Positions 1 through 64,000 of a stretch of DNA of 64,000 nt are shown piece after piece. The notes under the pieces are model-generated. The model saw only the letters and a list, made by a program, of their open reading frames with translations, had not been told where the DNA came from and did no database searches. The stretch is taken from NCBI GenBank assembly GCA_937924525.1, contig CALDSU010000014.1, positions 310,001-374,000 on the forward strand. Reading direction: 5' to 3'. Source of the stretch: an uncultured Bryobacteraceae bacterium. GTDB taxonomy: Bacteria; Acidobacteriota; Terriglobia; Bryobacterales; Bryobacteraceae. Position 1 is the first letter of the stretch; each line of letters begins with the position of its first letter. The position numbers and the translations under genes were made by a program.

Positions 1-1430
1 CGCACCTCGGTGAAGGGCAGATCCTCCAGGTAGCCGCGCAGCGCCGGGTAGGCGGCGGAGAACCGGCCGTACCCAACGGGCGTCCGCGACGAACAGATGT
101 CGTCCGTGATGGGGCCATAGCTCAGCAAGCCCACGAGGATTCCCGGGGAGGTGAACGCCGGGGAACCCGAGGAGCCCGGCTCGGCTACGCCCTCGTACCA
201 GGCGCATTGGTAATAGCGCTGCGCCGGCGCCGCGCCGCGGCCGACGACGGTCGCGCCGACGTCATTGACGCGCCTGCCGAACGAAATCCGTTTGTGAGAA
301 CCGCGCGGGTGGTGAATCCCGGTGAACAGCGCACCCAGCCCAGGTTCTCCAGGGTCCCATCCCGAGAAGACCACGCCGGCAGGGAGATCCCGGAGTTGGA
401 GTAAGGCAAAATCGCCCGCCTCCTGCCCGCCGGCGGCGAGCAGGTTACCGCCAGGGGCCGAACGCGCCGAGCCCCGAGTCGTGGGCCGCACGCCGCGGCA
501 CTGGGCCGTCTGAAACTGCCAGAACGCCTCCACCGAGCGCGCCACCGTCTCGCTACCCACGCAGTGCTCGGCGGTCAGCAGATAAGGTTTCAGGCTGCTG
601 TTGCGGGTCGCCACCAGCGTCCCGGTACAGGCGGCTTCCCCTTCTCCCGTTTCCAATACCAGCGCCGCCACCATGCGCGAGGTCTGCGCCCACTCCGGGT
701 AACAGGAAACGTCGAGGTTGCACGCGGCCGCCGGATCGTTCTCGGGAAGGCCGCTCGCCAGGGGGCCCACGCTCATTCTCCCCTCGTCGAGCCAGCGGGT
801 CGCGAGCGTAGCTTCCCCTCCCGGCGCGACCGGCGGGTCGATTACCCGGTGCGCCACGCTCGCCACGACGAAGGGAGGATCGCCCTCCGCCGCCGCGTCC
901 GCGGACGGCTCGTACTCGATGGTGACCGAGTCCCCTTCGACGGACGCGCTCCAGAAGCGGCCATCGCCGAACGGACCCCGCCCGGTGTAAGGGCCGTCCG
1001 CGGGAACCTCTTCGCGATCGGGCGGATACACCCAAAGCTGGCCCTCTCTCAGGTCCGCGCCGTCAAACAGCAGCCGGACGGCGCGCGCCCCGGCCGAGCG
1101 AATCGTGGCGCGCCAGGCGCGGCGGCCTCCCGGCAGGAACTCCCAACGCCCCGCGGCCAAAGACCCGGCCGGCAAGGAGCGGTGGACGCCGATCCGCAGC
1201 GGGGCGCTCGCCGCCCGCGCGACCGTCGCCTCCTCTTGCGGACTCAGCGCTTGCAGCGCGACTCCCGCGACGTGAGTTCCCCGCCGCCGCGCAGCGGGCT
1301 GGGACTGCGCGCGATGTTCCTGGACTTCCGCGGCCACGACCGGCTCCTTGCGCGCGGCAGGCGCCGGTTGCGCCACGCTCCCCCACGGCAGGCAACATCC
1401 AAGACAAACCGCCCAGGCGACTCTCATCAT
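1..1430 (-). CDS. secreted trypsin-like serine protease (lysyl-endopeptidase-like), C-terminus cut by window edge
   Basis: This frame stays open from an ATG at 1430 to the left edge (476 codons seen, stop outside the window). The N-terminus has a short hydrophobic signal-like stretch ending near AQPAPAA. The chymotrypsin-fold triad can be read directly: TAEHC with His289, AGDFALLQL with Asp340, and GSSGSP with Ser421. The GSSGSP form, together with several Cys residues, resembles lysyl endopeptidases more than classical GDSGGP trypsins. About 200 residues between the signal and the catalytic domain would be a propeptide or accessory domain. A purine-rich GGGGAG lies just before the ATG. The gene starts 13 bases after the stop of the beta-barrel gene, so the two are probably co-transcribed. 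Likely role: extracellular or periplasmic proteolysis. Cleavage specificity cannot be told from this. Confidence 0.82.
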   Translation of the reverse strand, partial: MMRVAWAVCLGCCLPWGSVAQPAPAARKEPVVAAEVQEHRAQSQPAARRRGTHVAGVALQALSPQEEATVARAASAPLRIGVHRSLPAGSLAAGRWEFLPGGRRAWRATIRSAGARAVRLLFDGADLREGQLWVYPPDREEVPADGPYTGRGPFGDGRFWSASVEGDSVTIEYEPSADAAAEGDPPFVVASVAHRVIDPPVAPGGEATLATRWLDEGRMSVGPLASGLPENDPAAACNLDVSCYPEWAQTSRMVAALVLETGEGEAACTGTLVATRNSSLKPYLLTAEHCVGSETVARSVEAFWQFQTAQCRGVRPTTRGSARSAPGGNLLAAGGQEAGDFALLQLRDLPAGVVFSGWDPGEPGLGALFTGIHHPRGSHKRISFGRRVNDVGATVVGRGAAPAQRYYQCAWYEGVAEPGSSGSPAFTSPGILVGLLSYGPITDDICSSRTPVGYGRFSAAYPALRGYLEDLPFTEV

Positions 1431-1443
1431 GACTCCCCCCGGC

Positions 1444-2085
1444 CTAGAACACCGCTGCGATGCCGACCAGCGGAACGATATCGTGGATGATCCCGCTGAT
1501 CTTGGCCCCGATCGACGGCGCGATCACCTGCTTCGGGAACGGCGTGATGAAGTCCCGCACTTCCACCCGCAGAACGACGCCGGGCGCGATCTGGAACTTG
1601 ACTCCTCCGCCGACGCTTCCCAAGCCCTTGGTTTCCGTCACCGGACTGAGCAGCGCCAGGTTGCTCAACGGCTGCACCGCCTGAGTGGCCCCGGTTCCCC
1701 GGAAGACCTTGATTCCTCCGCCGATGGCCGCAAAGGGCCTTACCTTCGCCCCCCGGCGTGTGGCGTACAGCAGGAAATCGTAGTGGATGATGTGCGAGTC
1801 GCCGCTGAAGGTCACCTTGGTGGCCCCCGAGGAGAGCTTCAAATCGTTCTTGCGGTAGGTATAGCGGAACTCGCCTCCAAAATGCTCAGAGATATCGTTT
1901 CCGAGCCAGCCGCCGGCGGCGAATCCATTCTCGAATCCGGTCTGGCCGGACAAGGAACCCGCAGTGACGGTCTTGTTCGAATAGAATCCAAAGCCCCCGC
2001 CTGCGCCCACTTCCCAGTTCTGCCCGGCGGCCGGCAGAGCGGCGGCCGCCAACGCGGCACAAATCACGTAGGATGATCGCATCAT
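1444..2085 (-). CDS. small outer-membrane beta-barrel protein
   Basis: A 213-residue protein with a clear Sec signal peptide (MMRSSYVICAALAAAALPAAGQ). The mature part alternates short Gly/aromatic-rich strands (GAGGGFGFYSN, FGGEFRYTYRKND, GSVGGGVKFQI) and ends in Phe (GIAAVF), the usual signature for outer-membrane insertion. Size and composition fit an 8-strand OmpA/OmpW/OMP_b-brl type barrel. A GGGAGAA motif lies a few bases before the paired ATGs at 2085/2082. It sits between the giant propeller genes and the protease gene on the same strand with short gaps (60 and 13 bases), so a shared transcript is likely. The substrate is unknown; it could be a structural or porin-like barrel. Confidence 0.8.
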   Translation of the reverse strand: MMRSSYVICAALAAAALPAAGQNWEVGAGGGFGFYSNKTVTAGSLSGQTGFENGFAAGGWLGNDISEHFGGEFRYTYRKNDLKLSSGATKVTFSGDSHIIHYDFLLYATRRGAKVRPFAAIGGGIKVFRGTGATQAVQPLSNLALLSPVTETKGLGSVGGGVKFQIAPGVVLRVEVRDFITPFPKQVIAPSIGAKISGIIHDIVPLVGIAAVF

Positions 2086-2145
2086 CGTTCTCCCTGGGAC
2101 GCGGCGCGCTCCGGAACGCTCCTCACGCGCGATCCCTTTCTTTGG

Positions 2146-5100
2146 TTAATTCCCCTCGATTACGCGTACGGCCACCACCGTCTGGCTGGAGCCCTGGCGA
2201 ACGGTCAGCGGGATCTGCAAACCTTGGCGTACGCCGTGCGGCACTTGTACATCAAGCCGGTACACCCCTACCTGGCCGGGCTCCATCTCCGCCTTGATGA
2301 GGCCCAACTCGACCTCATCCAGGAAAACTCCCGGCGTCACCAGCGGCTCAGCGGTGGGGTCGGCTGGTCCGGGCGCCCCGGTGCCGATCGCCGGTTGGGT
2401 CGCCCCAAGGCCGGTCAGGTAAATGGAAAGCTGATCTCCCTTCCGGACCGGGTTCGAAAGAGTCACCAACAAGTTGTTCGCCTTCCGGATGATCAGCGGC
2501 ACCAGAAAATCCGCGCCCGGCGGCGGCGCGCGGAAGATCGCCGGCGCCACCTGCTGCACGTTGACGGAAAAAGGCGCGCTGGTCCCGCCTACCGACGTCA
2601 CCACCAACTGGGCGCTGCCGCTGATCTCAAACGGCATCTGTGCGTTGATTTGCCCCGGCGCGACAAACCGCAGCGGGATCACCCGGTTATTCACCGTGAC
2701 GCACGCCTCTCCCAGCGCAAAGGGGAGCGGAACTTCATTGGTTGCCAGCGCGACCGGATGCAGATTGCTGCCGTACACCGTGATCAGGCCGCCGCGCGCG
2801 ATACGCGGTTCGCCATCGGCGGCGTTGACCACGATCGAAATCCGCGGCGGATCAGGCTGATTGGCGTCGTAGGCGAAGGGCAACGCCACAAAGCCCGACT
2901 GGCTCAGGATGACGATCGCCCGCCGGCCAGGCAGCACCGCCAGGCTGCGGGTGAACGGGTTGTTGATGCGCGCGACGGTCGAACGGCCGGGTCTCGGCAG
3001 CAGCGGCGCCTCGATCAGGCGCACCCGGCGCGAGAGACTGCCATCGCGCAGATTCACCTGCTCCAGGATGCCCGGCGAAGAAGCGTCCGCGGCGGAAACC
3101 CTCAGCGCGAAGTCATCGACAAACACGAATCCCGCCGTGATTCCGGACTCGGCGCTGAGCCTCCGGGTGGCGACCAACGAGGCGTTCAGCAGGCTGCCGC
3201 CCGCGTAATACTGCTCCTGATTGGAAGCCGCGATCGCGCCCGAGAGCGAAGGGAAATCTTTCCGGAATACCGTGAAGGTGTCGGCGGTGGAGTTATAGAG
3301 CAGCGTGCTGCCGTTAGCCGCCGCCCCGAGAATCGCCGCGCCGTTCGCCATGCCGGTCAGGTGCACATAACTGTCGAAGCGGTTCGCGAAGGCGCCCAGC
3401 GCGGGCAGTTCCGCGGCAGTCCGGCTCCCCAAGTCCACCCGATCAATGGTGTTGTAACCGCGTCCGACGTCCCGGTTGTCGGTCAGCGCCAGGATCGCTC
3501 CCCCGGATACCGCCAGCGACAGCGGGTAATGCGCGTACGGAAACTCAACCGGACGCTGGGCTTCCAGCGTCTCCAGGTCATAGACGTTGGCGTTCCAGGC
3601 GTGCTGATGCCCCACCAACAGGTAGCGGCCGTCCCGGGTGATGGCCATTTGCGTGGGGGCGGCATTGGTCTTCAGCGCGGCGATGCGGTTATAGTTGGCG
3701 CCGTCATAGACCAGCACCTCGTTCGTGTCCTGGCGGAGGATGTAGAACCGGTCGCGGACGGGGTCGGCCAGCAGGTCAGTCAGCACCCCGGACACCTCGA
3801 CAATACTCCCGCGCTGGTCGGGCTCGCGGTTGTTCACGAGCAGTTGCACCGGCGGGGGCACGTTGACGGCGGTGGCGGAAGCGATTTCAATCGCGCCGCG
3901 CACGGTGCCCCGGCTGGCGGCGAAGGCGGCCGGGTCGATCGTGACCCGCACGGTGGCGGGCGTCAGCCCGGTCGAGGGCGAAATGGTCACGCCGGGCAAC
4001 GTCGACGACAGCGTGAATTCCGTGGCGTTCCCGCTGGGGTCCGTAATTTGCAGTTCCTGGGTGATCGCCCGCCGTTCGCAGAAGGTGGTGCGAAAGGAAA
4101 GCGAGGAGCGGGAAGCGAACAAACGCGGTTCGCGATCGAGGGAACCCACCGGCAGGATGGTCACCCCGCTCTCCGAGATCGCGTACACGGTGCCCCGGTC
4201 CGCACTGAGCACCGACTTGCCGCTCAGATTCTCGCCCAGCAGCAGCCACTCGCGGACCGCGAGGTTGTCCGCGTCCAGCACCCGCAGCACAGGACCGGCC
4301 GGCCCGGTGGGGTTCTGCTCCGGAACTTGCGCGTAGATCACCCCCGCGACCGAATCCACGGCGAAACTGCCCACCGCCAATTGCCCGGTTACGTTCGGGA
4401 AATCGTTGCGAAAGCGCCCGCGCTGGTCCCACACCGCCCAACCAAACGCGAAGTACGATCCGTCCTGCGCGACGCTCACGGCGCGCGGCGCCAGCGGGGG
4501 TACGGCGCCTTTCGTCGGAAACGTGGCGACCCGGCGGGACGCCACGTCATAGATCAGCCCGAAGGCCTCCGTCGAGCCGTAGATGCGGAGGCCGTCGCCT
4601 GAAACGCCCAACGCCGTCTCGGTAATCTCGACCGGCGGCGCGGGGCCGGGCTGCGGAAGCGTTTTCGACGCCAGACTTTCCATGGTCTCGAGCAGCGTCA
4701 GGGTCCCGGTGGCCGGGTCGAGCAGCAGAACGTCGCGTTTGGTGACCAGCAGACACTTGCTATCCGCTCCGAACGCCACACCCAGTGGAGTCGCGCTGGC
4801 GACCAGGGTCCGCCGCTGATTGGTGTTCAGGTTGACCACCGTCACCGTGTTGTTTTGGGAGGCCGGCGCCGCCAGGTTGCCATAGTGGCCCACGACAAGG
4901 TATTGGCCATCCGGAGAAAGAGCCAGGGAAGCCGGAAAAGGCCCGACGTTCAGGGAACGGGGAATGCTCCGGTCGGCCAGGTTCATCACCTCGACCCGGT
5001 TGGCCGTGAAGTTGGCGATGTAGAGCAGACCCCGCGGCTCATCTAACGCCAAGTCCGCGGATTGCCCGCCGATGGGGACCACCGTGCCGAACGTGCCAGC

Positions 5101-5199
5101 CCAGCCCGCGGCCGCGCCGGCAAGCAGCGCCAGGCTCGCCCAGCACAACGGGCGCGCCGTGGCGGGTGTTGCGATGGCCCGACGAACTCTGGTATCCAT
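2146..5199 (-). CDS. giant secreted beta-propeller protein with Solibacter-type C-terminal domain, copy B
   Basis: A 1,017-residue protein. It has a signal peptide (hydrophobic WASLALLAGAAAGW), then YVTN/NHL-like propeller blades from about residue 35 (LALDEPRGLLYIANFTANRV, LALSPDGQYLVVGHYG). An Ig/BACON-like segment in the middle has the pattern LPGVTISPSTGLTPATVRV. A second set of blades follows (QMAITRDGRYLLVGH). The last ~230 residues (787-1017) form a C-terminal domain beginning IVVNAADG and containing GGLITVYGSNL and APGQINAQMPF, which I recognise as the paralogous TIGR03437-type domain expanded in Solibacter. No enzyme motif is visible; a surface-binding or scaffold role is inference. 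It is 24 bases from copy A, so the two are a tandem duplication. GAGGAAGAGGG precedes the ATG. Confidence 0.85.
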   Translation of the reverse strand: MDTRVRRAIATPATARPLCWASLALLAGAAAGWAGTFGTVVPIGGQSADLALDEPRGLLYIANFTANRVEVMNLADRSIPRSLNVGPFPASLALSPDGQYLVVGHYGNLAAPASQNNTVTVVNLNTNQRRTLVASATPLGVAFGADSKCLLVTKRDVLLLDPATGTLTLLETMESLASKTLPQPGPAPPVEITETALGVSGDGLRIYGSTEAFGLIYDVASRRVATFPTKGAVPPLAPRAVSVAQDGSYFAFGWAVWDQRGRFRNDFPNVTGQLAVGSFAVDSVAGVIYAQVPEQNPTGPAGPVLRVLDADNLAVREWLLLGENLSGKSVLSADRGTVYAISESGVTILPVGSLDREPRLFASRSSLSFRTTFCERRAITQELQITDPSGNATEFTLSSTLPGVTISPSTGLTPATVRVTIDPAAFAASRGTVRGAIEIASATAVNVPPPVQLLVNNREPDQRGSIVEVSGVLTDLLADPVRDRFYILRQDTNEVLVYDGANYNRIAALKTNAAPTQMAITRDGRYLLVGHQHAWNANVYDLETLEAQRPVEFPYAHYPLSLAVSGGAILALTDNRDVGRGYNTIDRVDLGSRTAAELPALGAFANRFDSYVHLTGMANGAAILGAAANGSTLLYNSTADTFTVFRKDFPSLSGAIAASNQEQYYAGGSLLNASLVATRRLSAESGITAGFVFVDDFALRVSAADASSPGILEQVNLRDGSLSRRVRLIEAPLLPRPGRSTVARINNPFTRSLAVLPGRRAIVILSQSGFVALPFAYDANQPDPPRISIVVNAADGEPRIARGGLITVYGSNLHPVALATNEVPLPFALGEACVTVNNRVIPLRFVAPGQINAQMPFEISGSAQLVVTSVGGTSAPFSVNVQQVAPAIFRAPPPGADFLVPLIIRKANNLLVTLSNPVRKGDQLSIYLTGLGATQPAIGTGAPGPADPTAEPLVTPGVFLDEVELGLIKAEMEPGQVGVYRLDVQVPHGVRQGLQIPLTVRQGSSQTVVAVRVIEGN

Positions 5200-5223
5200 T
5201 CCCTCTTCCTCTTTCGCGTACCG

Positions 5224-8200
5224 CTATTCGTGCACCGGCACCGGCAGACGGGTTTCCGACTCGCCCTGCCGGATGCGCAGCTCCTGTACGCCGGAAGCGC
5301 GCACGGCGCCTCCGACCTTCACGTTGAGTTGATACACGCCCACCTGCCCCGGGGCCAAGCCCGCGTAGGCGACTTCCAGCGGATCCCCGGCGAGGTCCAC
5401 TTCGGGCGCCACCACGGTTTCCGCCAGCGGTCCGTCCGGTCCCGGCAGGCCCGCCTCGACGGCGGGCGATGTCAGCCCAAGGCCCGTCGCATAGATCACC
5501 AGGTGGTCACCCGGGCGAATCGGATTGTCTTCGCCCACCAGTTCGCCGTCCCGGACGACAATGGGCGTCCCGTCGCCGGCGGACCGGAAGACGCTGGGCG
5601 CCGTCGGCTGAATCGTGAAATTGAGGTTGTTGCTGACGCCCGCCGGCGTGCGCAGCACCAGTTGCGCCTTGCCGTCTACATGGAACGGCAACTGAGCATT
5701 GATCTGATTCGCCGAGACGAACACCAGCGGCAGAATGGCGCCGTTGACCGTCAGACAGGACTCACCCAGCGCGGTTGGCAGCGGGATTTCGCGCGTGGCG
5801 ATGTTGATGGGGCTGAGGTCCTGGCCGAGCACGCTGATCAGCCCGCCGGGCGCCACCGGGGCGGTTTGATCGGCGGCGTTCACCACGCGGTCCAGCGAGG
5901 GAATCGGCGTGGCGGCGTCATAGCTCCAGGGGTATACGGTGAAGCCGCTCTGCGTCAGCGCCACGAACGCCTGCCGGTTGGACAGCGCCGCCAGCGTCCG
6001 GATGAAGGCGAATCCCGGCGTCACGGCTTCGGTGACGGGCGCCTCCACGGTGCGGGTGGGCCGCACGGACTGTCCCGTCGCCAGATCCAGCCGGCTGATC
6101 GTGCCCGGGCTCGCCGGCCCGGCCGCCGCGATGCGCACGGCGGTGTCGTCAATGAAGCTGAATCCCAGCGCCGGCTCGATTTGCCGCTGCGGGACCAGGG
6201 AGGCGTTCAGCAGCCGGTTGCCCACCAGGAACGCGCCGTGATTCGAGGCGGCGTAGGTCCCCGCCAGCTCGGAATAGTCCTTGCGGAGCACGGTGAAGGT
6301 GTCCGCGCTGGCTTCGTAAAGCAGAACCCGCCCGTCCGCCATGACCCCCAGAATCGAAGACCCGTTCGGCGGCGCGACCAGGGTGGTGTTGATATGAATG
6401 TCGTTCTTAAACACGCCGAGCCGCGGGAGCGTTGCGCCCCGCCGGGCCGCCAGATCCACCGCATCAATAACATGCGTCTCACCGGACACGCGAATCGCCG
6501 CCAGAATCGCCCGGCCCGACGCCGCGATCGAACGCGGGTAGTGCCCCCGCGGGAAGATCACGGGCGCCGTCGCCCGTAACGGTTCCAGATCGACGACCAG
6601 AGCCCGCGCCGAGTTGTCGTGGCCCACCAGCAAATGCCGCCCGTCCGCCGTGATCGTCATTTGCGTGGGCGTGTTGTACGTTTTGAGCGCCGCGATCTGC
6701 GAGAAATTGCTCCCGTCAAACACCAGAAGCTGGTTCCGGTCCTGCCTCAACACGTAAAAGCGGTTGCGCAGCGGATCCGCCAGAATGTCCACTAGTCTCC
6801 CGGGGACGTTCACGAACGTTCCCCGCTGATCCGGGTCGCGCGCATTGACCAACACCCGGATCGGGTCCGGCAGATTCACGGCCCCGCGCGAGCGGACCTG
6901 AATCGTCCCGGAGGTGGTCCCCTGGCGGTTGGCGTACACGGTGGGATTCACTTGCACCCGAATCACGGCGGGCGTGACGCCGCTCGCCGGGGAAATCGTC
7001 AAGCCCGGCACGTCGGCGCTGAGCGTGAAATCGATCGCGCCGCCGGCCGCGTCCGTCAGCGTGAACTCCTGGGTGATCACTTTGCGGTCGCAGAAGTTGC
7101 CGCGGAACACCAGATCTTCCTTCGAGGCCCGGAGCCGCCGCACCCCGCGGAAATCGCCCACGCGGCCCACTAGCACGCCGCTGTCGGAGATCGCATACAA
7201 CGTCGTCGCCGCGCGGTCGAGCAACGCCTTGCCGGCCAGATTCTCGGGAAGCTGCAACCTGTCCAGCACGGCCAGGTTCGCCGCGTCGAGCACGAACAGC
7301 ACCGGGTTCTCGGGCGTCAGGGTGTCCCCTCCGCCCCCGCCCTGCGCCGACGGCGGAAACTGGCCATAGATCACGCCCCGCTCGGAGTCGATCACGTGGC
7401 TGCCGTACTGGAACAGGCCGCTAACGTTGGCGACCTGGGAGATGAGGGAAAAATCCGCCGCCGAGCGCAGCGTCCAGCCGCTCATGAAATAACTTCCGTC
7501 CCGGGCCACGCTGACCACCCGCGGACCCATCGGCGGCGTGGACCCGCCCGGCGCGGCCGACAACTGCCGGGTCACCACCGAATACACGAAGTCCAGCCGG
7601 CTATCCCCGTCCGGACCCGCGCCGAGCGTGCCCACAATCCACCGGCCGTCCGGCGTCGCCGCCAGCGAAGAGGCGACGATATTCGGCGGGAAATTCCGGC
7701 CATCCTGCTCGACCGGAATCGAGCGCGCCGCGATCTCGGCGATCGTCTCCAGCACCCGCACCGCTCCCGACGCGGGATGAAAAAGCAAAATCTCGACGGT
7801 GGTCGCCAGCAACGCCTGCCCGTCCGCGCCAAAGGCGACGCCCAGCGGCGGAAACCCCAGCGTGTACCGCTGCTGCTGCCCGTTTGCCAGGTTCAGCACC
7901 GTCAGGCCGTTGTAGGGCGTGGCTCCCGTGGTGGCGTCCACGTTGCCGAAGTGGGTCACAACGAGAAACTGACCGTCCGGCGAGAGCGCCAGCGAGCCCG
8001 GCTGGGCCGGCACATTGAAGGACCGGCGGATCGCATGGTCGGACAGGTTGAGAACTTCGATCCGGTTGGCCGTGAAGTTGGCGACGTAGAGGACGCCGCG
8101 CGCTTCATCCAGCGCGAGATCGGAGGCGTTTCCCCCAAGGGGAATCACCTTGCCGAAAGAGGCCGCCCGCAGCAGCGCGTTTCCTCCGGCCCCCGCGGAC

Positions 8201-8274
8201 GCCAGCGCGCAGAGGACCCCCGCCAGGCGGAGGAATCTCGAGCATCGACTGCGAAAATCCGAAATTGGCTTCAT
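5224..8274 (-). CDS. giant secreted beta-propeller protein with Solibacter-type C-terminal domain, copy A
   Basis: A paralogue of copy B, 1,016 residues if started at MKPISDFRSRC (ATG at 8274). That start is followed by a hydrophobic signal peptide and preceded by AAAGG; an in-frame start further upstream (8346) would add a Gly/Pro/Arg-rich tail before the signal and is less likely. The architecture matches copy B: blades (LALDEARGVLYVANFTANRI), a central Ig-like segment (VPGLTISPASGVTPAVIRV), more blades (QMTITADGRHLLVGHDN), and the C-terminal VVNAADQ/GGLISVLGQDL/SANQINAQLPF domain. Conservation is clear over the whole length but the sequences have drifted, so the duplication is not recent. 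It is first in a four-gene minus-strand run reaching the protease. The 166 bases upstream (8275-8440) hold no other gene I can support. Confidence 0.84.
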   Translation of the reverse strand: MKPISDFRSRCSRFLRLAGVLCALASAGAGGNALLRAASFGKVIPLGGNASDLALDEARGVLYVANFTANRIEVLNLSDHAIRRSFNVPAQPGSLALSPDGQFLVVTHFGNVDATTGATPYNGLTVLNLANGQQQRYTLGFPPLGVAFGADGQALLATTVEILLFHPASGAVRVLETIAEIAARSIPVEQDGRNFPPNIVASSLAATPDGRWIVGTLGAGPDGDSRLDFVYSVVTRQLSAAPGGSTPPMGPRVVSVARDGSYFMSGWTLRSAADFSLISQVANVSGLFQYGSHVIDSERGVIYGQFPPSAQGGGGGDTLTPENPVLFVLDAANLAVLDRLQLPENLAGKALLDRAATTLYAISDSGVLVGRVGDFRGVRRLRASKEDLVFRGNFCDRKVITQEFTLTDAAGGAIDFTLSADVPGLTISPASGVTPAVIRVQVNPTVYANRQGTTSGTIQVRSRGAVNLPDPIRVLVNARDPDQRGTFVNVPGRLVDILADPLRNRFYVLRQDRNQLLVFDGSNFSQIAALKTYNTPTQMTITADGRHLLVGHDNSARALVVDLEPLRATAPVIFPRGHYPRSIAASGRAILAAIRVSGETHVIDAVDLAARRGATLPRLGVFKNDIHINTTLVAPPNGSSILGVMADGRVLLYEASADTFTVLRKDYSELAGTYAASNHGAFLVGNRLLNASLVPQRQIEPALGFSFIDDTAVRIAAAGPASPGTISRLDLATGQSVRPTRTVEAPVTEAVTPGFAFIRTLAALSNRQAFVALTQSGFTVYPWSYDAATPIPSLDRVVNAADQTAPVAPGGLISVLGQDLSPINIATREIPLPTALGESCLTVNGAILPLVFVSANQINAQLPFHVDGKAQLVLRTPAGVSNNLNFTIQPTAPSVFRSAGDGTPIVVRDGELVGEDNPIRPGDHLVIYATGLGLTSPAVEAGLPGPDGPLAETVVAPEVDLAGDPLEVAYAGLAPGQVGVYQLNVKVGGAVRASGVQELRIRQGESETRLPVPVHE

Positions 8275-8440
8275 ACACGTAACCTTTGGTCCGTTTCCAG
8301 ACCCGCGGGAATCGCTTCCCGGCCCGCGGCCGTGCGGGCGGCCCACCGCAATCGCGTCCGCCGCCCGCCCCGTTAAGAAACGCGAGCCCTCTTTCCTTCT
8401 CTCTCTGCCTTCACCAGCCGCCGCGCCAAGCGGGACCGCA

Positions 8441-8533
8441 CTACTCCGCCCGGTTGCGGCGGCGCATCACGATCACGCCCAGCAACACCAGCGCCAGGAC
8501 GGCGCATACGACGCGAATCAAGGTTGCATCCAT
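8441..8533 (-). CDS. 30-residue single-pass membrane peptide at the end of the Tad locus
   Basis: A very short frame, ATG at 8533 to TAG at 8441. It begins MDATLIRVVCAVLALVLL, continues as one hydrophobic helix to about residue 23, and ends in a basic tail (RRRNRAE): the layout of a small type I/III membrane peptide. The main support for translation is a strong AAAGGAG Shine-Dalgarno sequence about 8 bases before the ATG, better than that of most genes here. It lies 51 bases after tadC on the same strand. It is not an Flp pilin: it lacks the long helix, the processing site with Glu+5 and the usual ~50-60 residues. Function unknown; a small accessory subunit of the secretion machine is a guess. 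Confidence 0.5.
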   Translation of the reverse strand: MDATLIRVVCAVLALVLLGVIVMRRRNRAE

Positions 8534-8584
8534 GTGTGCTCTCCTTTCCAGCGGCCGACCCTGCCGGGGCGCCGCTCAATCTGG

Positions 8585-9502
8585 CTAGAAATTCTGCATC
8601 ATCGGCATCAATTCCCGCACCACCTTGATCGCCATGGGACCGACGGTCACCACGAACAGGGTGGGGAGAATGCAGAAGAAAATCGGGAACACCAGTTTGA
8701 CGCCGAGTTTGGCCGCTTTTTCCTCGGCGATCTGGCGCGCCTGCACCCGCATGAAATCGGCGTGCGCGCGCAGCGTGGCGGCAATGCTGGTGCCGAACCG
8801 GTCGGCCTGGATCAACACCGCCACCAGTTTCTTGAGATCGTCCACCGCCGTGCGTTCGGCCAGGTTGCGCAGCGCCTCGATCCGCCGTTTGCCGGCCTTG
8901 AGCTCCAGGTTCATCAGCCCGAATTCCTCGCTCACCTCCGGGTGCGCGAACTGGAGTTCCTTGGCCACCTGGACCACGGCCTGGTCCAATCCCAAGCCGG
9001 ACTCGACCGAAACCACCATCAGATCGAGCGCGTTCGGCAGCCCGCGCTTGATCTGTTTCTGGCGGCGGCCCGCCGCCAGCCGGACGTATTCATTGGGGCC
9101 GAAAAAGCCGATCGCCACCGAGGCCACCATCGCCAGCATCTTGTTGCTGCCGTCCAGGTCGGCGCCCACGATCAGCCCGAACGTCAGCAGGGGCACCACC
9201 ACGGCGCCCGCGAACTTGGCGCCGTAAAGAATCTTGAGCGCGTTCTCGCCCCGGAAGCCGGCCCGCACCAGCCGCCGCTGCATGATCGTGGTGTCCTTGG
9301 GCGAGGCGGGCACGAAGTTGCCCAGTTTGCGCAGCAGCTCGCGGAAGGCCAGGCTCGGGTGCGACACCGGCGCCTGTTGCTCGACCATCGCGCCAGTAAC
9401 CCGGTCGATCGCCGCCTTGGGACGCGCCCACACGTTGAGACCCAGCAGGGCGAAAATCCCCGTCATCACCAGAAAAACCAGCACCGACAAAAGCAGCACC
9501 AT
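8585..9502 (-). CDS. tadC: TadC, type II/IV secretion F-family inner-membrane protein
   Basis: A 305-residue GspF-family protein. It has N-terminal membrane helices (VLLLSVLVFLVMTGIFALL), a central pair near residues 95-140, a cytoplasmic four-helix T2SSF domain (SVESGLGLDQAVVQVAKEL, ALRNLAERTAVDDLKKLV), and a C-terminal helix (LVFPIFFCILPTLFVVTVG). TadB and TadC form the inner-membrane platform that couples the CpaF ATPase to pilus or fibre assembly. It starts 3 bases after the tadB stop with GAGGT close to the ATG, consistent with translational coupling. Gene order identifies it as TadC rather than a GspF of a type II secretion system. Confidence 0.9.
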   Translation of the reverse strand: MVLLLSVLVFLVMTGIFALLGLNVWARPKAAIDRVTGAMVEQQAPVSHPSLAFRELLRKLGNFVPASPKDTTIMQRRLVRAGFRGENALKILYGAKFAGAVVVPLLTFGLIVGADLDGSNKMLAMVASVAIGFFGPNEYVRLAAGRRQKQIKRGLPNALDLMVVSVESGLGLDQAVVQVAKELQFAHPEVSEEFGLMNLELKAGKRRIEALRNLAERTAVDDLKKLVAVLIQADRFGTSIAATLRAHADFMRVQARQIAEEKAAKLGVKLVFPIFFCILPTLFVVTVGPMAIKVVRELMPMMQNF

Positions 9503-9505
9503 ACC

Positions 9506-10495
9506 TCAGACCTCGATACTCACGATCTTCTTCATCACCAGATAACCGATGATCTGCAACCCGACACAAAACCCCGCCATGATGTGCCCCATCTCATCGC
9601 GGATGAAGAACGAAATGTAGTCCGGGTTGCTCATGAACATCAGCACCGCCACCGCCATGGGGATGCACGTCAACGCCGTCGCGGTGAGCTTGCCATGCGC
9701 GCTCAGCGCCCGGATGCGCCCGCGCAGCTTGAAGCGCTCCCGGATCAGGTAGGCGAGCTTGTCCAGCAATTCCGCCAAGTTGCCGCCGGTCCGTTTTTGC
9801 AGCAACACCGCCGAGACGAAAAACTGCACTTCTAGCAAAGGGACCCGTTTGGCCAGGTTCTGGAGCGCCAAGTCCAAGGGCAGTCCCAAGTTCTGCTCAT
9901 CAAACGTACGGCGGTATTCGCCCGCCAGCGGCTCGGCGAACTCGCGATGGATCATCTCCAGCGACACCGAAAAGGCGTGTCCGGCCCGCATGGAACGGGC
10001 GATAAACTCCAGGCTGTCCGGAAACTGCTCCTCGAAACGGCGCAATCGCCGGTTGGCCTGGCTCTGCACGTAGACAAACGGCAACGAGAACGCCGCGATC
10101 GCGGCCAGGAGCGCGAAATTGTCGAGGGGCGGCGGCAGGAGAAAATACACGAAGTTGAAGCCCAGCAGCGCGAGAAACAGGGCTGTCTGCACCAGCCCGC
10201 TCGCGGTCCAGCGCAGGCCGGCGCGGTCGATCATCCCCTGCACCCGCTCGGCGAGTTCCAGCCGCTTGAGCAACTTCACCGAGAGGCTGGTTTGCGGCTC
10301 GTCGGATTTCATCAGGGCGGGTTCGCCCTCCGGTTCCCCTTTCTTCCCCTTCTTCGACTTTTTCGCATCGGGCCGTCCGAGCAGCCGGTCCCGGACCTTC
10401 TCGGCTTCCGCGCCGCCGGATGCGGCGCCGAAGACGTTGAACAGGAGCAAGGAGCCCGCCAGCACAATCACAAAGAGCAGCACCGTGAACAACAT
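9506..10495 (-). CDS. tadB: TadB, inner-membrane platform protein of the Tad system
   Basis: A 329-residue protein with an N-terminal membrane helix (MLFTVLLFVIVLAGSLLLF), a charged linker rich in Lys/Glu (DAKKSKKGKKGEPEGEP), a helix pair near residues 100-145, the T2SSF helical domain (SMRAGHAFSVSLEMIHREF, LLQKRTGGNLAELLDKLAY), and C-terminal helices. The motif RTGGNLAELLD is typical of TadB. It follows tadA by 11 bases and runs directly into tadC. GGGGG lies 6 bases before the ATG. The poly-Lys linker is unusual but looks like low-complexity drift. Confidence 0.9.
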   Translation of the reverse strand: MLFTVLLFVIVLAGSLLLFNVFGAASGGAEAEKVRDRLLGRPDAKKSKKGKKGEPEGEPALMKSDEPQTSLSVKLLKRLELAERVQGMIDRAGLRWTASGLVQTALFLALLGFNFVYFLLPPPLDNFALLAAIAAFSLPFVYVQSQANRRLRRFEEQFPDSLEFIARSMRAGHAFSVSLEMIHREFAEPLAGEYRRTFDEQNLGLPLDLALQNLAKRVPLLEVQFFVSAVLLQKRTGGNLAELLDKLAYLIRERFKLRGRIRALSAHGKLTATALTCIPMAVAVLMFMSNPDYISFFIRDEMGHIMAGFCVGLQIIGYLVMKKIVSIEV

Positions 10496-10506
10496 GAACG
10501 CCCCCT

Positions 10507-11859
10507 CTAGATATCCACCACCTGATCGAACAAGTCGGCGGGCAGCCGGATTCCGGCCGCCAGCAGACGCTCATAAAACTTCGGCCGAATGCCGGTCGCG
10601 GCGAAGCGCCCCAGCACTTTCCCCTCCGGCGAGACGCCTCGCTTTTCGAAGACGAAGATGTCCTGCAACGTCACGATCTCGCCTTCCATCCCCGTGACCT
10701 CGGTGATATTGATCACCCGCCGGGATCCGTCGGACAGGCGCGCCGCCTGCACCAGCACCTGCACCGCGCTGGCGATCTGCTGCCGGATCGAGACCAGTTG
10801 CATGTTGGCGTTGGCCAGCGAAACCATCACCTCGAGCCGGGAGATGGCGTCGCGCGGGGAGTTGGCGTGCACGGTGGTCAGCGACCCGTCGTGACCGGTG
10901 TTCATGGCCTGCAACATGTCCAGCGCTTCCTCGCCGCGGACTTCGCCCACCACGATCCGGTCCGGACGCATCCGCAAGGCGTTCACCAGCAGTTGGCGCT
11001 GCTTCACCGCCCCGTGCCCCTCCAGGTTGGCCGGGCGGGTCTCCAGGCGCGCCAGATGCGGCTGCTTCAACTGCAACTCGGCCGCGTCCTCAATGGTCAC
11101 AATCCGTTCCTTGGGCGAGATGAACGATGAGAGGGAGTTGAGCAGCGTCGTTTTGCCGGCGCCGGTGCCGCCCACGATGACGATGTTCAGCTTCGCCTTC
11201 ACCGACGCTTCCAGCAGTTCCATCATGCCGGCGGTCAAGGCGAGTTTTTCCACCAGGTCCTGCGGCCCCAGCTTGTCGGTGCCGAAACGGCGGATGGACA
11301 GCAGCGGGCCGTCCACCGCCAGCGGAGGAATCACCGCGTTCACACGGCTGCCGTCCGTCAGGCGCGCATCCACCATCGGCGTGGATTCGTCGACGCGGCG
11401 TCCCACCTGGGAGACGATCTTGTCGATAATCCGGAGCAGGTGCGCGTCGTCGCGAAACCGCACCGAAGTCAGTTCCAGCAGGCCTTTTCTCTCGATGTAG
11501 ACCTGCTTGTGCGTGTTGACGAGAATGTCGGAGATCGACGGATCCTGCAGCAGGGGTTCGAGGGGGCCCAGCCCGAACACTTCGTCAAGCACTTCTTCGC
11601 TGATCTGCTGCTTTTCGATCGAGCTCAACAGGGTCGGTTCCTGGTCGATCAGCGAGATCACGGCCTGGCGCACCTCGCTGCGCACGCGCTGGTTGTCGAT
11701 GGTGGCCAGCGCTTCCAGGTTGATCTTGTCGAGCAGCTTGCGGTGGAGGGTGAACTTCAGCTCCTGGTACTCCGGCTTCAAAGCCGCCTTGGGACGGCCC
11801 GCGTTCCGGAGCAAGCGCTGGTCCCAAGTCAGTTCCTGTCTGGTTTCGGTGTTGATCAT
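10507..11859 (-). CDS. tadA: TadA/CpaF, secretion ATPase
   Basis: A 450-residue PilT/VirB11-like ATPase of the CpaF family. Visible elements: an N-terminal helical region; the family segment [40 protein letters not shown]; Walker A in [15 protein letters not shown]; the Asp/Glu box ([12 protein letters not shown]); a Walker B/His-box region ([19 protein letters not shown]) and [15 protein letters not shown]. These are all the motifs needed for a working hexameric ATPase powering Tad assembly at the cytoplasmic face. It has the long CpaF-type N-terminus rather than the short PilT form. AAGGGGAAAGC precedes the ATG. Confidence 0.93.
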
Positions 11860-11893
11860 GCTTTCCCCTTCGTCCGTTCTCGTCCATCCGCGC

Positions 11894-13078
11894 TCAGTTC
11901 AGCAGGGACCCGGTGCGGCGGGTGGCCGGCTGCGGCCGGCCCGCCAATTGCGTCACAAATTCCTCAATGGTGCGCCCCAGCGGCGTTTTCGCGCCCAGGG
12001 GCTGCCCGACGGTCAACCCCTTGTGCAACGACAGATAGTCGTTCGGGAACGTCCGGTAGACGGGCGCCCCAAAGATCTTCGCCATGTCCTCGCTCGAAAT
12101 GGTGTCCTGCTTCCCCAGCCGGTTCACCAGCACCCGGTACCGCTCCTGCCCGATCCCCAGCCGCGCCAGATGCTGGATGGCCTTCCGGGTCAGGTGCAGG
12201 CTCGGCAATTCCGCCGTGCATACCAGATACGCCTCGTCAGAGGCCGACAAGGTCACCAGGCTGAGCTTCTCAAACACGTTGGGCAGGTCGGCCACCACGT
12301 AGTCATACAGGGTGCGGGTGTACTCGATGAAGCCGTGAATCTGTTCGGGTTCGATCACGACGCTCTTGGGCACGTCCGGCGCGGGCAGCACATCCACCCC
12401 GTCGGCGTTGACCACCAACGCCGCCCAATCCGGCGCTTCTCCCCGTTCCATCTGGGCCAGCGCGTCCGCCAGCGAGTACCAGTGACTGAGCTTGAAGAAG
12501 AAGCCGATGGTGCCGCCCCACAGGTCGAAGTCGGCCAGCAGCACCCGCTTGCCGGAGGAGCGCTGAAGCGTGTAGGCGGCCTGCGCGGCCACGGTGGAAG
12601 CGCCCGACCCCGCCTTGGTGCTGGCGAACGCGATCAGCCGGCCGCGCTCCTGTTCGCCGCGGGCCTGCGGGGTCCGCTTCTTCGCAATCCGCCCGATCGC
12701 CTCCCGCTGGATCTCCAGGTCGAACGGCGCGAACAGGAACTCGGCCGCGCCGGCGCGCAAAGCGGTCAGAATCGATTCCGTATCGTTGAACCGGTGCAGG
12801 CCGACAACAAACACCGGCGGCCGCAAAGCGGCGGCGAACTCGATCAACTCGGAGGCCTTTTGCAGATCGGTCGCCAGGTCCACGAAAACCATGTCCGGCC
12901 GCAGTTGCCGGAGCCGAATGTCGAACGCCTGAATGGACGGATAGCTCTTCAGCTCCGCCAGCAGATGGAAACTCCGGACCGCGCTCTGCGTGGCCAGAAA
13001 TTGGGCCGCCAGCTCGCGGTCTGGCGCGATCATCATCGCCGTCATTTCCGGCTGGCGGGCGCTGCGCGTCTCCGTCAC
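11894..13078 (-). CDS. cpaE: CpaE/TadZ, MinD-like localisation factor of the Tad system
   Basis: A 394-residue protein with a receiver-like N-terminal domain (residues ~12-130, [11 protein letters not shown]) and a MinD/ParA-like ATPase domain. The deviant Walker A reads [10 protein letters not shown]: the signature Lys is present but the second Lys of KGGxGK[ST] is replaced by Ala, as often in CpaE/TadZ proteins. [10 protein letters not shown] and [11 protein letters not shown] are the other ATPase motifs. CpaE/TadZ places the Tad machine at a pole. The start codon is GTG at 13078, supported by GGAGG 8 bases upstream. It sits between the secretin and ATPase genes. Confidence 0.88.
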
Positions 13079-13103
13079 GTGGTTTCCTCCGTAGCCTCTC
13101 CGG

Positions 13104-14510
13104 TCAGTTGCGCTTCGACTTGTCCGGGCTGCCCTTCATGGCGTCTTCGTGCTCTTTCTGGCCCGCCACTACCCCCTCCAAGGCGGCCGGGATGCCCGGG
13201 TTGGGCATATCCTGGCTGGGACGCGGGTCGCCGGGCTGGAGCGGATTCACAATCTCGGGCGTGACCAGCACGATCAGCTCGGTCTTGGTTTTCTCCTTGT
13301 TGTAGCTGCGGAAGAGCTGGCCCAGCACGGGGATCGAAGAGAGGCCGGGAATCCGGAACAGGATGTTCCGCACGCGGTCGTCCAGCAGGCCGCCGATCAC
13401 AAAGCTCTGCCCGGGGCCCAGCTCCACGTCGGTCTCGGCTCTGCGCGTCGACAAGGCGGGGATGGTGAACCCCTGGAACGTGACGGCGTTGGCGATGTCG
13501 ATGGTGGACAGTTCGCTCCGCACGTGCATTTTGATCGTGTTGTGCTCGGTGGTGTTCGGGGTGAAGGTAAGCCGGATGCCATACTCGCGGAACTGAATCG
13601 TGACCGCGCCGGCGTTCGACCCGCCCTGCAACACGGGAATGGGAAACTCGCCGCCCGCCAGGAAGCTGGCTTCCTTGCCATTGGTGGTGACCAGATTGGG
13701 TTCCGCCAGGATCTGCAAGACGTTCTGGACCCGCAGGGCCTGGATGGTCGCGCCCAGGTTCAGATCCGGCCGCCAAGCGAACAGGTTCAGGGTGTCGGTC
13801 AGGTTGAAGTTGCTCTGCGTGCCGGCCACCTGGCCCCCGATGATGCCGTTCACCTCGGTCGCCCGCGGCGCGCGGAACTGGCCCGTCGTGGTGACCCCCG
13901 GCGTGTTCGCCGCCCCGGTTGAGAACAGATTGATGCCCAGCGTTTCGGCTCGCACGCGATTGAGCTCGGCGAACCGCACCCGCAGCAGAATCTGCTTGTC
14001 CACGCCGGGGGAGACGACCCGCACATTGTTGACCACACTCTTGACGAACGGCGCCAGCAGCGCGGCCGCCCGCTCGGCCACCGCCGCATTGGTGACCTGT
14101 CCGTTGATCGAAGCGGTGTCTTTGGCCACCTTGACCGTCAGCTTCTCGTCCGGAAACGTTTCCTTCAAGATGCGGTCGAGCGGCTCTCCGTTGGTCTCGA
14201 CGGTGATCGCAAAGAAGGAGCGTTCGCCGGCCTTCGACCACACCACCACGGTCGAATGCCCGAAAGCCTTCGCGTTCAGCAGAATTTCCCGCGCCGTGAT
14301 CGGCACCGCGTCCACGACATCGGGATTGCTGGTGGAGATGCGGCCGATATCGGACGGGTAGTCGATCACCACGCTCTTCCCCACGGTCAGACGCAGTTCC
14401 TGGGTGGCCGACTGCGCCCACAGGGCGGGCGCGGCCCCGCCTACCACGACGGCCGCCCAGGGGGCGAGACGGCGCGCGAACTGCTTGCATAGAAGGAGAA
14501 GCTTGCTCAT
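13104..14510 (-). CDS. cpaC: CpaC/RcpA, outer-membrane secretin of the Tad system
   Basis: 468 residues from MSKLLLLCKQFARRL (ATG at 14510), chosen because a signal peptide follows directly and AAAGG lies ~10 bases upstream; a longer in-frame start at 14555 is unlikely. An N-terminal BON/RcpA-type region (TQELRLTVGKSVVIDYPSDI, ISTSNPDVVDA) is followed by a secretin domain with NVLQILAEPNLVTTNGKEA, FLAGGEFPIPV, and the C-terminal channel motif (GQSFVIGGLLDDRV, IPGLSSIPVLGQLF). It forms the outer-membrane ring through which the fibre passes. Gap to cpaE is 25 bases. Confidence 0.92.
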   Translation of the reverse strand: MSKLLLLCKQFARRLAPWAAVVVGGAAPALWAQSATQELRLTVGKSVVIDYPSDIGRISTSNPDVVDAVPITAREILLNAKAFGHSTVVVWSKAGERSFFAITVETNGEPLDRILKETFPDEKLTVKVAKDTASINGQVTNAAVAERAAALLAPFVKSVVNNVRVVSPGVDKQILLRVRFAELNRVRAETLGINLFSTGAANTPGVTTTGQFRAPRATEVNGIIGGQVAGTQSNFNLTDTLNLFAWRPDLNLGATIQALRVQNVLQILAEPNLVTTNGKEASFLAGGEFPIPVLQGGSNAGAVTIQFREYGIRLTFTPNTTEHNTIKMHVRSELSTIDIANAVTFQGFTIPALSTRRAETDVELGPGQSFVIGGLLDDRVRNILFRIPGLSSIPVLGQLFRSYNKEKTKTELIVLVTPEIVNPLQPGDPRPSQDMPNPGIPAALEGVVAGQKEHEDAMKGSPDKSKRN

Positions 14511-14586
14511 TGCCACATGCCTTTCCGTCGATCGGATCATCGAGTGGAACCCCAATCCGGGGCGGCGGGCCGCCCCTCCGCGGCGC

Positions 14587-15459
14587 TCACTGCGCCTGCC
14601 TCATGCCCACGACCTCAACTGATTTCTGATTCCCGCGAATCATGATGATCTCGTCGGGGACCACCACGGGCGCCGGCGGCGGGGGCGGCGGCGCGGCCTC
14701 CTGCACCGGGCGGGGAGCCCGCGGGGCGGCCGCGGCGGCCAACATGGGGCGCTTCCGCATCCCGTACAGTTCGGCCACCTGCTTGCCAGGAGTCTGCTGG
14801 ATCTCCTGGTCGACGGCGTTGCGGAGAACCAGTTGAATCTTTCCTTCGTTGCCCGCCAGCGTCAGCACTTCGGCCTGTTCCGGCGTCACCAGCAGGCTCA
14901 CCACGGTGGCGTTGATCGCCCCGCCGCGGGAATCCGGCTGCGTTTGCTGGTTGGCGGAAAGGACCGTAATGTTCTGCAGGACCGTCGTGGTGACCGATTC
15001 GTTGTCCGAGTTCGGCGGCCGGCCGGTGACCAGCACGTCCACACGCATGCCGGGCAGCACAAAGCCTGCCACGCCGACGACCTCATTCACGCGCACCGCC
15101 ACCGCCCGCATCCCCGGCGGAATCACCGTGGCCAGGCCCAACCCGCTGCCCCGCGGCGCCAGGCGCTGCTCCACTACGGGTTCGTCGGGCAGGATGTTGC
15201 TCACCACCGGGCGGTCGAGCACATCGTTCGGGTTCGAGAACGCGGTTTTCGGAAACAGGTTTTCCGGCACCTTGATGACTTTGACCTGGGTCGGCTTGAT
15301 CTGCACGCCCAGAGACAAAGCCTCGGCGGCCACCACCAGATCCTTCATCGCGACCTGCGGTTTCGCCTGCGCCTTCTTCGTGATCTGGTAGAAGACGCCC
15401 GCGACCACCAGAGCAAGCACGACACTCATGCCCAATACCGTCAAGAACCTGCGGTCCAT
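14587..15459 (-). CDS. cpaB: CpaB/RcpC, periplasmic Tad assembly protein with SAF domain
   Basis: A 290-residue protein. It has an N-terminal membrane anchor (VLGMSVVLALVVAGVFYQI), a SAF domain (VAMKDLVVAAEALSLGVQIK) and the RcpC/CpaB core (VIPPGMRAVAVRVNEVVGVA, GFVLPGMRVDVLVTG, SLLVTPEQAEVLTLAGNEG). A Pro-rich low-complexity tail around residues 255-268 (PPPPPPAP) precedes a short ending. CpaB stabilises or aligns the secretin in the periplasm. The gene order cpaA-cpaB-cpaC matches classical Tad loci. AAGGGG lies upstream of the ATG. Confidence 0.88.
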   Translation of the reverse strand: MDRRFLTVLGMSVVLALVVAGVFYQITKKAQAKPQVAMKDLVVAAEALSLGVQIKPTQVKVIKVPENLFPKTAFSNPNDVLDRPVVSNILPDEPVVEQRLAPRGSGLGLATVIPPGMRAVAVRVNEVVGVAGFVLPGMRVDVLVTGRPPNSDNESVTTTVLQNITVLSANQQTQPDSRGGAINATVVSLLVTPEQAEVLTLAGNEGKIQLVLRNAVDQEIQQTPGKQVAELYGMRKRPMLAAAAAPRAPRPVQEAAPPPPPPAPVVVPDEIIMIRGNQKSVEVVGMRQAQ

Positions 15460-15475
15460 AACGCAATTCCCCTTC

Positions 15476-15946
15476 CTACAATTCGTTCACCATCGCCAGC
15501 CATGCTCCAGCAGTGATCGCCGGCGCGTAAGGCATAAACTTTTCTTCGTCCGGGCCCGGCGGACCCTCGCCGCGGCTGGCTCGCCAGCGCCGCCGCACCC
15601 GCTGCCAGGCCAGATACCACAGGGCGAAGACCCCTCCCGCCAGCGCCGCCAGCAACGCCGCCGTCCAGATCAGACCCGAGCCGAGGAGAGCACCGAAACC
15701 CGCCATCAGCTTGATGTCGCCCCCGCCCATGCCCCCCAGCAGATAGAAAGCGAGGAAAACACCGGCGCCGATCGCCATGCCGGCGCCCGCCTGCCAGAGG
15801 CCGGACCAGCCGTTGGCCCAGCAATGGATAGCCAGCCCGCACAGCACCGCACCCACGGTGGTCCAATTCGAAATGGTGCGCGACCGCAGATCTTCGGCTA
15901 CCGCCGCCACTCCCACCGCCAGAACTGCGTAAGTTCTTAAATCCAT
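15476..15946 (-). CDS. cpaA: CpaA/TadV, type IV prepilin peptidase
   Basis: 156 residues from MDLRTYAVLAVGV (ATG at 15946); a longer in-frame start (15997) would put a polar stretch before the first helix and is less likely. Both catalytic aspartates of the A24 prepilin peptidases are present: Asp19 in AEDLRSRTISN and Asp77 in GGMGGGDIKLMAG (the GxGDxKL motif). Several membrane helices follow. The long N-methyltransferase half of PilD is missing, as normal for CpaA/TadV. It should cleave the leader of Flp-type pilins and pseudopilins, none of which are encoded in this window. Confidence 0.88.
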   Translation of the reverse strand: MDLRTYAVLAVGVAAVAEDLRSRTISNWTTVGAVLCGLAIHCWANGWSGLWQAGAGMAIGAGVFLAFYLLGGMGGGDIKLMAGFGALLGSGLIWTAALLAALAGGVFALWYLAWQRVRRRWRASRGEGPPGPDEEKFMPYAPAITAGAWLAMVNEL

Positions 15947-16002
15947 TGCTTCGGCTGCTTTTCTGGCCAGTACCGAGGTACCGGCTGCGTCAGGCAAATC
16001 TA

Positions 16003-17616
16003 TTATTCGACCGAATCGCCAACTTTCATTAGGGTCTTCCGGCGCTGAAATAGCAGCGTCCGGCCGTCATCGGCCACCAATCGCCACTCGGGCAAGAGCT
16101 TCAACGTTTCGGCCAGGGACCAGTTCACTGACAGCAGCGCCCAATCAAAGTCGTACCGCTCCAAGGTCTCCCGCCAAGGGTGCTTCCCGGCCAGTAACCG
16201 GGCCGCCTCGCGCTGGAATTCCGGCCCGTAGAAATCGCCACGCCCGTCGATAAATACTTTCAGGCGCGGATAGAAACGATAAATCAGATAGTCTCCGTAG
16301 TCATCGGAGGCCAGGATGCGCGGCGCCGCGCCCTCGGCAGGGGCGAGCGCCGATTCGTGCCGGCTGAGCAGCGCAAGAGGATACTTGGCCGCCGGAAAGT
16401 CCCGCGGCCAGGCCTGCCAAGGGGACCACCACAAAAAAAACAACAGCGCCAGCGGCCAAGGGCTCAGGCCCATCGGCTGGCGGCTGAAGTCCGCATCGAG
16501 TTGTCCCAGGATGGCCCCCGCCGACCGAGCCGGCCGGGAACGGCTCCACTCCCGCCAAAGCCACGTCACTTCCTCGGCAAGCAGCGGCGCGACTACCCAG
16601 CCAAACAGGCTCACGTGGCGAACGGAAGACAACGCCTGGTGCGCCCAAAACAGGATCAGCAGCGGCTCCACCACCCGCTTCCGGCGCAGGTAAAGGGCGA
16701 TCCACGCCAAGCTCATCATCAACAGAATTTCGAAGTGCCGGAACTGCGGGTCGCCCACGCGGGGCGGTTCGAACTCCTGGATCGCCTTCTGCCACCAGGC
16801 TCCCGTCGCAAAGAACTGCGTGACGTGGAGATGCAAGTTCCAGCCGTAGGGGTTGATCAGGCTGGCGGCGGCGCATCCGGCCGTCACCAGACCGTAGCGG
16901 CGCGCCCGCTCCAGCCCGCCAGTCAAGGAGCCAGCCTTCCAGACCTCCTCAAGAAACACGCCCAGCGCATAGATCCCCCCGCAAGCCACCACCGCCAGGA
17001 AGCCGCCGTGGAGATTGGTCCACAGGACGGTCAGCGGAATCAGCCACCAGAGCCCCGCGGAACGTTGCCGGCGGTCCCGTTCGAGCAGCCACAGCGCCAC
17101 CGGGAGCAGCAGGAACGTGAAGATGTGCGGCCGGGCAAGGAAGTGCACCCAGGCCGCGCCCCCCGCCGCCACGGTCAGCAAAAAGGCCGGGAAGAACTGG
17201 CTGCCCCGCCAGATCGCGTAGCGGAACACGAGCACCGCCGCCACCGTGAGCACGATGCCGGAAAGCAACACGACGCCCTTCAGATGAGCCGCTCCGTGGA
17301 CGGCGGAGAAGACGATCGCCGACAGCCACTCCCAGGCGAACCACGGAGCGCCCTCCTTGGAGAAGGAAAAGATATCGACCGCCGGAACGGAGCCCGTTTG
17401 CCGGATAAAATCGCCCGTTCGGATGTGAAAACCGGTGTCTCCGTCCGTGAGCAGCGCTTCCCATCCGGCGCCCGCCGCGAACGACCACACCAGGAAAGCT
17501 CCGAAAAAGAAATCCGTCACCGAAGGTGTCCACACGCGGCTCCAACCGGCCCGGGTTCGGGCGGCGGGAACCGTCGCGGCCTCTGGTTTTCTAGAACTCT
17601 GCGTGACGGTCGGCAT
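16003..17616 (-). CDS. multi-pass membrane protein, possible GT-C-like glycosyltransferase
   Basis: A 537-residue integral membrane protein with around ten hydrophobic segments (FFFGAFLVWSFAAGAGW, VVLLSGIVLTVAAVLVF, FTFLLLPVALWLL) and a soluble C-terminal part (ILASDDYGDYLIYRFYPRLK, FIDGRGDFYG). A DGDTGFHIRTGDFI motif sits in the first outer loop and RPHIFTF and WTNLHGGF further on. Acidic loop motifs and this layout recall GT-C glycosyltransferases such as the oligosaccharyl- or mannosyltransferase group, but I cannot name a family. It starts the minus-strand run that continues, after 56 bases, into cpaA, so it may be in the Tad operon; glycosylation of Tad pilins is one possible link. The 152 bases upstream (17617-17768) show no gene. 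Confidence 0.6.
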   Translation of the reverse strand: MPTVTQSSRKPEAATVPAARTRAGWSRVWTPSVTDFFFGAFLVWSFAAGAGWEALLTDGDTGFHIRTGDFIRQTGSVPAVDIFSFSKEGAPWFAWEWLSAIVFSAVHGAAHLKGVVLLSGIVLTVAAVLVFRYAIWRGSQFFPAFLLTVAAGGAAWVHFLARPHIFTFLLLPVALWLLERDRRQRSAGLWWLIPLTVLWTNLHGGFLAVVACGGIYALGVFLEEVWKAGSLTGGLERARRYGLVTAGCAAASLINPYGWNLHLHVTQFFATGAWWQKAIQEFEPPRVGDPQFRHFEILLMMSLAWIALYLRRKRVVEPLLILFWAHQALSSVRHVSLFGWVVAPLLAEEVTWLWREWSRSRPARSAGAILGQLDADFSRQPMGLSPWPLALLFFLWWSPWQAWPRDFPAAKYPLALLSRHESALAPAEGAAPRILASDDYGDYLIYRFYPRLKVFIDGRGDFYGPEFQREAARLLAGKHPWRETLERYDFDWALLSVNWSLAETLKLLPEWRLVADDGRTLLFQRRKTLMKVGDSVE

Positions 17617-17768
17617 ATCCGAACGGCCAGCGCCCTATGCCGGTCGTTCTAGTACGTACCACTTAATATCGGAGGACCTGAGCAAAACTTTAGCCGCCGC
17701 CCCGGGCGAAGGTCCGGCACGGCTAGGCGTCCGTCGCGGGTCGGGAAGGCAAGGAACGGGGCGTTTCG

Positions 17769-19205
17769 TTAACGCTGGAGCGGATCCTGCTCCCAAGGAG
17801 GCGTGGCGCTGAGCAGGCGTCCCAGGGCAGGGTCGAGCCGGTTCATCGCCTCTTTCATCTCCCAGGCGACCAGGCGGTAGCCAGGATGCCCCTTGACCCC
17901 GCTCCGCAAGCGGATGATGTATTCGGCTTCCGCGAAGTCCATCTTGAACAGAAAGCGCCCGCGCGCCGCAAACGGGAGCAGATACTGGTTGGCCGGGGAC
18001 GGAAGTCCGTCCACGGCGGCGAAGGCCAGCTCCAACTCCTGCCGGTAAAGGTCCGCGACCCCGGCCTCTTCCAGCAGCGGCGGCGTCTCGTATCCCAGCC
18101 GCGTCGAGTAATCCTGGCGGAACTGATGGCAGCGGCGGTGCCGGTGGAGGTCGCGGTAGGAGCCACAGTCCATGACTAGGTCGAAGACATACGGTCCCCC
18201 CCGAAATCCGCGCGGCAACTCGTCGCGCCGGCCCCGGCCGCGCAAGGCCACGTCAATGACTTCCGCCCGACGCGGACCGTTCCACTCGCACGCCAAGTCA
18301 TACAGTTCACGGTACGGGCGATCGGTGACCGGGTAGAGGAGGGTGGCGACCAGGTCGGCCTCCGCGCAGACGGGCTGGACCAAATCCACCCTTGCCGGAG
18401 GAGCGGCGGGTTCCCAGGCCGGAAGGTTTTGCGCCGCCCACGCCCGGAGGTCGCGCCGGGACGCGGCCAGGTACTCATCGGGATCCACGTACTTGGCCAG
18501 AGTCGGGGCCAAAGGCTGCGCTTCGTCCAACTCCGACCAGCGGCATTCGGGGACGTGCGCGCAGGCGTCCGCCATCTCCGCGCCCAGTTCGCGGATTTCG
18601 GCGAACTCGGACGCCTTCAGCCGGCGGATTTGTTTTTCCAGGGTGCGGATGCTGGTCACCTGGCCGACGTTGGTGGGGATGCCCCAAAAAAGCAGATAGC
18701 GCGCCACGTCGAACGCGCGGGCGGCCAGATTCCGGCGGTACGCCTCCGGTTTCATCCCGGGAGGGCAAGGGAGTTGCTCGGTCAGGCGAGCCTGCGCCTG
18801 CTGGTGCACCGTGCGGTAAGCATCCAGCAACCGCCCGGCGGTCTCGCGGTAGCGCGCCGCCTGCCCGGCGTCGAATTCCGGCGGGACCACCGTTCCCGCC
18901 TTCGAAAAATCCTGGTAGCGGGAGGACTTGGCCTGCCCGTCCCACAGCGGCTCGTCCTCGGCTTCGGCCGCCGCCAGTTCAGAAATGCCCTCGAGGCAGA
19001 GCACCAGGTGTCCCAGGTCCGCGATCGAAGCATGTCCGTATTGGAAGTAGTAACTGTCCAAAAAGGACTTCTCGTCGTGGCTCCGCACCCACGCGAGCGA
19101 CTGGCGGATCGAATCGGCTGAGCGGCTATAACGGGCGAGCGCGTAGGCGCATTTTTCCGGCGGCATGGGGCCCACGGCCACTACGCGCCGCGATTCCGAG
19201 GACAT
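17769..19205 (-). CDS. double-domain ThyX-like protein (FAD-dependent thymidylate synthase family, altered motifs)
   Basis: 478 residues from MSSESRRVVAVGPM (ATG at 19205). Two ThyX-like halves are visible. The N-half has FLDSYYFQYGHASIADLGHL...GISELAAAEAEDE...SSRYQDF, matching the GH.S..H...GxSR...S.RY pattern of ThyX but without its RHR. The C-half has CGSYRDLHRHRRCHQFRQDY, in which RHR (355-357) is kept but the following Ser of RHRxxS is His360. The dUMP-binding motif is therefore split between the halves. Canonical ThyX is ~220-250 residues, so this is about twice that. The position opposite dut and beside dcd fits dTMP synthesis, but activity is not assured. The start lies 22 bases from the divergent dut start. 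Confidence 0.75.
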   Translation of the reverse strand: MSSESRRVVAVGPMPPEKCAYALARYSRSADSIRQSLAWVRSHDEKSFLDSYYFQYGHASIADLGHLVLCLEGISELAAAEAEDEPLWDGQAKSSRYQDFSKAGTVVPPEFDAGQAARYRETAGRLLDAYRTVHQQAQARLTEQLPCPPGMKPEAYRRNLAARAFDVARYLLFWGIPTNVGQVTSIRTLEKQIRRLKASEFAEIRELGAEMADACAHVPECRWSELDEAQPLAPTLAKYVDPDEYLAASRRDLRAWAAQNLPAWEPAAPPARVDLVQPVCAEADLVATLLYPVTDRPYRELYDLACEWNGPRRAEVIDVALRGRGRRDELPRGFRGGPYVFDLVMDCGSYRDLHRHRRCHQFRQDYSTRLGYETPPLLEEAGVADLYRQELELAFAAVDGLPSPANQYLLPFAARGRFLFKMDFAEAEYIIRLRSGVKGHPGYRLVAWEMKEAMNRLDPALGRLLSATPPWEQDPLQR

Positions 19206-19210
19206 CAGTC

Positions 19211-19223
19211 CGCTATCATAGCG
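19211..19223. promoter_or_regulatory. perfect 13-bp palindrome holding two opposed -10 boxes between the ThyX-like gene and dut
   Basis: CGCTATCATAGCG is a perfect inverted repeat in the 22 bases between the two start codons. Read rightward it contains TATCAT, 8 bases before the dut ATG. Read leftward it contains TATGAT, 9 bases before the ATG of the ThyX-like gene. Symmetric overlapping -10 elements are known to drive divergent transcription in other bacteria. Neither gene has a Shine-Dalgarno sequence in this gap. It could equally be a repressor operator. No good -35 hexamer was found on either side. Confidence 0.5.
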
Positions 19224-19227
19224 CTCT

Positions 19228-19659
19228 ATGCGCGTGCGGATCCGCCGTTTGACGCCCGAAGCCCACCTGCCCGAATATGCGCACGGCCCCGGCGAAGACG
19301 CCGGCATGGACCTGCGGTCGATCGAAGAAACCGTGCTGGAACCGCACGTTCCCCGCGCGGTGGCCACCGGCCTCTCCATTGAGTTGCCGCCCGGTTTCGA
19401 GGCGCAGGTACGCCCGCGGAGCGGCCTGGCGGCGCGTCACGCCATCACCGTGCCCAACAGCCCGGGCACCATCGACCCCGGCTACCGCGGGGAAATCAAG
19501 GTCATCCTGCTCAATCTCGGCACGGAGCCGTACACGGTGCGGCCGGGCGACCGTATCGCGCAACTGGTGGTCGCCCGCTACGAGCCGGTCGAATGGGATG
19601 AAGGGGAGCTGAATCACTCCCGCCGCGGCGCGGGCGGGTTGGGGTCGTCGGGTCGCTAG
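19228..19659 (+). CDS. dut: dUTP diphosphatase
   Basis: A 143-residue trimeric-type dUTPase with all five motifs in order: DAGMDL (motif 1), RPRSGLA (2), [18 protein letters not shown] (3, with the catalytic Asp and Tyr), GDRIAQLVV (4), and the Gly-rich C-terminal [10 protein letters not shown] (5). It hydrolyses dUTP to dUMP and diphosphate, keeping uracil out of DNA and supplying the substrate of thymidylate synthase. It is divergent from the ThyX-like gene and convergent with dcd (28-base gap). No Shine-Dalgarno sequence; a leaderless mRNA is suspected. Confidence 0.95.
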
Positions 19660-19687
19660 CTTCGCACGGACCGCATGCCCGCCGTGG

Positions 19688-20272
19688 CTACTCCTGCGGC
19701 GTGTTGCGGACTTCGCTGACCAGCTTGCTGGCCAGCGGACTGGTCTGACCGGCGTATTTGTTGTTCTTCTTCTCGCGATAGGAGATTTCCGCCGGCGTCG
19801 TCAACTGTTCAAACGTGAACGAGCAGATGCGCATGCCCGGGTACAAGGCCACGGGCATGCGGCCGAGATTGCTGAGTTCCAGCGTCGCCTTGCCGATCCA
19901 CCCCGGCTCAAACAAACCGGCGGTGCCGTGCACGATGATCCCGATGCGGCCCAGGCTGGAGCGGCCTTCAAGACGGCCGAGCAAGTCCCGGTCCAACTCC
20001 AGGGTCTCGTGGGTGATGGCGAGGACAAAATCGCGCGGCTGTAGGACAAAGGGCTCGCCGGGCGTCACTTTGACCGAGCGCATCATGTCCTGGACGCTGC
20101 CGGCGTCGCGCAGGTCGATGTAGGGATGACGGCTGTACTCGAAGACGCTGAACTCTTCCCCCAGCCGGAAATCGACCGAGCAGGAGCCGAACTGCTCGGG
20201 CGCGGGAGAGGGCGTAATGCGGATCTTTCCCGCCGCCAGGTACCGCTTGATGTCCGCGTCCGAAAGGACCAT
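19688..20272 (-). CDS. dcd: dCTP deaminase
   Basis: A 194-residue member of the dUTPase fold. Family features: SCSVDFRLGEEF near the N-terminus, LEGRSSLGRIG, the core HGTAGLFEPGWIGKATLELS with the catalytic Glu in LELSN, and the C-terminal KYAGQTSP. It deaminates dCTP to dUTP, which the neighbouring dUTPase converts to dUMP. Whether it is the plain or the bifunctional (dUMP-forming) version cannot be settled by eye. The ATG has no ribosome-binding site but a TACAAT 8 bases upstream. Confidence 0.9.
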   Translation of the reverse strand: MVLSDADIKRYLAAGKIRITPSPAPEQFGSCSVDFRLGEEFSVFEYSRHPYIDLRDAGSVQDMMRSVKVTPGEPFVLQPRDFVLAITHETLELDRDLLGRLEGRSSLGRIGIIVHGTAGLFEPGWIGKATLELSNLGRMPVALYPGMRICSFTFEQLTTPAEISYREKKNNKYAGQTSPLASKLVSEVRNTPQE

Positions 20273-20280
20273 AAGGGGCG

Positions 20281-20286
20281 ATTGTA
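20281..20286 (-). promoter_or_regulatory. -10 box of dcd, suggesting a leaderless mRNA
   Basis: On the minus strand TACAAT ends 8 bases before the dcd ATG, and the 8 bases (CGCCCCTT) hold no Shine-Dalgarno sequence. Transcription from such a box would begin at or within a few bases of the start codon. No convincing -35 was found 16-18 bases upstream. Confidence 0.4.
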
Positions 20287-20361
20287 CCGCCGCGCGGCGC
20301 CGCTGGCGCGGTGAGACCTTTTGCGCGGCCGCTGCCTGTGGCCGGCCCGGAGGCGCGTTGG

Positions 20362-20367
20362 TATACT
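20362..20367 (+). promoter_or_regulatory. -10 box upstream of the sulfatase gene
   Basis: TATACT lies 29 bases before the sulfatase ATG, followed by a rich ribosome-binding region (GGAGGAAGGGAGAGG). The -35 is not recognisable. The leader is short and ordinary. Confidence 0.35.
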
Positions 20368-20396
20368 GAGCCGCGGTTGGAGGAAGGGAGAGGCAG

Positions 20397-21758
20397 ATGG
20401 ATCGCAGACAGTTTCTGGCCGTGTCCGGCGCGCAGGCGGCTCTGCCGAAGCGCCGGCCGAATGTGCTTTATATTCACTCCCACGACACCGGGCGTTACAT
20501 TCAACCCTATGGCCACCCGGTGGCGACCCCGAACCTCCAGCGGTTCGCCGAGGGCGGGGTGTTGTTTCGCCGCGCCTTTAGCGCCGCGCCGACTTGCAGT
20601 CCCAGCCGTGCGGCCCTGCTGACCGGCCAGTGCGCGCACCGAAATGGGATGTTCGGCCTGGCGCACCGAGGGTTCCGCCTGCACGATCCCCGCCAGCATC
20701 TCGCCTGGTTTCTCCAAAGCCATGGCTACCGGACGGCGCTCTGCAACATCCAGCACGAAGCCAGGCGCGAGCACACCGCTGCCCTGGGATACGCCGAGGC
20801 GCTGACGCCGAAAATCCTTCCCGGCGAGCAGGCGGCGGAAGTGGCCGCGCGCTTCCTGCGCGAGAAACCGCGGGAGCCGTTTTTCCTCGCCTGCGGTTTC
20901 CAGGAGACCCACCGCGAGTTTCGGCCGGCCGGACCGGCGGAGGACCCGCGCTACCCGCTTCCGCCCGCGCCGCTGCCGGACGAACCGGCCATCCGGCAGG
21001 ACATGGCGAACTTCAAGGCATCCGCCCGCGTGCTGGACGCGGCTATGGGGCAGGTCTTCGAGGCGCTCGCGCGCGCCGGCCTGGAAGAAAACACCCTCGT
21101 GATCTGCACCACGGACCACGGCATTCCCTTTCCGGCCATGAAGTGCAACCTCACCGACCACGGCATCGGCGTGATGCTCATGCTGCGCGGTCCCGGCGGT
21201 TTTCGGGGCGGCGCGGTCAGCGACGCGCTGGTCTCGCACCTGGACGTGTTTCCGACGCTCTGCGAAATTCTGGACCTGCCCAAGCCGGACTGGCTGGAGG
21301 GCCGGTCCCTCTTGCCCCTGGTGCGCGGGGAACGCGGCGAGATCCGGGACGAAGTGTTCGCCGAGGTCTCCTACCACGCCGCCTACCAGCCCATGCGCGC
21401 CGTGCGCACCAGCCGCTGGAAGTACATCCGCCATTTCGACGGCCGCTCGACGCCGAACCTGCCCAATTGCGACGACGGACTGAGCAAGAGCGCCTGGCTG
21501 GAAGCGGGATGGCGCACCCGCCCGACGCCGCGCGAGGAACTCTACGACCTGGCCTTCGATCCGAACGAGAGCCACAACCTGGCGGACGGCGCTCACCCGC
21601 CACATCCCGAACTGGCCGGGATGCGCCGCCGTCTGGAAACGTGGATGCGAAACACCGGCGATCCGCTGCTCCAAGGCAGCGTGCCCGCCCCGAGCGGCGC
21701 CGCGGTGAACGACCCGGAGGGCCTCTCGCCTCGGGAGAAGCCCCGCACGCTGCCGTGA
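20397..21758 (+). CDS. sulfatase (formylglycine-dependent, type I)
   Basis: A 453-residue alkaline-phosphatase-superfamily sulfatase. The formylglycine motif CSPSRAALLTG starts at Cys67, so a formylglycine-generating enzyme must act on it. Metal-site residues appear in HSHDTGRY near residue 28 and in TTDHGIPFP. The C-terminal part carries the usual RAVRTSRWKYIRHF and EELYDLAFDPNESHNLAD segments. There is no strong signal peptide, only a short N-terminus (MDRRQFLAVSG) that could be a weak or clipped Tat signal. It should hydrolyse sulfate esters, probably from polysaccharides or host glycans. The sialidase remnant starts 112 bases downstream, which suggests a former glycan-degradation unit. 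Confidence 0.92.
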   Translation: MDRRQFLAVSGAQAALPKRRPNVLYIHSHDTGRYIQPYGHPVATPNLQRFAEGGVLFRRAFSAAPTCSPSRAALLTGQCAHRNGMFGLAHRGFRLHDPRQHLAWFLQSHGYRTALCNIQHEARREHTAALGYAEALTPKILPGEQAAEVAARFLREKPREPFFLACGFQETHREFRPAGPAEDPRYPLPPAPLPDEPAIRQDMANFKASARVLDAAMGQVFEALARAGLEENTLVICTTDHGIPFPAMKCNLTDHGIGVMLMLRGPGGFRGGAVSDALVSHLDVFPTLCEILDLPKPDWLEGRSLLPLVRGERGEIRDEVFAEVSYHAAYQPMRAVRTSRWKYIRHFDGRSTPNLPNCDDGLSKSAWLEAGWRTRPTPREELYDLAFDPNESHNLADGAHPPHPELAGMRRRLETWMRNTGDPLLQGSVPAPSGAAVNDPEGLSPREKPRTLP

Positions 21759-21870
21759 CGCCGGGCGAAACGCCGCGTTGCCGAAGGCGGCGGCCGCCCC
21801 TGGGAGATGCCTTCGGTGCGCGCTCGCGGCGCCGATCTGCGTCACGATGCAGGAGGAGACTCGGGCATTC

Positions 21871-22965
21871 GTGACGAGAATCGTGCTGGCCGCTCTGGCG
21901 CTACCGGCCCTGCTGAGCGCGGGGAAGGCGTTCTGTGAACCGTACTCTTCCGCGCCGGGGAGGGCGGCTACCACGCCTACCGGATTCCCGCGCGGCGGGC
22001 TAATCAGCAAAACACACTGCTCGCGTTCTGCGAAGGCCGCAAAGTCTCCCGCAGCGACGCCGGCGACATCGACGTCCTGCTGCGCCGCTGCACGGACGGG
22101 GGCAGAACCTGGACCGCGGCCGTTCCGTTAGCCGACCACGGACCCGACACCCTTGGCAATCCCGCTCCCGTCCAGGACCGCCAGACCAAAACCATCTGGC
22201 TGCTGCTCACCGGCAACCCCGGCGACACGAATGAGCACGAGATCATCGAGACGGGAGCGCGGGGCACCCGCACCGTTTGGGTCCTGGCGAGCCGCGATGA
22301 CGGCCGCACCTGGTCCCGGCCCGCCGAGATCACCCGCGACGTCAAGCCCGGCGACTGGACCTGGTACGCCACCGGCCGGTGAACGGCATCCAGACCCGGT
22401 CCGGGCGCCTGGTCGTCCCCTGCAACCATGAAGTGAAGGCCACCGCGGCTTCTTCTCTCACGTCATCGACAGCGACGATCACGGCCAAAGCTGGAAGCTG
22501 GGCGGCAAAACCGCCGAGTTCACCAAGGAAAGCACCGTGGCGGAGTTGAGCGACGGCACCTGGTTGCTGAACATGCGCCGTTACGCTCGGCGCTACCGCC
22601 GCGCCGTGGCGTTCAGCAAGGACGAAGGCCTCACCTGGTCGCCCCCCAGCTTCGACGAAACGCTGATCGAGCCGGTGCGCCAGGCCAGCCTGCTCCGCTA
22701 CCCGAAGGGCAAAAGGCGGTTACTGTTTTCCAACCCCGCCGCGGAGACCCGTGTGCGCCTGACGGTGCGCCTGAGCGAGGACGATGGCAAGACCTGGCAG
22801 TACTCGCGGGTGGTGCATGAAGGGCCGTCGGCGTACTCCTCGCTGGCGGCGACGCGCGGCGGCGCCGTCGGGCTGCTCTATGAGAAAGGAGAGCGGGAGC
22901 CGTACGAAACCATCACGTTCGCGCGCTTCCCGCTGAACTGGCTGCGGCGGCGACCCCGGGAATGA
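21871..22965 (+). pseudogene. exo-alpha-sialidase (BNR/Asp-box) with three frameshifts
   Basis: The reading frame is broken but the protein is clear. A signal peptide (VTRIVLAALALPALLSAG) begins at a GTG at 21871. The frame changes near 21941 to give LFRAGEGGYHAYRIPA with the sialidase YRIP motif, then CTDGGRTW and SRDDGRTW Asp-boxes, and ends at a TGA at 22380. It changes again near 22379 (VNGIQTRSGRLVVPCNHE) and a third time near 22440, giving HRGFFSHVIDSDDHGQSW, FSKDEGLTW and LSEDDGKTW. Five Asp-boxes are visible. Each shift equals loss of one base. Nearby genes are intact, so a decaying gene is more likely than poor sequence. Function when intact: release of terminal sialic acid or a related sugar. 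Confidence 0.85.
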
Positions 22966-22975
22966 GCCGGACCGG

Positions 22976-23266
22976 CTACCAGGCCAGGGTCCCGCTGCGC
23001 GGCTCCTCCTCGGGGTTGGGCAGATAGAGTACTTTGCAATGTTCACACCGGTAGATCTCGGCATCGGGGCCGAACTTCCGCTTCACTTCGTCCCCGAAAA
23101 AGTACCAGCGCTTGAGGTGGCCGGCGCAAATGTTGTTCTTGGCGTCCTTTTCGTTGCAGGCGCGCTGCCTGAGCAGCCGGATCTTGACCTTGGTTCCATC
23201 GCCCAGGGTGGCCACGACGCTGGGGTCCGGAGCGCTTGCCACGGGCGCGTTGGTTTCTTCAGCCAT
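22976..23266 (-). CDS. small Cys/His-containing protein, putative zinc-binding, unknown function
   Basis: A 96-residue soluble protein. Four Cys and one His are placed as C37-x9-C47-x2-H50 and C74-x2-C77 (ICAGHLKRWYFFGDE and YRCEHCKVLYLPN), the look of a split zinc site. The first 20 residues are Ala/Pro-rich and probably disordered. GGGAGAACC lies before the ATG. It is convergent with the sialidase remnant (10-base gap) and downstream of the amidohydrolase on the same strand. I do not recognise the family; the compact Cys-rich core suggests a real structural domain. Confidence 0.7.
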   Translation of the reverse strand: MAEETNAPVASAPDPSVVATLGDGTKVKIRLLRQRACNEKDAKNNICAGHLKRWYFFGDEVKRKFGPDAEIYRCEHCKVLYLPNPEEEPRSGTLAW

Positions 23267-23380
23267 GCTTGGTTCTCCCGCCGGGGCGCCCGGAGCGTGA
23301 ACCTCCGCTCCGCGAAGGTCACGTAGGCACTCCCGCTTTTCTCATTGGAGCAGAGTGCGAGCGGGCCGTGGGAGGAGCGC

Positions 23381-24682
23381 TCACGGGCGAGCCGGCAGAC
23401 GGGCCCGGACTCCGGCGCTGAGCGTCCCGTCCCAGGCGGCGGCCTGCGGTTCGTAATTCTTTGGCAGTTTGTCCCAGTCTTGCCGGGTCAGGCCGTTTAG
23501 ATCGTAGACCACCTTGCCGTCGAGAATCGTGAGTTCGCACTCCAGTTTCTGGGCGCCCTTCATCCGCGCGCCATACACATCGGTGAAGCCGAAGTCTCCT
23601 TTATGCAGGCGCAGCACGGCTACGTCGGCGGGCGCTCCCACCGTCAGGTGCCCGTACTGGGTCAGGTTCATTTGCCGCGCCGGGTGCCAGGTGGACCGGA
23701 GAATGACGTCATCCAAAGGCAATCCCAGGTTCAGGAACTTCGACATGACATTCAGCATGTCCTTCATGCCCGCGTTCATGCTGCCGATGTGGAGGTCGGT
23801 GGAGATCGAGTCCGGCCGGAACCCCGCCTTGATGGCGGGCGCCGCGTGTCGCCACACGAAACTGCCGCCGCCGTGGCCGACATCGAAGATCACGCCGCGC
23901 TTCTGCGCGTCGAAGAGGTACTGGCGGAAATTGCCGCGGGCGTCCAGCATGGGAACCCAGGCCAGAAACGTATGGGTATAGATGTCGCCCGGCCGCAGCT
24001 TCTTTAGGACCAGGTCTTCAAAGGGGCGCTCGGTCCGGAACGCGCCGAAATCGACCATCAGCGGCAGGCCGGCCAACCTACCCGCCTCCAGACCGCGGTC
24101 GACCGCGACCCATTCCGGCCCCTGGTAGTGCGCGGTCTTGATCCCCACGACCACTCCTTTGTGCTTCTTCGCCATGTTCGCGGTCGCCTCAGGGTCCATG
24201 TCCTGGATGTTCTGTTCGATGGGGCCGCCGCCCATGCCTTTGCCAACGATGTTCAGCATGGCGTAAACGCGAGTCTTGGAGCGGTCGATCACCCGGTCTT
24301 TGAAATCCTCGAAATTGCGCCAGCCGGAGGATCCGGCGTCGACCACGGTCGTCACGCCCACCCGGAGGGTGTGGCCGTCCGGATAAACGCTGTTGTCTCC
24401 GGAGTAGGCGCCGCGCATGCCAGTGCCCGCATACACGTGTACATGGATATCCACCAACCCGGGCGTCACGTACAAGCCGGAAACATCGACAACCTTCGCC
24501 GCCTGGGAGGCGGGAATGCTGGCGGCCACCGCGGCGATTTTGTGGTCCTTAATGGCTACGTCCCGGACCGCGTTGATCTGATTCTTCCCGTCGAGAACAT
24601 GGCCGCCCTTCAGGAGCAGGTCGTACCGCGGCTGGGCGGCCGCTACGGTGAGGGTGGTGAAAAGAAGGATTGCAAACCTCAT
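23381..24682 (-). CDS. secreted amidohydrolase/deacetylase-family metallohydrolase
   Basis: A 433-residue amidohydrolase-superfamily enzyme with a signal peptide (MRFAILLFTTLTVAAAQ). Metal-site motifs in order: VDIHVHV (first two His), GIKTAHY (the Lys that is carboxylated in this group), YTHTFL, FDVGHGGGSF, and STDLH with the final Asp. The sequence pattern (VTTVVDAGSSGWRNFEDF, GVIFDVGHG) is that of the EF_0837-type amidohydrolase/deacetylase subgroup, close to dihydroorotases and D-aminoacylases. Substrates are N-acyl or cyclic amide compounds; the exact one is unknown. There is no Shine-Dalgarno sequence before the ATG; a TACAAT lies 8 bases upstream. Confidence 0.87.
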   Translation of the reverse strand: MRFAILLFTTLTVAAAQPRYDLLLKGGHVLDGKNQINAVRDVAIKDHKIAAVAASIPASQAAKVVDVSGLYVTPGLVDIHVHVYAGTGMRGAYSGDNSVYPDGHTLRVGVTTVVDAGSSGWRNFEDFKDRVIDRSKTRVYAMLNIVGKGMGGGPIEQNIQDMDPEATANMAKKHKGVVVGIKTAHYQGPEWVAVDRGLEAGRLAGLPLMVDFGAFRTERPFEDLVLKKLRPGDIYTHTFLAWVPMLDARGNFRQYLFDAQKRGVIFDVGHGGGSFVWRHAAPAIKAGFRPDSISTDLHIGSMNAGMKDMLNVMSKFLNLGLPLDDVILRSTWHPARQMNLTQYGHLTVGAPADVAVLRLHKGDFGFTDVYGARMKGAQKLECELTILDGKVVYDLNGLTRQDWDKLPKNYEPQAAAWDGTLSAGVRARLPARP

Positions 24683-24690
24683 GGGACGTT

Positions 24691-24696
24691 ATTGTA
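24691..24696 (-). promoter_or_regulatory. -10 box of the amidohydrolase gene, suggesting a leaderless mRNA
   Basis: On the minus strand TACAAT is followed by 8 bases (AACGTCCC) and then the ATG at 24682. Hexamer and spacing are identical to those before dcd. There is no ribosome-binding site in between and no recognisable -35 box. Confidence 0.4.
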
Positions 24697-24862
24697 CCCA
24701 CTTCAGCCACGGTGAATGGCTGGCCGGCCGCCGCAGGTGGCTTGGGGGATATGCCCCGACCGCGCAGCAACGCGGGCCGGGGTGTTGAGATTTCCCCCAA
24801 CCGGGGTCCGCGCGCCGGTTCTAACCGTCATAGTTTTCAATCAGAACCAACCGGGTGGAGCG

Positions 24863-24877
24863 TGGCACGAAAAATGC
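24863..24877 (+). promoter_or_regulatory. sigma-54 (RpoN) type -24/-12 promoter of the PFOR operon
   Basis: TGGCACGAAAAATGC matches the -24/-12 consensus TGGCACG-N4-TTGC at every defined position except one (A for the first T of TTGC). GG and GC are exactly 10 bases apart. The predicted start, about 12 bases downstream, leaves a leader near 30 bases, with GAGG 5 bases before the ATG at 24920. If used, the operon needs RpoN and an enhancer-binding activator, whose site would be upstream (24683-24862). Confidence 0.65.
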
Positions 24878-24919
24878 CGCTTTGGAGACAGCAATCCAAC
24901 CGATGACCCCGAGGCATGA

Positions 24920-27900
24920 ATGAGCCGAGTCAAGACAGCCATAGACGGAAACGAAGCGGCTGCGTACGTTGCCCACAAGATTAACGAAGTTATTGCTATC
25001 TATCCGATTACCCCCTCCTCCAACATGGGGGAATGGGCCGACCAGTGGTCGAGCGAGGGGAAAACGAACATCTGGGGAACCGTACCGACGGTGATCGAGA
25101 TGCAGTCCGAGGGCGGCGCGGCGGGCGCGCTGCACGGGGCGTTGCAGACCGGGGCGCTAGGCACGACGTTTACCGCGTCGCAGGGTCTGCTGCTGATGAT
25201 CCCCAACATGTTTAAGATCGCGGGCGAACTGACGCCGGCGGTGATTCACGTGGCGGCGCGCGCGCTGGCCGCGCATGCGTTGTCGATTTTCGGCGACCAT
25301 CAGGACGTCATGGCCTGCCGAAGCACCGGCTTTGCGATGCTGAGCTCCTGTTCGGTGCAGGAGGTGCTGGATTTCGCGCTGATTTCGCAGGCGGCGTCGC
25401 TCGAGTCGCGGGTGCCGTTTCTCCACTTCTTCGACGGGTTCCGGACCTCGCATGAAGTGAACAAGATCGAATTGCTCGACCCGGAAGACCTGGCCGCGCT
25501 GCTGGATGAGAAGCTGATCAAAGCGCATCGGGAGCGCGCGATGACCCCGGAAAAGCCCGTACTCCGCGGCACGGCGCAGAATCCGGACGTGTACTTCCAG
25601 TGCCGGGAGACGGTGAACCCGTACTATCTGGCGGCTCCGACCATCGTGCAAAACGTGATGGACCGGTTTGCCGCGCGAGTAGGCCGCCAATATCGCCTGT
25701 TTGACTACGTGGGCGCTCCGGACGCGACCCGCGTGCTGGTGCTGATGGGCTCCGGCGCGGAGACGGCGCAGGAGACGGTTGAGTACCTGAACGGCCAGGG
25801 CGAGAAGGTGGGCGTGTTGAAAGTACGCCTATTCCGCCCGTTCAGCGTCGAGCATTTCGTCAAGGCGCTGCCGCCGACCGTCGAGGCGCTGGCGGTGCTG
25901 GATCGCACCAAGGAGCCCGGCGCCATCGGCGAGCCGCTGTACCAGGATGTCGTCACCGCGCTGGCCGAAGCCCCGGCGGGTTCGCCCCGCCCGCGCGTGC
26001 TCGGCGGCCGGTACGGGCTTTCCTCCAAAGAATTCACTCCGGCCATGATCAAGGGCGTGCTCGATCATCTTGCTTCCGCGCGTCCCAAGAATCACTTTAC
26101 CGTCGGCATCGTGGACGACGTCACTCATACCAGCCTCGACTATGACCCGGATTTCTCGACGGAAGATCCGGCCACGGTGCGATGCATTTTTTACGGCCTC
26201 GGTGCCGACGGTACCGTCGGAGCAAACAAGAACTCCATCAAGATCATTGGCGAGGAAACCGACAATTATGCGCAGGGCTACTTCGTCTACGACTCGAAGA
26301 AGTCCGGCGCGGTCACGATTTCCCACCTGCGGTTCGGACCGAAGCCGATCCGGTCCAGCTATCTGATCTCGAAGGCCAATTTCGTGGCGTGCCACCAGTT
26401 CGTATTCCTGGAGAAACTGGACGTGCTGGGTCCAGCCATGCCCGGGGCGACTTTCCTGCTGAACAGCCCCTACCCCGCCGACGAAGTGTGGGACCACCTG
26501 CCCCGCAAGGTGCAGGAGGAGATCATCGCCAAGAAGCTGAAGTTCTACGTGATCGACGGCTACCAGGTGGCCAGGGAAGCTCAGATGGGCACCCGCGTGA
26601 ACACGATCATGCAGACGTGTTTCTTCGCGATCAGCGGGATTCTGCCCCGCGAGGAAGCGATCGCGCAGATCAAAAAATCGATTCAAAAGACTTACGGCAA
26701 ACGGGGTGAATCGGTGGTGAAGAAGAACTTCGCCGCAGTGGACGCCGCGCTGAGCCACCTGCATGAAGTGAAAGTGCCCGAGGCGCCGACCGGCAAGATC
26801 GAGATGCGGCCGCCCGTGCCCGCCGCGGCGCCGGAGTTTGTCCGGACGGTGCTGGGTCCGATCATCGCCGGTAAAGGCGATACGCTGCCGGTGAGCTTGT
26901 TGCCCGTGGATGGCACCTTCCCCACCGGGACGACGCAATGGGAGAAGCGCAATATCGCGCTGGAAGTGCCCGTCTGGGACGAGCAGCTTTGCATCCAGTG
27001 CGGCAAATGCGTCCTGGTGTGCCCGCACGCCACCATCCGGGCGAAGGTGTACGCGCCGGAGCATTTGAATGGCGCGCCGAAGACGTTCAAGTCCGCCGCG
27101 GCGCGGTGGAAGGACTTCAAGGACCAGAAGTATTCGCTCCAGGTCGCGGTGGAGGATTGCACGGGATGCGCGCTATGCGTGGCCGCCTGTCCCGCCAAGA
27201 GCAAGACCGACACCAAGCACCGCGCCATCGACATGATGCCGCAGATCCCGATCCGCGAACAGGAGCGCGAGAACTGGGATTTCTTCCTGAAGATTCCGGA
27301 GACCGACCGGCAGTTGCTGAGCCACTCGCAGGTGAAAGATGTTCAACTGCTCCAGCCGCTGTTCGAGTTCTCCGGCGCCTGCGCCGGTTGCGGCGAGACC
27401 CCATATATTAAGCTGGTCACCCAGCTTTTCGGAGACCGCACGATCATCGGGAACGCAACCGGTTGCTCCTCGATTTACGGAGGAAACCTGCCCACAACGC
27501 CGTATACGTTCAACGCGGAGGGGAGGGGGCCGGCGTGGTCGAACTCCCTGTTCGAAGACAACGCGGAATTCGGCCTGGGCATGCGCCTCAGCCTGGACCA
27601 GCAGGCCGCGCACGCGCGCACGCTGCTGGCCAAGCTCATCCCGCAACTGGGTGGAGAACTGGTGGGCGAGCTCATCCATGCCGACCAGACAACCGAGCCG
27701 GGGATCATGGCGCAACGGGAGCGGGTGAAGAGGCTGAAGCAACTGCTGGCGGGCATCGATCTGCCGGAGGCCCGCGACTTGCTAAGCATCGCCGACGCTC
27801 TGGTGAAGAAGAGCGTCTGGATTGTCGGCGGCGACGGCTGGGCGTACGACATCGGCTACGGCGGGCTCGACCATGTGCTGTCCACCGGCCGCAACGTGAA

Positions 27901-28492
27901 CATTCTGGTGCTGGACACCGAAGTCTATTCGAACACCGGCGGCCAGATGTCCAAAGCGACGCCGCGCGGCGCGGTGGCCAAGTTCGCCGCGGGAGGCAAA
28001 CCGGCCGCCAAGAAGGATCTGGCTCTGATGGCCATGATGTACGGCAACGTGTATGTGGCCAAGGTCGCCATGGGCTCCAGCGATATGCACACCGTCAAGG
28101 CGTTTCTGGAAGCCGAGGCGTACGACGGGCCTTCGCTGATCATCGCCTACAGCCACTGCATCGCGCACGGCTACGACATGGCGTACGGCCTGGAGCAACA
28201 AAAAGCCGCCGTCAACTCCGGATACTGGCCGTTGTTCCGGTACAACCCCACGCTGACAGCGCAGGGTAAAAATCCGTTTGTCCTCGACTCGCGGGCGCCG
28301 TCGCTGCCGCTCGAGAAGTACCTGTACAACGAGACGCGTTACACCATGCTGGTGCACGCCAATCCCGCCCAGGCCCGTAAGCTGCTGGAGGAGGCCAAGC
28401 AGGACGTGATCTCGCAGTGGAAATTCTATGAGCATCTGGCGGCCATGCCAGGCGCGGCCGCCGTCGCGGCGGTGGAGAAGGGAGAACATTGA
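24920..28492 (+). CDS. nifJ: pyruvate:ferredoxin (flavodoxin) oxidoreductase, single-chain
   Basis: A 1,190-residue fused PFOR. Domains in order: the pyrimidine-binding TPP domain (YPITPSSNMGEWADQW at the N-terminus), a transketolase-C-like domain (GVLKVRLFRPFSVEHF), a gamma domain (GLGADGTVGANKNSIKIIGE), a ferredoxin domain with two 4Fe-4S motifs (CIQCGKCVLVCP from Cys691; CTGCALCVAACP from Cys747), and the pyrophosphate-binding domain (GACAGCGETPY, IVGGDGWAYDIGYGG, DTEVYSNTGGQMSKATP). It converts pyruvate and CoA to acetyl-CoA and CO2, reducing ferredoxin or flavodoxin, normally under low oxygen. A near-consensus sigma-54 promoter precedes it, as at some nif-linked nifJ genes; no nif genes are seen here. 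Its stop overlaps the next start. Confidence 0.95.
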   Translation: MSRVKTAIDGNEAAAYVAHKINEVIAIYPITPSSNMGEWADQWSSEGKTNIWGTVPTVIEMQSEGGAAGALHGALQTGALGTTFTASQGLLLMIPNMFKIAGELTPAVIHVAARALAAHALSIFGDHQDVMACRSTGFAMLSSCSVQEVLDFALISQAASLESRVPFLHFFDGFRTSHEVNKIELLDPEDLAALLDEKLIKAHRERAMTPEKPVLRGTAQNPDVYFQCRETVNPYYLAAPTIVQNVMDRFAARVGRQYRLFDYVGAPDATRVLVLMGSGAETAQETVEYLNGQGEKVGVLKVRLFRPFSVEHFVKALPPTVEALAVLDRTKEPGAIGEPLYQDVVTALAEAPAGSPRPRVLGGRYGLSSKEFTPAMIKGVLDHLASARPKNHFTVGIVDDVTHTSLDYDPDFSTEDPATVRCIFYGLGADGTVGANKNSIKIIGEETDNYAQGYFVYDSKKSGAVTISHLRFGPKPIRSSYLISKANFVACHQFVFLEKLDVLGPAMPGATFLLNSPYPADEVWDHLPRKVQEEIIAKKLKFYVIDGYQVAREAQMGTRVNTIMQTCFFAISGILPREEAIAQIKKSIQKTYGKRGESVVKKNFAAVDAALSHLHEVKVPEAPTGKIEMRPPVPAAAPEFVRTVLGPIIAGKGDTLPVSLLPVDGTFPTGTTQWEKRNIALEVPVWDEQLCIQCGKCVLVCPHATIRAKVYAPEHLNGAPKTFKSAAARWKDFKDQKYSLQVAVEDCTGCALCVAACPAKSKTDTKHRAIDMMPQIPIREQERENWDFFLKIPETDRQLLSHSQVKDVQLLQPLFEFSGACAGCGETPYIKLVTQLFGDRTIIGNATGCSSIYGGNLPTTPYTFNAEGRGPAWSNSLFEDNAEFGLGMRLSLDQQAAHARTLLAKLIPQLGGELVGELIHADQTTEPGIMAQRERVKRLKQLLAGIDLPEARDLLSIADALVKKSVWIVGGDGWAYDIGYGGLDHVLSTGRNVNILVLDTEVYSNTGGQMSKATPRGAVAKFAAGGKPAAKKDLALMAMMYGNVYVAKVAMGSSDMHTVKAFLEAEAYDGPSLIIAYSHCIAHGYDMAYGLEQQKAAVNSGYWPLFRYNPTLTAQGKNPFVLDSRAPSLPLEKYLYNETRYTMLVHANPAQARKLLEEAKQDVISQWKFYEHLAAMPGAAAVAAVEKGEH

Positions 28493-29502
28493 TGATCGAC
28501 CTGTCCACGACGTATCTGGGCTTGCCTTTGAAGAATCCGCTGGTAGCGTCGGCGGGACCGCTGTGCAAGGAAATCGACCAGATCCGGCGGATGGAGGATG
28601 CCGGGCTGTCGGCGGTGGTGCTGCACTCGTTGTTCGAGGAGCAGATCACCATGGAGGCGCAGCACCTGGATTTCTTCCTGTCGCACAACGCGGAGACTTA
28701 CGCCGAATCCCTGAGCTATTTCCCGGACCTGGCGTCGTACGCGCTGGGACCGGATCAGTATCTGGAGCACATTCGCCGGGCGAAAGAGAGCGTCTCCATT
28801 CCCATCATGGGCAGCCTGAACGGCACCACGCTGGGCGGTTGGGTTCACTACGCGGAACTGATGCAGCAGGCCGGCGCCGACGCCCTGGAACTCAATCTGT
28901 ACGCGTTGCCCACCGATCCGGACGCCACGGCCTTCGCCGTCGAACACCAGCTCACCGAACTGGTGAGCGCCATCGCGGAACGCATTCAGATTCCGATTGC
29001 GGTCAAGCTGGGTCCGTACTTCAGCTCGATTCCCAACATGGCGCGCCAACTGGTGAGCGCGGGCAGCAAAGGCCTGGTGCTGTTTAACCGGTTCTATCAG
29101 CCGGATTTCGATCTGGAGACGCTGGAGGTGACGCCGAACCTGGCCTTGAGCAACTCGTCGGAGTTGCTGCTGCGGCTGCACTGGGTGGCGATTCTCTACG
29201 GCAGGGTGCATGCCGACCTGGCGGTGACCGGCGGCGTCCATACGGCGATTGACGTCCTGAAATCGATGATGGCCGGCGGGAAGGTGGCCATGACCACGTC
29301 CGCGCTGTTGCGCCGCGGCACCGCGTACGCCACGCAGGTGCTGGGCGACATGCAGCAATGGATGGAAGACCACGAGTACGAATCTGTCAGGCAGATGCAG
29401 GGCAGTATGAGCTACCGCTCCGTGTCGGACCCGTCCGCTTTCGAGCGGGGCAATTACATGAAGATGCTGTCCAGCTATTCGCTGCGGCAGTCGTTGTACT
29501 GA
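28492..29502 (+). CDS. dihydroorotate dehydrogenase-like flavoprotein
   Basis: 336 residues from the ATG at 28492 (MIDLSTTYLGLPLKNPLVAS), which overlaps the PFOR stop as TGATG and has GGAG ~8 bases upstream. The TIM-barrel FMN signatures are LPLKNPLVASAGPL, GADALELNLYA, IAVKLGPYFSSIPNMARQL and DLAVTGGVHTAIDVLKSMMAG. This is the DHOD-like group often found beside PFOR genes and distinct from the housekeeping PyrD. Coupling to PFOR suggests ferredoxin- or NAD-linked redox chemistry on a pyrimidine or similar ring; the substrate is not known. A strong hairpin lies 8 bases past the stop. Confidence 0.87.
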   Translation: MIDLSTTYLGLPLKNPLVASAGPLCKEIDQIRRMEDAGLSAVVLHSLFEEQITMEAQHLDFFLSHNAETYAESLSYFPDLASYALGPDQYLEHIRRAKESVSIPIMGSLNGTTLGGWVHYAELMQQAGADALELNLYALPTDPDATAFAVEHQLTELVSAIAERIQIPIAVKLGPYFSSIPNMARQLVSAGSKGLVLFNRFYQPDFDLETLEVTPNLALSNSSELLLRLHWVAILYGRVHADLAVTGGVHTAIDVLKSMMAGGKVAMTTSALLRRGTAYATQVLGDMQQWMEDHEYESVRQMQGSMSYRSVSDPSAFERGNYMKMLSSYSLRQSLY

Positions 29503-29510
29503 ACAGGCTT

Positions 29511-29589
29511 GCGTTTCCGGGTTCGCGCTGGCGGGTGGCCCTCCTTGACGCGACCTCGGTGACTCCACCCGAGCGCGGCCCGGAAACGC
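29511..29589. repeat. long imperfect inverted repeat directly after the PFOR operon
   Basis: The arms are 29511-29538 and 29565-29589. The outer 11 bases (GCGTTTCCGGG / CCCGGAAACGC) pair perfectly, and the match continues inward with small bulges through CGCGCT and GGGTGG; the loop is ~26 bases. There is no U-tract, so it is not a typical intrinsic terminator. An mRNA-stabilising hairpin, an attenuating structure or a remnant of a mobile repeat are alternatives. Confidence 0.6.
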
Positions 29590-29624
29590 GGGTAGTCAAC
29601 GATTCCTCCTCCTTTCGGGCCGGC

Positions 29625-29659
29625 GGCTCGCGGGCGTCTGTTGCCGGCGCCCGTGAGCC
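29625..29659. repeat. second hairpin (12-bp arms, one mismatch)
   Basis: Arms GGCTCGCGGGCG (29625-29636) and CGCCCGTGAGCC (29648-29659) pair with one mismatch around an 11-base loop. It lies between the PFOR operon and the broken nitrilase copy. No T-run follows on either strand. Confidence 0.5.
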
Positions 29660-29725
29660 CCGCGAAGGGGCTGCTTTCGTCCGCCGGGCCCTGCGCGCGG
29701 GCGTGGATCCGTACGGGCCTTCTTT

Positions 29726-29870
29726 CCCTCGACCAGACGCAACCTTCCATCAGCCACCCTTCGTCAGGAGCGCCTTCCCGGACCGCTTGGCGGGCGAAGG
29801 CGCACTGGCCGCGGACAGGTCGATCGTCGCGGCGATGACCCGTTCTTGAAGAAGTTACCCCATCCTGATG
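29726..29870 (-). pseudogene. broken 3' fragment duplicating the downstream nitrilase-family gene
   Basis: About 128 bases (29726-29853) align with the 3' end of the intact gene (30461-30592). Both read, on the minus strand, AATIDLSAAS followed by an AVREG segment and a WL.EG ending. The copy has several frameshifts and substitutions. A weaker match continues toward 29870 (the HPDG region of the intact gene). It is the remnant of a second nitrilase-family gene, separated from the first by the FAD-oxidoreductase remnant. Confidence 0.75.
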
Positions 29871-29896
29871 GCGTGGAAGCCGTGAGACTGGTTCGC

Positions 29897-30411
29897 ATGG
29901 CGGCGGCTTCGCATCTGGCCGCCGGGTTATTTGGCCAACCAAATTTCGATCTGGTCGTCTCCGGCGGCACGGCGGGCGGGGTGATGACGGCGGCGGCGGG
30001 CGCGCGGCGCGGCATCGCGGTAGCGTTGGTGAACCCGGGCCGGCACATCGGCGGGATGGTGAGCGGCGGACTCTCCGGCGCCGATGTCGGCAAGCGGGAG
30101 GTGATCGGCGGTCTGTCGCTCGAGTTCTCTTTTTCGGGGCGGGCCGCCATTACGATCTTGCCCGGCGCCTGCAAGAGATCGCGTGGATGCCGGACCCCAA
30201 AGTGGCCGAACAAAAATCCTGCGGGACATGCTCGGCGAAAGCGGGGTGACCCTGTTCGAGAACCACCGGTTGCGGGAAAGGACCGGCGTGCGGAAAGAAG
30301 GTTTCCGCATCGCGGAAATCCTGACAGAGAACGGCGCCCGGCTCCCGGCCAGAGTTTTCGCCGACGCCTCCTATGAAGGCGACCTGGTGGCGCAGGCGAA
30401 AGTCAGCTATC
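29897..30411 (+). pseudogene. FAD-dependent oxidoreductase, N-terminal part only, frameshifted and truncated
   Basis: From the ATG at 29897 a flavin-binding N-terminus is readable: FDLVVSGGTAGGVMTAAAGA (GxGxxG variant), VALVNPGRHIGGMVSGGLSG, VIGGLSLEF. After ~30126 the frame shifts (HYDLARRLQEIAWMPDPKVA), then shifts again near 30220 (ILRDMLGESGVTLFENHRLR, ADASYEGDLVAQAKVSY), after which homology stops at ~30411. Intact members of this secreted FAD-dependent (xanthan-lyase-like) family run to ~500-700 residues, so most of the gene is gone. The break point lies 37 bases before the stop of the convergent intact nitrilase gene, hinting at a deletion there. Confidence 0.8.
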
Positions 30412-30447
30412 CCTCCCGCCCGTTCGGCGATCGGAGGGATAAGCAAG

Positions 30448-31374
30448 CTATGCTCGCTCGCCCTCGACCAGACGCAAGCCTTCCTTTAGCCACTCGCTGA
30501 CCGGAACGCCTTCCCGAACCGCCCGGCGGGCGACGGCGCGACTGGCCGCGGACAGGTCGATCGTCGCGGCGACGAGCGTTTCCTTGAAGAAGCCGGTCTC
30601 CACCAGCACGTTCCCATCGGGGTGGATGATCTTGCTGTTCCCGTGCGACTGGGAGGGCGAGCGCAAGTTGTCCGGATTGGCGGGAGCATTGGCCATCACC
30701 AGGTAAATCGAGTTCTCCGTAGCCCTCGCGATAGGCATGGCCCGGTAGGCCGACAATTTGTGTTCCTCCAGCAGCCCGCTTTCATTGCTGACGAAATAAC
30801 AGATCTGCGCCCCGGCGGCCGCCGGCAACCGGACCAGTTCGGGATAGCGGACGTCATGGCAGATGATGAAACAGGATTTGACCCCCGCGACGGTCCAAAC
30901 CGCCAGCTTGCGGCCGGCGGCGGGCCACTCCTCCGCGCGGAAGGTCTTGGCGTAGCGCCCGCGCACCACGCCGCCTTTGTCGGCCACCAGCACGCTATTG
31001 AAAACCTGCCCCTCCTCCCAGTGCGCCGTACCGAGAATCACGGCTACATTCAGCTTGCGCGCCGCGGCCAGGACGGTTTCTTCAGCGGCTTGGAAGTCGG
31101 CCGGGTTGGCCGCCTTCCAGTAGGCTGGTTCGCACGCATAGCCGCAGACGGCGGCCTCAGGAAAAGCGACCACGTCAATCTTGTCGCGGGCGGCCTTCTC
31201 CAACCAGGAACAGATTTTCTCCGCGCTGCGCCGCGGTTCCGGGAAGGTGAGGATCTGGCAGGCCGCCACGCGCAGGGCGCCGCCGGCGTTCCCGGCGGTT
31301 TCCTGCGCCGCGCCGGGAGCGCCCGCCAGGCCGGCGACCCCCGAGGAAACAAACGATCTTCTGCTGAAGGCCAT
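30448..31374 (-). CDS. carbon-nitrogen hydrolase (nitrilase superfamily), Tat-like signal
   Basis: 308 residues from MAFSRRSFVSSGVAGLAGA (ATG at 31374), where SRRSFVSS looks like a twin-arginine signal; an in-frame start at 31464 would bury this signal and is rejected. The Glu-Lys-Cys triad is readable: Glu73 in AFPEAAVCG, Lys143 in GRYAKTFRAEEW, Cys172 in CFIICHDVRYPEL. The superfamily covers nitrilases, amidases and N-carbamoyl hydrolases; the ICHDVRYPE form fits amidase or carbamoylase branches, but the substrate is not determined. A broken copy of its 3' end lies 0.7 kb downstream. Export would make it a periplasmic enzyme, less common for the family. Confidence 0.87.
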   Translation of the reverse strand: MAFSRRSFVSSGVAGLAGAPGAAQETAGNAGGALRVAACQILTFPEPRRSAEKICSWLEKAARDKIDVVAFPEAAVCGYACEPAYWKAANPADFQAAEETVLAAARKLNVAVILGTAHWEEGQVFNSVLVADKGGVVRGRYAKTFRAEEWPAAGRKLAVWTVAGVKSCFIICHDVRYPELVRLPAAAGAQICYFVSNESGLLEEHKLSAYRAMPIARATENSIYLVMANAPANPDNLRSPSQSHGNSKIIHPDGNVLVETGFFKETLVAATIDLSAASRAVARRAVREGVPVSEWLKEGLRLVEGERA

Positions 31375-31471
31375 GGTGTTTAGCCAACGATACGGGAAAG
31401 GCGCCGGAGTCCGCAAGCTGACGGCGCGGCCCGCCTCGCCGGCAAAGCAGCGCGGCGCAGGCACACGAGCG

Positions 31472-31781
31472 TTAGCGGTAAATCAGGACGGGCGTCGCGC
31501 TGGCTCGGTTGCCCGCTGCATCCCCCGCCTGCGCCGGGAGGATGCGGATGCCCGGGGTCAGCTTTCGCGCGTTCCAGGTAAAGCGTCAGCTCAGATACGA
31601 CCACGTTGTCCTGGGCCTTCGCTCTGACGGTGAACTTCTGGGAGACCGTCGTGTTCGTTCCGGGAGAGGTAATGGTGACCAGCGGCGCGCTGCCGTCCTT
31701 GATCTCGGCATTCCGGAGCGAGACGGCGACTTGTGCGGAGACCGCCGCGCCACGCGTGTCGATCGCCCGGAACGTCGCCAC
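31472..31781 (-). pseudogene. C-terminal Ig-like fragment of a larger secreted protein
   Basis: The minus strand reads ATFRAIDTRGAAVSAQVAVS and APLVTITSPGTNTTVSQKFT, ending in SELTLYLE. After one frameshift it continues FTWNARKLTPGIRIL and DAAGNRASATPVLIYR, ending at a TAA at 31472. This is the common bacterial Ig-like repeat found at the C-terminus of secreted proteases and glycan-binding proteins. No upstream part survives: the recQ promoter region begins just beyond its 5' end. It is a leftover, not a gene. Confidence 0.72.
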
Positions 31782-31794
31782 CCGCTAGGAAAAC

Positions 31795-31800
31795 TACACT
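31795..31800 (+). promoter_or_regulatory. -10-like box of recQ
   Basis: TACACT ends 6 bases before the TTG chosen as start of recQ and 18 bases before an in-frame GTG at 31819. No ribosome-binding site lies between, and the -35 is not recognisable. It is one of a set of -10-like boxes set close to start codons in this window. Confidence 0.35.
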
Positions 31801-31806
31801 GGTGAT

Positions 31807-33702
31807 TTGACGCCGCCGGTGGAACTTTCCGAACTGTTGCGCCGTTACTGGGGCTACGACTCCTTCCGGCCCAAGCAGGAGCAGATTGTGCGCAGCCTGC
31901 TCGCCGGACGGGACGTCGCGGCGATCATGCCCACCGGGGGCGGCAAGTCGCTGTGCTATCAGCTTCCCGCCGTGGCGCTGGGGCGGACGGCGGTCGTGGT
32001 TTCCCCTCTCATCGCCCTCATGCAGGACCAGGCGGCCCAACTCGAGCAGATGGGCATTCCTGCCGCGGTGCTGCACAGCGCGCAAAGCTCGCAGGAGCAG
32101 TGGCGGACCATGCGTGCGGCCAGGCAAGGCGCGTTCCGGCTCGTCTATCTCTCCCCCGAACGGATGGTGCGGCCGGATACGGCGCCCTGGCTGGGAGAGC
32201 TGCCGCTCGGCTTCTTCGCCATCGACGAGGCGCACTGTATCTCCGAATGGGGGCATGAGTTTCGCCCCGAATACCGGCAGCTCAGCCTGCTGCGTGAGCG
32301 GTTCCCCCAAACGCCCATCGCCGCGTTCACCGCCAGCGCCACCAGGCGCGTGCGGCACGATATTCTGCTTCAGCTCCGCCTGCGCGACCCGGACAAATAC
32401 ATCCTGAGCTTCCACCGGGCGAACCTGCACTACCTCGTCCGGCAATGCACCGCCAAGGAACAGCGGAAGCTGCTGCTGCGCGCCCTGAAGGCGCACGCCA
32501 GAGAGAGCGTGATCGTCTACGCCCCCACCGTTCGCGTGGTGGAGGAAACCGTCGACTTCCTCATGGACCGCGGCATTGCCGCCGTGGCTTACCACGCGCA
32601 GATGGATTCCGCCTTGCGGCAAACCAACCAGGAGCTATGGATGTCGGATGAAGTGCGGGTGCTGGTGGGCACCGTCGCCTTTGGACTCGGCATCAACAAG
32701 CCCGCCGTGCGGGCCGTGATTCACCTGTCGCTGCCGAAGTCGCTCGAGCAGTTCTACCAGGAAGCCGGGCGGGCGGGACGCGACGGGCAGCCGGCGGATT
32801 GCCTGCTGCTGTGGCAGGGAAAGGACGCGGGCCTGCTGGCTTATTTCATCAACCAGATTCAGGATCCCGCCGAGAAGCGGCGAAGCTGGGAGCGCTATCA
32901 CACGATCCGCGGCTTCGCCACCTCGGCGGCGTGCCGGCACCGGCAGATCTGTCTGCACTTCGGCGAGACGCCCAAGTGGGACTCCTGCGGCGTCTGCGAC
33001 GTGTGCGCGGGAGAACCGGCGTGGCTTGCCGTGACCGGCCGGGAGGCTGCTCCGTCTCCCGCGCCAAAGCCGGCGGCCGGCGCGCAAGCGGCCCCGCTGC
33101 CCGGCAGAGCGGGCGAGTTGCGCGAATTTCTGCGCGAGTGGCGCCGGCAACTGGCCAAGTCACTGCAAATCCCCGCCTATCACATCCTGACCGACGCCTC
33201 GCTGGACGATCTCTGCCGGCGCGAACCGCGCTCGCTGAATGAACTGCGCGCCGTCACCGGATTCGGCGAGAAGAAGATCGCGGGCTGGGGCCGGCAGATC
33301 TTCGCCGCTTGGGCCGAGTTCGATCGCGGCGCCCGGGCGGCTGGTCCGAGCGAGTCCCGCGCCGGCGGCGCGGCGGAGGAAACGCTGCGCCTGCTGCGGC
33401 AGGGCCGCACGTTCGCGCAGATCGCCGAGGCGCGGGGGCGCAAGGTTTCCAGCGTGGTCACGCTGGTGGCCGGCCTGATCGAAAAGGGTCAAGTCGACTT
33501 GCAGCCCGCCTGGGTGGACGCGGACAAGCGCGCACTCATCGAGCAGGCCTGCGACCGGCACGGAATCCAGTTCCTGGGCCCGCTCAAGCAGGCGCTGCCG
33601 CCGGAGATCACCTACGAGGAGATCAAGCTGGTGGCCGCGGCGCGGCGGAGGCAGCAAGCGGAGGCGGCGGGCGGCGATCGCGCAAGTGCCTGCGCGGAAT
33701 GA
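31807..33702 (+). CDS. recQ: ATP-dependent DNA helicase RecQ
   Basis: A 631-residue superfamily-2 helicase. The N-terminus has FRPKQEQIV (motif 0), Walker A MPTGGGKS (Lys47), the DEAH box (Asp140) within DEAHCISEWGHEFRPEY, TASATRRVR (motif III) and the later helicase motifs (GTVAFGLGINKPAVRAVIH, YQEAGRAGRDGQPADCLLL). A zinc-binding segment follows (CRHRQICLHFGETPKWDSC, CGVCDVC). The C-terminal part has an HRDC-like domain (LDDLCRREPRSLNELRAVTG) and a winged-helix-like end (LLRQGRTFAQIAEARGRKVS). It unwinds recombination and replication intermediates. The start is a TTG at 31807; a GTG at 31819 would shorten it by four residues. Confidence 0.94.
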   Translation: MTPPVELSELLRRYWGYDSFRPKQEQIVRSLLAGRDVAAIMPTGGGKSLCYQLPAVALGRTAVVVSPLIALMQDQAAQLEQMGIPAAVLHSAQSSQEQWRTMRAARQGAFRLVYLSPERMVRPDTAPWLGELPLGFFAIDEAHCISEWGHEFRPEYRQLSLLRERFPQTPIAAFTASATRRVRHDILLQLRLRDPDKYILSFHRANLHYLVRQCTAKEQRKLLLRALKAHARESVIVYAPTVRVVEETVDFLMDRGIAAVAYHAQMDSALRQTNQELWMSDEVRVLVGTVAFGLGINKPAVRAVIHLSLPKSLEQFYQEAGRAGRDGQPADCLLLWQGKDAGLLAYFINQIQDPAEKRRSWERYHTIRGFATSAACRHRQICLHFGETPKWDSCGVCDVCAGEPAWLAVTGREAAPSPAPKPAAGAQAAPLPGRAGELREFLREWRRQLAKSLQIPAYHILTDASLDDLCRREPRSLNELRAVTGFGEKKIAGWGRQIFAAWAEFDRGARAAGPSESRAGGAAEETLRLLRQGRTFAQIAEARGRKVSSVVTLVAGLIEKGQVDLQPAWVDADKRALIEQACDRHGIQFLGPLKQALPPEITYEEIKLVAAARRRQQAEAAGGDRASACAE

Positions 33703-33739
33703 ACTCGCCGCCGGCCGATCAAACCTCGCCCGGGCGCTG

Positions 33740-33745
33740 TAGACT
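33740..33745 (+). promoter_or_regulatory. -10-like box of the PVC-type dehydrogenase gene
   Basis: TAGACT ends 9 bases before the ATG at 33755; the intervening CTGAAGAAT offers no good ribosome-binding site. There is no visible -35. The gene could also be read from the recQ transcript (52-base gap). Confidence 0.25.
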
Positions 33746-33754
33746 CTGAAGAAT

Positions 33755-36700
33755 ATGAAGCACGCGCTCCCCGCTCTGGTGCTGGCCGTGACGGCGGCTC
33801 TTCTCGTGTGGAAGGCCACGCCGCCGCCCGCCGGAACGGGAGCAGGCGCGCACGGTCTTGCGTCGTTGTCCGTCCCCCCGGAGTTTGAGGTCTCCCTGGC
33901 CAGCCGGCCAGGCCTGGTGAAGTACCCGATGCTCGGCACGATCGCGCCGGACGGGGCGATGTACCTGTGCGAGTCCTCCGGCCAGACGATGAAGACGCCG
34001 GAAATGAAGGCGGATCCCAACTACGTGGTGACCCGGCTGACTGACTCCGACGGCGACGGCGTCTACGATCGCAGCACGGTCTTTGCCGCCCGCCTGACCT
34101 TGCCCGCGGGCGCGGCATTCCTGGACGGCAGCCTGTACGTCGCCGCGCCCCCGCAACTGTGGCGTTTTCAGGACACCGACGGCGACGGGGTCGCGGACGT
34201 GAAGGAAATCGTCGTCGAGGGCTGGAACCTCTCGGCGAACGCCGCCAGCTTGCACGGGCCCTTCCTGGGACCGGACGGGTGGCTCTACCTGACCGATGGC
34301 CGGCACGGCTTCGACATCCAAACGAAAGATGGCCGCCGGTTTCAAGGCAAGGCGTCGCGGATCTGGCGCCTGCGCCCAGACGGGACCGGCCTGGAATGGT
34401 TCGCCGGCGGCGGTTTCGACAACCCGGTCGAGGTGGCGTTCACCGAGGGCGGCGACGTGTTCGGCGCCATGACGTACTTCCAGGATCCGGCCGAAGGCAA
34501 GCGCGACGCGATCCTGCACTTCGTCGAGGGTGGCGTCTACCCCAAGCCGTACCCGGTCACCGAAGAATTCAAGCGCACCGGGGACCTGATGCCGGTGATG
34601 ACGAAATTCGCGCGCGTGGCTCCGTCGGGGTTGCTGCGCTATCGCGGCGCGGCGCTGGGACCGGACTACGCGGGCAACCTGTTTAGCGCGCATTTCAATT
34701 CGCACCGCGTGCTGCGCCATCGCGTGTCCCGGGCGGGGGCCACCTACCAGACCGACGACTCCGATTTCCTGGTGGCGGCCGATCCGGACATCCACCCTAC
34801 CGACGTGATGCAGGACCTTGACGGCGCCCTGATCGTGGTCGATACGGGGGCGTGGTTTATTCACGGCTGTCCGCTGTCCCGCGCCGCCAAGCCGCAGGTG
34901 CACGGCGCGCTGTACCGGGTGCGGCGCAAGGGAGCGCCTTCGACGCGCCCGAACCTGGCGGCAGTGCTGGCGGAACGCGATCCGGCCGCGCTCGCCCGCT
35001 TGCTGGAGGATCCGAACCCGGCGGTGGCCGAGGAAGCCGGGCATCGGCTGGTCGCGTTCGGCACGCCGGCCGTCGCGGCGTTGGCGGCGCGGCGCGCGGC
35101 GGCCAAGACGGCAGCCGGCGCGACTGCGGCGGTATTCGCCTTGTACCGCATTGGCGCGCCGGAGGCGCGGGCGGCCGTGCGCGAGAGCCTGCGCGATCCG
35201 CGGTGGGAAGTGCGCCAGGCCGCGGCGCGCTGCGCCGGCATGGCGCAGGACCGCGACGCGCTGCCGATGCTGCTCGCCCTGGTGGCCAAGGAGGATCCCG
35301 CAGTGCGGCGGCAGGCGGCCACGGCGCTGGGACAAATCGGCGACCCGCACGCCGCGCCGGCGCTGGTGGCCGCCGCGGCGAATCCGGAGGACCGCTTTGT
35401 CGAACATGCGCTGATCTACGCCCTGATTCAGTTGCGCCAGGCCCCGCCCCTGCTGGCCGCGCTGTCCCCGTCCTCGCCGCCGGGGGTGCGCAAGGCCGCG
35501 CTCATCGCCCTCGACCAGATGGACGGCAGCCCGCTCCGCGAGGCCCACCTGCTGCCGTTCCTCAACGATGGCGAACCCGAATTGCGGCGGACGGCCTTCT
35601 GGATCGCCTCCCGCCATCCGCGCTGGAGCGCGGGGCTGGCCGCCGCGCTGGTCGAGCGGCTGCAATCCGGGGCTTTCGACGCGCGGGAAGCGGAGATGAC
35701 CGGCGAAGCGATGGCGGCTTTCTGCGCCGAACCGGCGCTCCAGCGCGCCGTCGGCGGACTGCTGGGGGATCCGTCGCTTCCCGCCGGCCGCCAGTTGTTC
35801 CTGCTCGAGACGGCCGAGCGGTGCGCGGCGCGGGAGTTTCCCGCCGCTTGGTCCACCGGGTTGCGGCGAACGCTGTCCCATCCGGAGGCGGGCGTCCGGG
35901 TGCGGGCGATGGCCTTGATCCGCAACCGCAGCCTCGCCGGTTTCGACCAGCCTCTCGGCGACCTGGCGCAAGACGCGCGGCAACCCGACGAGGTGCGCGT
36001 CGCCGCGCTGAGCACCCTGGGCGGACGCGCGCCGCGCCTGTCCGACGCCGGCTTCACGTACCTTGCCGGCCGCCTGCTGCCCGCGGTGGAAGCTTCTACC
36101 AGGCTTGCCGCGGCGCAGGTGCTGGGCCGCGCCCGCCTCACCGAAGCCCAAGCGGCGGCGGTCGCGGAGAAGTATCTGGCCTCGGCCGATCCCCTGGTGC
36201 TCCCCAATCTGCTCGATGCGTTCCGCAGCCAGACCGGTGTGGCCACCGGGAGCGCCCTGGTGGCGGCGCTGGTCCGCGTCGAACCCGCGCTGGGAACCGT
36301 CGGGATCCAGCGGGTCCGCGAGGTTCTGGAGAACTTCCCCACCCCGGTCCAGGAATCCGCCCGCCCTTTGCTCTCCCGCCTGGATCGCGAGCGGCGGGAG
36401 CGGCTGAAAAAGCTCGATCGCCTCCAAACGGCGCTCCGCGGAGGCAACCCGGACCGCGGGCGGGAGATTTTCTTTGGGGCCAAGGCCGGGTGCTCGGGCT
36501 GCCACACCATCGGGGTCGAGGGCGGACGAGTGGGACCCGATCTCACCTCGATCGGCGCCATCCGCTCGGCGCACGATTTGCTCGAGGCCATCGTCCTGCC
36601 GAGTGAGAGCTTCGTGCCGGGACACGAAGTCTATCGTGTGGAAACCGAACGCGAAGTGTATGCCGGGGTGCTCGGGGCGAGCACGCCGGAGGCCGTCCGC

Positions 36701-36898
36701 CTGATCACCGGTCCGGGCGACGAAGTGCGTATCCCGCGAAAGGAGATCAAGAGCATGGGCTACGCCCAAGTCTCCCTGATGCCGGAAGGCTACGACGAAG
36801 TGTTGTCCGCCGGGGAGCTGAAAGACCTGATCGCATTCCTGCGCGCGCAGACCGCGCGCCCGGAGAGCGCCGGCGCCGGGTCGCGTCGCCTTGATTAA
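33755..36898 (+). CDS. PVC-type dehydrogenase with HEAT repeats and C-terminal cytochrome c domain
   Basis: A 1,047-residue exported protein with a signal peptide (LPALVLAVTAALLVW). Residues ~40-390 form a sorbosone/glucose-dehydrogenase-like propeller (DSDGDGVYDRSTVFA, DTDGDGVADVKEIVVEGWN, LGPDGWLYLTDGRHG, DGTGLEWFAGGGFDNPVEVA). From ~400 to ~880 come Ala/Leu-rich HEAT-like repeats (DPAVRRQAATALGQIGDPHA). The C-terminus has one heme site CSGCH (Cys913-His917) with GPDLTSIG after it. It belongs to the membrane-bound dehydrogenase/PVC-type CxxCH family, periplasmic quinone- or cytochrome-linked oxidoreductases of unknown substrate. The heme points to electron transfer out of the propeller. Confidence 0.88.
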   Translation: MKHALPALVLAVTAALLVWKATPPPAGTGAGAHGLASLSVPPEFEVSLASRPGLVKYPMLGTIAPDGAMYLCESSGQTMKTPEMKADPNYVVTRLTDSDGDGVYDRSTVFAARLTLPAGAAFLDGSLYVAAPPQLWRFQDTDGDGVADVKEIVVEGWNLSANAASLHGPFLGPDGWLYLTDGRHGFDIQTKDGRRFQGKASRIWRLRPDGTGLEWFAGGGFDNPVEVAFTEGGDVFGAMTYFQDPAEGKRDAILHFVEGGVYPKPYPVTEEFKRTGDLMPVMTKFARVAPSGLLRYRGAALGPDYAGNLFSAHFNSHRVLRHRVSRAGATYQTDDSDFLVAADPDIHPTDVMQDLDGALIVVDTGAWFIHGCPLSRAAKPQVHGALYRVRRKGAPSTRPNLAAVLAERDPAALARLLEDPNPAVAEEAGHRLVAFGTPAVAALAARRAAAKTAAGATAAVFALYRIGAPEARAAVRESLRDPRWEVRQAAARCAGMAQDRDALPMLLALVAKEDPAVRRQAATALGQIGDPHAAPALVAAAANPEDRFVEHALIYALIQLRQAPPLLAALSPSSPPGVRKAALIALDQMDGSPLREAHLLPFLNDGEPELRRTAFWIASRHPRWSAGLAAALVERLQSGAFDAREAEMTGEAMAAFCAEPALQRAVGGLLGDPSLPAGRQLFLLETAERCAAREFPAAWSTGLRRTLSHPEAGVRVRAMALIRNRSLAGFDQPLGDLAQDARQPDEVRVAALSTLGGRAPRLSDAGFTYLAGRLLPAVEASTRLAAAQVLGRARLTEAQAAAVAEKYLASADPLVLPNLLDAFRSQTGVATGSALVAALVRVEPALGTVGIQRVREVLENFPTPVQESARPLLSRLDRERRERLKKLDRLQTALRGGNPDRGREIFFGAKAGCSGCHTIGVEGGRVGPDLTSIGAIRSAHDLLEAIVLPSESFVPGHEVYRVETEREVYAGVLGASTPEAVRLITGPGDEVRIPRKEIKSMGYAQVSLMPEGYDEVLSAGELKDLIAFLRAQTARPESAGAGSRRLD

Positions 36899-36929
36899 AC
36901 CATAAATACATCCTAGGCCTCGCACGGAG

Positions 36930-36935
36930 TATACT
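36930..36935 (+). promoter_or_regulatory. -10 box upstream of the PAS histidine kinase
   Basis: TATACT lies 27 bases before the ATG at 36963. The region 17 bases further up (TACATC) is a poor -35. It is the best promoter candidate in the 64-base gap after the PVC-type gene. Confidence 0.35.
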
Positions 36936-36962
36936 GCGTACACGTCCAGGCAGGCTGCGACC

Positions 36963-38699
36963 ATGAATTTCAAACTGAATCCGCTGCGCATCGCGCTCGT
37001 TTACGCGCTGCTGAGCCTGGTTTGGATTTTCGGGTCGGACTACGTGGTCGCCGGTATGCAGGGCTATCGGATCCACGCGGCGAAGGGGGCCGGATTCGTG
37101 CTGCTGACCGCCGGGCTCCTGTACTTGCTCACCCGGCGCATGAAGGCGGATTTCGAGGCCCAGCAGGCGAAAACCCAGGAGAGCGAGGAGCGGTTCCGCC
37201 ACCTGGTGGAGCATGCACCTGACGGAATCTTCGTGGAAACCGGCAAGCGGTTTCGCTACGTCAACCCCGCCGCCGCAAGAATGTTCGGCGCGGACGACGC
37301 AAGCGCCCTCGCCGGTCAACCCGTCCTCGACCGCATTGATGCCGGCTTCCATGCGGCGGTAAACGAGCGCATGCGGCCGCTCGCCGAGGACCGGCAGACG
37401 GTTCCCTGGCTGCGAGAGGTTTACGTGAAGGTGGACGGCACGCCGTTTGACACCGAAGTGATCGCGACGCCGATCCGCTATGCGGGCGAAGACGGCGCGC
37501 TGGTGTTCTTTCGCGACATTACGGACCGCCTCCGCATCGAGCGTGAGAACGAAGAACTCCACCACCAGTTGATTCAGGCGCAAAAGCAGGAGAGTATCGG
37601 GCGGCTGGCGGGCGGCATCGCTCACGATTTCAACAACCACCTGCAAATCATTCACGGGTACAGCACGATGTTGCTCGGCGATTTGCCGGCGGAGGACGCG
37701 CGCCGTCCTGCGGCCGAAATGATCCAGCAGGCCGGCGAACGGGCCTCCGCGCTGACGCGACAGTTGCTGACCATCAGCCGCAAGCACAAGCCGGAATTGC
37801 GTCCGGTGGAATTGAACCGGCTTCTCCGGGAACTCGAGAGCATGCTCCGCCGCCTGCTTTCCCAGGAGATCCGCATGGAGCTGCGGCTGGATTCGCAACC
37901 CCTATGGATGACCAACGACGAGGTGTGGATCACGCAGGTGGTGATGAACTTGGTAGTCAACGCCCGGGACGCCATGCCGCACGGCGGCCGCCTGCTGGTG
38001 GAAACCTGCGCGGGGCTGGCGCCCGAGTCCTGGGCGCGGATGAACCCGGAGGCGACCCCCGGCCCGTGCGCAATCCTCTCGGTCTCCGACACGGGAACCG
38101 GCATGGCTCCCGAGGTCTTGCAGCGCATCTTCGAGCCGTTCTTCACCACCAAGCAGGAGGGCCAGGGAACGGGGCTCGGCTTGCCCGTGGTCTACGGCGT
38201 GGTGCGGAAATCGAATGGCTGGATCACGGTGTCCTCACGAGAGCATGGCGGCTCGGCGTTCCGGATCTTTCTGCCCGGCCATGCGGGCGGCGAGGCGACC
38301 GCTCCCGCCGAGTGCGCGGCGCAAGGCGAGACGATTCTGCTGCTCGAGACGCGCGGCGACCTTCGGTTCCTGATCGAGAGCGTCCTGGCGGCGCGCGGCT
38401 ACCGGGTGATCCCGGCGGCGGACTTCGCCGAGGCGGTCGCCGTCGCCGACCACCGGCCGGAACCCATCCATTTGTTGCTCGTCGACGGGGAAGCGCTGCG
38501 CCTGGGGGCGGTTCCGATCGGCAGCCGCCTGCGCCATCGCCATCCGGAGATGCAGGAATTGTGGTACGCGGACAACGGGGCTTTGCCCGGCGTCGAGCGG
38601 GATCCGGCGAGCGGCGTCGAGCCCTTCAGCGCCCTGTCCCTGCTGGCCGCCGTCCGCCAGGCGTTGGACGCGGTCCCCGCCGGCAGCCCGTCCGTTTAA
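36963..38699 (+). CDS. membrane PAS sensor histidine kinase with degenerate receiver domain
   Basis: A 578-residue kinase. Two N-terminal membrane helices (~9-30 and 41-58) are followed by a PAS domain (~75-190, RFRHLVEHAPDGIFVETGKR) and an HisKA-type H-box with the phospho-acceptor at His221 (AGGIAHDFNNHLQIIHGYS). The HATPase domain has the N-box (NLVVNARDAM), G1 (VSDTGTGM), F (FEPFFTTK) and G2 (GQGTGLGLPVVYGVV) motifs. The last ~120 residues look like a receiver: Asp508 stands in the acceptor place (HLLLVDGE), but the N-terminal acidic pair is missing (ILLLETRGD), so phosphorylation there is doubtful. The DFNNHL H-box is of the type found in NtrB-like and hybrid kinases. No cognate regulator is adjacent. 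Confidence 0.9.
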   Translation: MNFKLNPLRIALVYALLSLVWIFGSDYVVAGMQGYRIHAAKGAGFVLLTAGLLYLLTRRMKADFEAQQAKTQESEERFRHLVEHAPDGIFVETGKRFRYVNPAAARMFGADDASALAGQPVLDRIDAGFHAAVNERMRPLAEDRQTVPWLREVYVKVDGTPFDTEVIATPIRYAGEDGALVFFRDITDRLRIERENEELHHQLIQAQKQESIGRLAGGIAHDFNNHLQIIHGYSTMLLGDLPAEDARRPAAEMIQQAGERASALTRQLLTISRKHKPELRPVELNRLLRELESMLRRLLSQEIRMELRLDSQPLWMTNDEVWITQVVMNLVVNARDAMPHGGRLLVETCAGLAPESWARMNPEATPGPCAILSVSDTGTGMAPEVLQRIFEPFFTTKQEGQGTGLGLPVVYGVVRKSNGWITVSSREHGGSAFRIFLPGHAGGEATAPAECAAQGETILLLETRGDLRFLIESVLAARGYRVIPAADFAEAVAVADHRPEPIHLLLVDGEALRLGAVPIGSRLRHRHPEMQELWYADNGALPGVERDPASGVEPFSALSLLAAVRQALDAVPAGSPSV

Positions 38700-38758
38700 T
38701 CGCCGGTGTCTTCGATGCCGCGCCGCGGTGGCGCTAGCGAGCGCCCCGGCGGATTCGC

Positions 38759-38764
38759 TACACT
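38759..38764 (+). promoter_or_regulatory. -10 box of the PEP-CTERM gene, in the context ATTCGCTACACT
   Basis: TACACT lies 26 bases before the ATG at 38791. The preceding bases (ATTCGC) are the same as at the hpnJ promoter near 58885, pointing to a shared extended -10 motif. No -35 hexamer was recognised. Confidence 0.35.
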
Positions 38765-38790
38765 CTTTGCACGCACAGCAGCAAAAGCCC

Positions 38791-39579
38791 ATGGGACGAC
38801 AAACGCTCCTTCTGGTCCTGCTGGCCGCCGCGCCAGTGGGGGCAGTGCCGGTGGCCCTCAGCGATCCGGCCGCGAACTTCTCGGCGGCCGCCGCGCCGTG
38901 CTCCATCTACCCCACCGCCACTCAGACCCTGCCCACCTGCGCCGTCCGCGGATTCCTTGAACGGACGTCGAGCGCCGGTCCGGAAGCGGGATTCACGGCG
39001 GCGTTCGACAACTGGAATTTGCTCCTCCCGGAGGACCAGCGCTGGACGCTGGTCAACGGCGGCGCGATTTCCGGCTTGACCCTGGCCGTCGATCAGTTCC
39101 GCACCGAAATTCTTGGCGTCGGCAACAACGTGGGCCGCGGAACCATCCGTATCCGGCCCCTCATCGACGGAACCCCCCTGGCGGCCCAGTTTTATTGGAC
39201 CCAGGGCCTGTACGACGACTATTTGCTGACCGAACCCTTTTACAGCACGCTGCGCTACGAGATGGACGTGGCCAACACCGATCCGTGCACGCATCCCCCG
39301 GGGATGAACCCTCCCCACATGTGCGCGCCGCTCTACCCGTTTCAATACGCGGACCGGCGTTTTTTCGATCAGCCCGTGTTCCCGATGGGCGCGACGTTCA
39401 ACGGCTGGGCGTACATAACTGAAGCGGATTTCACGTACCGGCGCCTCACGGTTTACGACGGCGTCCGTTACGGTTGGACCAGCACGCCGGAACCCGCCGG
39501 ATGGCTGCTGACAGGCGCCGGCGCCCTGTTGGTGGCGATCCTGAACCGGCGGAGAAGAGTGCGGCAGCCCGTTTCGTGA
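38791..39579 (+). CDS. PEP-CTERM sorted exported protein, unknown function
   Basis: 262 residues from MGRQTLLLVLLAAAPVGAV (ATG at 38791), a Sec signal. The mature part is Phe/Tyr/Pro-rich with four to five Cys (LPTCAVRGF, DPCTHPPGMNPPHMCAPLYP) and no enzymatic motif I recognise; it reads as a mostly beta-sheet secreted protein. The C-terminus is STPEPAGWLLTGAGALLVAI followed by a basic tail (NRRRRVRQ), the tripartite PEP-CTERM signal cut by an exosortase (EpsH/XrtA type). No exosortase is in the window, so it must be encoded elsewhere. Such proteins usually end up in exopolysaccharide-linked surface structures. Confidence 0.85.
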   Translation: MGRQTLLLVLLAAAPVGAVPVALSDPAANFSAAAAPCSIYPTATQTLPTCAVRGFLERTSSAGPEAGFTAAFDNWNLLLPEDQRWTLVNGGAISGLTLAVDQFRTEILGVGNNVGRGTIRIRPLIDGTPLAAQFYWTQGLYDDYLLTEPFYSTLRYEMDVANTDPCTHPPGMNPPHMCAPLYPFQYADRRFFDQPVFPMGATFNGWAYITEADFTYRRLTVYDGVRYGWTSTPEPAGWLLTGAGALLVAILNRRRRVRQPVS

Positions 39580-39641
39580 CGGGGCGTCGCGGCGTCCGTT
39601 CTACCGCCCGGCGCGAGGACGTGCGGCGAAGCGCCCCCCGG

Positions 39642-39670
39642 TTGACTCCGGCGCTGCGAATCACTATGGT
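39642..39670 (+). promoter_or_regulatory. sigma-70-type promoter of the first TonB receptor, TTGACT-17-TATGGT
   Basis: TTGACT (39642-39647) and TATGGT (39665-39670) are exactly 17 bases apart, each with one or two mismatches to consensus. The -10 box ends 9 bases before the ATG at 39680, so transcription should begin at or just before the start codon. No ribosome-binding site is present. This is the best-supported leaderless candidate in the window. Confidence 0.7.
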
Positions 39671-39679
39671 CAAGTGAGT

Positions 39680-42600
39680 ATGTCAAAGTCTCGCCTGCTT
39701 TTCGCCCTGTTCGCGGCTTTGTTGTGCATCTGCCCCGACAAGGCCACGGCCCAAGAAGTCCGTGCGAGTATCACCGGAGTGGTCACGGACTCCAGCGGAG
39801 CGCCCGTGGTGGGGGCAACGGTCACCGCCACGAACGTCGCACAAAACGTCTCTGTATCGACCCAAACCAATGAATCCGGGATCTACCTGACCCCTTACCT
39901 GGCTCCCGGCGTCTACCGCGTCACCGCTGAACTGCAGGGGTTCAAGCGCGTGGTTCGCGAAAATGTAGTCCTTCAAACGCAGGACCGCGCCCGCCTCGAC
40001 CTGTCGCTGGAAGTCGGCGAAATGACCCAGAGCGTAACGGTGAGCGCAGACGTGTCCTTGCTCCAGACGGAGTCCTCCTCCCGTTCGCAGGTCATCGCGA
40101 CCGAGCTCATCAACCAGATCCCTACGCAGGGACGGAACCCGTTCCAAATCGCGTGGGCGGCGCCCGGCGTCATCAAGACCGGCGGTTGGCGGTACTTGCG
40201 GTCGTTTGACATCGCCGGCACCACCAACTTCGCGGTGAACGGCGGCCGGAACCGGGAAAATGAAGTGCTGCTCGACGGCATCAGCAACGTCCGCGGCAAC
40301 CGCACCGTCATTCACGTACCGACCATCGAGTCGGTGCAGGAGTTCAAGGTCAACACCAACACCTACGACGCGCAGTATGGCCGCACCGGCGGCGGCGTGG
40401 TTTCCATCGTCACTAAGTCCGGCGGCAACCAGTTCCATGGCACGGTATTCGAGTACTTCCAGAGCGAGGAGCTGAACGCGAACCAGACCGAATTGAATCG
40501 GGTCGGCACTCCGAAACCCCCGAACAACATCAACACCTTCGGCTTTAACCTGACCGGACCGGTGTTCATCCCGAAGCTGTTCAATGGTAAAGACAAGCTG
40601 TTCTGGTTGCTTTCGTACGAAGGCATGCGGCAGCGTTCAGCCGACCCGGGCGTACGCACGGTGCCGCTGCCGGAATGGCGCCAGGGGGATTTTTCCACGC
40701 GGTTTAACGCCCAAGGCCAACAGATCCTGATTTACGACCCGCTCACCACGCAGCCCGACGGAAGCCGCACCCCCTTCGCCGGGAACCGGATTCCCGCGGC
40801 GCGGATCAATCCCATCGCCAACGAAGTGCTGAAGTTCTACCCGCTGCCTACGTCGCAAGGCGACGGTCCCGCGCGCATCAACAACTATGTGTACCCGTCC
40901 CGCTGGATCGGAGACATGAACCAATGGATTGGCCGCTTGGATTACCAGATCAACAGCAGCAATCGCGTCTACTTTCGGTACGGGCAGAATCCGTTCAGCG
41001 AATATCGCGGCCTGGTGTTCGTCAGGGGACCCAACGAGAGCAATCCGGCGGAACCGACCGGCAATGCGCCGCTGATCCGCAACGGGCGGAACTGGACGTT
41101 CGACTGGACGTCGACGGTGTCGCCGCGGATGACTTTCAACCTCCGCGCCGGCTTGGCGCGTTGGGAAGAGACCACGGGGAACAGCTTCGGCGCCGGCTTT
41201 GACCCTACCCGCCTCGGCTTCCCGAGCACGCTTGTGTCCCAAATGACCCGCCGCCAATTCCCGCTGTTCCAGCTCGGCCAATACAGCAGTGCGGGAGCGG
41301 ACCGTCTGTTGAGCGTCGCAACCAACGATTCCTACACGGTGCAGCCGAACGCGAACTTGGCCGTTGGCCGGCACATCCTGAAGTTCGGGGCCGAAGGTCG
41401 CCGTTACAACGACAACACAAACAGTCCCGGTTTGGCGGCCGGATTCTATTCGTTCGGGCGCAACTGGACGCAGGCCCGAGCGCTGGTGGCCGATGCGGTT
41501 TCCGGCGATGAGCTCGCCACGTTCCTGCTCGGCTTCCCGACCGCGGGAGGCGTGGATCGGAACATCGATCCCGCGTTCCGCAACTATTATTGGGCGTTGT
41601 TCCTCCAGGACGACTGGAAGGTGAATTCGCGGTTGACGCTGAACCTCGGCATTCGCTGGGACTACGAAGCTCCGGGCTTCGAGCGCTACGACCGCATGCT
41701 GCGCGGGTTTGACTTCAATGCGCCCAGCCCGATCGCCGCAGGCGCGCCGGCGCTGAATCTGCGGGGCGCGGTGAGTTTCGCCAACGTAGGGGGTGAGCCG
41801 CGCGGTTCGTTCAACCCCGACCGCAACAACTTTCAGCCCCGGGTGGGCGCAGCTTACCAACTGACCCCGAAGTGGATCCTCCGTGGCGGCTATGGCTTGT
41901 ACTACCTGGGCCAGAACGAGCAGGGGTCGCTGCTCGGTTTCAGCCAGCGGACTCCGCTCATCAGCACCGTCGACAACCTGACGCCGGTGGTGTCGCTGAG
42001 CAATCCCTTTGCGAACTACCCGAACGGCCGGCTGCTGGACGCGGTTGGCAACAGCCGGGGCGCCGCCAGTTTCATTGGCCAGTCGATTCCGGCCAACTTC
42101 CTGGATCGCCCGTTGCCATACTCGCACCAGTATTCGTTTGACATCCAGCGGGAACTGCCGTTCGGATTGCTGGCCGAGGGAGCCTACGTAGGGAATACGA
42201 CGAGGAGGCTGCCTCTGAGTTTGAATGCGAACTTCATCCCGGCTAACGAACTTGGACGCCGGACGGCGACGGGGGCGATTGATACCGCGTATTACACGGG
42301 CCGCGTCCCGAATCCTCTCCAAGGATTGATTCCTGACAACGCCGCGCTCAATGGAGCGACCATTCCCCGCCAGCAACTGCTGCTCCCCTACCCGCACTAC
42401 ACGGGAATCTCGCTGAACAGCGTGCCGATCGGCCGGCAGCAGTATCACGGTTTCCAAAGCAAGTTGACCAAGCGCTTTGCCTATGGCGTCAGCTTCCTGG
42501 CGTCGTATATGTTCGGCAAGACGCTGGAACAGGTCAATGTTCTCAACGCGCAAGACTTTGTGCTGAACAACGTCGACGCCACCCGGCTGGAGAAGCGTTC

Positions 42601-43171
42601 GGCTGATCTGATCGATCTTCCGCAGAAGTTCACCATTGTCTATGTTTGGGAGCTTCCTTTCGGCAAAGGCAAGCCGGTGGGCGGCAACTGGCATAAGGCC
42701 ATGGAGTTCGTAGCCGGCGGGTGGCAATTGAACGGCAACGTCACCTATCAGAGCGGCTGGGCCGTGAATTATCCAAACGCCGCGCAGGTAACTCCCGGGA
42801 GCGCGAAAATCTCCGGCAGACAACGGGGCGGCGATTTCGTGTTCAATACGGCTTTGTGGAACGACCCGGCTACCGGCCGCCCCGTGATTCCACAGGAGCC
42901 ATTCACCCTACGCAACTTTCCGACCCGGTTTGGCGATGTCCGCGTACCTGGTTATCAGAACTGGGACATCTCGGCATCGAAGTACTTCCCCATCTACGAG
43001 CAACTGCGGGCGCAGTTCCGGTTTGAGATGGTGAATGCCTTCAACCGCCCGTGGTTTACGGGTTTGATCAGCGGCGGCGACAACGTCGCCAGCCCGAACT
43101 TCGGGCGCCTGAACTTCGTGCAGGGCAACCTGCCGCGGTTCATCAAACTGGCGCTTCACCTGTATTGGTAG
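39680..43171 (+). CDS. Oar-like TonB-dependent outer-membrane receptor with N-terminal carboxypeptidase-regulatory-like domain
   Basis: 1,163 residues from ATG at 39680; a GTG six bases earlier is an alternative. The signal peptide (LLFALFAALLCICP) is followed by a CarboxypepD-reg-like Ig domain (ASITGVVTDSSGAPVVGATV, TNESGIYLTPYLAPGVYRVT). The plug domain includes NQIPTQGRNPFQIAWAAPGV and the box FAVNGGRNRENEVLLDGIS. A long beta-barrel follows, with RMTFNLRAGLARWEE, ILKFGAEGRRYN and NSRLTLNLGIRWDYE, ending in an aromatic residue (LALHLYW). Acidobacterial genomes carry many Oar-like receptors, thought to import polymers or peptides using TonB. A classic terminator follows. Confidence 0.93.
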   Translation: MSKSRLLFALFAALLCICPDKATAQEVRASITGVVTDSSGAPVVGATVTATNVAQNVSVSTQTNESGIYLTPYLAPGVYRVTAELQGFKRVVRENVVLQTQDRARLDLSLEVGEMTQSVTVSADVSLLQTESSSRSQVIATELINQIPTQGRNPFQIAWAAPGVIKTGGWRYLRSFDIAGTTNFAVNGGRNRENEVLLDGISNVRGNRTVIHVPTIESVQEFKVNTNTYDAQYGRTGGGVVSIVTKSGGNQFHGTVFEYFQSEELNANQTELNRVGTPKPPNNINTFGFNLTGPVFIPKLFNGKDKLFWLLSYEGMRQRSADPGVRTVPLPEWRQGDFSTRFNAQGQQILIYDPLTTQPDGSRTPFAGNRIPAARINPIANEVLKFYPLPTSQGDGPARINNYVYPSRWIGDMNQWIGRLDYQINSSNRVYFRYGQNPFSEYRGLVFVRGPNESNPAEPTGNAPLIRNGRNWTFDWTSTVSPRMTFNLRAGLARWEETTGNSFGAGFDPTRLGFPSTLVSQMTRRQFPLFQLGQYSSAGADRLLSVATNDSYTVQPNANLAVGRHILKFGAEGRRYNDNTNSPGLAAGFYSFGRNWTQARALVADAVSGDELATFLLGFPTAGGVDRNIDPAFRNYYWALFLQDDWKVNSRLTLNLGIRWDYEAPGFERYDRMLRGFDFNAPSPIAAGAPALNLRGAVSFANVGGEPRGSFNPDRNNFQPRVGAAYQLTPKWILRGGYGLYYLGQNEQGSLLGFSQRTPLISTVDNLTPVVSLSNPFANYPNGRLLDAVGNSRGAASFIGQSIPANFLDRPLPYSHQYSFDIQRELPFGLLAEGAYVGNTTRRLPLSLNANFIPANELGRRTATGAIDTAYYTGRVPNPLQGLIPDNAALNGATIPRQQLLLPYPHYTGISLNSVPIGRQQYHGFQSKLTKRFAYGVSFLASYMFGKTLEQVNVLNAQDFVLNNVDATRLEKRSADLIDLPQKFTIVYVWELPFGKGKPVGGNWHKAMEFVAGGWQLNGNVTYQSGWAVNYPNAAQVTPGSAKISGRQRGGDFVFNTALWNDPATGRPVIPQEPFTLRNFPTRFGDVRVPGYQNWDISASKYFPIYEQLRAQFRFEMVNAFNRPWFTGLISGGDNVASPNFGRLNFVQGNLPRFIKLALHLYW

Positions 43172-43241
43172 TCTTTCGCCTTGCGGGGCTGGTCGCCGAC
43201 CGGCCCTGAGGCGACTGTTCGAGTTGCCTCTTCTAACCCCG

Positions 43242-43285
43242 GGCGGGCCGGAGATTGGTTTTCCGATTTCCGGCCCGCCTTTTTT
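43242..43285 (+). terminator. intrinsic terminator of the first TonB receptor gene
   Basis: An 11-bp perfect GC-rich stem, GGCGGGCCGGA (43242-43252) with TCCGGCCCGCC (43269-43279), a 16-base loop and six T after the stem (43280-43285). It lies ~70 bases after the TAG at 43171. A smaller hairpin around 43187 precedes it. It closes the plus-strand unit before the convergent ydcF-like gene. Confidence 0.9.
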
Positions 43286-43352
43286 GGGTGAGAATTGCCC
43301 CGCTCCGGTCTCGTTATCCCGGCTACCCCCGGGCCAGTCTGCTACCAGCCCG

Positions 43353-43928
43353 CTAGCGCAAGCCTACGGCCCAAATTACGTACGACACCGCCTCCCGCAG
43401 GTAAACCCACCACGGCTCGCCGCCGGCGCCGGGACGGGGCGAACCGTACGCCATCAGGCCCCGGGATTCCAACATGAGCTTGGCGCGCAGAATGTGGTAG
43501 CCGTCGCTCACCACGATGCAGGAGCGCTGCCCCATCCGCTCCATGATCTCGGAGGCCGCCGCGATCGAGTGGGCGGTGGATTCGGATTCGCGCTCGACGA
43601 CGATCGCCTCTGCGGGCACGCCTTGCTCGATCAGGTAGCTGCGGCCGACGCCGCCTTCGGTGAAGTCCGGGTCGCCGCCGCTGCCCCCGGTGGTGAGGAT
43701 CAGGGGCGCCATCCCCCGGCGGTATAAATCCAGCGCATGGTCCAGGCGCGCTTTCAGCACCGGCGAAGGTCGGCCGCGGTATTCCGCCGCGCCCAGCACG
43801 AGGATGACGTCCGCCCGCCGCGCCTCGTCCACCTCCGCCTGCTGGGCCACCCGGACGGAGAGGGCTGCCAGGTAGGAAGCGGCGCCCAAAGCCAACAACG
43901 CCGCCAACCATCGAGCAACCCGCTTCAT
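43353..43928 (-). CDS. YdcF/SanA-like (DUF218) membrane-anchored protein
   Basis: 191 residues with an N-terminal helix (WLAALLALGAASYLAAL), then the DUF218 core: ADVILVLGAAEYRGRPSPVL, LILTTGGSGGDP, and ESESTAHSIAAASEIME followed by SCIVVSDGYHILRAKLMLE. This matches the YdcF/SanA/ElyC family, which have a nucleotide-like pocket and are tied to envelope integrity and vancomycin sensitivity in some bacteria; the reaction is unknown. It is divergent from the trmH-family gene (38-base gap). Confidence 0.87.
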   Translation of the reverse strand: MKRVARWLAALLALGAASYLAALSVRVAQQAEVDEARRADVILVLGAAEYRGRPSPVLKARLDHALDLYRRGMAPLILTTGGSGGDPDFTEGGVGRSYLIEQGVPAEAIVVERESESTAHSIAAASEIMERMGQRSCIVVSDGYHILRAKLMLESRGLMAYGSPRPGAGGEPWWVYLREAVSYVIWAVGLR

Positions 43929-43966
43929 CTGCGATAATTCTGTCAGTCATCATACAACCCCGTCCC

Positions 43967-44758
43967 ATGGCGCTGCCGACGTTTATCCAAAGCCTGGCCA
44001 ATCCGTTTTTGAAGGAACTGCGCCGCGCGCTGGCCCAGGGCGCGCCGGCGATGGAAGGCTGCCTGGCTGTCGACTCGCTTCACCTGGTCGAAGAGGCTAT
44101 CCGGAGCGGGCTGCGCGTGCGCGGTCTTGTGATGGCTACGGGCAGGCAGGCGGCGATCGAAGTCCGTCTGGCGGGCGCCGCCGCGGCCAAACGCTACCTG
44201 GTCCCGGACGCGCTGATGGAACGGCTGGTCTCGACCGAATCCAGCCAGGGCGTCATCGGCCTGGTAGAACCGCCCGCGTGGACCGGGCAGGACGTCTTCC
44301 CCCCGGACGCGCTGGTGGTGGTGCTGGACGGGATGCAGGACCCCGGCAATTGCGGCGCGATCTTCCGATGCGCCGAAGCCTTCGGGGCGAGCGGGGTGGT
44401 GGCCGGACCTGGTACGGCGAACCCCTTCAATAGCAAGTGCCTGCGGGCTTCGGCCGGTTCCGTGTTCCGCGTCCCGTTTGTCGCTTCCCACGAAGTCCGG
44501 CGGATGCTGGACGAGCACGGGCTCAAGCTCTGGGCCGCGACTCCGCGCCAGCCCGGCAGCGTGCCGCCGCGCGAGGCGGACTTCCGCGGCGCCTGCGCGC
44601 TGCTGATCGGCAGCGAGGGCCGCGGCCTCCATCCGGAGCTTGCGCGGGACGCCCGCGCGGTCTCGATTCCCACCCGGGGCGTCGAGTCGTTGAACGCCGC
44701 GGTTTCGGCCGGGATCCTGCTGTACGAAGCCGCGCGCCAAAGGAGCCTCGTCGCGTGA
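43967..44758 (+). CDS. TrmH/SpoU-family RNA 2'-O-methyltransferase
   Basis: A 263-residue SPOUT methyltransferase. An N-terminal RNA-binding-like domain contains VPDALMERLVSTESSQGVIG. The knot domain has motif 1 DPGNCGAIFRCAEAFGASGV, motif 2 ALLIGSEGRGLHPEL and motif 3 SIPTRGVESLNAAVSAGILL. It uses S-adenosylmethionine to methylate a ribose 2'-OH of rRNA or tRNA; which RNA is not decided by these motifs (RlmB, TrmH and related are possible). The stop overlaps the rarA start (GTGA), so translation is coupled. Confidence 0.9.
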   Translation: MALPTFIQSLANPFLKELRRALAQGAPAMEGCLAVDSLHLVEEAIRSGLRVRGLVMATGRQAAIEVRLAGAAAAKRYLVPDALMERLVSTESSQGVIGLVEPPAWTGQDVFPPDALVVVLDGMQDPGNCGAIFRCAEAFGASGVVAGPGTANPFNSKCLRASAGSVFRVPFVASHEVRRMLDEHGLKLWAATPRQPGSVPPREADFRGACALLIGSEGRGLHPELARDARAVSIPTRGVESLNAAVSAGILLYEAARQRSLVA

Positions 44759-46065
44759 ATCTGTTCGACGCTTCGCCGGAATCCGCCGCCGCCGACGCCA
44801 CCCGTCCGCTGGCCGAACGCATGCGCCCCGCCACGCTGGACGAGTTCATCGGCCAGGAGCACATCCTCGGTCCCGGCAAGCCACTGCGCGCGCAGATCGA
44901 AAGCGACAACCTCCGCTCGGTCATCCTGTGGGGGCCGCCCGGCGTCGGCAAGACGACGCTGGCCACGCTGATCGCCCGCGCCACCCGCTGCGAATTCATC
45001 CCGTTCAGCGCGGTGCTGAGCGGCATCAAGGAAATCAAAGCGGTGATGGCCGACGCCGAGCGGTTCCGCCGCCTGGGACGCCGCACCATCCTGTTCGTGG
45101 ATGAGATTCACCGGTTTAACAAGGCCCAGCAGGACGCGTTTCTTCCGTATGTCGAACGGGGCGACATCATCCTGATCGGCGCCACCACCGAGAATCCCTC
45201 CTTCGAGGTCATCTCGGCGCTGCTGTCCCGCTCGAAGGTCTACGCCCTGCGCCCGCTCACCACCGAGGAACTGCGGACGCTGCTGCGGCGCGCGCTCCCG
45301 CTCACCGGCAAACGGGCCGGCGACGAGTTGCTGGAACAGATTGCCGGGTACGCCAACGGCGACGCCCGCGCCGCGTACAACACCCTCGAAGCCGCGGCCG
45401 CCGCCAGCCAGGACGAGGAGCTTTCCGCCCGGGCCGTGGAAGACGCGATCCAGCGGAAACTGCTGCTCTACGACAAGGCCGGCGAGGAGCACTTCAACCT
45501 GATCTCCGCCTTGCACAAGTCCGTCCGCTCGTCCGATCCGGATGCGGCGCTTTACTGGCTGGCGCGGATGCTGGAGGCCGGCGAGGACCGCATGTACCTG
45601 GCCCGCCGCCTGGTGCGGATGGCGATCGAGGATATCGGCCTGGCCGACCCGCGCGCGCTCGAGCAGTCCATCGCCGCCATGCAGGCGGTGCATTTTCTCG
45701 GCCTTCCCGAGGGCGACCTCGCCCTGGCGCAGGCGGCGATCTACCTGAGTATGTCCCCCAAGTCCGACGCCGGCTATCGCGCCCTGGGTGCTGCCCGGCA
45801 GGATGTCCAGCAGACGATGGCCGAACCCGTCCCGCTGCATCTCCGCAACGCGCCCACCCGCGCCATGAAGGAGTGGGGCTACGGCGCCGGCTACCAGCAT
45901 GCGCACCAGTATGGTGACGCCATTCCCGGCATGGAGTGTCTGCCGCCTTCGCTTCAGGGAAAACGCTACTACCTGCCCACCGGGCGGGGAGCGGAAAAGC
46001 GGATCGCCGAGCGGATCGAGGAGATCCTCCGCTTGCGCGAAGCCCGCCGCCAGGAGCCTTCATGA
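44755..46065 (+). CDS. rarA: replication-associated recombination protein A (MgsA/RarA AAA+ ATPase)
   Basis: 436 residues from a GTG at 44755 ([20 protein letters not shown]), supported by AAGGAG ~11 bases upstream; the open frame extends further 5' but that part is only read-through. Motifs: [17 protein letters not shown], Walker [14 protein letters not shown], sensor-like TTENPSFEV, Walker [21 protein letters not shown], and the C-terminal tetramerisation region (DYGMECLPP-like: [20 protein letters not shown]). It acts at stalled replication forks. It overlaps the trmH-family gene and the GNAT gene, making a compact three-gene unit. Confidence 0.94.
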
Positions 46066-46466
46066 TGACGTACCGCGCCGGCAATGACCTTGACTTGGAC
46101 CAGGTGATCGAACTGTACCGCGCCTCGACCCTCGGCGAGCGGCGTCCGGTGGATGATCGCGAGCGGATGGCGGCCATGCTGCGCCACGCCAACCTGGTGG
46201 TGACGGCGTGGGACCAGGACCGCCTGGTCGGCATCGCGCGGTCGCTGTCGGATTTCTCCTTCGCCACCTACCTGTCCGACCTGGCAGTCCACGCCGCCTA
46301 TCAGCGCCAGGGGATCGGCCGCCGCCTGCTGCTGGAAACCCGCCGTCTGGGAGGCCCGGCGAAAATCATCCTGCTGGCGGCGCCGAAGGCGCGGTCCTAC
46401 TACTCGCGCATCGGCATGACGCCGCACCCCAGCGCGTGGACGCTGGACCCGGACCAGAAGATTTAG
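46062..46466 (+). CDS. GNAT-family N-acetyltransferase
   Basis: 134 residues from the ATG at 46062 ([20 protein letters not shown]), overlapping the rarA stop as ATGA, with AGGAG 6 bases upstream. The GNAT acetyl-CoA loop appears as YQRQGIGRRLLLETRRLGGP, and IGMTPHPSAWTL follows. Substrate unknown: protein, amine or antibiotic acetylation are all possible for this size. Third gene of the trmH-rarA unit. Confidence 0.88.
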   Translation: MMTYRAGNDLDLDQVIELYRASTLGERRPVDDRERMAAMLRHANLVVTAWDQDRLVGIARSLSDFSFATYLSDLAVHAAYQRQGIGRRLLLETRRLGGPAKIILLAAPKARSYYSRIGMTPHPSAWTLDPDQKI

Positions 46467-46589
46467 GTTGGATTTCCCGGCGGCGAATCAGCCTCGGGAC
46501 GTCGCGGCTGGGGCGCACGAGCGAGGGTGTCTCCAGGGTGGTCTGGGCCAAGCCGGCGGCGGATGTCCAGGCGGCAAGCGCCTGCGCCG

Positions 46590-47465
46590 CTACTTGCGCC
46601 GGGGAACGTCCGTGCGGGCCGCGCGGGCGGGGCGCTCCGCGGCGCCGGGGTGGTCGAGGGAACAGAAGCCGGAGCCGTCGTCCAGCCACTCGCGCAGCAG
46701 GGCGACGGCGTCCACCCCTGCCGCCGTCGTGTGGCGTTCCCGGCGCCGGCGGTACTCCTCGAGAATCTTCTCGGCTTGCCGCCGGAACACCCGGTCTGGC
46801 TCCTGCACGGGCGCGTGCAGGGGCACCGCCCAAATGACGCCGCGCTCGGCGCGGGCAAAGGTCGGGACCGAGTAAAAGCTGCGGGGCGTCATCTGGCCGG
46901 TGCGCAAGCGGTCATGCTCGGCTTGCACGAAGAAATCGATGGCGTGTTCGGGGTAGCCAAAGAAATAGCCCATCCCGCGCAGCCGTGCGGGCGTCGGGTC
47001 GTACTCGATCGCCATCAGCGCCTCCAGGGGCTCGGCCGAGGGAGTGATGCCGTAGGGGGCGAAAAAGTCCGCGTGCCGCTCGAGCATGCGCCGGAACGCG
47101 CGCCGGTGAATCACGGCAAGATCCGCGTACCGCTTGCCCTCGTAGACGCGCTGGAAGTGGTGCACGGTGGCCAGCACGCTGTCGCCGCAACGCCAGGCGC
47201 TCGCCAGTTGGCGCGCTTCTTCAATTGCGGCCAGGTCCGCGCGGGCCACGTTGAACTCGAAGCGCGCCATGCCGCTGCTCATGGGTTTCAGCCCGGAAAT
47301 CCAGGTGTAGAGCGCCTCGGCATCGAGCGTTTTCAACAGCAGTTCGCGGGACTTGGCGCGCAGCGGCTCCGGGAGGGTTTCCACCGGAAGACATTGCCCG
47401 CAGGGCACGGCGCCGCTCCAGGCCGAGGCGGCCAGCCCGAGCAGCCACAGCAACAACCGCGGCAT
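46590..47465 (-). CDS. secreted protein of unknown function encoded with a di-heme peroxidase
   Basis: 291 residues from MPRLLLWLLGLAASAW (ATG at 47465, overlapping the stop of the peroxidase gene as TGATG). A Sec signal peptide is followed by CGQC (Cys22-x2-Cys25), then a helical, Arg/Glu-rich body with aromatic patches (FEFNVARADLAAIEEARQL, AIEYDPTPARLRGMGYFFGY, EHAIDFFVQAEHDRLRTGQM). No catalytic motif is recognisable. Translational overlap with a MauG-type gene and export together suggest a partner or substrate of that enzyme; that is inference. The CGQC pair could form a disulfide or hold a cofactor. Confidence 0.7.
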   Translation of the reverse strand: MPRLLLWLLGLAASAWSGAVPCGQCLPVETLPEPLRAKSRELLLKTLDAEALYTWISGLKPMSSGMARFEFNVARADLAAIEEARQLASAWRCGDSVLATVHHFQRVYEGKRYADLAVIHRRAFRRMLERHADFFAPYGITPSAEPLEALMAIEYDPTPARLRGMGYFFGYPEHAIDFFVQAEHDRLRTGQMTPRSFYSVPTFARAERGVIWAVPLHAPVQEPDRVFRRQAEKILEEYRRRRERHTTAAGVDAVALLREWLDDGSGFCSLDHPGAAERPARAARTDVPRRK

Positions 47466-48466
47466 CAGCGGGGGAACTCCCGGGGCGCGCGCACCTGCCG
47501 CCACGAACTGCCCGTCAGCGCGCGCAGGAACTCGATCAGATCCCGCTTTTCGGCAGGGCTGAGCCGCAGGGGTCGGATCCGGTAGTCCTTGTTCTCCGCG
47601 ACGACGCCACCCTGATCGTAGAAGTCGATGACCTCCTCCAGCGTGGCCGCTGAGCCGTCGTGGAAGTACGGCGCGGTCAGCGCAATGTCCCGCAGCGAGG
47701 GGACCTTAACCAACCGCCAGTCGGCCTTCGCAAAGGTGACGCCGAAGCGTCCTTCATCGGGCGGGTTCGAACGGCCCGCGCTGATGTTCACGAAATCCTC
47801 GTTGGTGAAGTTGCGTCCGGAATGGCACAAGGCGCACCGGGCGCGGCCAAAGAACCAGTCTTTCCCGCGCCGCGCCGGCGGCGAGAGCGCCGCCTGGTCG
47901 CCGGCCTGGAAACGGTCGAAGGGCGAGTCCCCGGATAAAAGCGTCCGCTCAAAGGTGGCGATCGCCTGCGTGATGCGCGTCAGCGTGATTTCCGCGTCGC
48001 CGAAAGCCTGCTGAAACAGCGCTCCGTAGCCCTTGATCCCAGACAGGCGCCGGACCAAGTCCGCCTCCGTGTTGGCCATTTCCAGCGGGCTCAACAGCGG
48101 CCCCGCGGCTTGCGCCTCCAGCGAATCGGCGCGGCCATCCCAAAACTGGCGGGACCCGAACGCACGATTGAGCACCGTAGGCGCATTGCGCGCGCCCTTC
48201 CGTCCGCCCACCCCCACCGACGCCGGGCGCGGATCGGCGAACGCATGCTCGGGGCGGTGGCAGGAAGCGCAGGAGACAGAATGGTCGGCCGACAGGCGCG
48301 CATCAAAGAACAGCAAACGTCCCAGCTCGGCTTTGGCCGGCGAGAACGGGTTCCCCGCCGGCCATTTCGGGGCCGCCAGCCCGGCAGGGGGCGCGGGCGG
48401 ATCCGCGCCCCACAGCGCCGAGACAAACAGCGCCAGCCCGCACAGCTGCGTCAGTTTAACACCCAT
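47465..48466 (-). CDS. di-heme cytochrome c peroxidase (MauG/CcpA family)
   Basis: 333 residues from MGVKLTQLCGLALFVSAL (ATG at 48466), the Sec signal start, with AAGGA 5 bases upstream; an in-frame start 27 bases earlier is less likely. Two heme-c sites are present: CASCH (Cys66-His70) and CALCH (Cys211-His215), as in bacterial di-heme peroxidases. Family segments: LGRLLFFDARLSADHSVSCA, GGRKGARNAPTVLNRAFGSR, LVKVPSLRDIALTAPYFHDG. It acts in the periplasm; members either reduce H2O2 or, like MauG, oxidise a partner protein. It overlaps the WG-repeat gene upstream and the unknown secreted gene downstream. Confidence 0.92.
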   Translation of the reverse strand: MGVKLTQLCGLALFVSALWGADPPAPPAGLAAPKWPAGNPFSPAKAELGRLLFFDARLSADHSVSCASCHRPEHAFADPRPASVGVGGRKGARNAPTVLNRAFGSRQFWDGRADSLEAQAAGPLLSPLEMANTEADLVRRLSGIKGYGALFQQAFGDAEITLTRITQAIATFERTLLSGDSPFDRFQAGDQAALSPPARRGKDWFFGRARCALCHSGRNFTNEDFVNISAGRSNPPDEGRFGVTFAKADWRLVKVPSLRDIALTAPYFHDGSAATLEEVIDFYDQGGVVAENKDYRIRPLRLSPAEKRDLIEFLRALTGSSWRQVRAPREFPR

Positions 48467-49005
48467 ATTTCCTTGCCGGCGCGGTTTAACCAAATGTATT
48501 TGCCGTTCAGGTGCACCTGCGCCGCTCCACCCTGGAACGCCGGAGCTTTTTCATATTTCGGCGCGATGACCATCTTGCCGTTGCGATCGATGTAGCCGAA
48601 TTTGCCGTCCACCTTGACCGCGGCCAACCCCTCGGAGAACCGCTCCGCCTGTTCGAACTTCGGCTCAACCACCCAGTCGCCGCGGGTGTCGATGTAGCCG
48701 AAACGGTCGCCCACCTTCACCGCGGCCCGCCCTTCCCAGAAGCCGTGGGTGAAGTCAAAGCGCGGTTCGATGACCATCTTCCCGGTAGTATCGATGTAGC
48801 CGTACTTACCGTTCACGCGCACGGCGGCCAGACCTTCGCGAAAGCCGAACGTGTTCTCGAACTGCGGCTTGATGACCACCTTGCCTTCCGTGTCGATGTA
48901 GCCATAAAGCTTGCTTTCGTCGCGAATGAACAGCAGGGCATCGCCCTCGGCGGCCGCCGCGAGCACGCCGGCCGCCAGCGCCAGGAAACCTGCACGGAAT
49001 TTCAT
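48451..49005 (-). CDS. secreted WG-repeat protein
   Basis: 184 residues: a signal peptide (MKFRAGFLALAAGVLAAAAE) and about five WG-type repeats of ~25 residues (YGYIDTEGKVVIKPQF, YGYIDTTGKMVIEPRF, FGYIDTRGDWVVEPKF, FGYIDRNGKMVIAPKY), each followed by a .F.EGLAAV.V.GK half. WG repeats are predicted beta-rich modules of unknown function, often in secreted or surface proteins. GGAGG lies ~9 bases before the ATG. Its 3' end overlaps the start of the peroxidase gene by 16 bases, so the three genes form one unit. Confidence 0.88.
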   Translation of the reverse strand: MKFRAGFLALAAGVLAAAAEGDALLFIRDESKLYGYIDTEGKVVIKPQFENTFGFREGLAAVRVNGKYGYIDTTGKMVIEPRFDFTHGFWEGRAAVKVGDRFGYIDTRGDWVVEPKFEQAERFSEGLAAVKVDGKFGYIDRNGKMVIAPKYEKAPAFQGGAAQVHLNGKYIWLNRAGKEIWVLN

Positions 49006-49022
49006 CAGGAATGCCTCCGGTA

Positions 49023-52000
49023 TCAGAATTTGAACCGCAAAGAAAGCTGCACCGACCGGGGGCCTCCGATCTGGTACAGCGGATTGAGTCCACCCTGGGT
49101 TCCGCCGCGTCCCAGGCCGCGGTTCAACATGCTTTGGGACGTACCGAACAAGGCGAACCCGTACGAAGCGTCGAAATCAGCGAAGTTGGGGCGATTGAAA
49201 GCGTTGAACATCTCGCCCCGGAATTCCATCCGGGCGCGCTCGGCGAGCAGGAATTCGCGGCGCAGGGAGAAATCGAACTGCTGGGCGCCAAAGGCGCGAA
49301 CGGCGTTGCGCCCCAGCGAGCCCTGGCGGCCCGGCGGGGGCACGGCGAACGCGGCGGGGTTCAGCCGCTTACCGCCGGCCACGTTGGGGTCGGAAAGGTA
49401 GAGCGGCACGCCGCCCACCAGATCCAGGCGCCGCTGCGCGCCGATGAAATTGATGGCGTCGAACACCTGCGTGATCGGCGTGAGCGGGGTGGCGGACCGG
49501 AAGCGGACAAAGCTGTCGAGCCCCCAGCCCCGGGTCAGCGCGCCGAGCAAACCTTCGCCGGCGCGCGGCAATTCCCAAGACACCGCACCGGTGAGCGTCT
49601 GGCGAATATCGAAGTCGGAGGGCCCCCAGTTGCGTCCCGCAAAGATGGTTTCCACCGGCACGTTGCCCGGCAGGAAGTAGGATGATTCATCGGAAGCATT
49701 GTCCAGCGACTTGGCCCACGTGTACGAGGCGAGCACCGCCAAACCTTTCTCCATGCGCCGCTGGAACTGGGCCTGAAGCGCGTTGTAGTTGGAATTCGCC
49801 GCGTTGCGGGTGATGGCGACAAAGGCCCCCGGCGAGGCAAACAGGGCGGGATTCAGGAACGTCAGAATGGGGAGGCCCTGCGGTTGGTTAGGCGGGATAT
49901 TGCGCACCGTTTCCGTGCGCAACAACCGGCGCGCCCCCGAGCCGACGTACGAGACGGAGATGGTCTGCGCCCGGCCCAGCCCCTTCTCCACCGAAAAGTT
50001 GTACTGCATGGTATAAGGCAGACGGAAATTCCTGGGGAAGACGTGGAACTGAGCCGAATAAGGCGGATTTACATTGAAGGGGACGTCTAATTGCGCAGGG
50101 TCTACCGGGAACGCAACATTGTTGAGAATGCGCGTGGCGTTGTAGGGGAAGCTGCTGAAGCCGCGCAACGCCTGCCCGAGTCCGGTGTCGTAGAACACGC
50201 CGAATCCGGTCCGGACGACCAGGTCGAGCCGCTGGGAAGCCTGGTACGCAAGGCCCAGGCGCGGAGCGATGTTCGTGTAGGCGGTGTCCCACTGGCGGAC
50301 TCCCGGCGGCGCCAGGGCCGTCGTGAGCAGGTCGTCAACCTGCGTGAACGAGTAGGGCAGGCGTTCGCCGGAGGGCGGAGGGTTCAACTCGTAGCGCGCG
50401 CCGAACGTCAACGAGAGCCGGCGGTGGATCCGCCAGACATCCTGGAGAAAAGACGAGAAGCTGTGCACATAGAAAGTGGATCGCGGCGCCAAGGCCTGAA
50501 TTTGGATGTTGACAAGGCCGCTGAGGGCGCGCTCGACACCGTCAAACACATACGAGATGCCGCGCTCGCGCGCCGCCGCCACGGGGGCCAGCCGGCGCCA
50601 GTCCACGCCAAACTTCACCTGATGCGCGCCCCGCACCCAGGAGAAGGTATCCACCAGATTGATCTGCCGCTGTTGATTTCCCAAACTGCGGCCTTGGGTC
50701 AGCGACGTGGTCAGCCCCCCGCGGTTCCAAAGGTTCAGGTTTACCGAAATCCGCTCGTTGCCGTAACCGGGCGGAAATAGGATGTCGGGCGGGGGCAGGA
50801 CGGCGCCGCCGATCTCCCGGCCTTCAAAATTGAATTCGCCGTCACTGGCGCTCCAGTTCCCCCGCAGGTCGTTCACCTGGGAGGGCCCCGGCGACCAGGT
50901 CAGACCGCCGGTGACCGTGGTCAGGTTCGATTCGAACGCGTTGGCTTGATTGGCGAACACGAACTGCCGGAAACTGGACGGGGAGCGGTTCCAGCGGACG
51001 AACGTGTTCAGGTTCGGCCCGAACCGGTGGTCGAGGCGCACGCTGACGGCGTCGAAGCGCGAGGGGAAGGACAGGGCGTCGATGTACCGGCCGAACAACG
51101 GCGGGTCGCCTGGCAACGCCGGAGAATTAGGCTCCGGGAATGCCCGCAGGACGCTGGCGATCGCGCCGGTAGCCCGCCGCCGGGCCTCGAGCGAAGGCAC
51201 GATGACGTTCACCACGCTGTCCTGCGGCTGCACCAGCCGTTGCCCTTCGTAGGAGACGAAGAAGAATGTCCGGTCGCGGCCGTTGTACAGCCGGGGCAAC
51301 CACACCGGCCCCCCGAAAACGCCGCCGAACTGGTTTTGCCGCAGCGCCTGGCGGCGTAATCTGCGCGCATTATTGAACCAGTCGTTGGCGTCGAGCTTTT
51401 CGTTGCGGAAGAAGTTAAACAGCGCGCCGGTATAGAGGTTGTTTCCCGAGCGGGTCACCAGCGAGATCTGTCCGCCCGGCATGCGGCCGTACTCCGGCGC
51501 GTACGTGGAGGTCTGCACGCGAAACTCTTCGAGCGCGTCGACAGTCACCAGGCCGTTGGTCCCGCCGAGCGCGGTCAGGCCCGGGAGGGTGCCGGCCGCC
51601 TGCTGGTAGTACGAGGCGCTGAAACTAGCGGCGACGTTGGCCGCCACGCCGTCCACCATGAAGTAGTTGGCGTTGGTCCGCTGACCGTTGATGGAGATCT
51701 GGCCGGGGTTGGAGATGGTCGCCCGCGCGATCACGACGCCCGGCGTCAGCTCCAGCAAGGATTGGAAACTGCGTCCGTTGAGCGGCAGGTTCTGCACGAA
51801 CTGGCGTTCCACCAGCGTTTCCACTACGGCGGAGTCGCGCTCGATGAGCGAAGCCTGCCCGGCGACTTCCACGCGCTCGCTCCGTTCGCCGAGGGCGAGG
51901 GTGAAATCTTCCACGACGCGGCCCGCCACATGCAGAAATACGGAACTGCGGACCGCGGTACGGAATCCCTCCGCGCTGACTTCGACGCGGTAGCGCCCCG

Positions 52001-52211
52001 GGGGCATCTCGGCGAACACGTACTGTCCTTCCGGCGAGGTGAGTTGCTGCCGGACGAGGCGCGAGTCCTCGTGGGTAACGCTGACCTGCGCGCCTTGAAC
52101 GGCCAGTCCGGCCGGGTCGACCACCCGTCCGGACAGGGTGCTCAAAGCGGCGGGAAGTTGAGCCACGAACAAGGAGGAGAACAGCAGGAAACCAAGGAAA
52201 ACAAAGGGCAT
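49023..52211 (-). CDS. second Oar-like TonB-dependent outer-membrane receptor
   Basis: 1,062 residues from MPFVFLGFLLFSSLFVAQL (ATG at 52211); a GTG at 52229 would add six residues. The order is as in the other receptor: CarboxypepD-reg-like domain (LSGRVVDPAGLAVQGAQVSV, PEGQYVFAEMPPGRYRVEVS), plug (RQFVQNLPLNGRSFQSLLEL, SINGQRTNANYFMVDGVAAN), and a barrel with YRVEV-type strands ending LSLRFKF. Sequence identity to the first receptor is low, so they are different members. The adjacent two-component pair on the same strand may control it. Confidence 0.92.
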   Translation of the reverse strand: MPFVFLGFLLFSSLFVAQLPAALSTLSGRVVDPAGLAVQGAQVSVTHEDSRLVRQQLTSPEGQYVFAEMPPGRYRVEVSAEGFRTAVRSSVFLHVAGRVVEDFTLALGERSERVEVAGQASLIERDSAVVETLVERQFVQNLPLNGRSFQSLLELTPGVVIARATISNPGQISINGQRTNANYFMVDGVAANVAASFSASYYQQAAGTLPGLTALGGTNGLVTVDALEEFRVQTSTYAPEYGRMPGGQISLVTRSGNNLYTGALFNFFRNEKLDANDWFNNARRLRRQALRQNQFGGVFGGPVWLPRLYNGRDRTFFFVSYEGQRLVQPQDSVVNVIVPSLEARRRATGAIASVLRAFPEPNSPALPGDPPLFGRYIDALSFPSRFDAVSVRLDHRFGPNLNTFVRWNRSPSSFRQFVFANQANAFESNLTTVTGGLTWSPGPSQVNDLRGNWSASDGEFNFEGREIGGAVLPPPDILFPPGYGNERISVNLNLWNRGGLTTSLTQGRSLGNQQRQINLVDTFSWVRGAHQVKFGVDWRRLAPVAAARERGISYVFDGVERALSGLVNIQIQALAPRSTFYVHSFSSFLQDVWRIHRRLSLTFGARYELNPPPSGERLPYSFTQVDDLLTTALAPPGVRQWDTAYTNIAPRLGLAYQASQRLDLVVRTGFGVFYDTGLGQALRGFSSFPYNATRILNNVAFPVDPAQLDVPFNVNPPYSAQFHVFPRNFRLPYTMQYNFSVEKGLGRAQTISVSYVGSGARRLLRTETVRNIPPNQPQGLPILTFLNPALFASPGAFVAITRNAANSNYNALQAQFQRRMEKGLAVLASYTWAKSLDNASDESSYFLPGNVPVETIFAGRNWGPSDFDIRQTLTGAVSWELPRAGEGLLGALTRGWGLDSFVRFRSATPLTPITQVFDAINFIGAQRRLDLVGGVPLYLSDPNVAGGKRLNPAAFAVPPPGRQGSLGRNAVRAFGAQQFDFSLRREFLLAERARMEFRGEMFNAFNRPNFADFDASYGFALFGTSQSMLNRGLGRGGTQGGLNPLYQIGGPRSVQLSLRFKF

Positions 52212-52355
52212 TCGGTTACTCTCGAACACTTCGCAGAATAATGTCGGGCGTGGCGTCGCACCCAGAATTTTTCGCTGGGAGGACCTGAAACGGCCGCGAG
52301 CGGACCCGGTTCGCCGGTGAACGGAAGCGCGGCGCGCCCGCTCCGCGCGGGCTGG

Positions 52356-53075
52356 TCACCAGCGGGTTTCTTCGCGAATGACGCCAGCCAGGCGCTTGCT
52401 TACAATCGCTTCCAGACCGTTTGACATGGTCACCAGCCAGCGTTTGCTGCTGAGGGGAGAAATCTTGCGGATGTGATTCGTGTTGATGATGGTCTTGCGG
52501 TGGACGCGGCGGAACTGGGGGCGGGGCAGCCGCGTTTCCAGCGCGCGCAACGTGTAAGGCGAATAGAAACGCTTATCCGCCGTGATGATTTGCACCACCT
52601 CCCCCTCCGCCTGAAAGGCAATGACCTCCTCGGCGTCGAGCATGTAAAGGTCGGAGCGCAGCCTGCCGACGATCCTTTGGCGTCCTGGCGGGGCGAGCGG
52701 GCGCGATTCTCTCCTTTGCGCCAGTTGCGCGCCGGCTCGCCGCAGCGCCATGGCGAGGCGTTCCTGGCGGACGGGCTTGAGCAGGTAATCCACCGCGCCG
52801 ACTTCAAAGGCGTCGACGGCGTGTTCCTGGTAAGCGGTCACGAAGATCAGCAGCGGACGGCCGCCGCCGCGCAGGGCACGCGCGAGACTGAGTCCGCTAA
52901 GGCCCGGCATTTGCTGGTCGACCAGAAGCACGTCCGGGTCTAGCTTCTCGAGGCAATCGAGCGCCTCCGTGCCGGAAGCGGCTTCTCCTGCCACTTGCAC
53001 GCCCGGAACATCCTCGAGCAGTTCCCGCAGCACCTGGCGGGCGATCGGCTCGTCGTCCACGATCACGACGCGCAT
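52356..53075 (-). CDS. LytTR-family response regulator
   Basis: 239 residues from MRVVIVDDEPIARQVLREL (ATG at 53075); longer in-frame sequence upstream is only read-through of the kinase region. The receiver has the acidic pocket (Asp7/Asp8), acceptor Asp53 (LLVDQQMPGLS) and Lys100 (YLLKPV). The C-terminal half is a LytTR DNA-binding domain (MLDAEEVIAFQAEGEVVQII, QFRRVHRKTIINTNHI, RWLVTMSNGLEAIVSKRL). It overlaps the kinase gene by 13 bases. LytTR regulators bind direct repeats near promoters; none was identified here. Confidence 0.92.
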   Translation of the reverse strand: MRVVIVDDEPIARQVLRELLEDVPGVQVAGEAASGTEALDCLEKLDPDVLLVDQQMPGLSGLSLARALRGGGRPLLIFVTAYQEHAVDAFEVGAVDYLLKPVRQERLAMALRRAGAQLAQRRESRPLAPPGRQRIVGRLRSDLYMLDAEEVIAFQAEGEVVQIITADKRFYSPYTLRALETRLPRPQFRRVHRKTIINTNHIRKISPLSSKRWLVTMSNGLEAIVSKRLAGVIREETRW

Positions 53076-54943
53076 GCTGCCTCGTGGCCGGACGCACGCG
53101 GGGCCGGTACGCAGAAGTGCACGGCGGTGCCCTCCCCGGTCCGCTCGATTTTGATCTCCGCCGCGGGGCCGTAGCAGAGTTTCAGCCGCTGGGAGACATT
53201 GGCCAAGCCGACTCCCGAGGATGGCGTTTCCCCGTCCCGCGAGGCCGCCAAGCCTGCGCCGGAATCGCTCACCCGGACCTCCACGCCCCCTGCGCAGCGC
53301 TGGATCGTCACCTTGACCCACCCGCCGCGTTCCCGCGGGGCGATGCCGTGCTTGATCGCGTTTTCCACCAGCGGCTGGAGAGAAAGCACCGGCAAGGGAT
53401 ATTGGCCTAGCCCGGGCTCCACCGACAACTCCGCTTGCAGCCGGGATCCTAAACGGAGGCGCTCAATCTCCAGGTACGATTCGACGATGCGCAGTTCCTC
53501 CTCGAGGGGGATCAGGGCGCGGTCATTCCGCAGAAAGTAGCGGAAGATCTCGGCTAGATTCAGCACCATCCGGCGGGCGGCGGAGGCTTCGCGCGGGATG
53601 GCGCCGTACAGCGTGTTGAACGCGTTGAACAGAAAATGCGGATTGATCTGGGCCTGGAGAGCGCGCAGTTCGGCTTGCGAGACCAGGCGGTCGAGTTCCG
53701 CCCGCCGGAGCCTGGCCGCCTCTTCAACGATGACGGCGGACAGTTGGGAGAGCAGGTCGAGGTCCTCGCTGAGGAAGCGCCGTCCGCCGCTTCGCCCGGA
53801 AAAAAAGACCAAGCGCTGCTCCTGGCTGGACAAGCGCAGGGGCAGGACGAGTTCCGCCTCGGGATTAGCTTCCGCCCAAGCCGGCGGGCGGCCAGCCGGC
53901 AGCAGGACGGGGCGCAGTAAGTCCTCTCCGGGCGGGAGTTCTCCGCTGGTGACGCGCAGTACCCGGCAATCCATCCACTCGGCCAGCCGCTGGATGGCGC
54001 GTTGCTGGTATTCCTCCTCGCTGCTTTCCCCCTGGGATAGTTTGCGCAGCTCCCGAATGGAAGGCTCGACCTCCGGGCGGCGAAACACGAGGCGACCGAG
54101 CACGCGCTGGATCCAGCCGCGAGCCAGCGCGTAGCCGATCAGCAGCCCGCACCCGCCGAGCGCCAGCAAGGTTTGACGCAGCGCCTCACTGGCGCCCGCG
54201 GCGACGGGCGGGAAGACCGCCAGCGCGAAACCGACGAACAACGCCGCCAGCATCACATTCGCCGCCACGCGCAGAAACGCATCGAGGAGCACAAAACGGT
54301 AGTCCTGCAACAGCACGAGCAGAGCGAGAGGAATGCCGGCGTGGTGAAAGGCCAGTTCCGCCGACCAGACGAGCCGCTCGTGCGGACCGGCCAGGTGCAC
54401 AAACGACATCGCGAACAAGCAGAGCGACATCGTACCCAGCACGCGCGACACAGTCTTCCGGCGGCGGCCGTCTCGCGAACGCCACAGGACCGCCGTAGCC
54501 AATAGGGTGATCAGGCCAAAACCGAAGGTGATCATCTCCAGCCCGCGACGGTGCAGTTCCTCGGCGGCGGCAAACCATTCGGCGATGTGAAACCCGATGG
54601 CCGTGGCGCTCAACGCATAGCCGCCCGCCAGCAGGGGGCGCATGCGTCCCGACAAGGCCAGGTGCAGCAGAACGGCCGGCAGCAGGCTCAGCGCGGAGAA
54701 ACCGAGAAAGGCGATCCCCGGCATCGGCCCCCGCAGGTCGCGCAGACTCAGGATCAGCAGCGACGCCAGGTTCCATGTCAAGGCCAGCGTTGCGGCCAGC
54801 AGGGAGAGCGGCGAGCGGCGCGACCCGCCGCTCCGCCGCAGCCCCGCAGCCAGGATCAGGAAGACCCCGAACAGCACCACGCCAATCGCGTGGCCCAGCG
54901 TGTTGATCAGCAATGGGTCCGGCATGAGCCGTCCGGTATCCAT
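53063..54943 (-). CDS. 7TM sensor histidine kinase (LytS/His_kinase family)
   Basis: 626 residues from MDTGRLMPDPLLINTLGHAI (ATG at 54943). Around seven to eight N-terminal membrane helices run to ~residue 275 (VVLFGVFLILAAGL, LSLLPAVLLHLAL, VMLAALFVGFALAVF), then a GAF-like segment (~310-430, LRLSSQEQRLVFFSGRSGG). The His_kinase motif follows (LRALQAQINPHFLFNAFNTL, with His as acceptor), and a HATPase with LQPLVENAIKHGIAPRERGG and GVGLANVSQRLKLCYG. It probably phosphorylates the overlapping LytTR regulator. The signal is unknown; the membrane domain points to an envelope or lipid-borne cue. The 131 bases upstream contain no gene. Confidence 0.92.
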   Translation of the reverse strand: MDTGRLMPDPLLINTLGHAIGVVLFGVFLILAAGLRRSGGSRRSPLSLLAATLALTWNLASLLILSLRDLRGPMPGIAFLGFSALSLLPAVLLHLALSGRMRPLLAGGYALSATAIGFHIAEWFAAAEELHRRGLEMITFGFGLITLLATAVLWRSRDGRRRKTVSRVLGTMSLCLFAMSFVHLAGPHERLVWSAELAFHHAGIPLALLVLLQDYRFVLLDAFLRVAANVMLAALFVGFALAVFPPVAAGASEALRQTLLALGGCGLLIGYALARGWIQRVLGRLVFRRPEVEPSIRELRKLSQGESSEEEYQQRAIQRLAEWMDCRVLRVTSGELPPGEDLLRPVLLPAGRPPAWAEANPEAELVLPLRLSSQEQRLVFFSGRSGGRRFLSEDLDLLSQLSAVIVEEAARLRRAELDRLVSQAELRALQAQINPHFLFNAFNTLYGAIPREASAARRMVLNLAEIFRYFLRNDRALIPLEEELRIVESYLEIERLRLGSRLQAELSVEPGLGQYPLPVLSLQPLVENAIKHGIAPRERGGWVKVTIQRCAGGVEVRVSDSGAGLAASRDGETPSSGVGLANVSQRLKLCYGPAAEIKIERTGEGTAVHFCVPAPRASGHEAACAS

Positions 54944-55074
54944 AAGTGAGACCGGCCCGCGCGCAATCCCCGTCACGCAGCGGAATACCTTTAGCCTACC
55001 CAAAGGGTGGGCGCCTGCGGTTGACCTATCCGGTGAGTGGCGCCTCCCTACCGCTGAGCGGTCCTTCCTAGGCT

Positions 55075-57957
55075 CTAAGCGGGGCTCCGGCGGGCGGATT
55101 TCCGGTTTCCCGCCCGGGCGCGCCGGGCCCCCGCGGCGAGCCGCTCGTGCAAAAACCGCCCCGTGTGGGAAGCCGGAACCGCCGCCACCTGCTCGGGCGT
55201 TCCCTCGGCGACGATGCGCCCCCCTCCCGCACCGCCCTCCGGGCCGAGGTCGATGATCCAGTCGGCGGCGGCGATCACCTCGAGATTGTGTTCAATGATC
55301 AGCAGGCTGGCGCCCTGTTCAAGTAACCGCTGGAAGGCCGCCAGCAGCCGGGCGATATCGTCGAAATGCAAACCGGTGGTCGGTTCGTCACAAAGATATA
55401 AGGTGCGCGAACCGGAGCCCTGCGACAGGTACCCGGCCAGTTTCACCCGCTGCGCCTCGCCGCCGCTGAGCGTCGTGGCGGACTGGCCCAACCGCAGGTA
55501 CCCAAGACCTACATCCGCCATCATCCGGAGCTTGGCGACGAGACGTTTCTGATCGGCGAAGAATTCCAGCGCCTCGCTGACGGTCATCTGGAGCACTTCG
55601 TGGATGTTCTTGCCGCGATAGGCGATCTCGAGCACGCTGGATTTGAACCGCGTGCCCTTGCAGTCCTCGCAGACTAGTTCCACGTCCGCCAGGAACTGCA
55701 TCTCCACTTTCACCACGCCGTCGCCCTGGCAGGTCTCGCAGCGCCCGCCCGCGACGTTGAACGAGAAATGTCCCGCCGTGTAACCGCGTTTCTCCGCCTC
55801 GGGAGTGGCGGCGAACAACTGCCGGACCAGGTCGAACCCCCCGATGTAGGAAATCGGGTTCGAACGGGGCGTACGGCCAATCGGGGACTGGTCAATCATC
55901 ACGACGTCGTCCAGCAGGCCCGCGCCTTCCACGCTCCGGCAGTTCAGGCGGGAATCCTCGGCGGCGTCCTCCCCGTTTTCCGTTCCGGAGACGGCGGCGT
56001 CTTCCTCATTGCCGATCAATCTGCGCAGCGACTGGAAGATCACCTCGTGCACCAGCGTCGATTTGCCGGACCCGGAGACGCCGGTCACCACCGTCATGAC
56101 CCCGAGGGGGATCGTGACATCCAGGTTGCGGAGATTGTGCCGCGTGCACCCTAAGAACCGCAGCTCGTGCTTGGCCTTGCGAGGCCGGCGCTGGACCGGG
56201 GGAGTGGTCTGCAGTTCTCCGCGCAGGTATCGCGCGGTAAGCGAGTGCACGCCGTCGGTTTCCAGGCCGCGGAACGGACCGGCAAAGACGACGCGACCGC
56301 CGTGTTCGCCCGCGCCGGGACCCAGATCGACCAGGTAATCCGCGGCGCGCATCACCTCGGGATCGTGCTCGACTACCAGGATCGTATTGCCCAGGTTGCG
56401 GAGTTCGTGCAGGATGTTCACCAGCCGCGCCGTGTCGCGGCTGTGCAGCCCGATGGAGGGTTCATCCAGCACGTAGCAGGCGCCCACCAGGCGCGAACCG
56501 AGACAGGTGGCCAGTTGAATGCGCTGGGCCTCGCCGCCGGACAGCGTGGAAGACAGGCGGTTGAGCGTTAGGTAATCGAGGCCGACTTCGTCCAGAAACT
56601 TCAGCCGCTGTTGAATCTCGACGAGGATCTTGCCCGCGATCGCCGCCTGCTCGGGCGGGAGCGTGAGTTCGGTAAAGAACCGCCGGGCCTCGCCGATGTT
56701 CATCGCGGTGACGTCGCGGATCGTCCGGCCGGCCAGGCGCACGTTCAGCGCCTCGGCGCGCAGGCGCGCCCCTTGGCACGCCGGACACTCTGTGTACCCC
56801 CGGTACCGGCTGAGGAAGACCCGCACATGCAGCTTGTATTTTTTCTTTTCCAGCGCTTCGAAGAAGCCGCGGATGCCGGCGAAGTGCTTGCCGTCGCCCT
56901 CGTAGACGAATTGCTTTTCCGCAGGGGTGAGTTCCGCGTACGGAACGTCCAGGCGGACCCGGCCGCCCGCGGCCTGCCGGAGATGGCCCAGCCAATGCTT
57001 GAACTCCGGCTTACGCCACGGGCGGACCGCGCCCTCGGCCAGAGAAAGAGTCCGGTCGGGAACGATCCGGTCCAGATCGTAGTCGATGGTGTTGCCAAAA
57101 CCCTGGCAGCGGGGACACGCCCCGAACGGGGAATTGAAGCTGAACAGGCGTGGTTCCGGTTCCTGGAAAGCCAGACCGCACTGCTTGCAGGCGAATTGCT
57201 CGCTAAAGCGCAGGCGGAAGCCGTCGCCGACGCGTTCGAAGATCGCCTCCCCGCCTTCGCGATAACAGGTTTCCACCGTATCGACGATCCGTGAGTGCAG
57301 GTCAGGACCCAGGGCAACCCGATCGGCCAGCACGAACACCGGCTGCCGGAAGTCGATGTCCAGCAGGGATTCGGGAGTGGAAAACTCGAACGTGCTGCCG
57401 TTCTGGTAAAGCCGGGTGAAGCCCATCGACCGCAGTTCGTTTAGCCGGTATTTCAGCGTTTCCTCGGTGTGCGCCACCGGACCTTCCCGCATGACCGGGA
57501 AGAGCGCATACCAGCGGCTGCCCATGTCTTCGGCAAGCAACCGGGCGGCTACCTGGTCGACCGTGTCCTTTTCCACCCGGATGTTGCAGCGCGGACACCA
57601 GGTTTCCCCGGCCCGTGCGAACAACAGCCGCAGGAAGTCGTAGCACTCGGTGGACGTCGCCACGGTGGACCGGGGGTTGCGGGTGGTGTTCTTCTGGCGA
57701 ATGGCGATGGCGGGCGCGATGCCGTCGATCTGTTCGACGTCCGGCTTCTCCATGCGCTCGAGGAACTGCCGCGCGTACGCGGACAACGATTCCACATAAC
57801 GGCGCTGGCCCTCGGCGTAGATCGTTTCGAACGCCAGCGACGATTTGCCCGACCCCGAGACGCCGGTGATGACGGTGAACTGGTTGTGCGGGATCTCCAG
57901 ATCGATGTTTTTCAGGTTATGCACCCGCGCGCCGCGGATGATCAGGGAATCTTGCAC
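55075..57957 (-). CDS. uvrA: excinuclease ABC subunit A (UvrA)
   Basis: A 960-residue ABC-type ATPase with two nucleotide-binding sites (Walker [21 protein letters not shown] near the N-terminus and [16 protein letters not shown] in the second half). Signature segments: SALSGGEAQ-type motifs [12 protein letters not shown] and [12 protein letters not shown], and [11 protein letters not shown] / [11 protein letters not shown]. Zinc cysteines are present ([28 protein letters not shown]). It recognises DNA damage with UvrB. The start is a GTG at 57957 ([18 protein letters not shown]); GAGGG lies 10 bases upstream. The middle insertion differs in detail from the E. coli protein, so a paralogous UvrA is possible. 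Confidence 0.94.
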
Positions 57958-57972
57958 AATCGAGATACCCTC

Positions 57973-57978
57973 ACTATA
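57973..57978 (-). promoter_or_regulatory. -10 box of uvrA
   Basis: On the minus strand TATAGT lies 15 bases before the GTG start of uvrA, with GAGGG between as ribosome-binding site. The -35 is not clear. No LexA-type box was recognised in the gap to 58045. Confidence 0.4.
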
Positions 57979-58025
57979 CCAGCCGGACCGGACGGCGCCG
58001 GGTAGTGGACAATTTGTATCTCTGC

Positions 58026-58031
58026 TACACT
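58026..58031 (+). promoter_or_regulatory. -10-like box before the LolA-like gene
   Basis: TACACT; a weak TGGACA sits 14 bases upstream, which is too short a spacing for a normal promoter. It lies 14 bases before an in-frame ATG at 58046 and 74 bases before the preferred ATG at 58106. Confidence 0.25.
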
Positions 58032-58105
58032 GAAACGAGTCTGCAATGGTAGCCGTCCCTGACGGACAGGGTTTGAACGTTCATTCGAAAGCTCCACTGC
58101 CCGCG

Positions 58106-58819
58106 ATGCCACTCCGCTCTTTGACGCTGTTTCTTATCGTCCTCCCTCTGATAGCGGATGGCCCCGCCCTGGAGCAGCCGCGCACCCTCGTGGATCAATA
58201 TGTAGCGGCCGCGCAAGGGCAAAAGGAGCGCCTCCAAGGCATGGCAATGGAGGTCGAGATCGAAGCAGAACTCCCCAAGTTAAAGAAAAAAGGACATTTG
58301 TTTGCGATCCGCAAGATCGCCTCGCTGGGCAGGATCACCTACGACGCCATCCGGTTCGACGGGGACAAAACCATTCGCAACCAGGTGATCGCCCGCTACA
58401 TGGCGGCGGAAGCCGAAGTCAGCCAGCATGACGGAGAGTCGGTGGCTATCACCCCGGCGAACTACAAGTTTAAGTACAAGGGTTCCAGGGAGTTGCATGG
58501 CCGCTTGGCGCATCTGTTCGAAGTGAAGCCGCACCGGAAGCGGGCCGGGTTGTACCGGGGCGAGCTGTGGGTGGATTCGGAAACCTTCCTGCCGTTGCGG
58601 GAGGCGGGCCGCCTGGTGAAGACTCCCTCGATCTTCCTGAAACGGATCGACTTCGTGCGCGACTACCGCATTGAGGGCGATCTGGCCGTGCCGGACCGGC
58701 TCCAGAGCGAAGTGGATACGCGGGTGGCTGGTAAAGCGATTCTGACCATCGCCTACCACCTCCCCGCGCCCCCCGCCTCGGACCTGCCGGCGGATGCTCT
58801 GGTCAGCCAGTCGCAATAG
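58106..58819 (+). CDS. exported LolA/lipoprotein-sorting-like protein
   Basis: 237 residues from MPLRSLTLFLIVLPLIADG (ATG at 58106), chosen because the signal peptide begins there; an ATG at 58046 would add 20 polar residues in front. The mature part has the beta-rich layout of the LolA/LolB outer-membrane lipoprotein carrier fold (IASLGRITYDAIRFDGDK, KYKGSRELHGRLAHLFEVKP, GLYRGELWVDSETFLPLREA, IEGDLAVPDRLQSEV). Assignment rests on pattern, not on a signature motif. It lies 91 bases before hpnJ on the same strand and could carry a hydrophobic ligand. No Shine-Dalgarno sequence. Confidence 0.55.
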   Translation: MPLRSLTLFLIVLPLIADGPALEQPRTLVDQYVAAAQGQKERLQGMAMEVEIEAELPKLKKKGHLFAIRKIASLGRITYDAIRFDGDKTIRNQVIARYMAAEAEVSQHDGESVAITPANYKFKYKGSRELHGRLAHLFEVKPHRKRAGLYRGELWVDSETFLPLREAGRLVKTPSIFLKRIDFVRDYRIEGDLAVPDRLQSEVDTRVAGKAILTIAYHLPAPPASDLPADALVSQSQ

Positions 58820-58865
58820 GCCGCCGCGATTCGGCCTCGGAAAGATTCCATTCGACGCCCGGAAT

Positions 58866-58895
58866 TTGTTTTTCCCCGGCTCGATTCGCTACGCT
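58866..58895 (+). promoter_or_regulatory. possible promoter of the hopanoid operon, TTGTTT-18-TACGCT
   Basis: TTGTTT (58866-58871) and TACGCT (58890-58895) are 18 bases apart; the -10 ends 15 bases before the hpnJ ATG at 58911. The preceding bases (ATTCGC) repeat those at the PEP-CTERM gene promoter. No ribosome-binding site is visible. Confidence 0.4.
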
Positions 58896-58910
58896 CGATA
58901 GAGACACGCC

Positions 58911-60365
58911 ATGCGCACCCTGTTCCTGAACCCGCCCTCCTTCGAAGGGTTTGATGGCGGCGCCAGTTCGCGCTGGCCGGCTTCCCGGGAGATCGAATCC
59001 TACTGGTATCCGGTTTGGCTTTGCTATCCGGCGGGCATGCTGCCGGACAGCAAGGTCGTGGACGCTCCACCGCACCGCATTTCGATCGAACAAACGGTGG
59101 AGATGGCCAGGGATTTCGAGTTGCTGGTCCTGTTCACCTCGACCCCGGGCTTTCACGTCGACGTGCAAATGGCGGAGATGATGAAGGACTCGAACCCGAA
59201 GTTGAAGGTGTGCTTTGTCGGGCCTCCCGTGACCACCGAGCCGGAAAAGGCGCTGACGGCCAGTAAGGCCATCGACTTTGTGGTTCGCCGCGAGTTCGAC
59301 TATCAGATTGTCGATTTCGCCAACGGGAAGGCGCTCGCAGAGATTCCGGGGGCGAGTTTCCGCCGGAACGGTGGATTTCAACACAATCCCGAGGGCGGCT
59401 ACATCGAAGATCTGGACGCCCTGCCCTGGGTCACCAAGGTCTACAAACGCGACCTCGACATCACCCGGTACAACGTACCGTTCCTGCGGAACCCCTTCCT
59501 TTCGCTGTACACCTCGCGCGGATGCCCGGCGCAATGCACCTTCTGCCTGTGGCCCCAGACCCACTCCGGCCACCGCTGGAGACTGCGATCGGCCGGCGAT
59601 GTGGCCGCCGAGGTGAAATGGGCGCGGGAGGCGTTCCCGAACGTCCGCGAGATCTTCTTCGACGACGACACGTTCAACTACCAGAAGAAACGCACGATTG
59701 AACTGTGCGAGAAGCTGGGACCGCTGAACTTCACCTGGTCGTGCACCTCGCGCGTCACCACCGACTACGACACATTGAAGGCGATGAAAGAAGCGGGGTG
59801 CCGGCTGATGATCGTCGGCTACGAATCGGGCGACGCCCAGATTCTCAAGAACATCAAGAAAGGCGCCACTCTCGACATGGCGCGGCGGTTCACGGCCAAC
59901 GCCCACAAACTCGGCCTGACCGTACACGGGGATTTTATTGTGGGCCTGCCCGGCGAAACCCGGGAATCGATCCGCCGTACGATCGACTTCGCCAAGGAAT
60001 TGGACACGGAGACGATCCAGGTTTCCATCGCGCATCCGTATCCGGGCACCGAGTTTTACGACTACGCGGACAACAACGGCCTCATCACCATCGACTCAAT
60101 GACGGACGAGAAGGGCCACCAGTTGCCCAACGTGGTGTATCCGGGCCTGGATCGCGCCGAATTGGTGGACTGGGTGGAGCGCTTTTACGGAGAGTACTAT
60201 TTCCGGCCTCGCGTGGTATGGCGGGTGGTGCGCAAGGCGATCTTCGACAGTAAAGAGCGCAAGCGCCTGGCCAAAGAGGCGCGCGAATACCTGGCGCTGC
60301 GGCACAAGCGGAAGAAATTTGTCGCCGAGCAGCGCGCCGCGGCCACCGCGTCGGCCGGCGACTAG
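58911..60365 (+). CDS. hpnJ: HpnJ-like B12-binding radical SAM protein (hopanoid cyclitol formation)
   Basis: 484 residues: an N-terminal B12-binding-like domain (MRTLFLNPPSFEGFDGGASS, CFVGPPVTTEP) and a radical-SAM core with the iron-sulfur motif CPAQCTFCLW (Cys205, Cys209, Cys212). Later segments are IFFDDDTFNYQKKRT, FTWSCTSRVTTDYDTL, MIVGYESGDAQILKNIKKG and HGDFIVGLPGETRESI. It fits HpnJ, required for the cyclitol-ether head group of bacteriohopanepolyols. It heads a run of four tightly packed genes (hpnJ, two SMR-like genes, glycosyltransferase). No squalene-hopene cyclase or hpnH is in the window. Confidence 0.82.
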   Translation: MRTLFLNPPSFEGFDGGASSRWPASREIESYWYPVWLCYPAGMLPDSKVVDAPPHRISIEQTVEMARDFELLVLFTSTPGFHVDVQMAEMMKDSNPKLKVCFVGPPVTTEPEKALTASKAIDFVVRREFDYQIVDFANGKALAEIPGASFRRNGGFQHNPEGGYIEDLDALPWVTKVYKRDLDITRYNVPFLRNPFLSLYTSRGCPAQCTFCLWPQTHSGHRWRLRSAGDVAAEVKWAREAFPNVREIFFDDDTFNYQKKRTIELCEKLGPLNFTWSCTSRVTTDYDTLKAMKEAGCRLMIVGYESGDAQILKNIKKGATLDMARRFTANAHKLGLTVHGDFIVGLPGETRESIRRTIDFAKELDTETIQVSIAHPYPGTEFYDYADNNGLITIDSMTDEKGHQLPNVVYPGLDRAELVDWVERFYGEYYFRPRVVWRVVRKAIFDSKERKRLAKEAREYLALRHKRKKFVAEQRAAATASAGD

Positions 60366-60367
60366 CC

Positions 60368-60790
60368 GTGTCCGCTCCCGCCTCTCCACCAGGTCTGCGC
60401 CCGAAAACCGTGGCGGTGACCGCCGTCGTCGTGCTCAGCAATGTGCTGGGAAATTATTGGCTGGCTTGGGGAATGCACCAGGTTGGCGAACCCCGCGCGC
60501 CGCTGGACTACATCTTGGCCATGCTGCATCCCGGCGTCTTTCTGGGAGTGTCGCTGCTGAGTTTGTGGATGTTGTCCCACATGGCCCTGCTGAGCTTCAC
60601 AGACCTTAGCTATGTCCTGCCGGTCACCTCGATCGGCTACGTGCTGACGGCACTGGCGGGCAAGTTGTTCCTGGGCGAGACGGTTTCGGGTCCCCGATGG
60701 CTGGGGATCGCCTTGATCATGGCGGGCGTCATGCTGGTGGGCCGCACCCCGCCGTCCACCGCCCCGGTTCGCGAAAGAGGCGCGCCATGA
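60368..60790 (+). CDS. small SMR/EamA-like four-helix membrane protein, first of a pair
   Basis: 140 residues from a GTG at 60368, 3 bases after the hpnJ stop. Four hydrophobic helices are visible (VAVTAVVVLSNVLGNYWLAW, VFLGVSLLSLWMLSHMALLS, SYVLPVTSIGYVLTALAGKL, LGIALIMAGVMLVG). The segment YVLPVTSIGYVLTALAGKLF with FLGETVS is characteristic of SMR/EamA half-transporters. Its stop overlaps the start of the next small gene (ATGA). Size, pairing and context resemble ArnE/ArnF, the heterodimer that flips undecaprenyl-linked aminoarabinose; that link is inference. Confidence 0.75.
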   Translation: MSAPASPPGLRPKTVAVTAVVVLSNVLGNYWLAWGMHQVGEPRAPLDYILAMLHPGVFLGVSLLSLWMLSHMALLSFTDLSYVLPVTSIGYVLTALAGKLFLGETVSGPRWLGIALIMAGVMLVGRTPPSTAPVRERGAP

Positions 60791-61149
60791 AATGGCTGCT
60801 CGTGACGATCGTGGTGCTGACCACCACGGCCAGTGAGGTGCTGCGCGCGATGGGCATGCGGCGGCACGGCGAGATTCACGATTTCCGCCCCTCGGCCGTC
60901 GGGCGGGCGCTGGCGGCGCTGGCGCGCAACCGCTACATTATTGGTTCGGTCGCCGCGGCGGCGATTTCCTTCTTCGCGTTTCTCCGGCTGGTCGCCATTG
61001 CCGATTTGAGCTTCGCGGCGCCCGCCACCGCCGCCAGTTTTGCCCTGGAGACCATCCTGGCCAAGTACCTCCTCAGGGAGCGGGTCAACGCCACGCGCTG
61101 GGCCGGCGCACTGATGGTGGCAGCCGGCGTGGGATTGCTGACGTTGTGA
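60787..61149 (+). CDS. small SMR/EamA-like four-helix membrane protein, second of a pair
   Basis: 120 residues from the ATG at 60787 (MKWLLVTIVVLTTTASEVLR). Four helices; the Glu in TASEVLRAMGM stands about where SMR proteins carry their membrane-embedded Glu (Glu14 in EmrE), and SFAAPATAASFALETILAKY with LLRERVNATRWAGALMVAAG is the EamA-like second half. It overlaps both neighbours by 4 bases (ATGA and GTGA). Encoded in tandem with a similar but non-identical protein, so a heterodimer is likely. Confidence 0.75.
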   Translation: MKWLLVTIVVLTTTASEVLRAMGMRRHGEIHDFRPSAVGRALAALARNRYIIGSVAAAAISFFAFLRLVAIADLSFAAPATAASFALETILAKYLLRERVNATRWAGALMVAAGVGLLTL

Positions 61150-62279
61150 GCGTTCTACTGGCGCTGCCGGCGCTGGGCGCCACGGGGTACTTCCTGCTGG
61201 CTTTGGCGGCCGGCGTCCGCCGCTGGGGACGCCGGCAGAGCGAAGCCCGGGCCGATTTTCAGCCCCCCATTTCGATTCTGAAGCCCGTGCGGGGCCGCGA
61301 TCCGCGGTTCCTCGAGGCGATTCGCTCCTACGCCTGCCAGGACTACCCTGCTTGGGAACTCCTGTTCGGCGTCTCGGACCCGGCCGACCCGGCCCTGGCG
61401 GACATCCGGCAGTTGCAACGTGAGTTCCCGCAAAGGACGATCGAGATCGTCGCCTCTCGTACGGCCGCGCCGAACGGCAAGGTCGGCGTGTTGATCGACC
61501 TGGCGCGCGCGGCGCGCCACCCGCTGCTGCTGATCAGCGACAGCGACATGGCCGCGCCCCCCGGGTATCTGCGCCAAGTCGCCGGTCCGCTGGCGGATCC
61601 CGCGGTGGGACTGGTGACCTGCCTCTACCGTGCTTCGGCGGAGACGACCCCGGCGCGCTGGGAGGCGTTGGGCGTCTCGACGGAGTTCGCGCCCAGCGTC
61701 CTGGTGGCGGAGTTGTCCGGACTGTCCGGTTTCGCCTTGGGTTCCACGATGGTCGTGCGCGCGGCCGACCTCGAGCGTCTGGGCGGATTTGAGCGCTTAC
61801 GCGAGTACCTGGCCGATGACTTCCACCTGGGCCGCATGGTGAACGAACTGGGGCTGCGCGTGCATCTGTCGCACACCGTGGTGGAAACCCATCTGGCAGG
61901 ATCCACGTGGGGGGAGGTCTGGCGCCACGCGGTGCGCTGGTCCCGGACGATCCGCATGACGCGCAGGGCGGGATATTACGGCTACGCGATCACCCAGGGA
62001 ACATGCTGGGCGGTGCTGGCGGGACTGGCGGGCTTCCCGGCCCTGGGCGCAGCGTGCCTGGCCGCTCGCCTGGCGTCCGGCCTCTTCATTGGCGGGCTGG
62101 TGCTCAAGGATCGCGCCGTCTGGCGTCAGGCTTGGGCCATTCCCCTCCGCGACCTGTGGGGCGCCGCCGTCTGGCTGGCCGGCTTGTTCGGAGACACGGT
62201 TCATTGGCGGGGGCTCTCCCTCCGTCTCTCCGCCGACGGTCGCATCCTCCCGGCCCGGGAACACTCTTCCAGAATCTGA
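61146..62279 (+). CDS. hpnI: HpnI-like glycosyltransferase (GT2/GT21 type)
   Basis: 377 residues from a GTG at 61146. An N-terminal helix is followed by PISILKPVRGRDPRFLEAIR (nucleotide-sugar site), SDSDMAAPPGYLRQV (DxD at Asp132-Asp134), EYLADDFHLGRMV (acidic base region) and HAVRWSRTIRMTR (a variant of the QxxRW motif with His in the first place), then C-terminal helices. It matches ceramide-glucosyltransferase-like HpnI, which adds N-acetylglucosamine to bacteriohopanetetrol. The deacetylase HpnK, the usual next enzyme, is not visible here, so the pathway may differ or hpnK may be elsewhere. Last gene of the coupled run. Confidence 0.8.
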   Translation: MSVLLALPALGATGYFLLALAAGVRRWGRRQSEARADFQPPISILKPVRGRDPRFLEAIRSYACQDYPAWELLFGVSDPADPALADIRQLQREFPQRTIEIVASRTAAPNGKVGVLIDLARAARHPLLLISDSDMAAPPGYLRQVAGPLADPAVGLVTCLYRASAETTPARWEALGVSTEFAPSVLVAELSGLSGFALGSTMVVRAADLERLGGFERLREYLADDFHLGRMVNELGLRVHLSHTVVETHLAGSTWGEVWRHAVRWSRTIRMTRRAGYYGYAITQGTCWAVLAGLAGFPALGAACLAARLASGLFIGGLVLKDRAVWRQAWAIPLRDLWGAAVWLAGLFGDTVHWRGLSLRLSADGRILPAREHSSRI

Positions 62280-62320
62280 AAACTCGCCGCCGCGGAACTC
62301 CAAAGAATGGAAATTCGGGG

Positions 62321-62350
62321 TTGCGCTGCCTCCGCGCAAGCATGTATGAT
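62321..62350 (+). promoter_or_regulatory. sigma-70-type promoter before the lytic transglycosylase, TTGCGC-18-TATGAT
   Basis: TTGCGC (62321-62326) and TATGAT (62345-62350) are 18 bases apart. The predicted start near 62357 gives a ~66-base leader containing the structured segment described next. Confidence 0.5.
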
Positions 62351-62361
62351 GTTGAGTTCTT

Positions 62362-62438
62362 ACAAACCAATGAACCTCCTGGCGCGCCAGCCAGGGACGC
62401 AAGGCAGTTTCGAGGATACGGAATGTTCTTTCGAAAAC
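62362..62438 (+). promoter_or_regulatory. structured leader of the lytic transglycosylase gene, weakly c-di-GMP-riboswitch-like
   Basis: The leader has ACAAACC (62362-62368), a 6-bp hairpin CCTGGC/GCCAGG (62378-62395), then GACGCAAGGC (62396-62405), one base from the conserved GACGCAAAGC of c-di-GMP-I riboswitches. A second stem, GTTTCGA (62407-62413) with TCGAAAAC (62431-62438), seven pairs with one bulge, encloses the GAGGA ribosome-binding site and the ATG. Eleven extra bases before the hairpin and the missing GNRA loop argue against a standard aptamer. A translational-control structure is more certain than the ligand. Confidence 0.3.
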
Positions 62439-64000
62439 GGTACTTTGCTGTGCAACTTGGCTGTGCGGCGACCTTCCTGGGGATTCTGAGTTCTTCCCTC
62501 CTGGCTCAAAGCTATTCGGCCGGCCCGCGGGTGAGGCCCTTGGGCGTGAGCCTGGAGCCCCCGCAGATCAGCGGCAATGCTTACCTGCGTGGCGACATGC
62601 CGAAGTTCATGGTGGGCGAGGCTCGCATGGGGGCCAACCTGTCCGGAGCGGATCTACTGGCCGCCCGCGCCGATGAGGCGTTTCAGACGGGAAAGCGTCT
62701 GCAATACCTCGGCAATGTCACCGAGGCGCGCTTTCAGTTCGACCGTTCCGTCGACCTGTACATGCAAGCTCTGGCCCGCGCGAAGAAGAACCAGGCCTTG
62801 TACGCAAGGTTCGAGGAAGCCGTGGACGCGATTTACCGGCTGGACGTGACCAGCCTGGACGCGGGCCTTCCTTTGGATGACCCAGGTTTTGATAAATCGC
62901 CCCTGGAAGATATCCTCGAGCTCACCTTCCCCGTAGATCCCAAGCTGAAGAGCAAAGTAAAGGCCGAGCTGCAGGCGACCGTGTCGCAGTTGCCGCTGAC
63001 CATGAACGATTCGGTGCTGGGCTTCATCCATTACTTTTCGGGACGAGGCCGCCGGACCATGATCCACGGCCTCCAGCGGGCGGGACGCTACCGGCCTATG
63101 ATCCAGCGCATCCTCGCCGAAGAGGGCATTCCCCAGGAACTGATTCACCTGGCGCAAGCCGAATCGGGTTTCTACCCCCGGGCAGTGTCGCGCATGAAGG
63201 CCTCCGGCATGTGGCAGTTCATGGCGTTTCGCGGCCGCGAATACGGTCTCGAACAAACGCCGTGGAAAGATGATCGTTTCGACCCGGAGAAGGCGACCCG
63301 CGCCGCCGCCCGGCACCTGCGCGATTTGTATGAGCAGTTCGGGGATTGGTACCTGGCGATCGCGGCCTATAACTGCGGGCCGGGCGCGGTGGAGCGGGCG
63401 GTGGAGCGATCCGGTTATGCCGATTTCTGGGAACTGCGCGCGCGCCGCCTGCTGCCGCTCGAGACCTCCAACTACGTGCCGATCATCCTGGCGATGACGA
63501 TCATGACCAAGAACGCGAGGGAGTACGGACTGGAAGGAGTGACGCCCGAGGCCCCCGTGGACTACGACGTCGTGGAGGTGGATTCTCCCACTCACCTCGC
63601 GCTCGTCTCCGACCTGGCGGAAAGCACCGTTGCGGAAATCCAGGCGTTAAATCCGGCGTTGTTGCGCAACATCGCTCCCGCCGGCTATGCCCTGCGGGTG
63701 CCGAAGACCAGGGGCGATCTGGTGGCCACCATGCTGCGCACCATCCCGGCGGAACGGCGCGCGTCCTGGCGCGTCCACCGGGTCGGCGCCGGCGACACCC
63801 TGGCGACCATCGGACGGCAGTATGGAGAAGCCCCCGCGTCGATCCTCCAAGTCAACGACCTGGAGGCGGCCGAACCTACGGTCGGCGACTTGCTGTTCAT
63901 TCCCAAGGCGCTGCCCGCGGCCCCGGCGGCCAACGCCCGAGCGCGGCGGCAGACCGGCAGCCACAAGACCCGCCCGGCGGTGTCGCGCTCCCCGTCTCCT
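62423..64000 (+). CDS. MltD-like lytic murein transglycosylase with LysM domain, 3' end cut by window
   Basis: Open from the ATG at 62423 to the right edge (526 residues seen). A signal peptide (VQLGCAATFLGILSSSLLAQ) is followed by a long linker and an SLT catalytic domain (IPQELIHLAQAESGFYPRAV, catalytic Glu247; ASGMWQFMAFRGREYGLEQ; YLAIAAYNCGPGAVERAVER). After SNYVPIILAMTIMTKNAREY comes a LysM domain (WRVHRVGAGDTLATIGRQYG, ILQVNDLEAAEPTVGDLLFI). The order matches MltD: cleavage of peptidoglycan between MurNAc and GlcNAc in the periplasm. GAGGA lies ~6 bases before the ATG, inside a possible hairpin. More LysM repeats may lie outside the window. Confidence 0.92.
   Translation, partial: MFFRKRYFAVQLGCAATFLGILSSSLLAQSYSAGPRVRPLGVSLEPPQISGNAYLRGDMPKFMVGEARMGANLSGADLLAARADEAFQTGKRLQYLGNVTEARFQFDRSVDLYMQALARAKKNQALYARFEEAVDAIYRLDVTSLDAGLPLDDPGFDKSPLEDILELTFPVDPKLKSKVKAELQATVSQLPLTMNDSVLGFIHYFSGRGRRTMIHGLQRAGRYRPMIQRILAEEGIPQELIHLAQAESGFYPRAVSRMKASGMWQFMAFRGREYGLEQTPWKDDRFDPEKATRAAARHLRDLYEQFGDWYLAIAAYNCGPGAVERAVERSGYADFWELRARRLLPLETSNYVPIILAMTIMTKNAREYGLEGVTPEAPVDYDVVEVDSPTHLALVSDLAESTVAEIQALNPALLRNIAPAGYALRVPKTRGDLVATMLRTIPAERRASWRVHRVGAGDTLATIGRQYGEAPASILQVNDLEAAEPTVGDLLFIPKALPAAPAANARARRQTGSHKTRPAVSRSPSP

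Follow-up and report, generated by a model that had tools for sequence, protein, structure and literature searches.

A paired SMR-like protein as a putative hopanoid flippase in acidobacterial head-group operons

Hopanoids are the sterol-like lipids of bacteria; composite hopanoids stiffen bacterial membranes and serve as biomarkers in rocks. To our knowledge, no protein has been proven to flip capped hopanoids across the inner membrane. The question of how such a lipid might leave the cytoplasmic leaflet is raised by an operon in the genome of an uncultured Bryobacteraceae bacterium, found in the 64,000-nucleotide stretch of DNA analyzed here (“the window”), in which genes for two small membrane proteins, S1 and S2, lie between two genes for hopanoid head-group enzymes (Table 1). 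HpnN carries hopanoids to the outer membrane (PMC12583986, in excerpt), and in the literature excerpts consulted we found no description of the first exit of head-group-modified hopanoids from the cytoplasmic leaflet; likewise, the titles and opening abstract lines among the matches listed name no SMR protein for hopanoids.

Table 1. The hpnJ-S1-S2-hpnI operon and a neighboring gene, in positions of the window.
Gene	Position	Strand	Product and features	Family model
LolA/RseB-like	58046..58819	+	LolA/RseB-like protein, possible additional operon member	
hpnJ	58911..60365	+	radical SAM enzyme, maker of the cyclitol ether head group	TIGR03471 equivalog
S1	60368..60790	+	four-helix SMR-like subunit, central TM1 Asn; GTG start	
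S2	60787..61149	+	four-helix SMR-like subunit, central TM1 Asp/Glu	
hpnI	61146..62279	+	glycosyltransferase, N-acetylglucosamine onto bacteriohopanetetrol	TIGR03472 equivalog

A preliminary description of this DNA had called the outer genes hpnJ-like and hpnI-like, and both proteins score above the cut-offs of the hopanoid equivalog models: HpnJ, with B12-binding and radical SAM domains, reaches 788 bits against TIGR03471 (cut-off 577.6), and HpnI reaches 352.2 bits against TIGR03472 (cut-off 310). The genes are closely packed. Both of the 4-base overlaps given in that description were recovered, as ATGA between S1 and S2 and as GTGA between S2 and hpnI, whereas the gap between hpnJ and S1, given as 3 bases, is 2 bases in the window sequence.

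The same description had proposed a search of acidobacterial genomes for the four-gene order, and this order proved to be widespread: it is intact in 74 of 80 hpnJ loci (the best 80 of 577 confirmed relatives), with a median spacing of -4 bases at both S1-S2 and S2-hpnI. Four of the six exceptions are cut short by the contig end, with the start of S1 visible in two, and the remaining two are true misses, one locus having hpnJ and hpnI without the pair (L031) and the other lacking both the pair and hpnI (L075). Across the 56 Acidobacteriota genomes with hpnJ (assembled as 37 + 2 + 17), 47 have the pair no more than 5 kb from hpnJ, hpnK or hpnI, in several gene orders; in 39 genomes it is within 5 kb of hpnJ, and in eight it adjoins hpnK and/or hpnI on a contig other than that of hpnJ. 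The pair is located elsewhere in the genome in two of the 56, an HpnL relative stands in its place in another two, and neither was seen in five. In three of the 47 pair-linked genomes S2 is joined in frame to HpnI. Were the proposed reading wrong, the small genes could have been expected to occur mostly away from hopanoid genes; the opposite was found, with 69 of the 89 SMR matches of at least 48 bits lying no more than 5 kb from hpnJ, hpnI or hpnK. Second copies of the pair, distant from hopanoid genes, are present in two genomes, and a test of 10 neighbor proteins revealed no common partner next to pairs away from hopanoid genes.

S1 and S2 are proteins of about 110–140 residues with four transmembrane helices and an SMR-like fold, as in the SMR/EamA (DMT) superfamily. 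Both score barely over the cut-off of 28.2 bits for the Pfam family EamA (PF00892; 30.2 bits for S1, 28.7 bits for S2), while for PF00893 S1 stays under the cut-off (17.3 versus 23.7 bits) and S2 has no match. Foldseek searches with the AlphaFold2 models (pLDDT 86.0 and 86.6) gave Gdx-Clo and EmrE as the best matches, at a probability of 1.00 and E-values of only 0.02–0.08, and the TM-score by query of the S1 model against the top SMR structures was 0.44–0.51. Profile searches of the PDB by sequence returned for S1 only SLC35-type matches (E about 0.006–0.009) and for S2 nothing at E 0.01. In plasmid records, ten weak matches to S1 were found, of which the one in Acidisarcina was opened, and the search with S2 gave no match.

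The predicted topologies are N-in/C-in for S1 and N-out/C-out for S2. The Lys/Arg charge bias has a mean of +3.3 in S1 and -6.9 in S2 over 75 pairs, and is of opposite sign in 70 of these (S1 being 0 or -1 in the remaining five). Opposite bias is also seen in paired members of the drug/guanidinium SMRs, and is described for antiparallel SMR pairs (PMC9574504, in excerpt). The central site of TM1 is Asn in 68 of 73 aligned S1 proteins and acidic in all 75 aligned S2 proteins (Asp in 52, Glu in 23); the membrane-embedded Glu previously noticed in the second protein of the window is Glu17. EmrE, Gdx and EbrAB share the four-helix fold but have a central Glu as a key residue, where S1 has Asn, and their cut-offs are missed. 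No GXG was present at the TM3 positions tabulated in S1 and S2, and the pair does not show the two marks of the proton-coupled SMRs (Qac, Gdx), namely subunits with Glu at the central TM1 site and a GXG in TM3.

ArnE and ArnF, which belong to the lipid subtype of SMR, are the flippase for undecaprenyl-phosphate-aminoarabinose. Like these, S1 and S2 are small subunits of SMR-like fold whose genes belong to a lipid head-group operon, and among the named models it is ArnE that most S2 proteins match (67 of 75 at E≤0.01). Assignment to the ArnE/ArnF family was nonetheless rejected, as the scores fall far under the NCBIfam equivalog cut-offs (ArnE, 28.5 bits for S1 and 13.8 bits for S2 versus 92; ArnF, 21.4 bits for S1 versus 99), and S1-S2 differ too in sitting in an hpn operon; the comparison drawn in the preliminary description therefore stands as a likeness in mode and not as one of family. 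Asn is frequent at the central site of lipid SMRs, as in S1, and the acidic residue of S2 departs from this (PMC9574504, in excerpt).

The HpnJ tree has a second branch, of proteobacteria and a few acidobacteria, in which the readable operons have no SMR and contain HpnL or a relative (PF03706, MprF-flippase-like). HpnL resembles the pair in its place beside hpnI, hpnJ or hpnK, as seen in all six proteobacterial loci opened, but is of an unrelated family. All seven proteobacterial HpnL proteins tested passed TIGR03476; the relatives in the same setting in two acidobacterial genomes remained below its cut-off (111.7 and 148.7 versus 195.65 bits), and the window genome has no match to this model at E≤0.001. 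The mutual exclusion of SMR and HpnL corresponds to one split in the HpnJ tree, not to many independent events, with other phyla sampled via plasmid records (20 with an HpnJ match, seven opened). The function of HpnL is described as not established (PMC12583986, in excerpt). In the GpgSDF system of Pseudomonas and HexSDF of Clostridioides, the third gene encodes a predicted MprF/UPF0104-like flippase (PMC12713373, PMC10128005, both in excerpt). These operons, like those of the form hpnI-hpnK-flippase, combine a glycosyltransferase, a deacetylase and a predicted flippase; they differ in acting on other lipids with different enzyme families, and their flippase is MprF-like, unlike the SMR pair here.

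Related genomes inherit gene order by descent, and the linkage could in principle reflect chance or regional synteny alone. Among the best 80 of 577 loci, however, the uvrA flank is kept in 0 of 51 loci with enough flanking sequence and the downstream transglycosylase in 0 of 55, unlike the four genes themselves, so that their order is not a matter of chance; as the linkage also persists through rearrangements and fusion, the probability of this explanation is negligible. An ordinary paired SMR exporter of drugs or cations, in the operon by accident, would have the SMR-like fold, and the drug subtype does include paired members (PMC9574504, in excerpt). This identity was rejected on the profile cut-offs and the hpn linkage, and we consider it very improbable: the scores of S1 lie far under the cut-offs of the drug SMRs (EbrB, 17.7 versus 160 bits; EmrE, 16.2 versus 226 bits), contrary to what was to be expected of ordinary drug exporters, the window S2 has no NCBIfam match at E≤0.01, S1 lacks the central Glu, and the linkage with hpn genes is found in families of two acidobacterial classes.

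Two further readings accept the link to the head-group enzymes. S1 and S2 might transport nothing and instead keep HpnI and HpnJ together, as membrane anchors or regulatory subunits, which would fit the S2-HpnI fusions and the tight operon; the SMR-like fold, the antiparallel charge pattern and the conserved intramembrane Asp/Glu speak against this, as do a single-gene SMR form, which in other genomes adjoins hpnI-hpnK and in most cases has a charge bias near zero, and the unrelated putative flippase HpnL of other operons, and we regard such a role as quite unlikely. Alternatively, the pair might flip another glycolipid, for example a polyprenyl- or diacylglycerol-linked aminosugar, on which HpnI and HpnJ would act too. 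The occurrence of tandem pairs in three shc-less genomes is consistent with this, as are the membership of HpnI in a broad family of lipid glycosyltransferases (Pfam Glyco_transf_21) and the presence of undecaprenyl-aminoarabinose flippase subunits among the closest named models. Yet HpnJ and HpnI exceed the hopanoid cut-offs, and among 65 genomes with shc the presence of the SMR follows that of hpnI or hpnJ, a match of at least 48 bits being present in 41 of the 49 genomes with either gene and in one of the 16 with neither. The window genome itself encodes squalene-hopene cyclase (shc, contig C8, 464716-466584; 664 bits versus a cut-off of 431), hpnA, hpnC and an HpnD-like gene, and another glycolipid as the cargo appears unlikely.

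We thus consider it likely that S1-S2 form an antiparallel heterodimer, a putative flippase of head-group-modified hopanoids, in the place of HpnL. We infer its flipping role, substrate, direction and proton coupling; the dedicated hopanoid flippase predicted in the preliminary description is supported, and is strengthened by the in-frame S2-HpnI fusions, by HpnL or a relative in the other branch and by the opposite charge bias. HpnI, HpnK where present, and HpnJ would cap hopanoids on the cytoplasmic side, with BHT N-acetylglucosamine, glucosamine or cyclitol ether as candidate cargo, and S1-S2 would carry the capped hopanoid across the inner membrane, from its inner leaflet to its outer one. 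There, the head group may enter a polar pocket of the pair where the Asp/Glu of S2 would touch it or its amine, the hopane skeleton remaining in the membrane via a portal between the TM2 helices; coupling to S2 would keep HpnI beside the flippase, and HpnL or a relative would fill the same place in proteobacteria and some acidobacteria. In many acidobacteria the pair is locked into the head-group genes and probably flips finished hopanoids across the inner membrane. This gives two candidate flippases, one for each operon lineage (S1-S2 and HpnL), and predicts both a function for HpnL and a lipid-flipping SMR pair that retains one acidic residue. The chances are about even that S1-S2 represent an additional subtype of SMR, in which an obligate heterodimer with an asymmetric center (Asn in S1, Asp or Glu in S2) flips aminosugar- or aminocyclitol-capped hopanoids, is physically coupled to HpnI and has the unrelated HpnL as its counterpart elsewhere; in that case, the majority of hpnI/J/K operons would encode a flippase for themselves, from either of two unrelated families.

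HpnK is absent from the window operon, as had been noted. The other operons of this family also lack it, as do those of a second family in the same class and of one further genome (G086); its absence does not hold as a general rule, since hpnK adjoins the S1-S2 pair in other families. The pair as a replacement of HpnK was rejected because several families have both. The window genome has an HpnK match of 188.8 bits (194.4 as full protein), below the TIGR03473 cut-off of 232.6, on contig C3 next to an MlaD gene; five other genomes carry a match of similar strength alongside an HpnK over the cut-off, and the relative in the window genome is therefore probably a different paralog. In eight of the 18 genomes with HpnK over the cut-off, the 5 kb on either side of hpnK contain no SMR and no HpnL. 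Certain acidobacteria have been reported to lack hpnK (PMC5462960, in excerpt), and in these a dedicated flippase would point to hpnI and hpnJ being used. Lastly, in 40 of the 80 loci (best 80 of 577 relatives) the LolA/RseB-like gene precedes hpnJ by no more than 200 bases; its product has weak matches to LolA_like and MucB_RseB and is perhaps a periplasmic lipid carrier.

The two small four-helix SMR-like genes (S1 and S2, together the pair) lie between hpnJ and hpnI on the plus strand, where the preliminary description had placed them, and the 4-base overlaps that it gave for S1-S2 and S2-hpnI are borne out; only its 3-base first gap is to be corrected, hpnJ and S1 being 2 bases apart. Neither S1 nor S2 passes the cut-off of any NCBIfam model.

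Genes of the operon and the gene directly upstream, with window positions
Gene	Position	Strand	Profile or structure match
LolA/RseB-like	58046-58819	+	weak Pfam matches; PDB 3bk5 at E 0.0028
hpnJ	58911-60365	+	over NCBIfam equivalog cut-off
S1	60368-60790	+	just over Pfam EamA
S2	60787-61149	+	just over Pfam EamA
hpnI	61146-62279	+	over NCBIfam equivalog cut-off

HpnI transfers N-acetylglucosamine onto bacteriohopanetetrol, HpnK deacetylates the product and HpnJ forms the cyclitol ether; hopanoids reach the outer membrane via HpnN, and the same source gives the function of HpnL as not established (PMC12583986). In acidobacteria of SD1 and SD3, hpnI and hpnJ are reported without hpnK (PMC5462960; the word “transporter” does not occur in that text). 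No SMR protein tied to hopanoids was found in the literature searched, most subscription papers being outside its scope.

Among close HpnJ relatives, the four-gene order on which the preliminary description was built is kept in 74 of the best 80 loci out of at least 577 confirmed stretches, with a median spacing of -4 bases at both S1-S2 and S2-hpnI in these 80; spacing is kept while identity to the window proteins falls to 39-63% (S1) and 43-67% (S2). Four of the six exceptions stop at a contig edge (L019, L040, L041, L054), the start of S1 still being visible in L040 and L041; of the other two, L031 has hpnI and no pair, and L075 has neither. The genes flanking the operon served as controls: upstream uvrA was within 5 kb in 0/51 loci with enough flank, and the downstream transglycosylase in 0/55.

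The association was also assessed in 247 Acidobacteriota genomes, in which HpnJ (E<=1e-130) is found in 37, HpnI (E<=1e-60) in 56, HpnK over its cut-off in 18 and squalene-hopene cyclase in 65. The S2 profile, which also detects S1, gave 89 matches scoring 48 bits or more; for 69 of them hpnJ, hpnI or hpnK is no more than 5 kb away, and these strong matches are thus not mostly located away from hopanoid genes. Two further strong matches, in G093, adjoin an hpnJ split over two overlapping reading frames (locus L105, 7653-9279; contig C34), reflecting either a broken gene or a sequencing error. None of the 51 weaker matches (35 plus 16, the latter compared with 13 typed and 23 added rows) is within 5 kb of these genes. 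Adding 17 genomes of G047's class and two of G028's class to the 37 brings the HpnJ genomes to 56. In 39 of these the pair is at most 5 kb from hpnJ, and in eight it adjoins hpnK and/or hpnI with hpnJ on a different contig; in one of these, G374, hpnJ is at its contig's edge, so the split may be an assembly break. Two genomes have the pair elsewhere (at a distance of 8 kb in G119, on a separate contig in G183), two have an HpnL relative in its place (G028, G248), and we saw none in the remaining five: G180, G260 and G400, all three at contig ends, plus G189 and G379. In G189 a 281-aa, membrane-protein-like frame occupies the expected place between hpnJ and hpnI (L110, contig C147). Among the 65 cyclase genomes, SMR matches scoring 48 bits or more occur in 41/49 with hpnI or hpnJ versus 1/16 without, and the pair therefore tracks the head-group genes, not hopanoid synthesis as such. 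Kinship among the genomes means that the counts in this survey are not independent events.

Forms of the operon
Form	Gene order	Occurrence
(a)	hpnJ-S1-S2-hpnI	window, its relatives, G086
(b)	hpnJ-S1-S2, hpnI elsewhere	family f2, same class as window
(c)	hpnJ-hpnK-S1-S2-hpnI	e.g. G058, G087, G113, G153, G368, G371, G380, G383, G385, G391
(d)	hpnK-S1-S2-hpnI, away from hpnJ	e.g. G374, G382, G387, G390
(e)	hpnI-hpnK-single SMR, no hpnJ	G035, G061, G176, G222
(f)	hpnK, S1, then S2 fused in frame to HpnI	G372, G392, G397

The fusion genomes of form (f) represent three genera of family f70 and account, through overlapping loci, for all nine fusions among the 146 HpnI reading frames in all loci examined; G382, which shares its genus with G392, has S2 and hpnI as separate genes. 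Six single SMR proteins were examined, comprising those of the four form (e) genomes, the G223 protein, which adjoins hpnI alone, and the G184 protein, which is located elsewhere. The central-site residue is Gln in each of the six. Five have a charge bias of -2 to +2, as in dual-topology homodimers; the sixth (G061, L120) has a bias of +6 and a doubtful long N-terminus.

AlphaFold models of S1 and S2 (pLDDT 86.0 and 86.6; five S2 models span 67-87) each have four long membrane helices, with Gdx-Clo and EmrE as best structural matches. Lys/Arg bias, counted as in a review of SMR proteins (PMC9574504) with helix midpoints set from the models, averages +3.3 for S1 and -6.9 for S2 and is opposite in 70/75 pairs, which predicts S1 to be N-in/C-in and S2 N-out/C-out. 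With the S2 C-terminus outside and the first helix of HpnI crossing inward, the glycosyltransferase domain would be cytoplasmic, and the S2-HpnI fusion is consistent with the predicted S2 topology. The central site is Asn in 68/73 S1 and Asp or Glu in 75/75 S2 proteins, and S2 Glu88 is kept in 75/75. In seven further pairs (14 proteins) from other families, S2 has Asp in 7/7 and a bias of -6 to -10; the S1 residue is Asn four times, Ala twice and Ser once, and the S1 bias is a weak -1 to +3. Lipid SMRs often have Asn at this site and may lack proton coupling (PMC9574504); the acid of S2 might be there to bind the head-group amine, whether of glucosamine or of cyclitol, or for proton coupling.

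Other operons carry HpnL, an MprF-flippase-like protein (PF03706). Seven of 20 plasmid records with HpnJ matches were examined, and six loci (L087, L088, L089, L091, L139, L140; Burkholderiaceae, Methylobacterium) encode HpnL, all seven proteins passing the TIGR03476 cut-off; none of the six has an SMR match. The Caballeronia plasmid locus L139 has two distinct HpnL genes (1297-2355 and 5729-6751), each over the cut-off; one follows hpnK, the other hpnI. The seventh, L090 from a Lawsonia plasmid, has only a 34%-identical HpnJ relative and no hpnI or hpnK; this radical SAM protein (8001-9464) belongs to a glycan-type cluster that includes two DUF2304 genes, and the stretch has no genes annotated as hopanoid genes. 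An Acidithiobacillaceae cluster has hpnI, J, K, N and L in a row (PMC8886135). In Acidobacteriota, G028 (hpnI-hpnJ-hpnK) and G248 (hpnJ-hpnK-hpnI) add an HpnL relative of PF03706 type (tested for G028), at 111.7 and 148.7 bits against a cut-off of 195.65. The contigs of G180 and G260 end after hpnK, and another G180 contig opens with an HpnL-like fragment. The S2 profile finds nothing at E<=1e-8 in G028, G248, G180 or G260. No match to HpnL was obtained in the window's genome.

A functional link between the pair and the hopanoid head-group genes is, from gene order and fusion, close to certain. The best-supported reading of that link, and a probable one, is that S1 and S2 form an antiparallel heterodimer that flips the finished lipid, HpnL or a relative being the counterpart elsewhere; it draws on the predicted fold, on the HpnL counterpart and on analogy with ArnEF and with GpgSDF. 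GpgSDF and HexSDF combine a glycosyltransferase, a deacetylase and a predicted MprF/UPF0104-like flippase, an operon logic shared with hpn operons (PMC12713373, PMC10128005). Three observations count against flipping. Tandem pairs occur in genomes without a cyclase: five S1/S2-like pairs are distant from hopanoid genes (L102, L103, L104, L106, L107), three of them in such genomes, and no shared neighbour was found among ten proteins tested. Some hpnK loci have no flippase candidate nearby: within 5 kb of HpnK, the 18 genomes over cut-off have the pair in five, a single SMR in four, an HpnL relative in one and neither in eight, which argues against a general rule. Finally, in a tree of a chosen subset of 42 HpnJ proteins, one branch (99/95) parts 29 SMR-type from 10 HpnL-type rows (L109 and L142 called HpnL-type from contig ends), indicating two operon lineages, and the SMR/HpnL exclusion rests on that single split. 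HpnL-like proteins are themselves widespread (62 places in 49/247 genomes), only one being near hpnJ, hpnI or hpnK.

An S1-like “hypothetical protein” is encoded on plasmid pACPOL4 of Acidisarcina polymorpha (L138, 4932-5348). The window's genome, G000, is acidobacterial (21 contigs) and has a squalene-hopene cyclase, beside which are hpnA, hpnC and an HpnD-like gene that is truncated at the edge of the stretch analysed. It also has another HpnI copy that passes the cut-off (358.9 bits; L134, contig C1, 5103-6233) and, directly 3' of an MlaD (MCE) gene, an HpnK/ChbG-family deacetylase under the HpnK cut-off (L135, contig C3, 5795-6634); sub-cut-off matches of this strength (E<=1e-50) occur in 26/29 genomes of families f1 and f2. 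The LolA/RseB-like gene directly upstream of hpnJ, possibly encoding a periplasmic carrier of the flipped lipid, recurs within 200 bases 5' of hpnJ in 40/80 loci, 73 of the 80 having more than 1 kb upstream.
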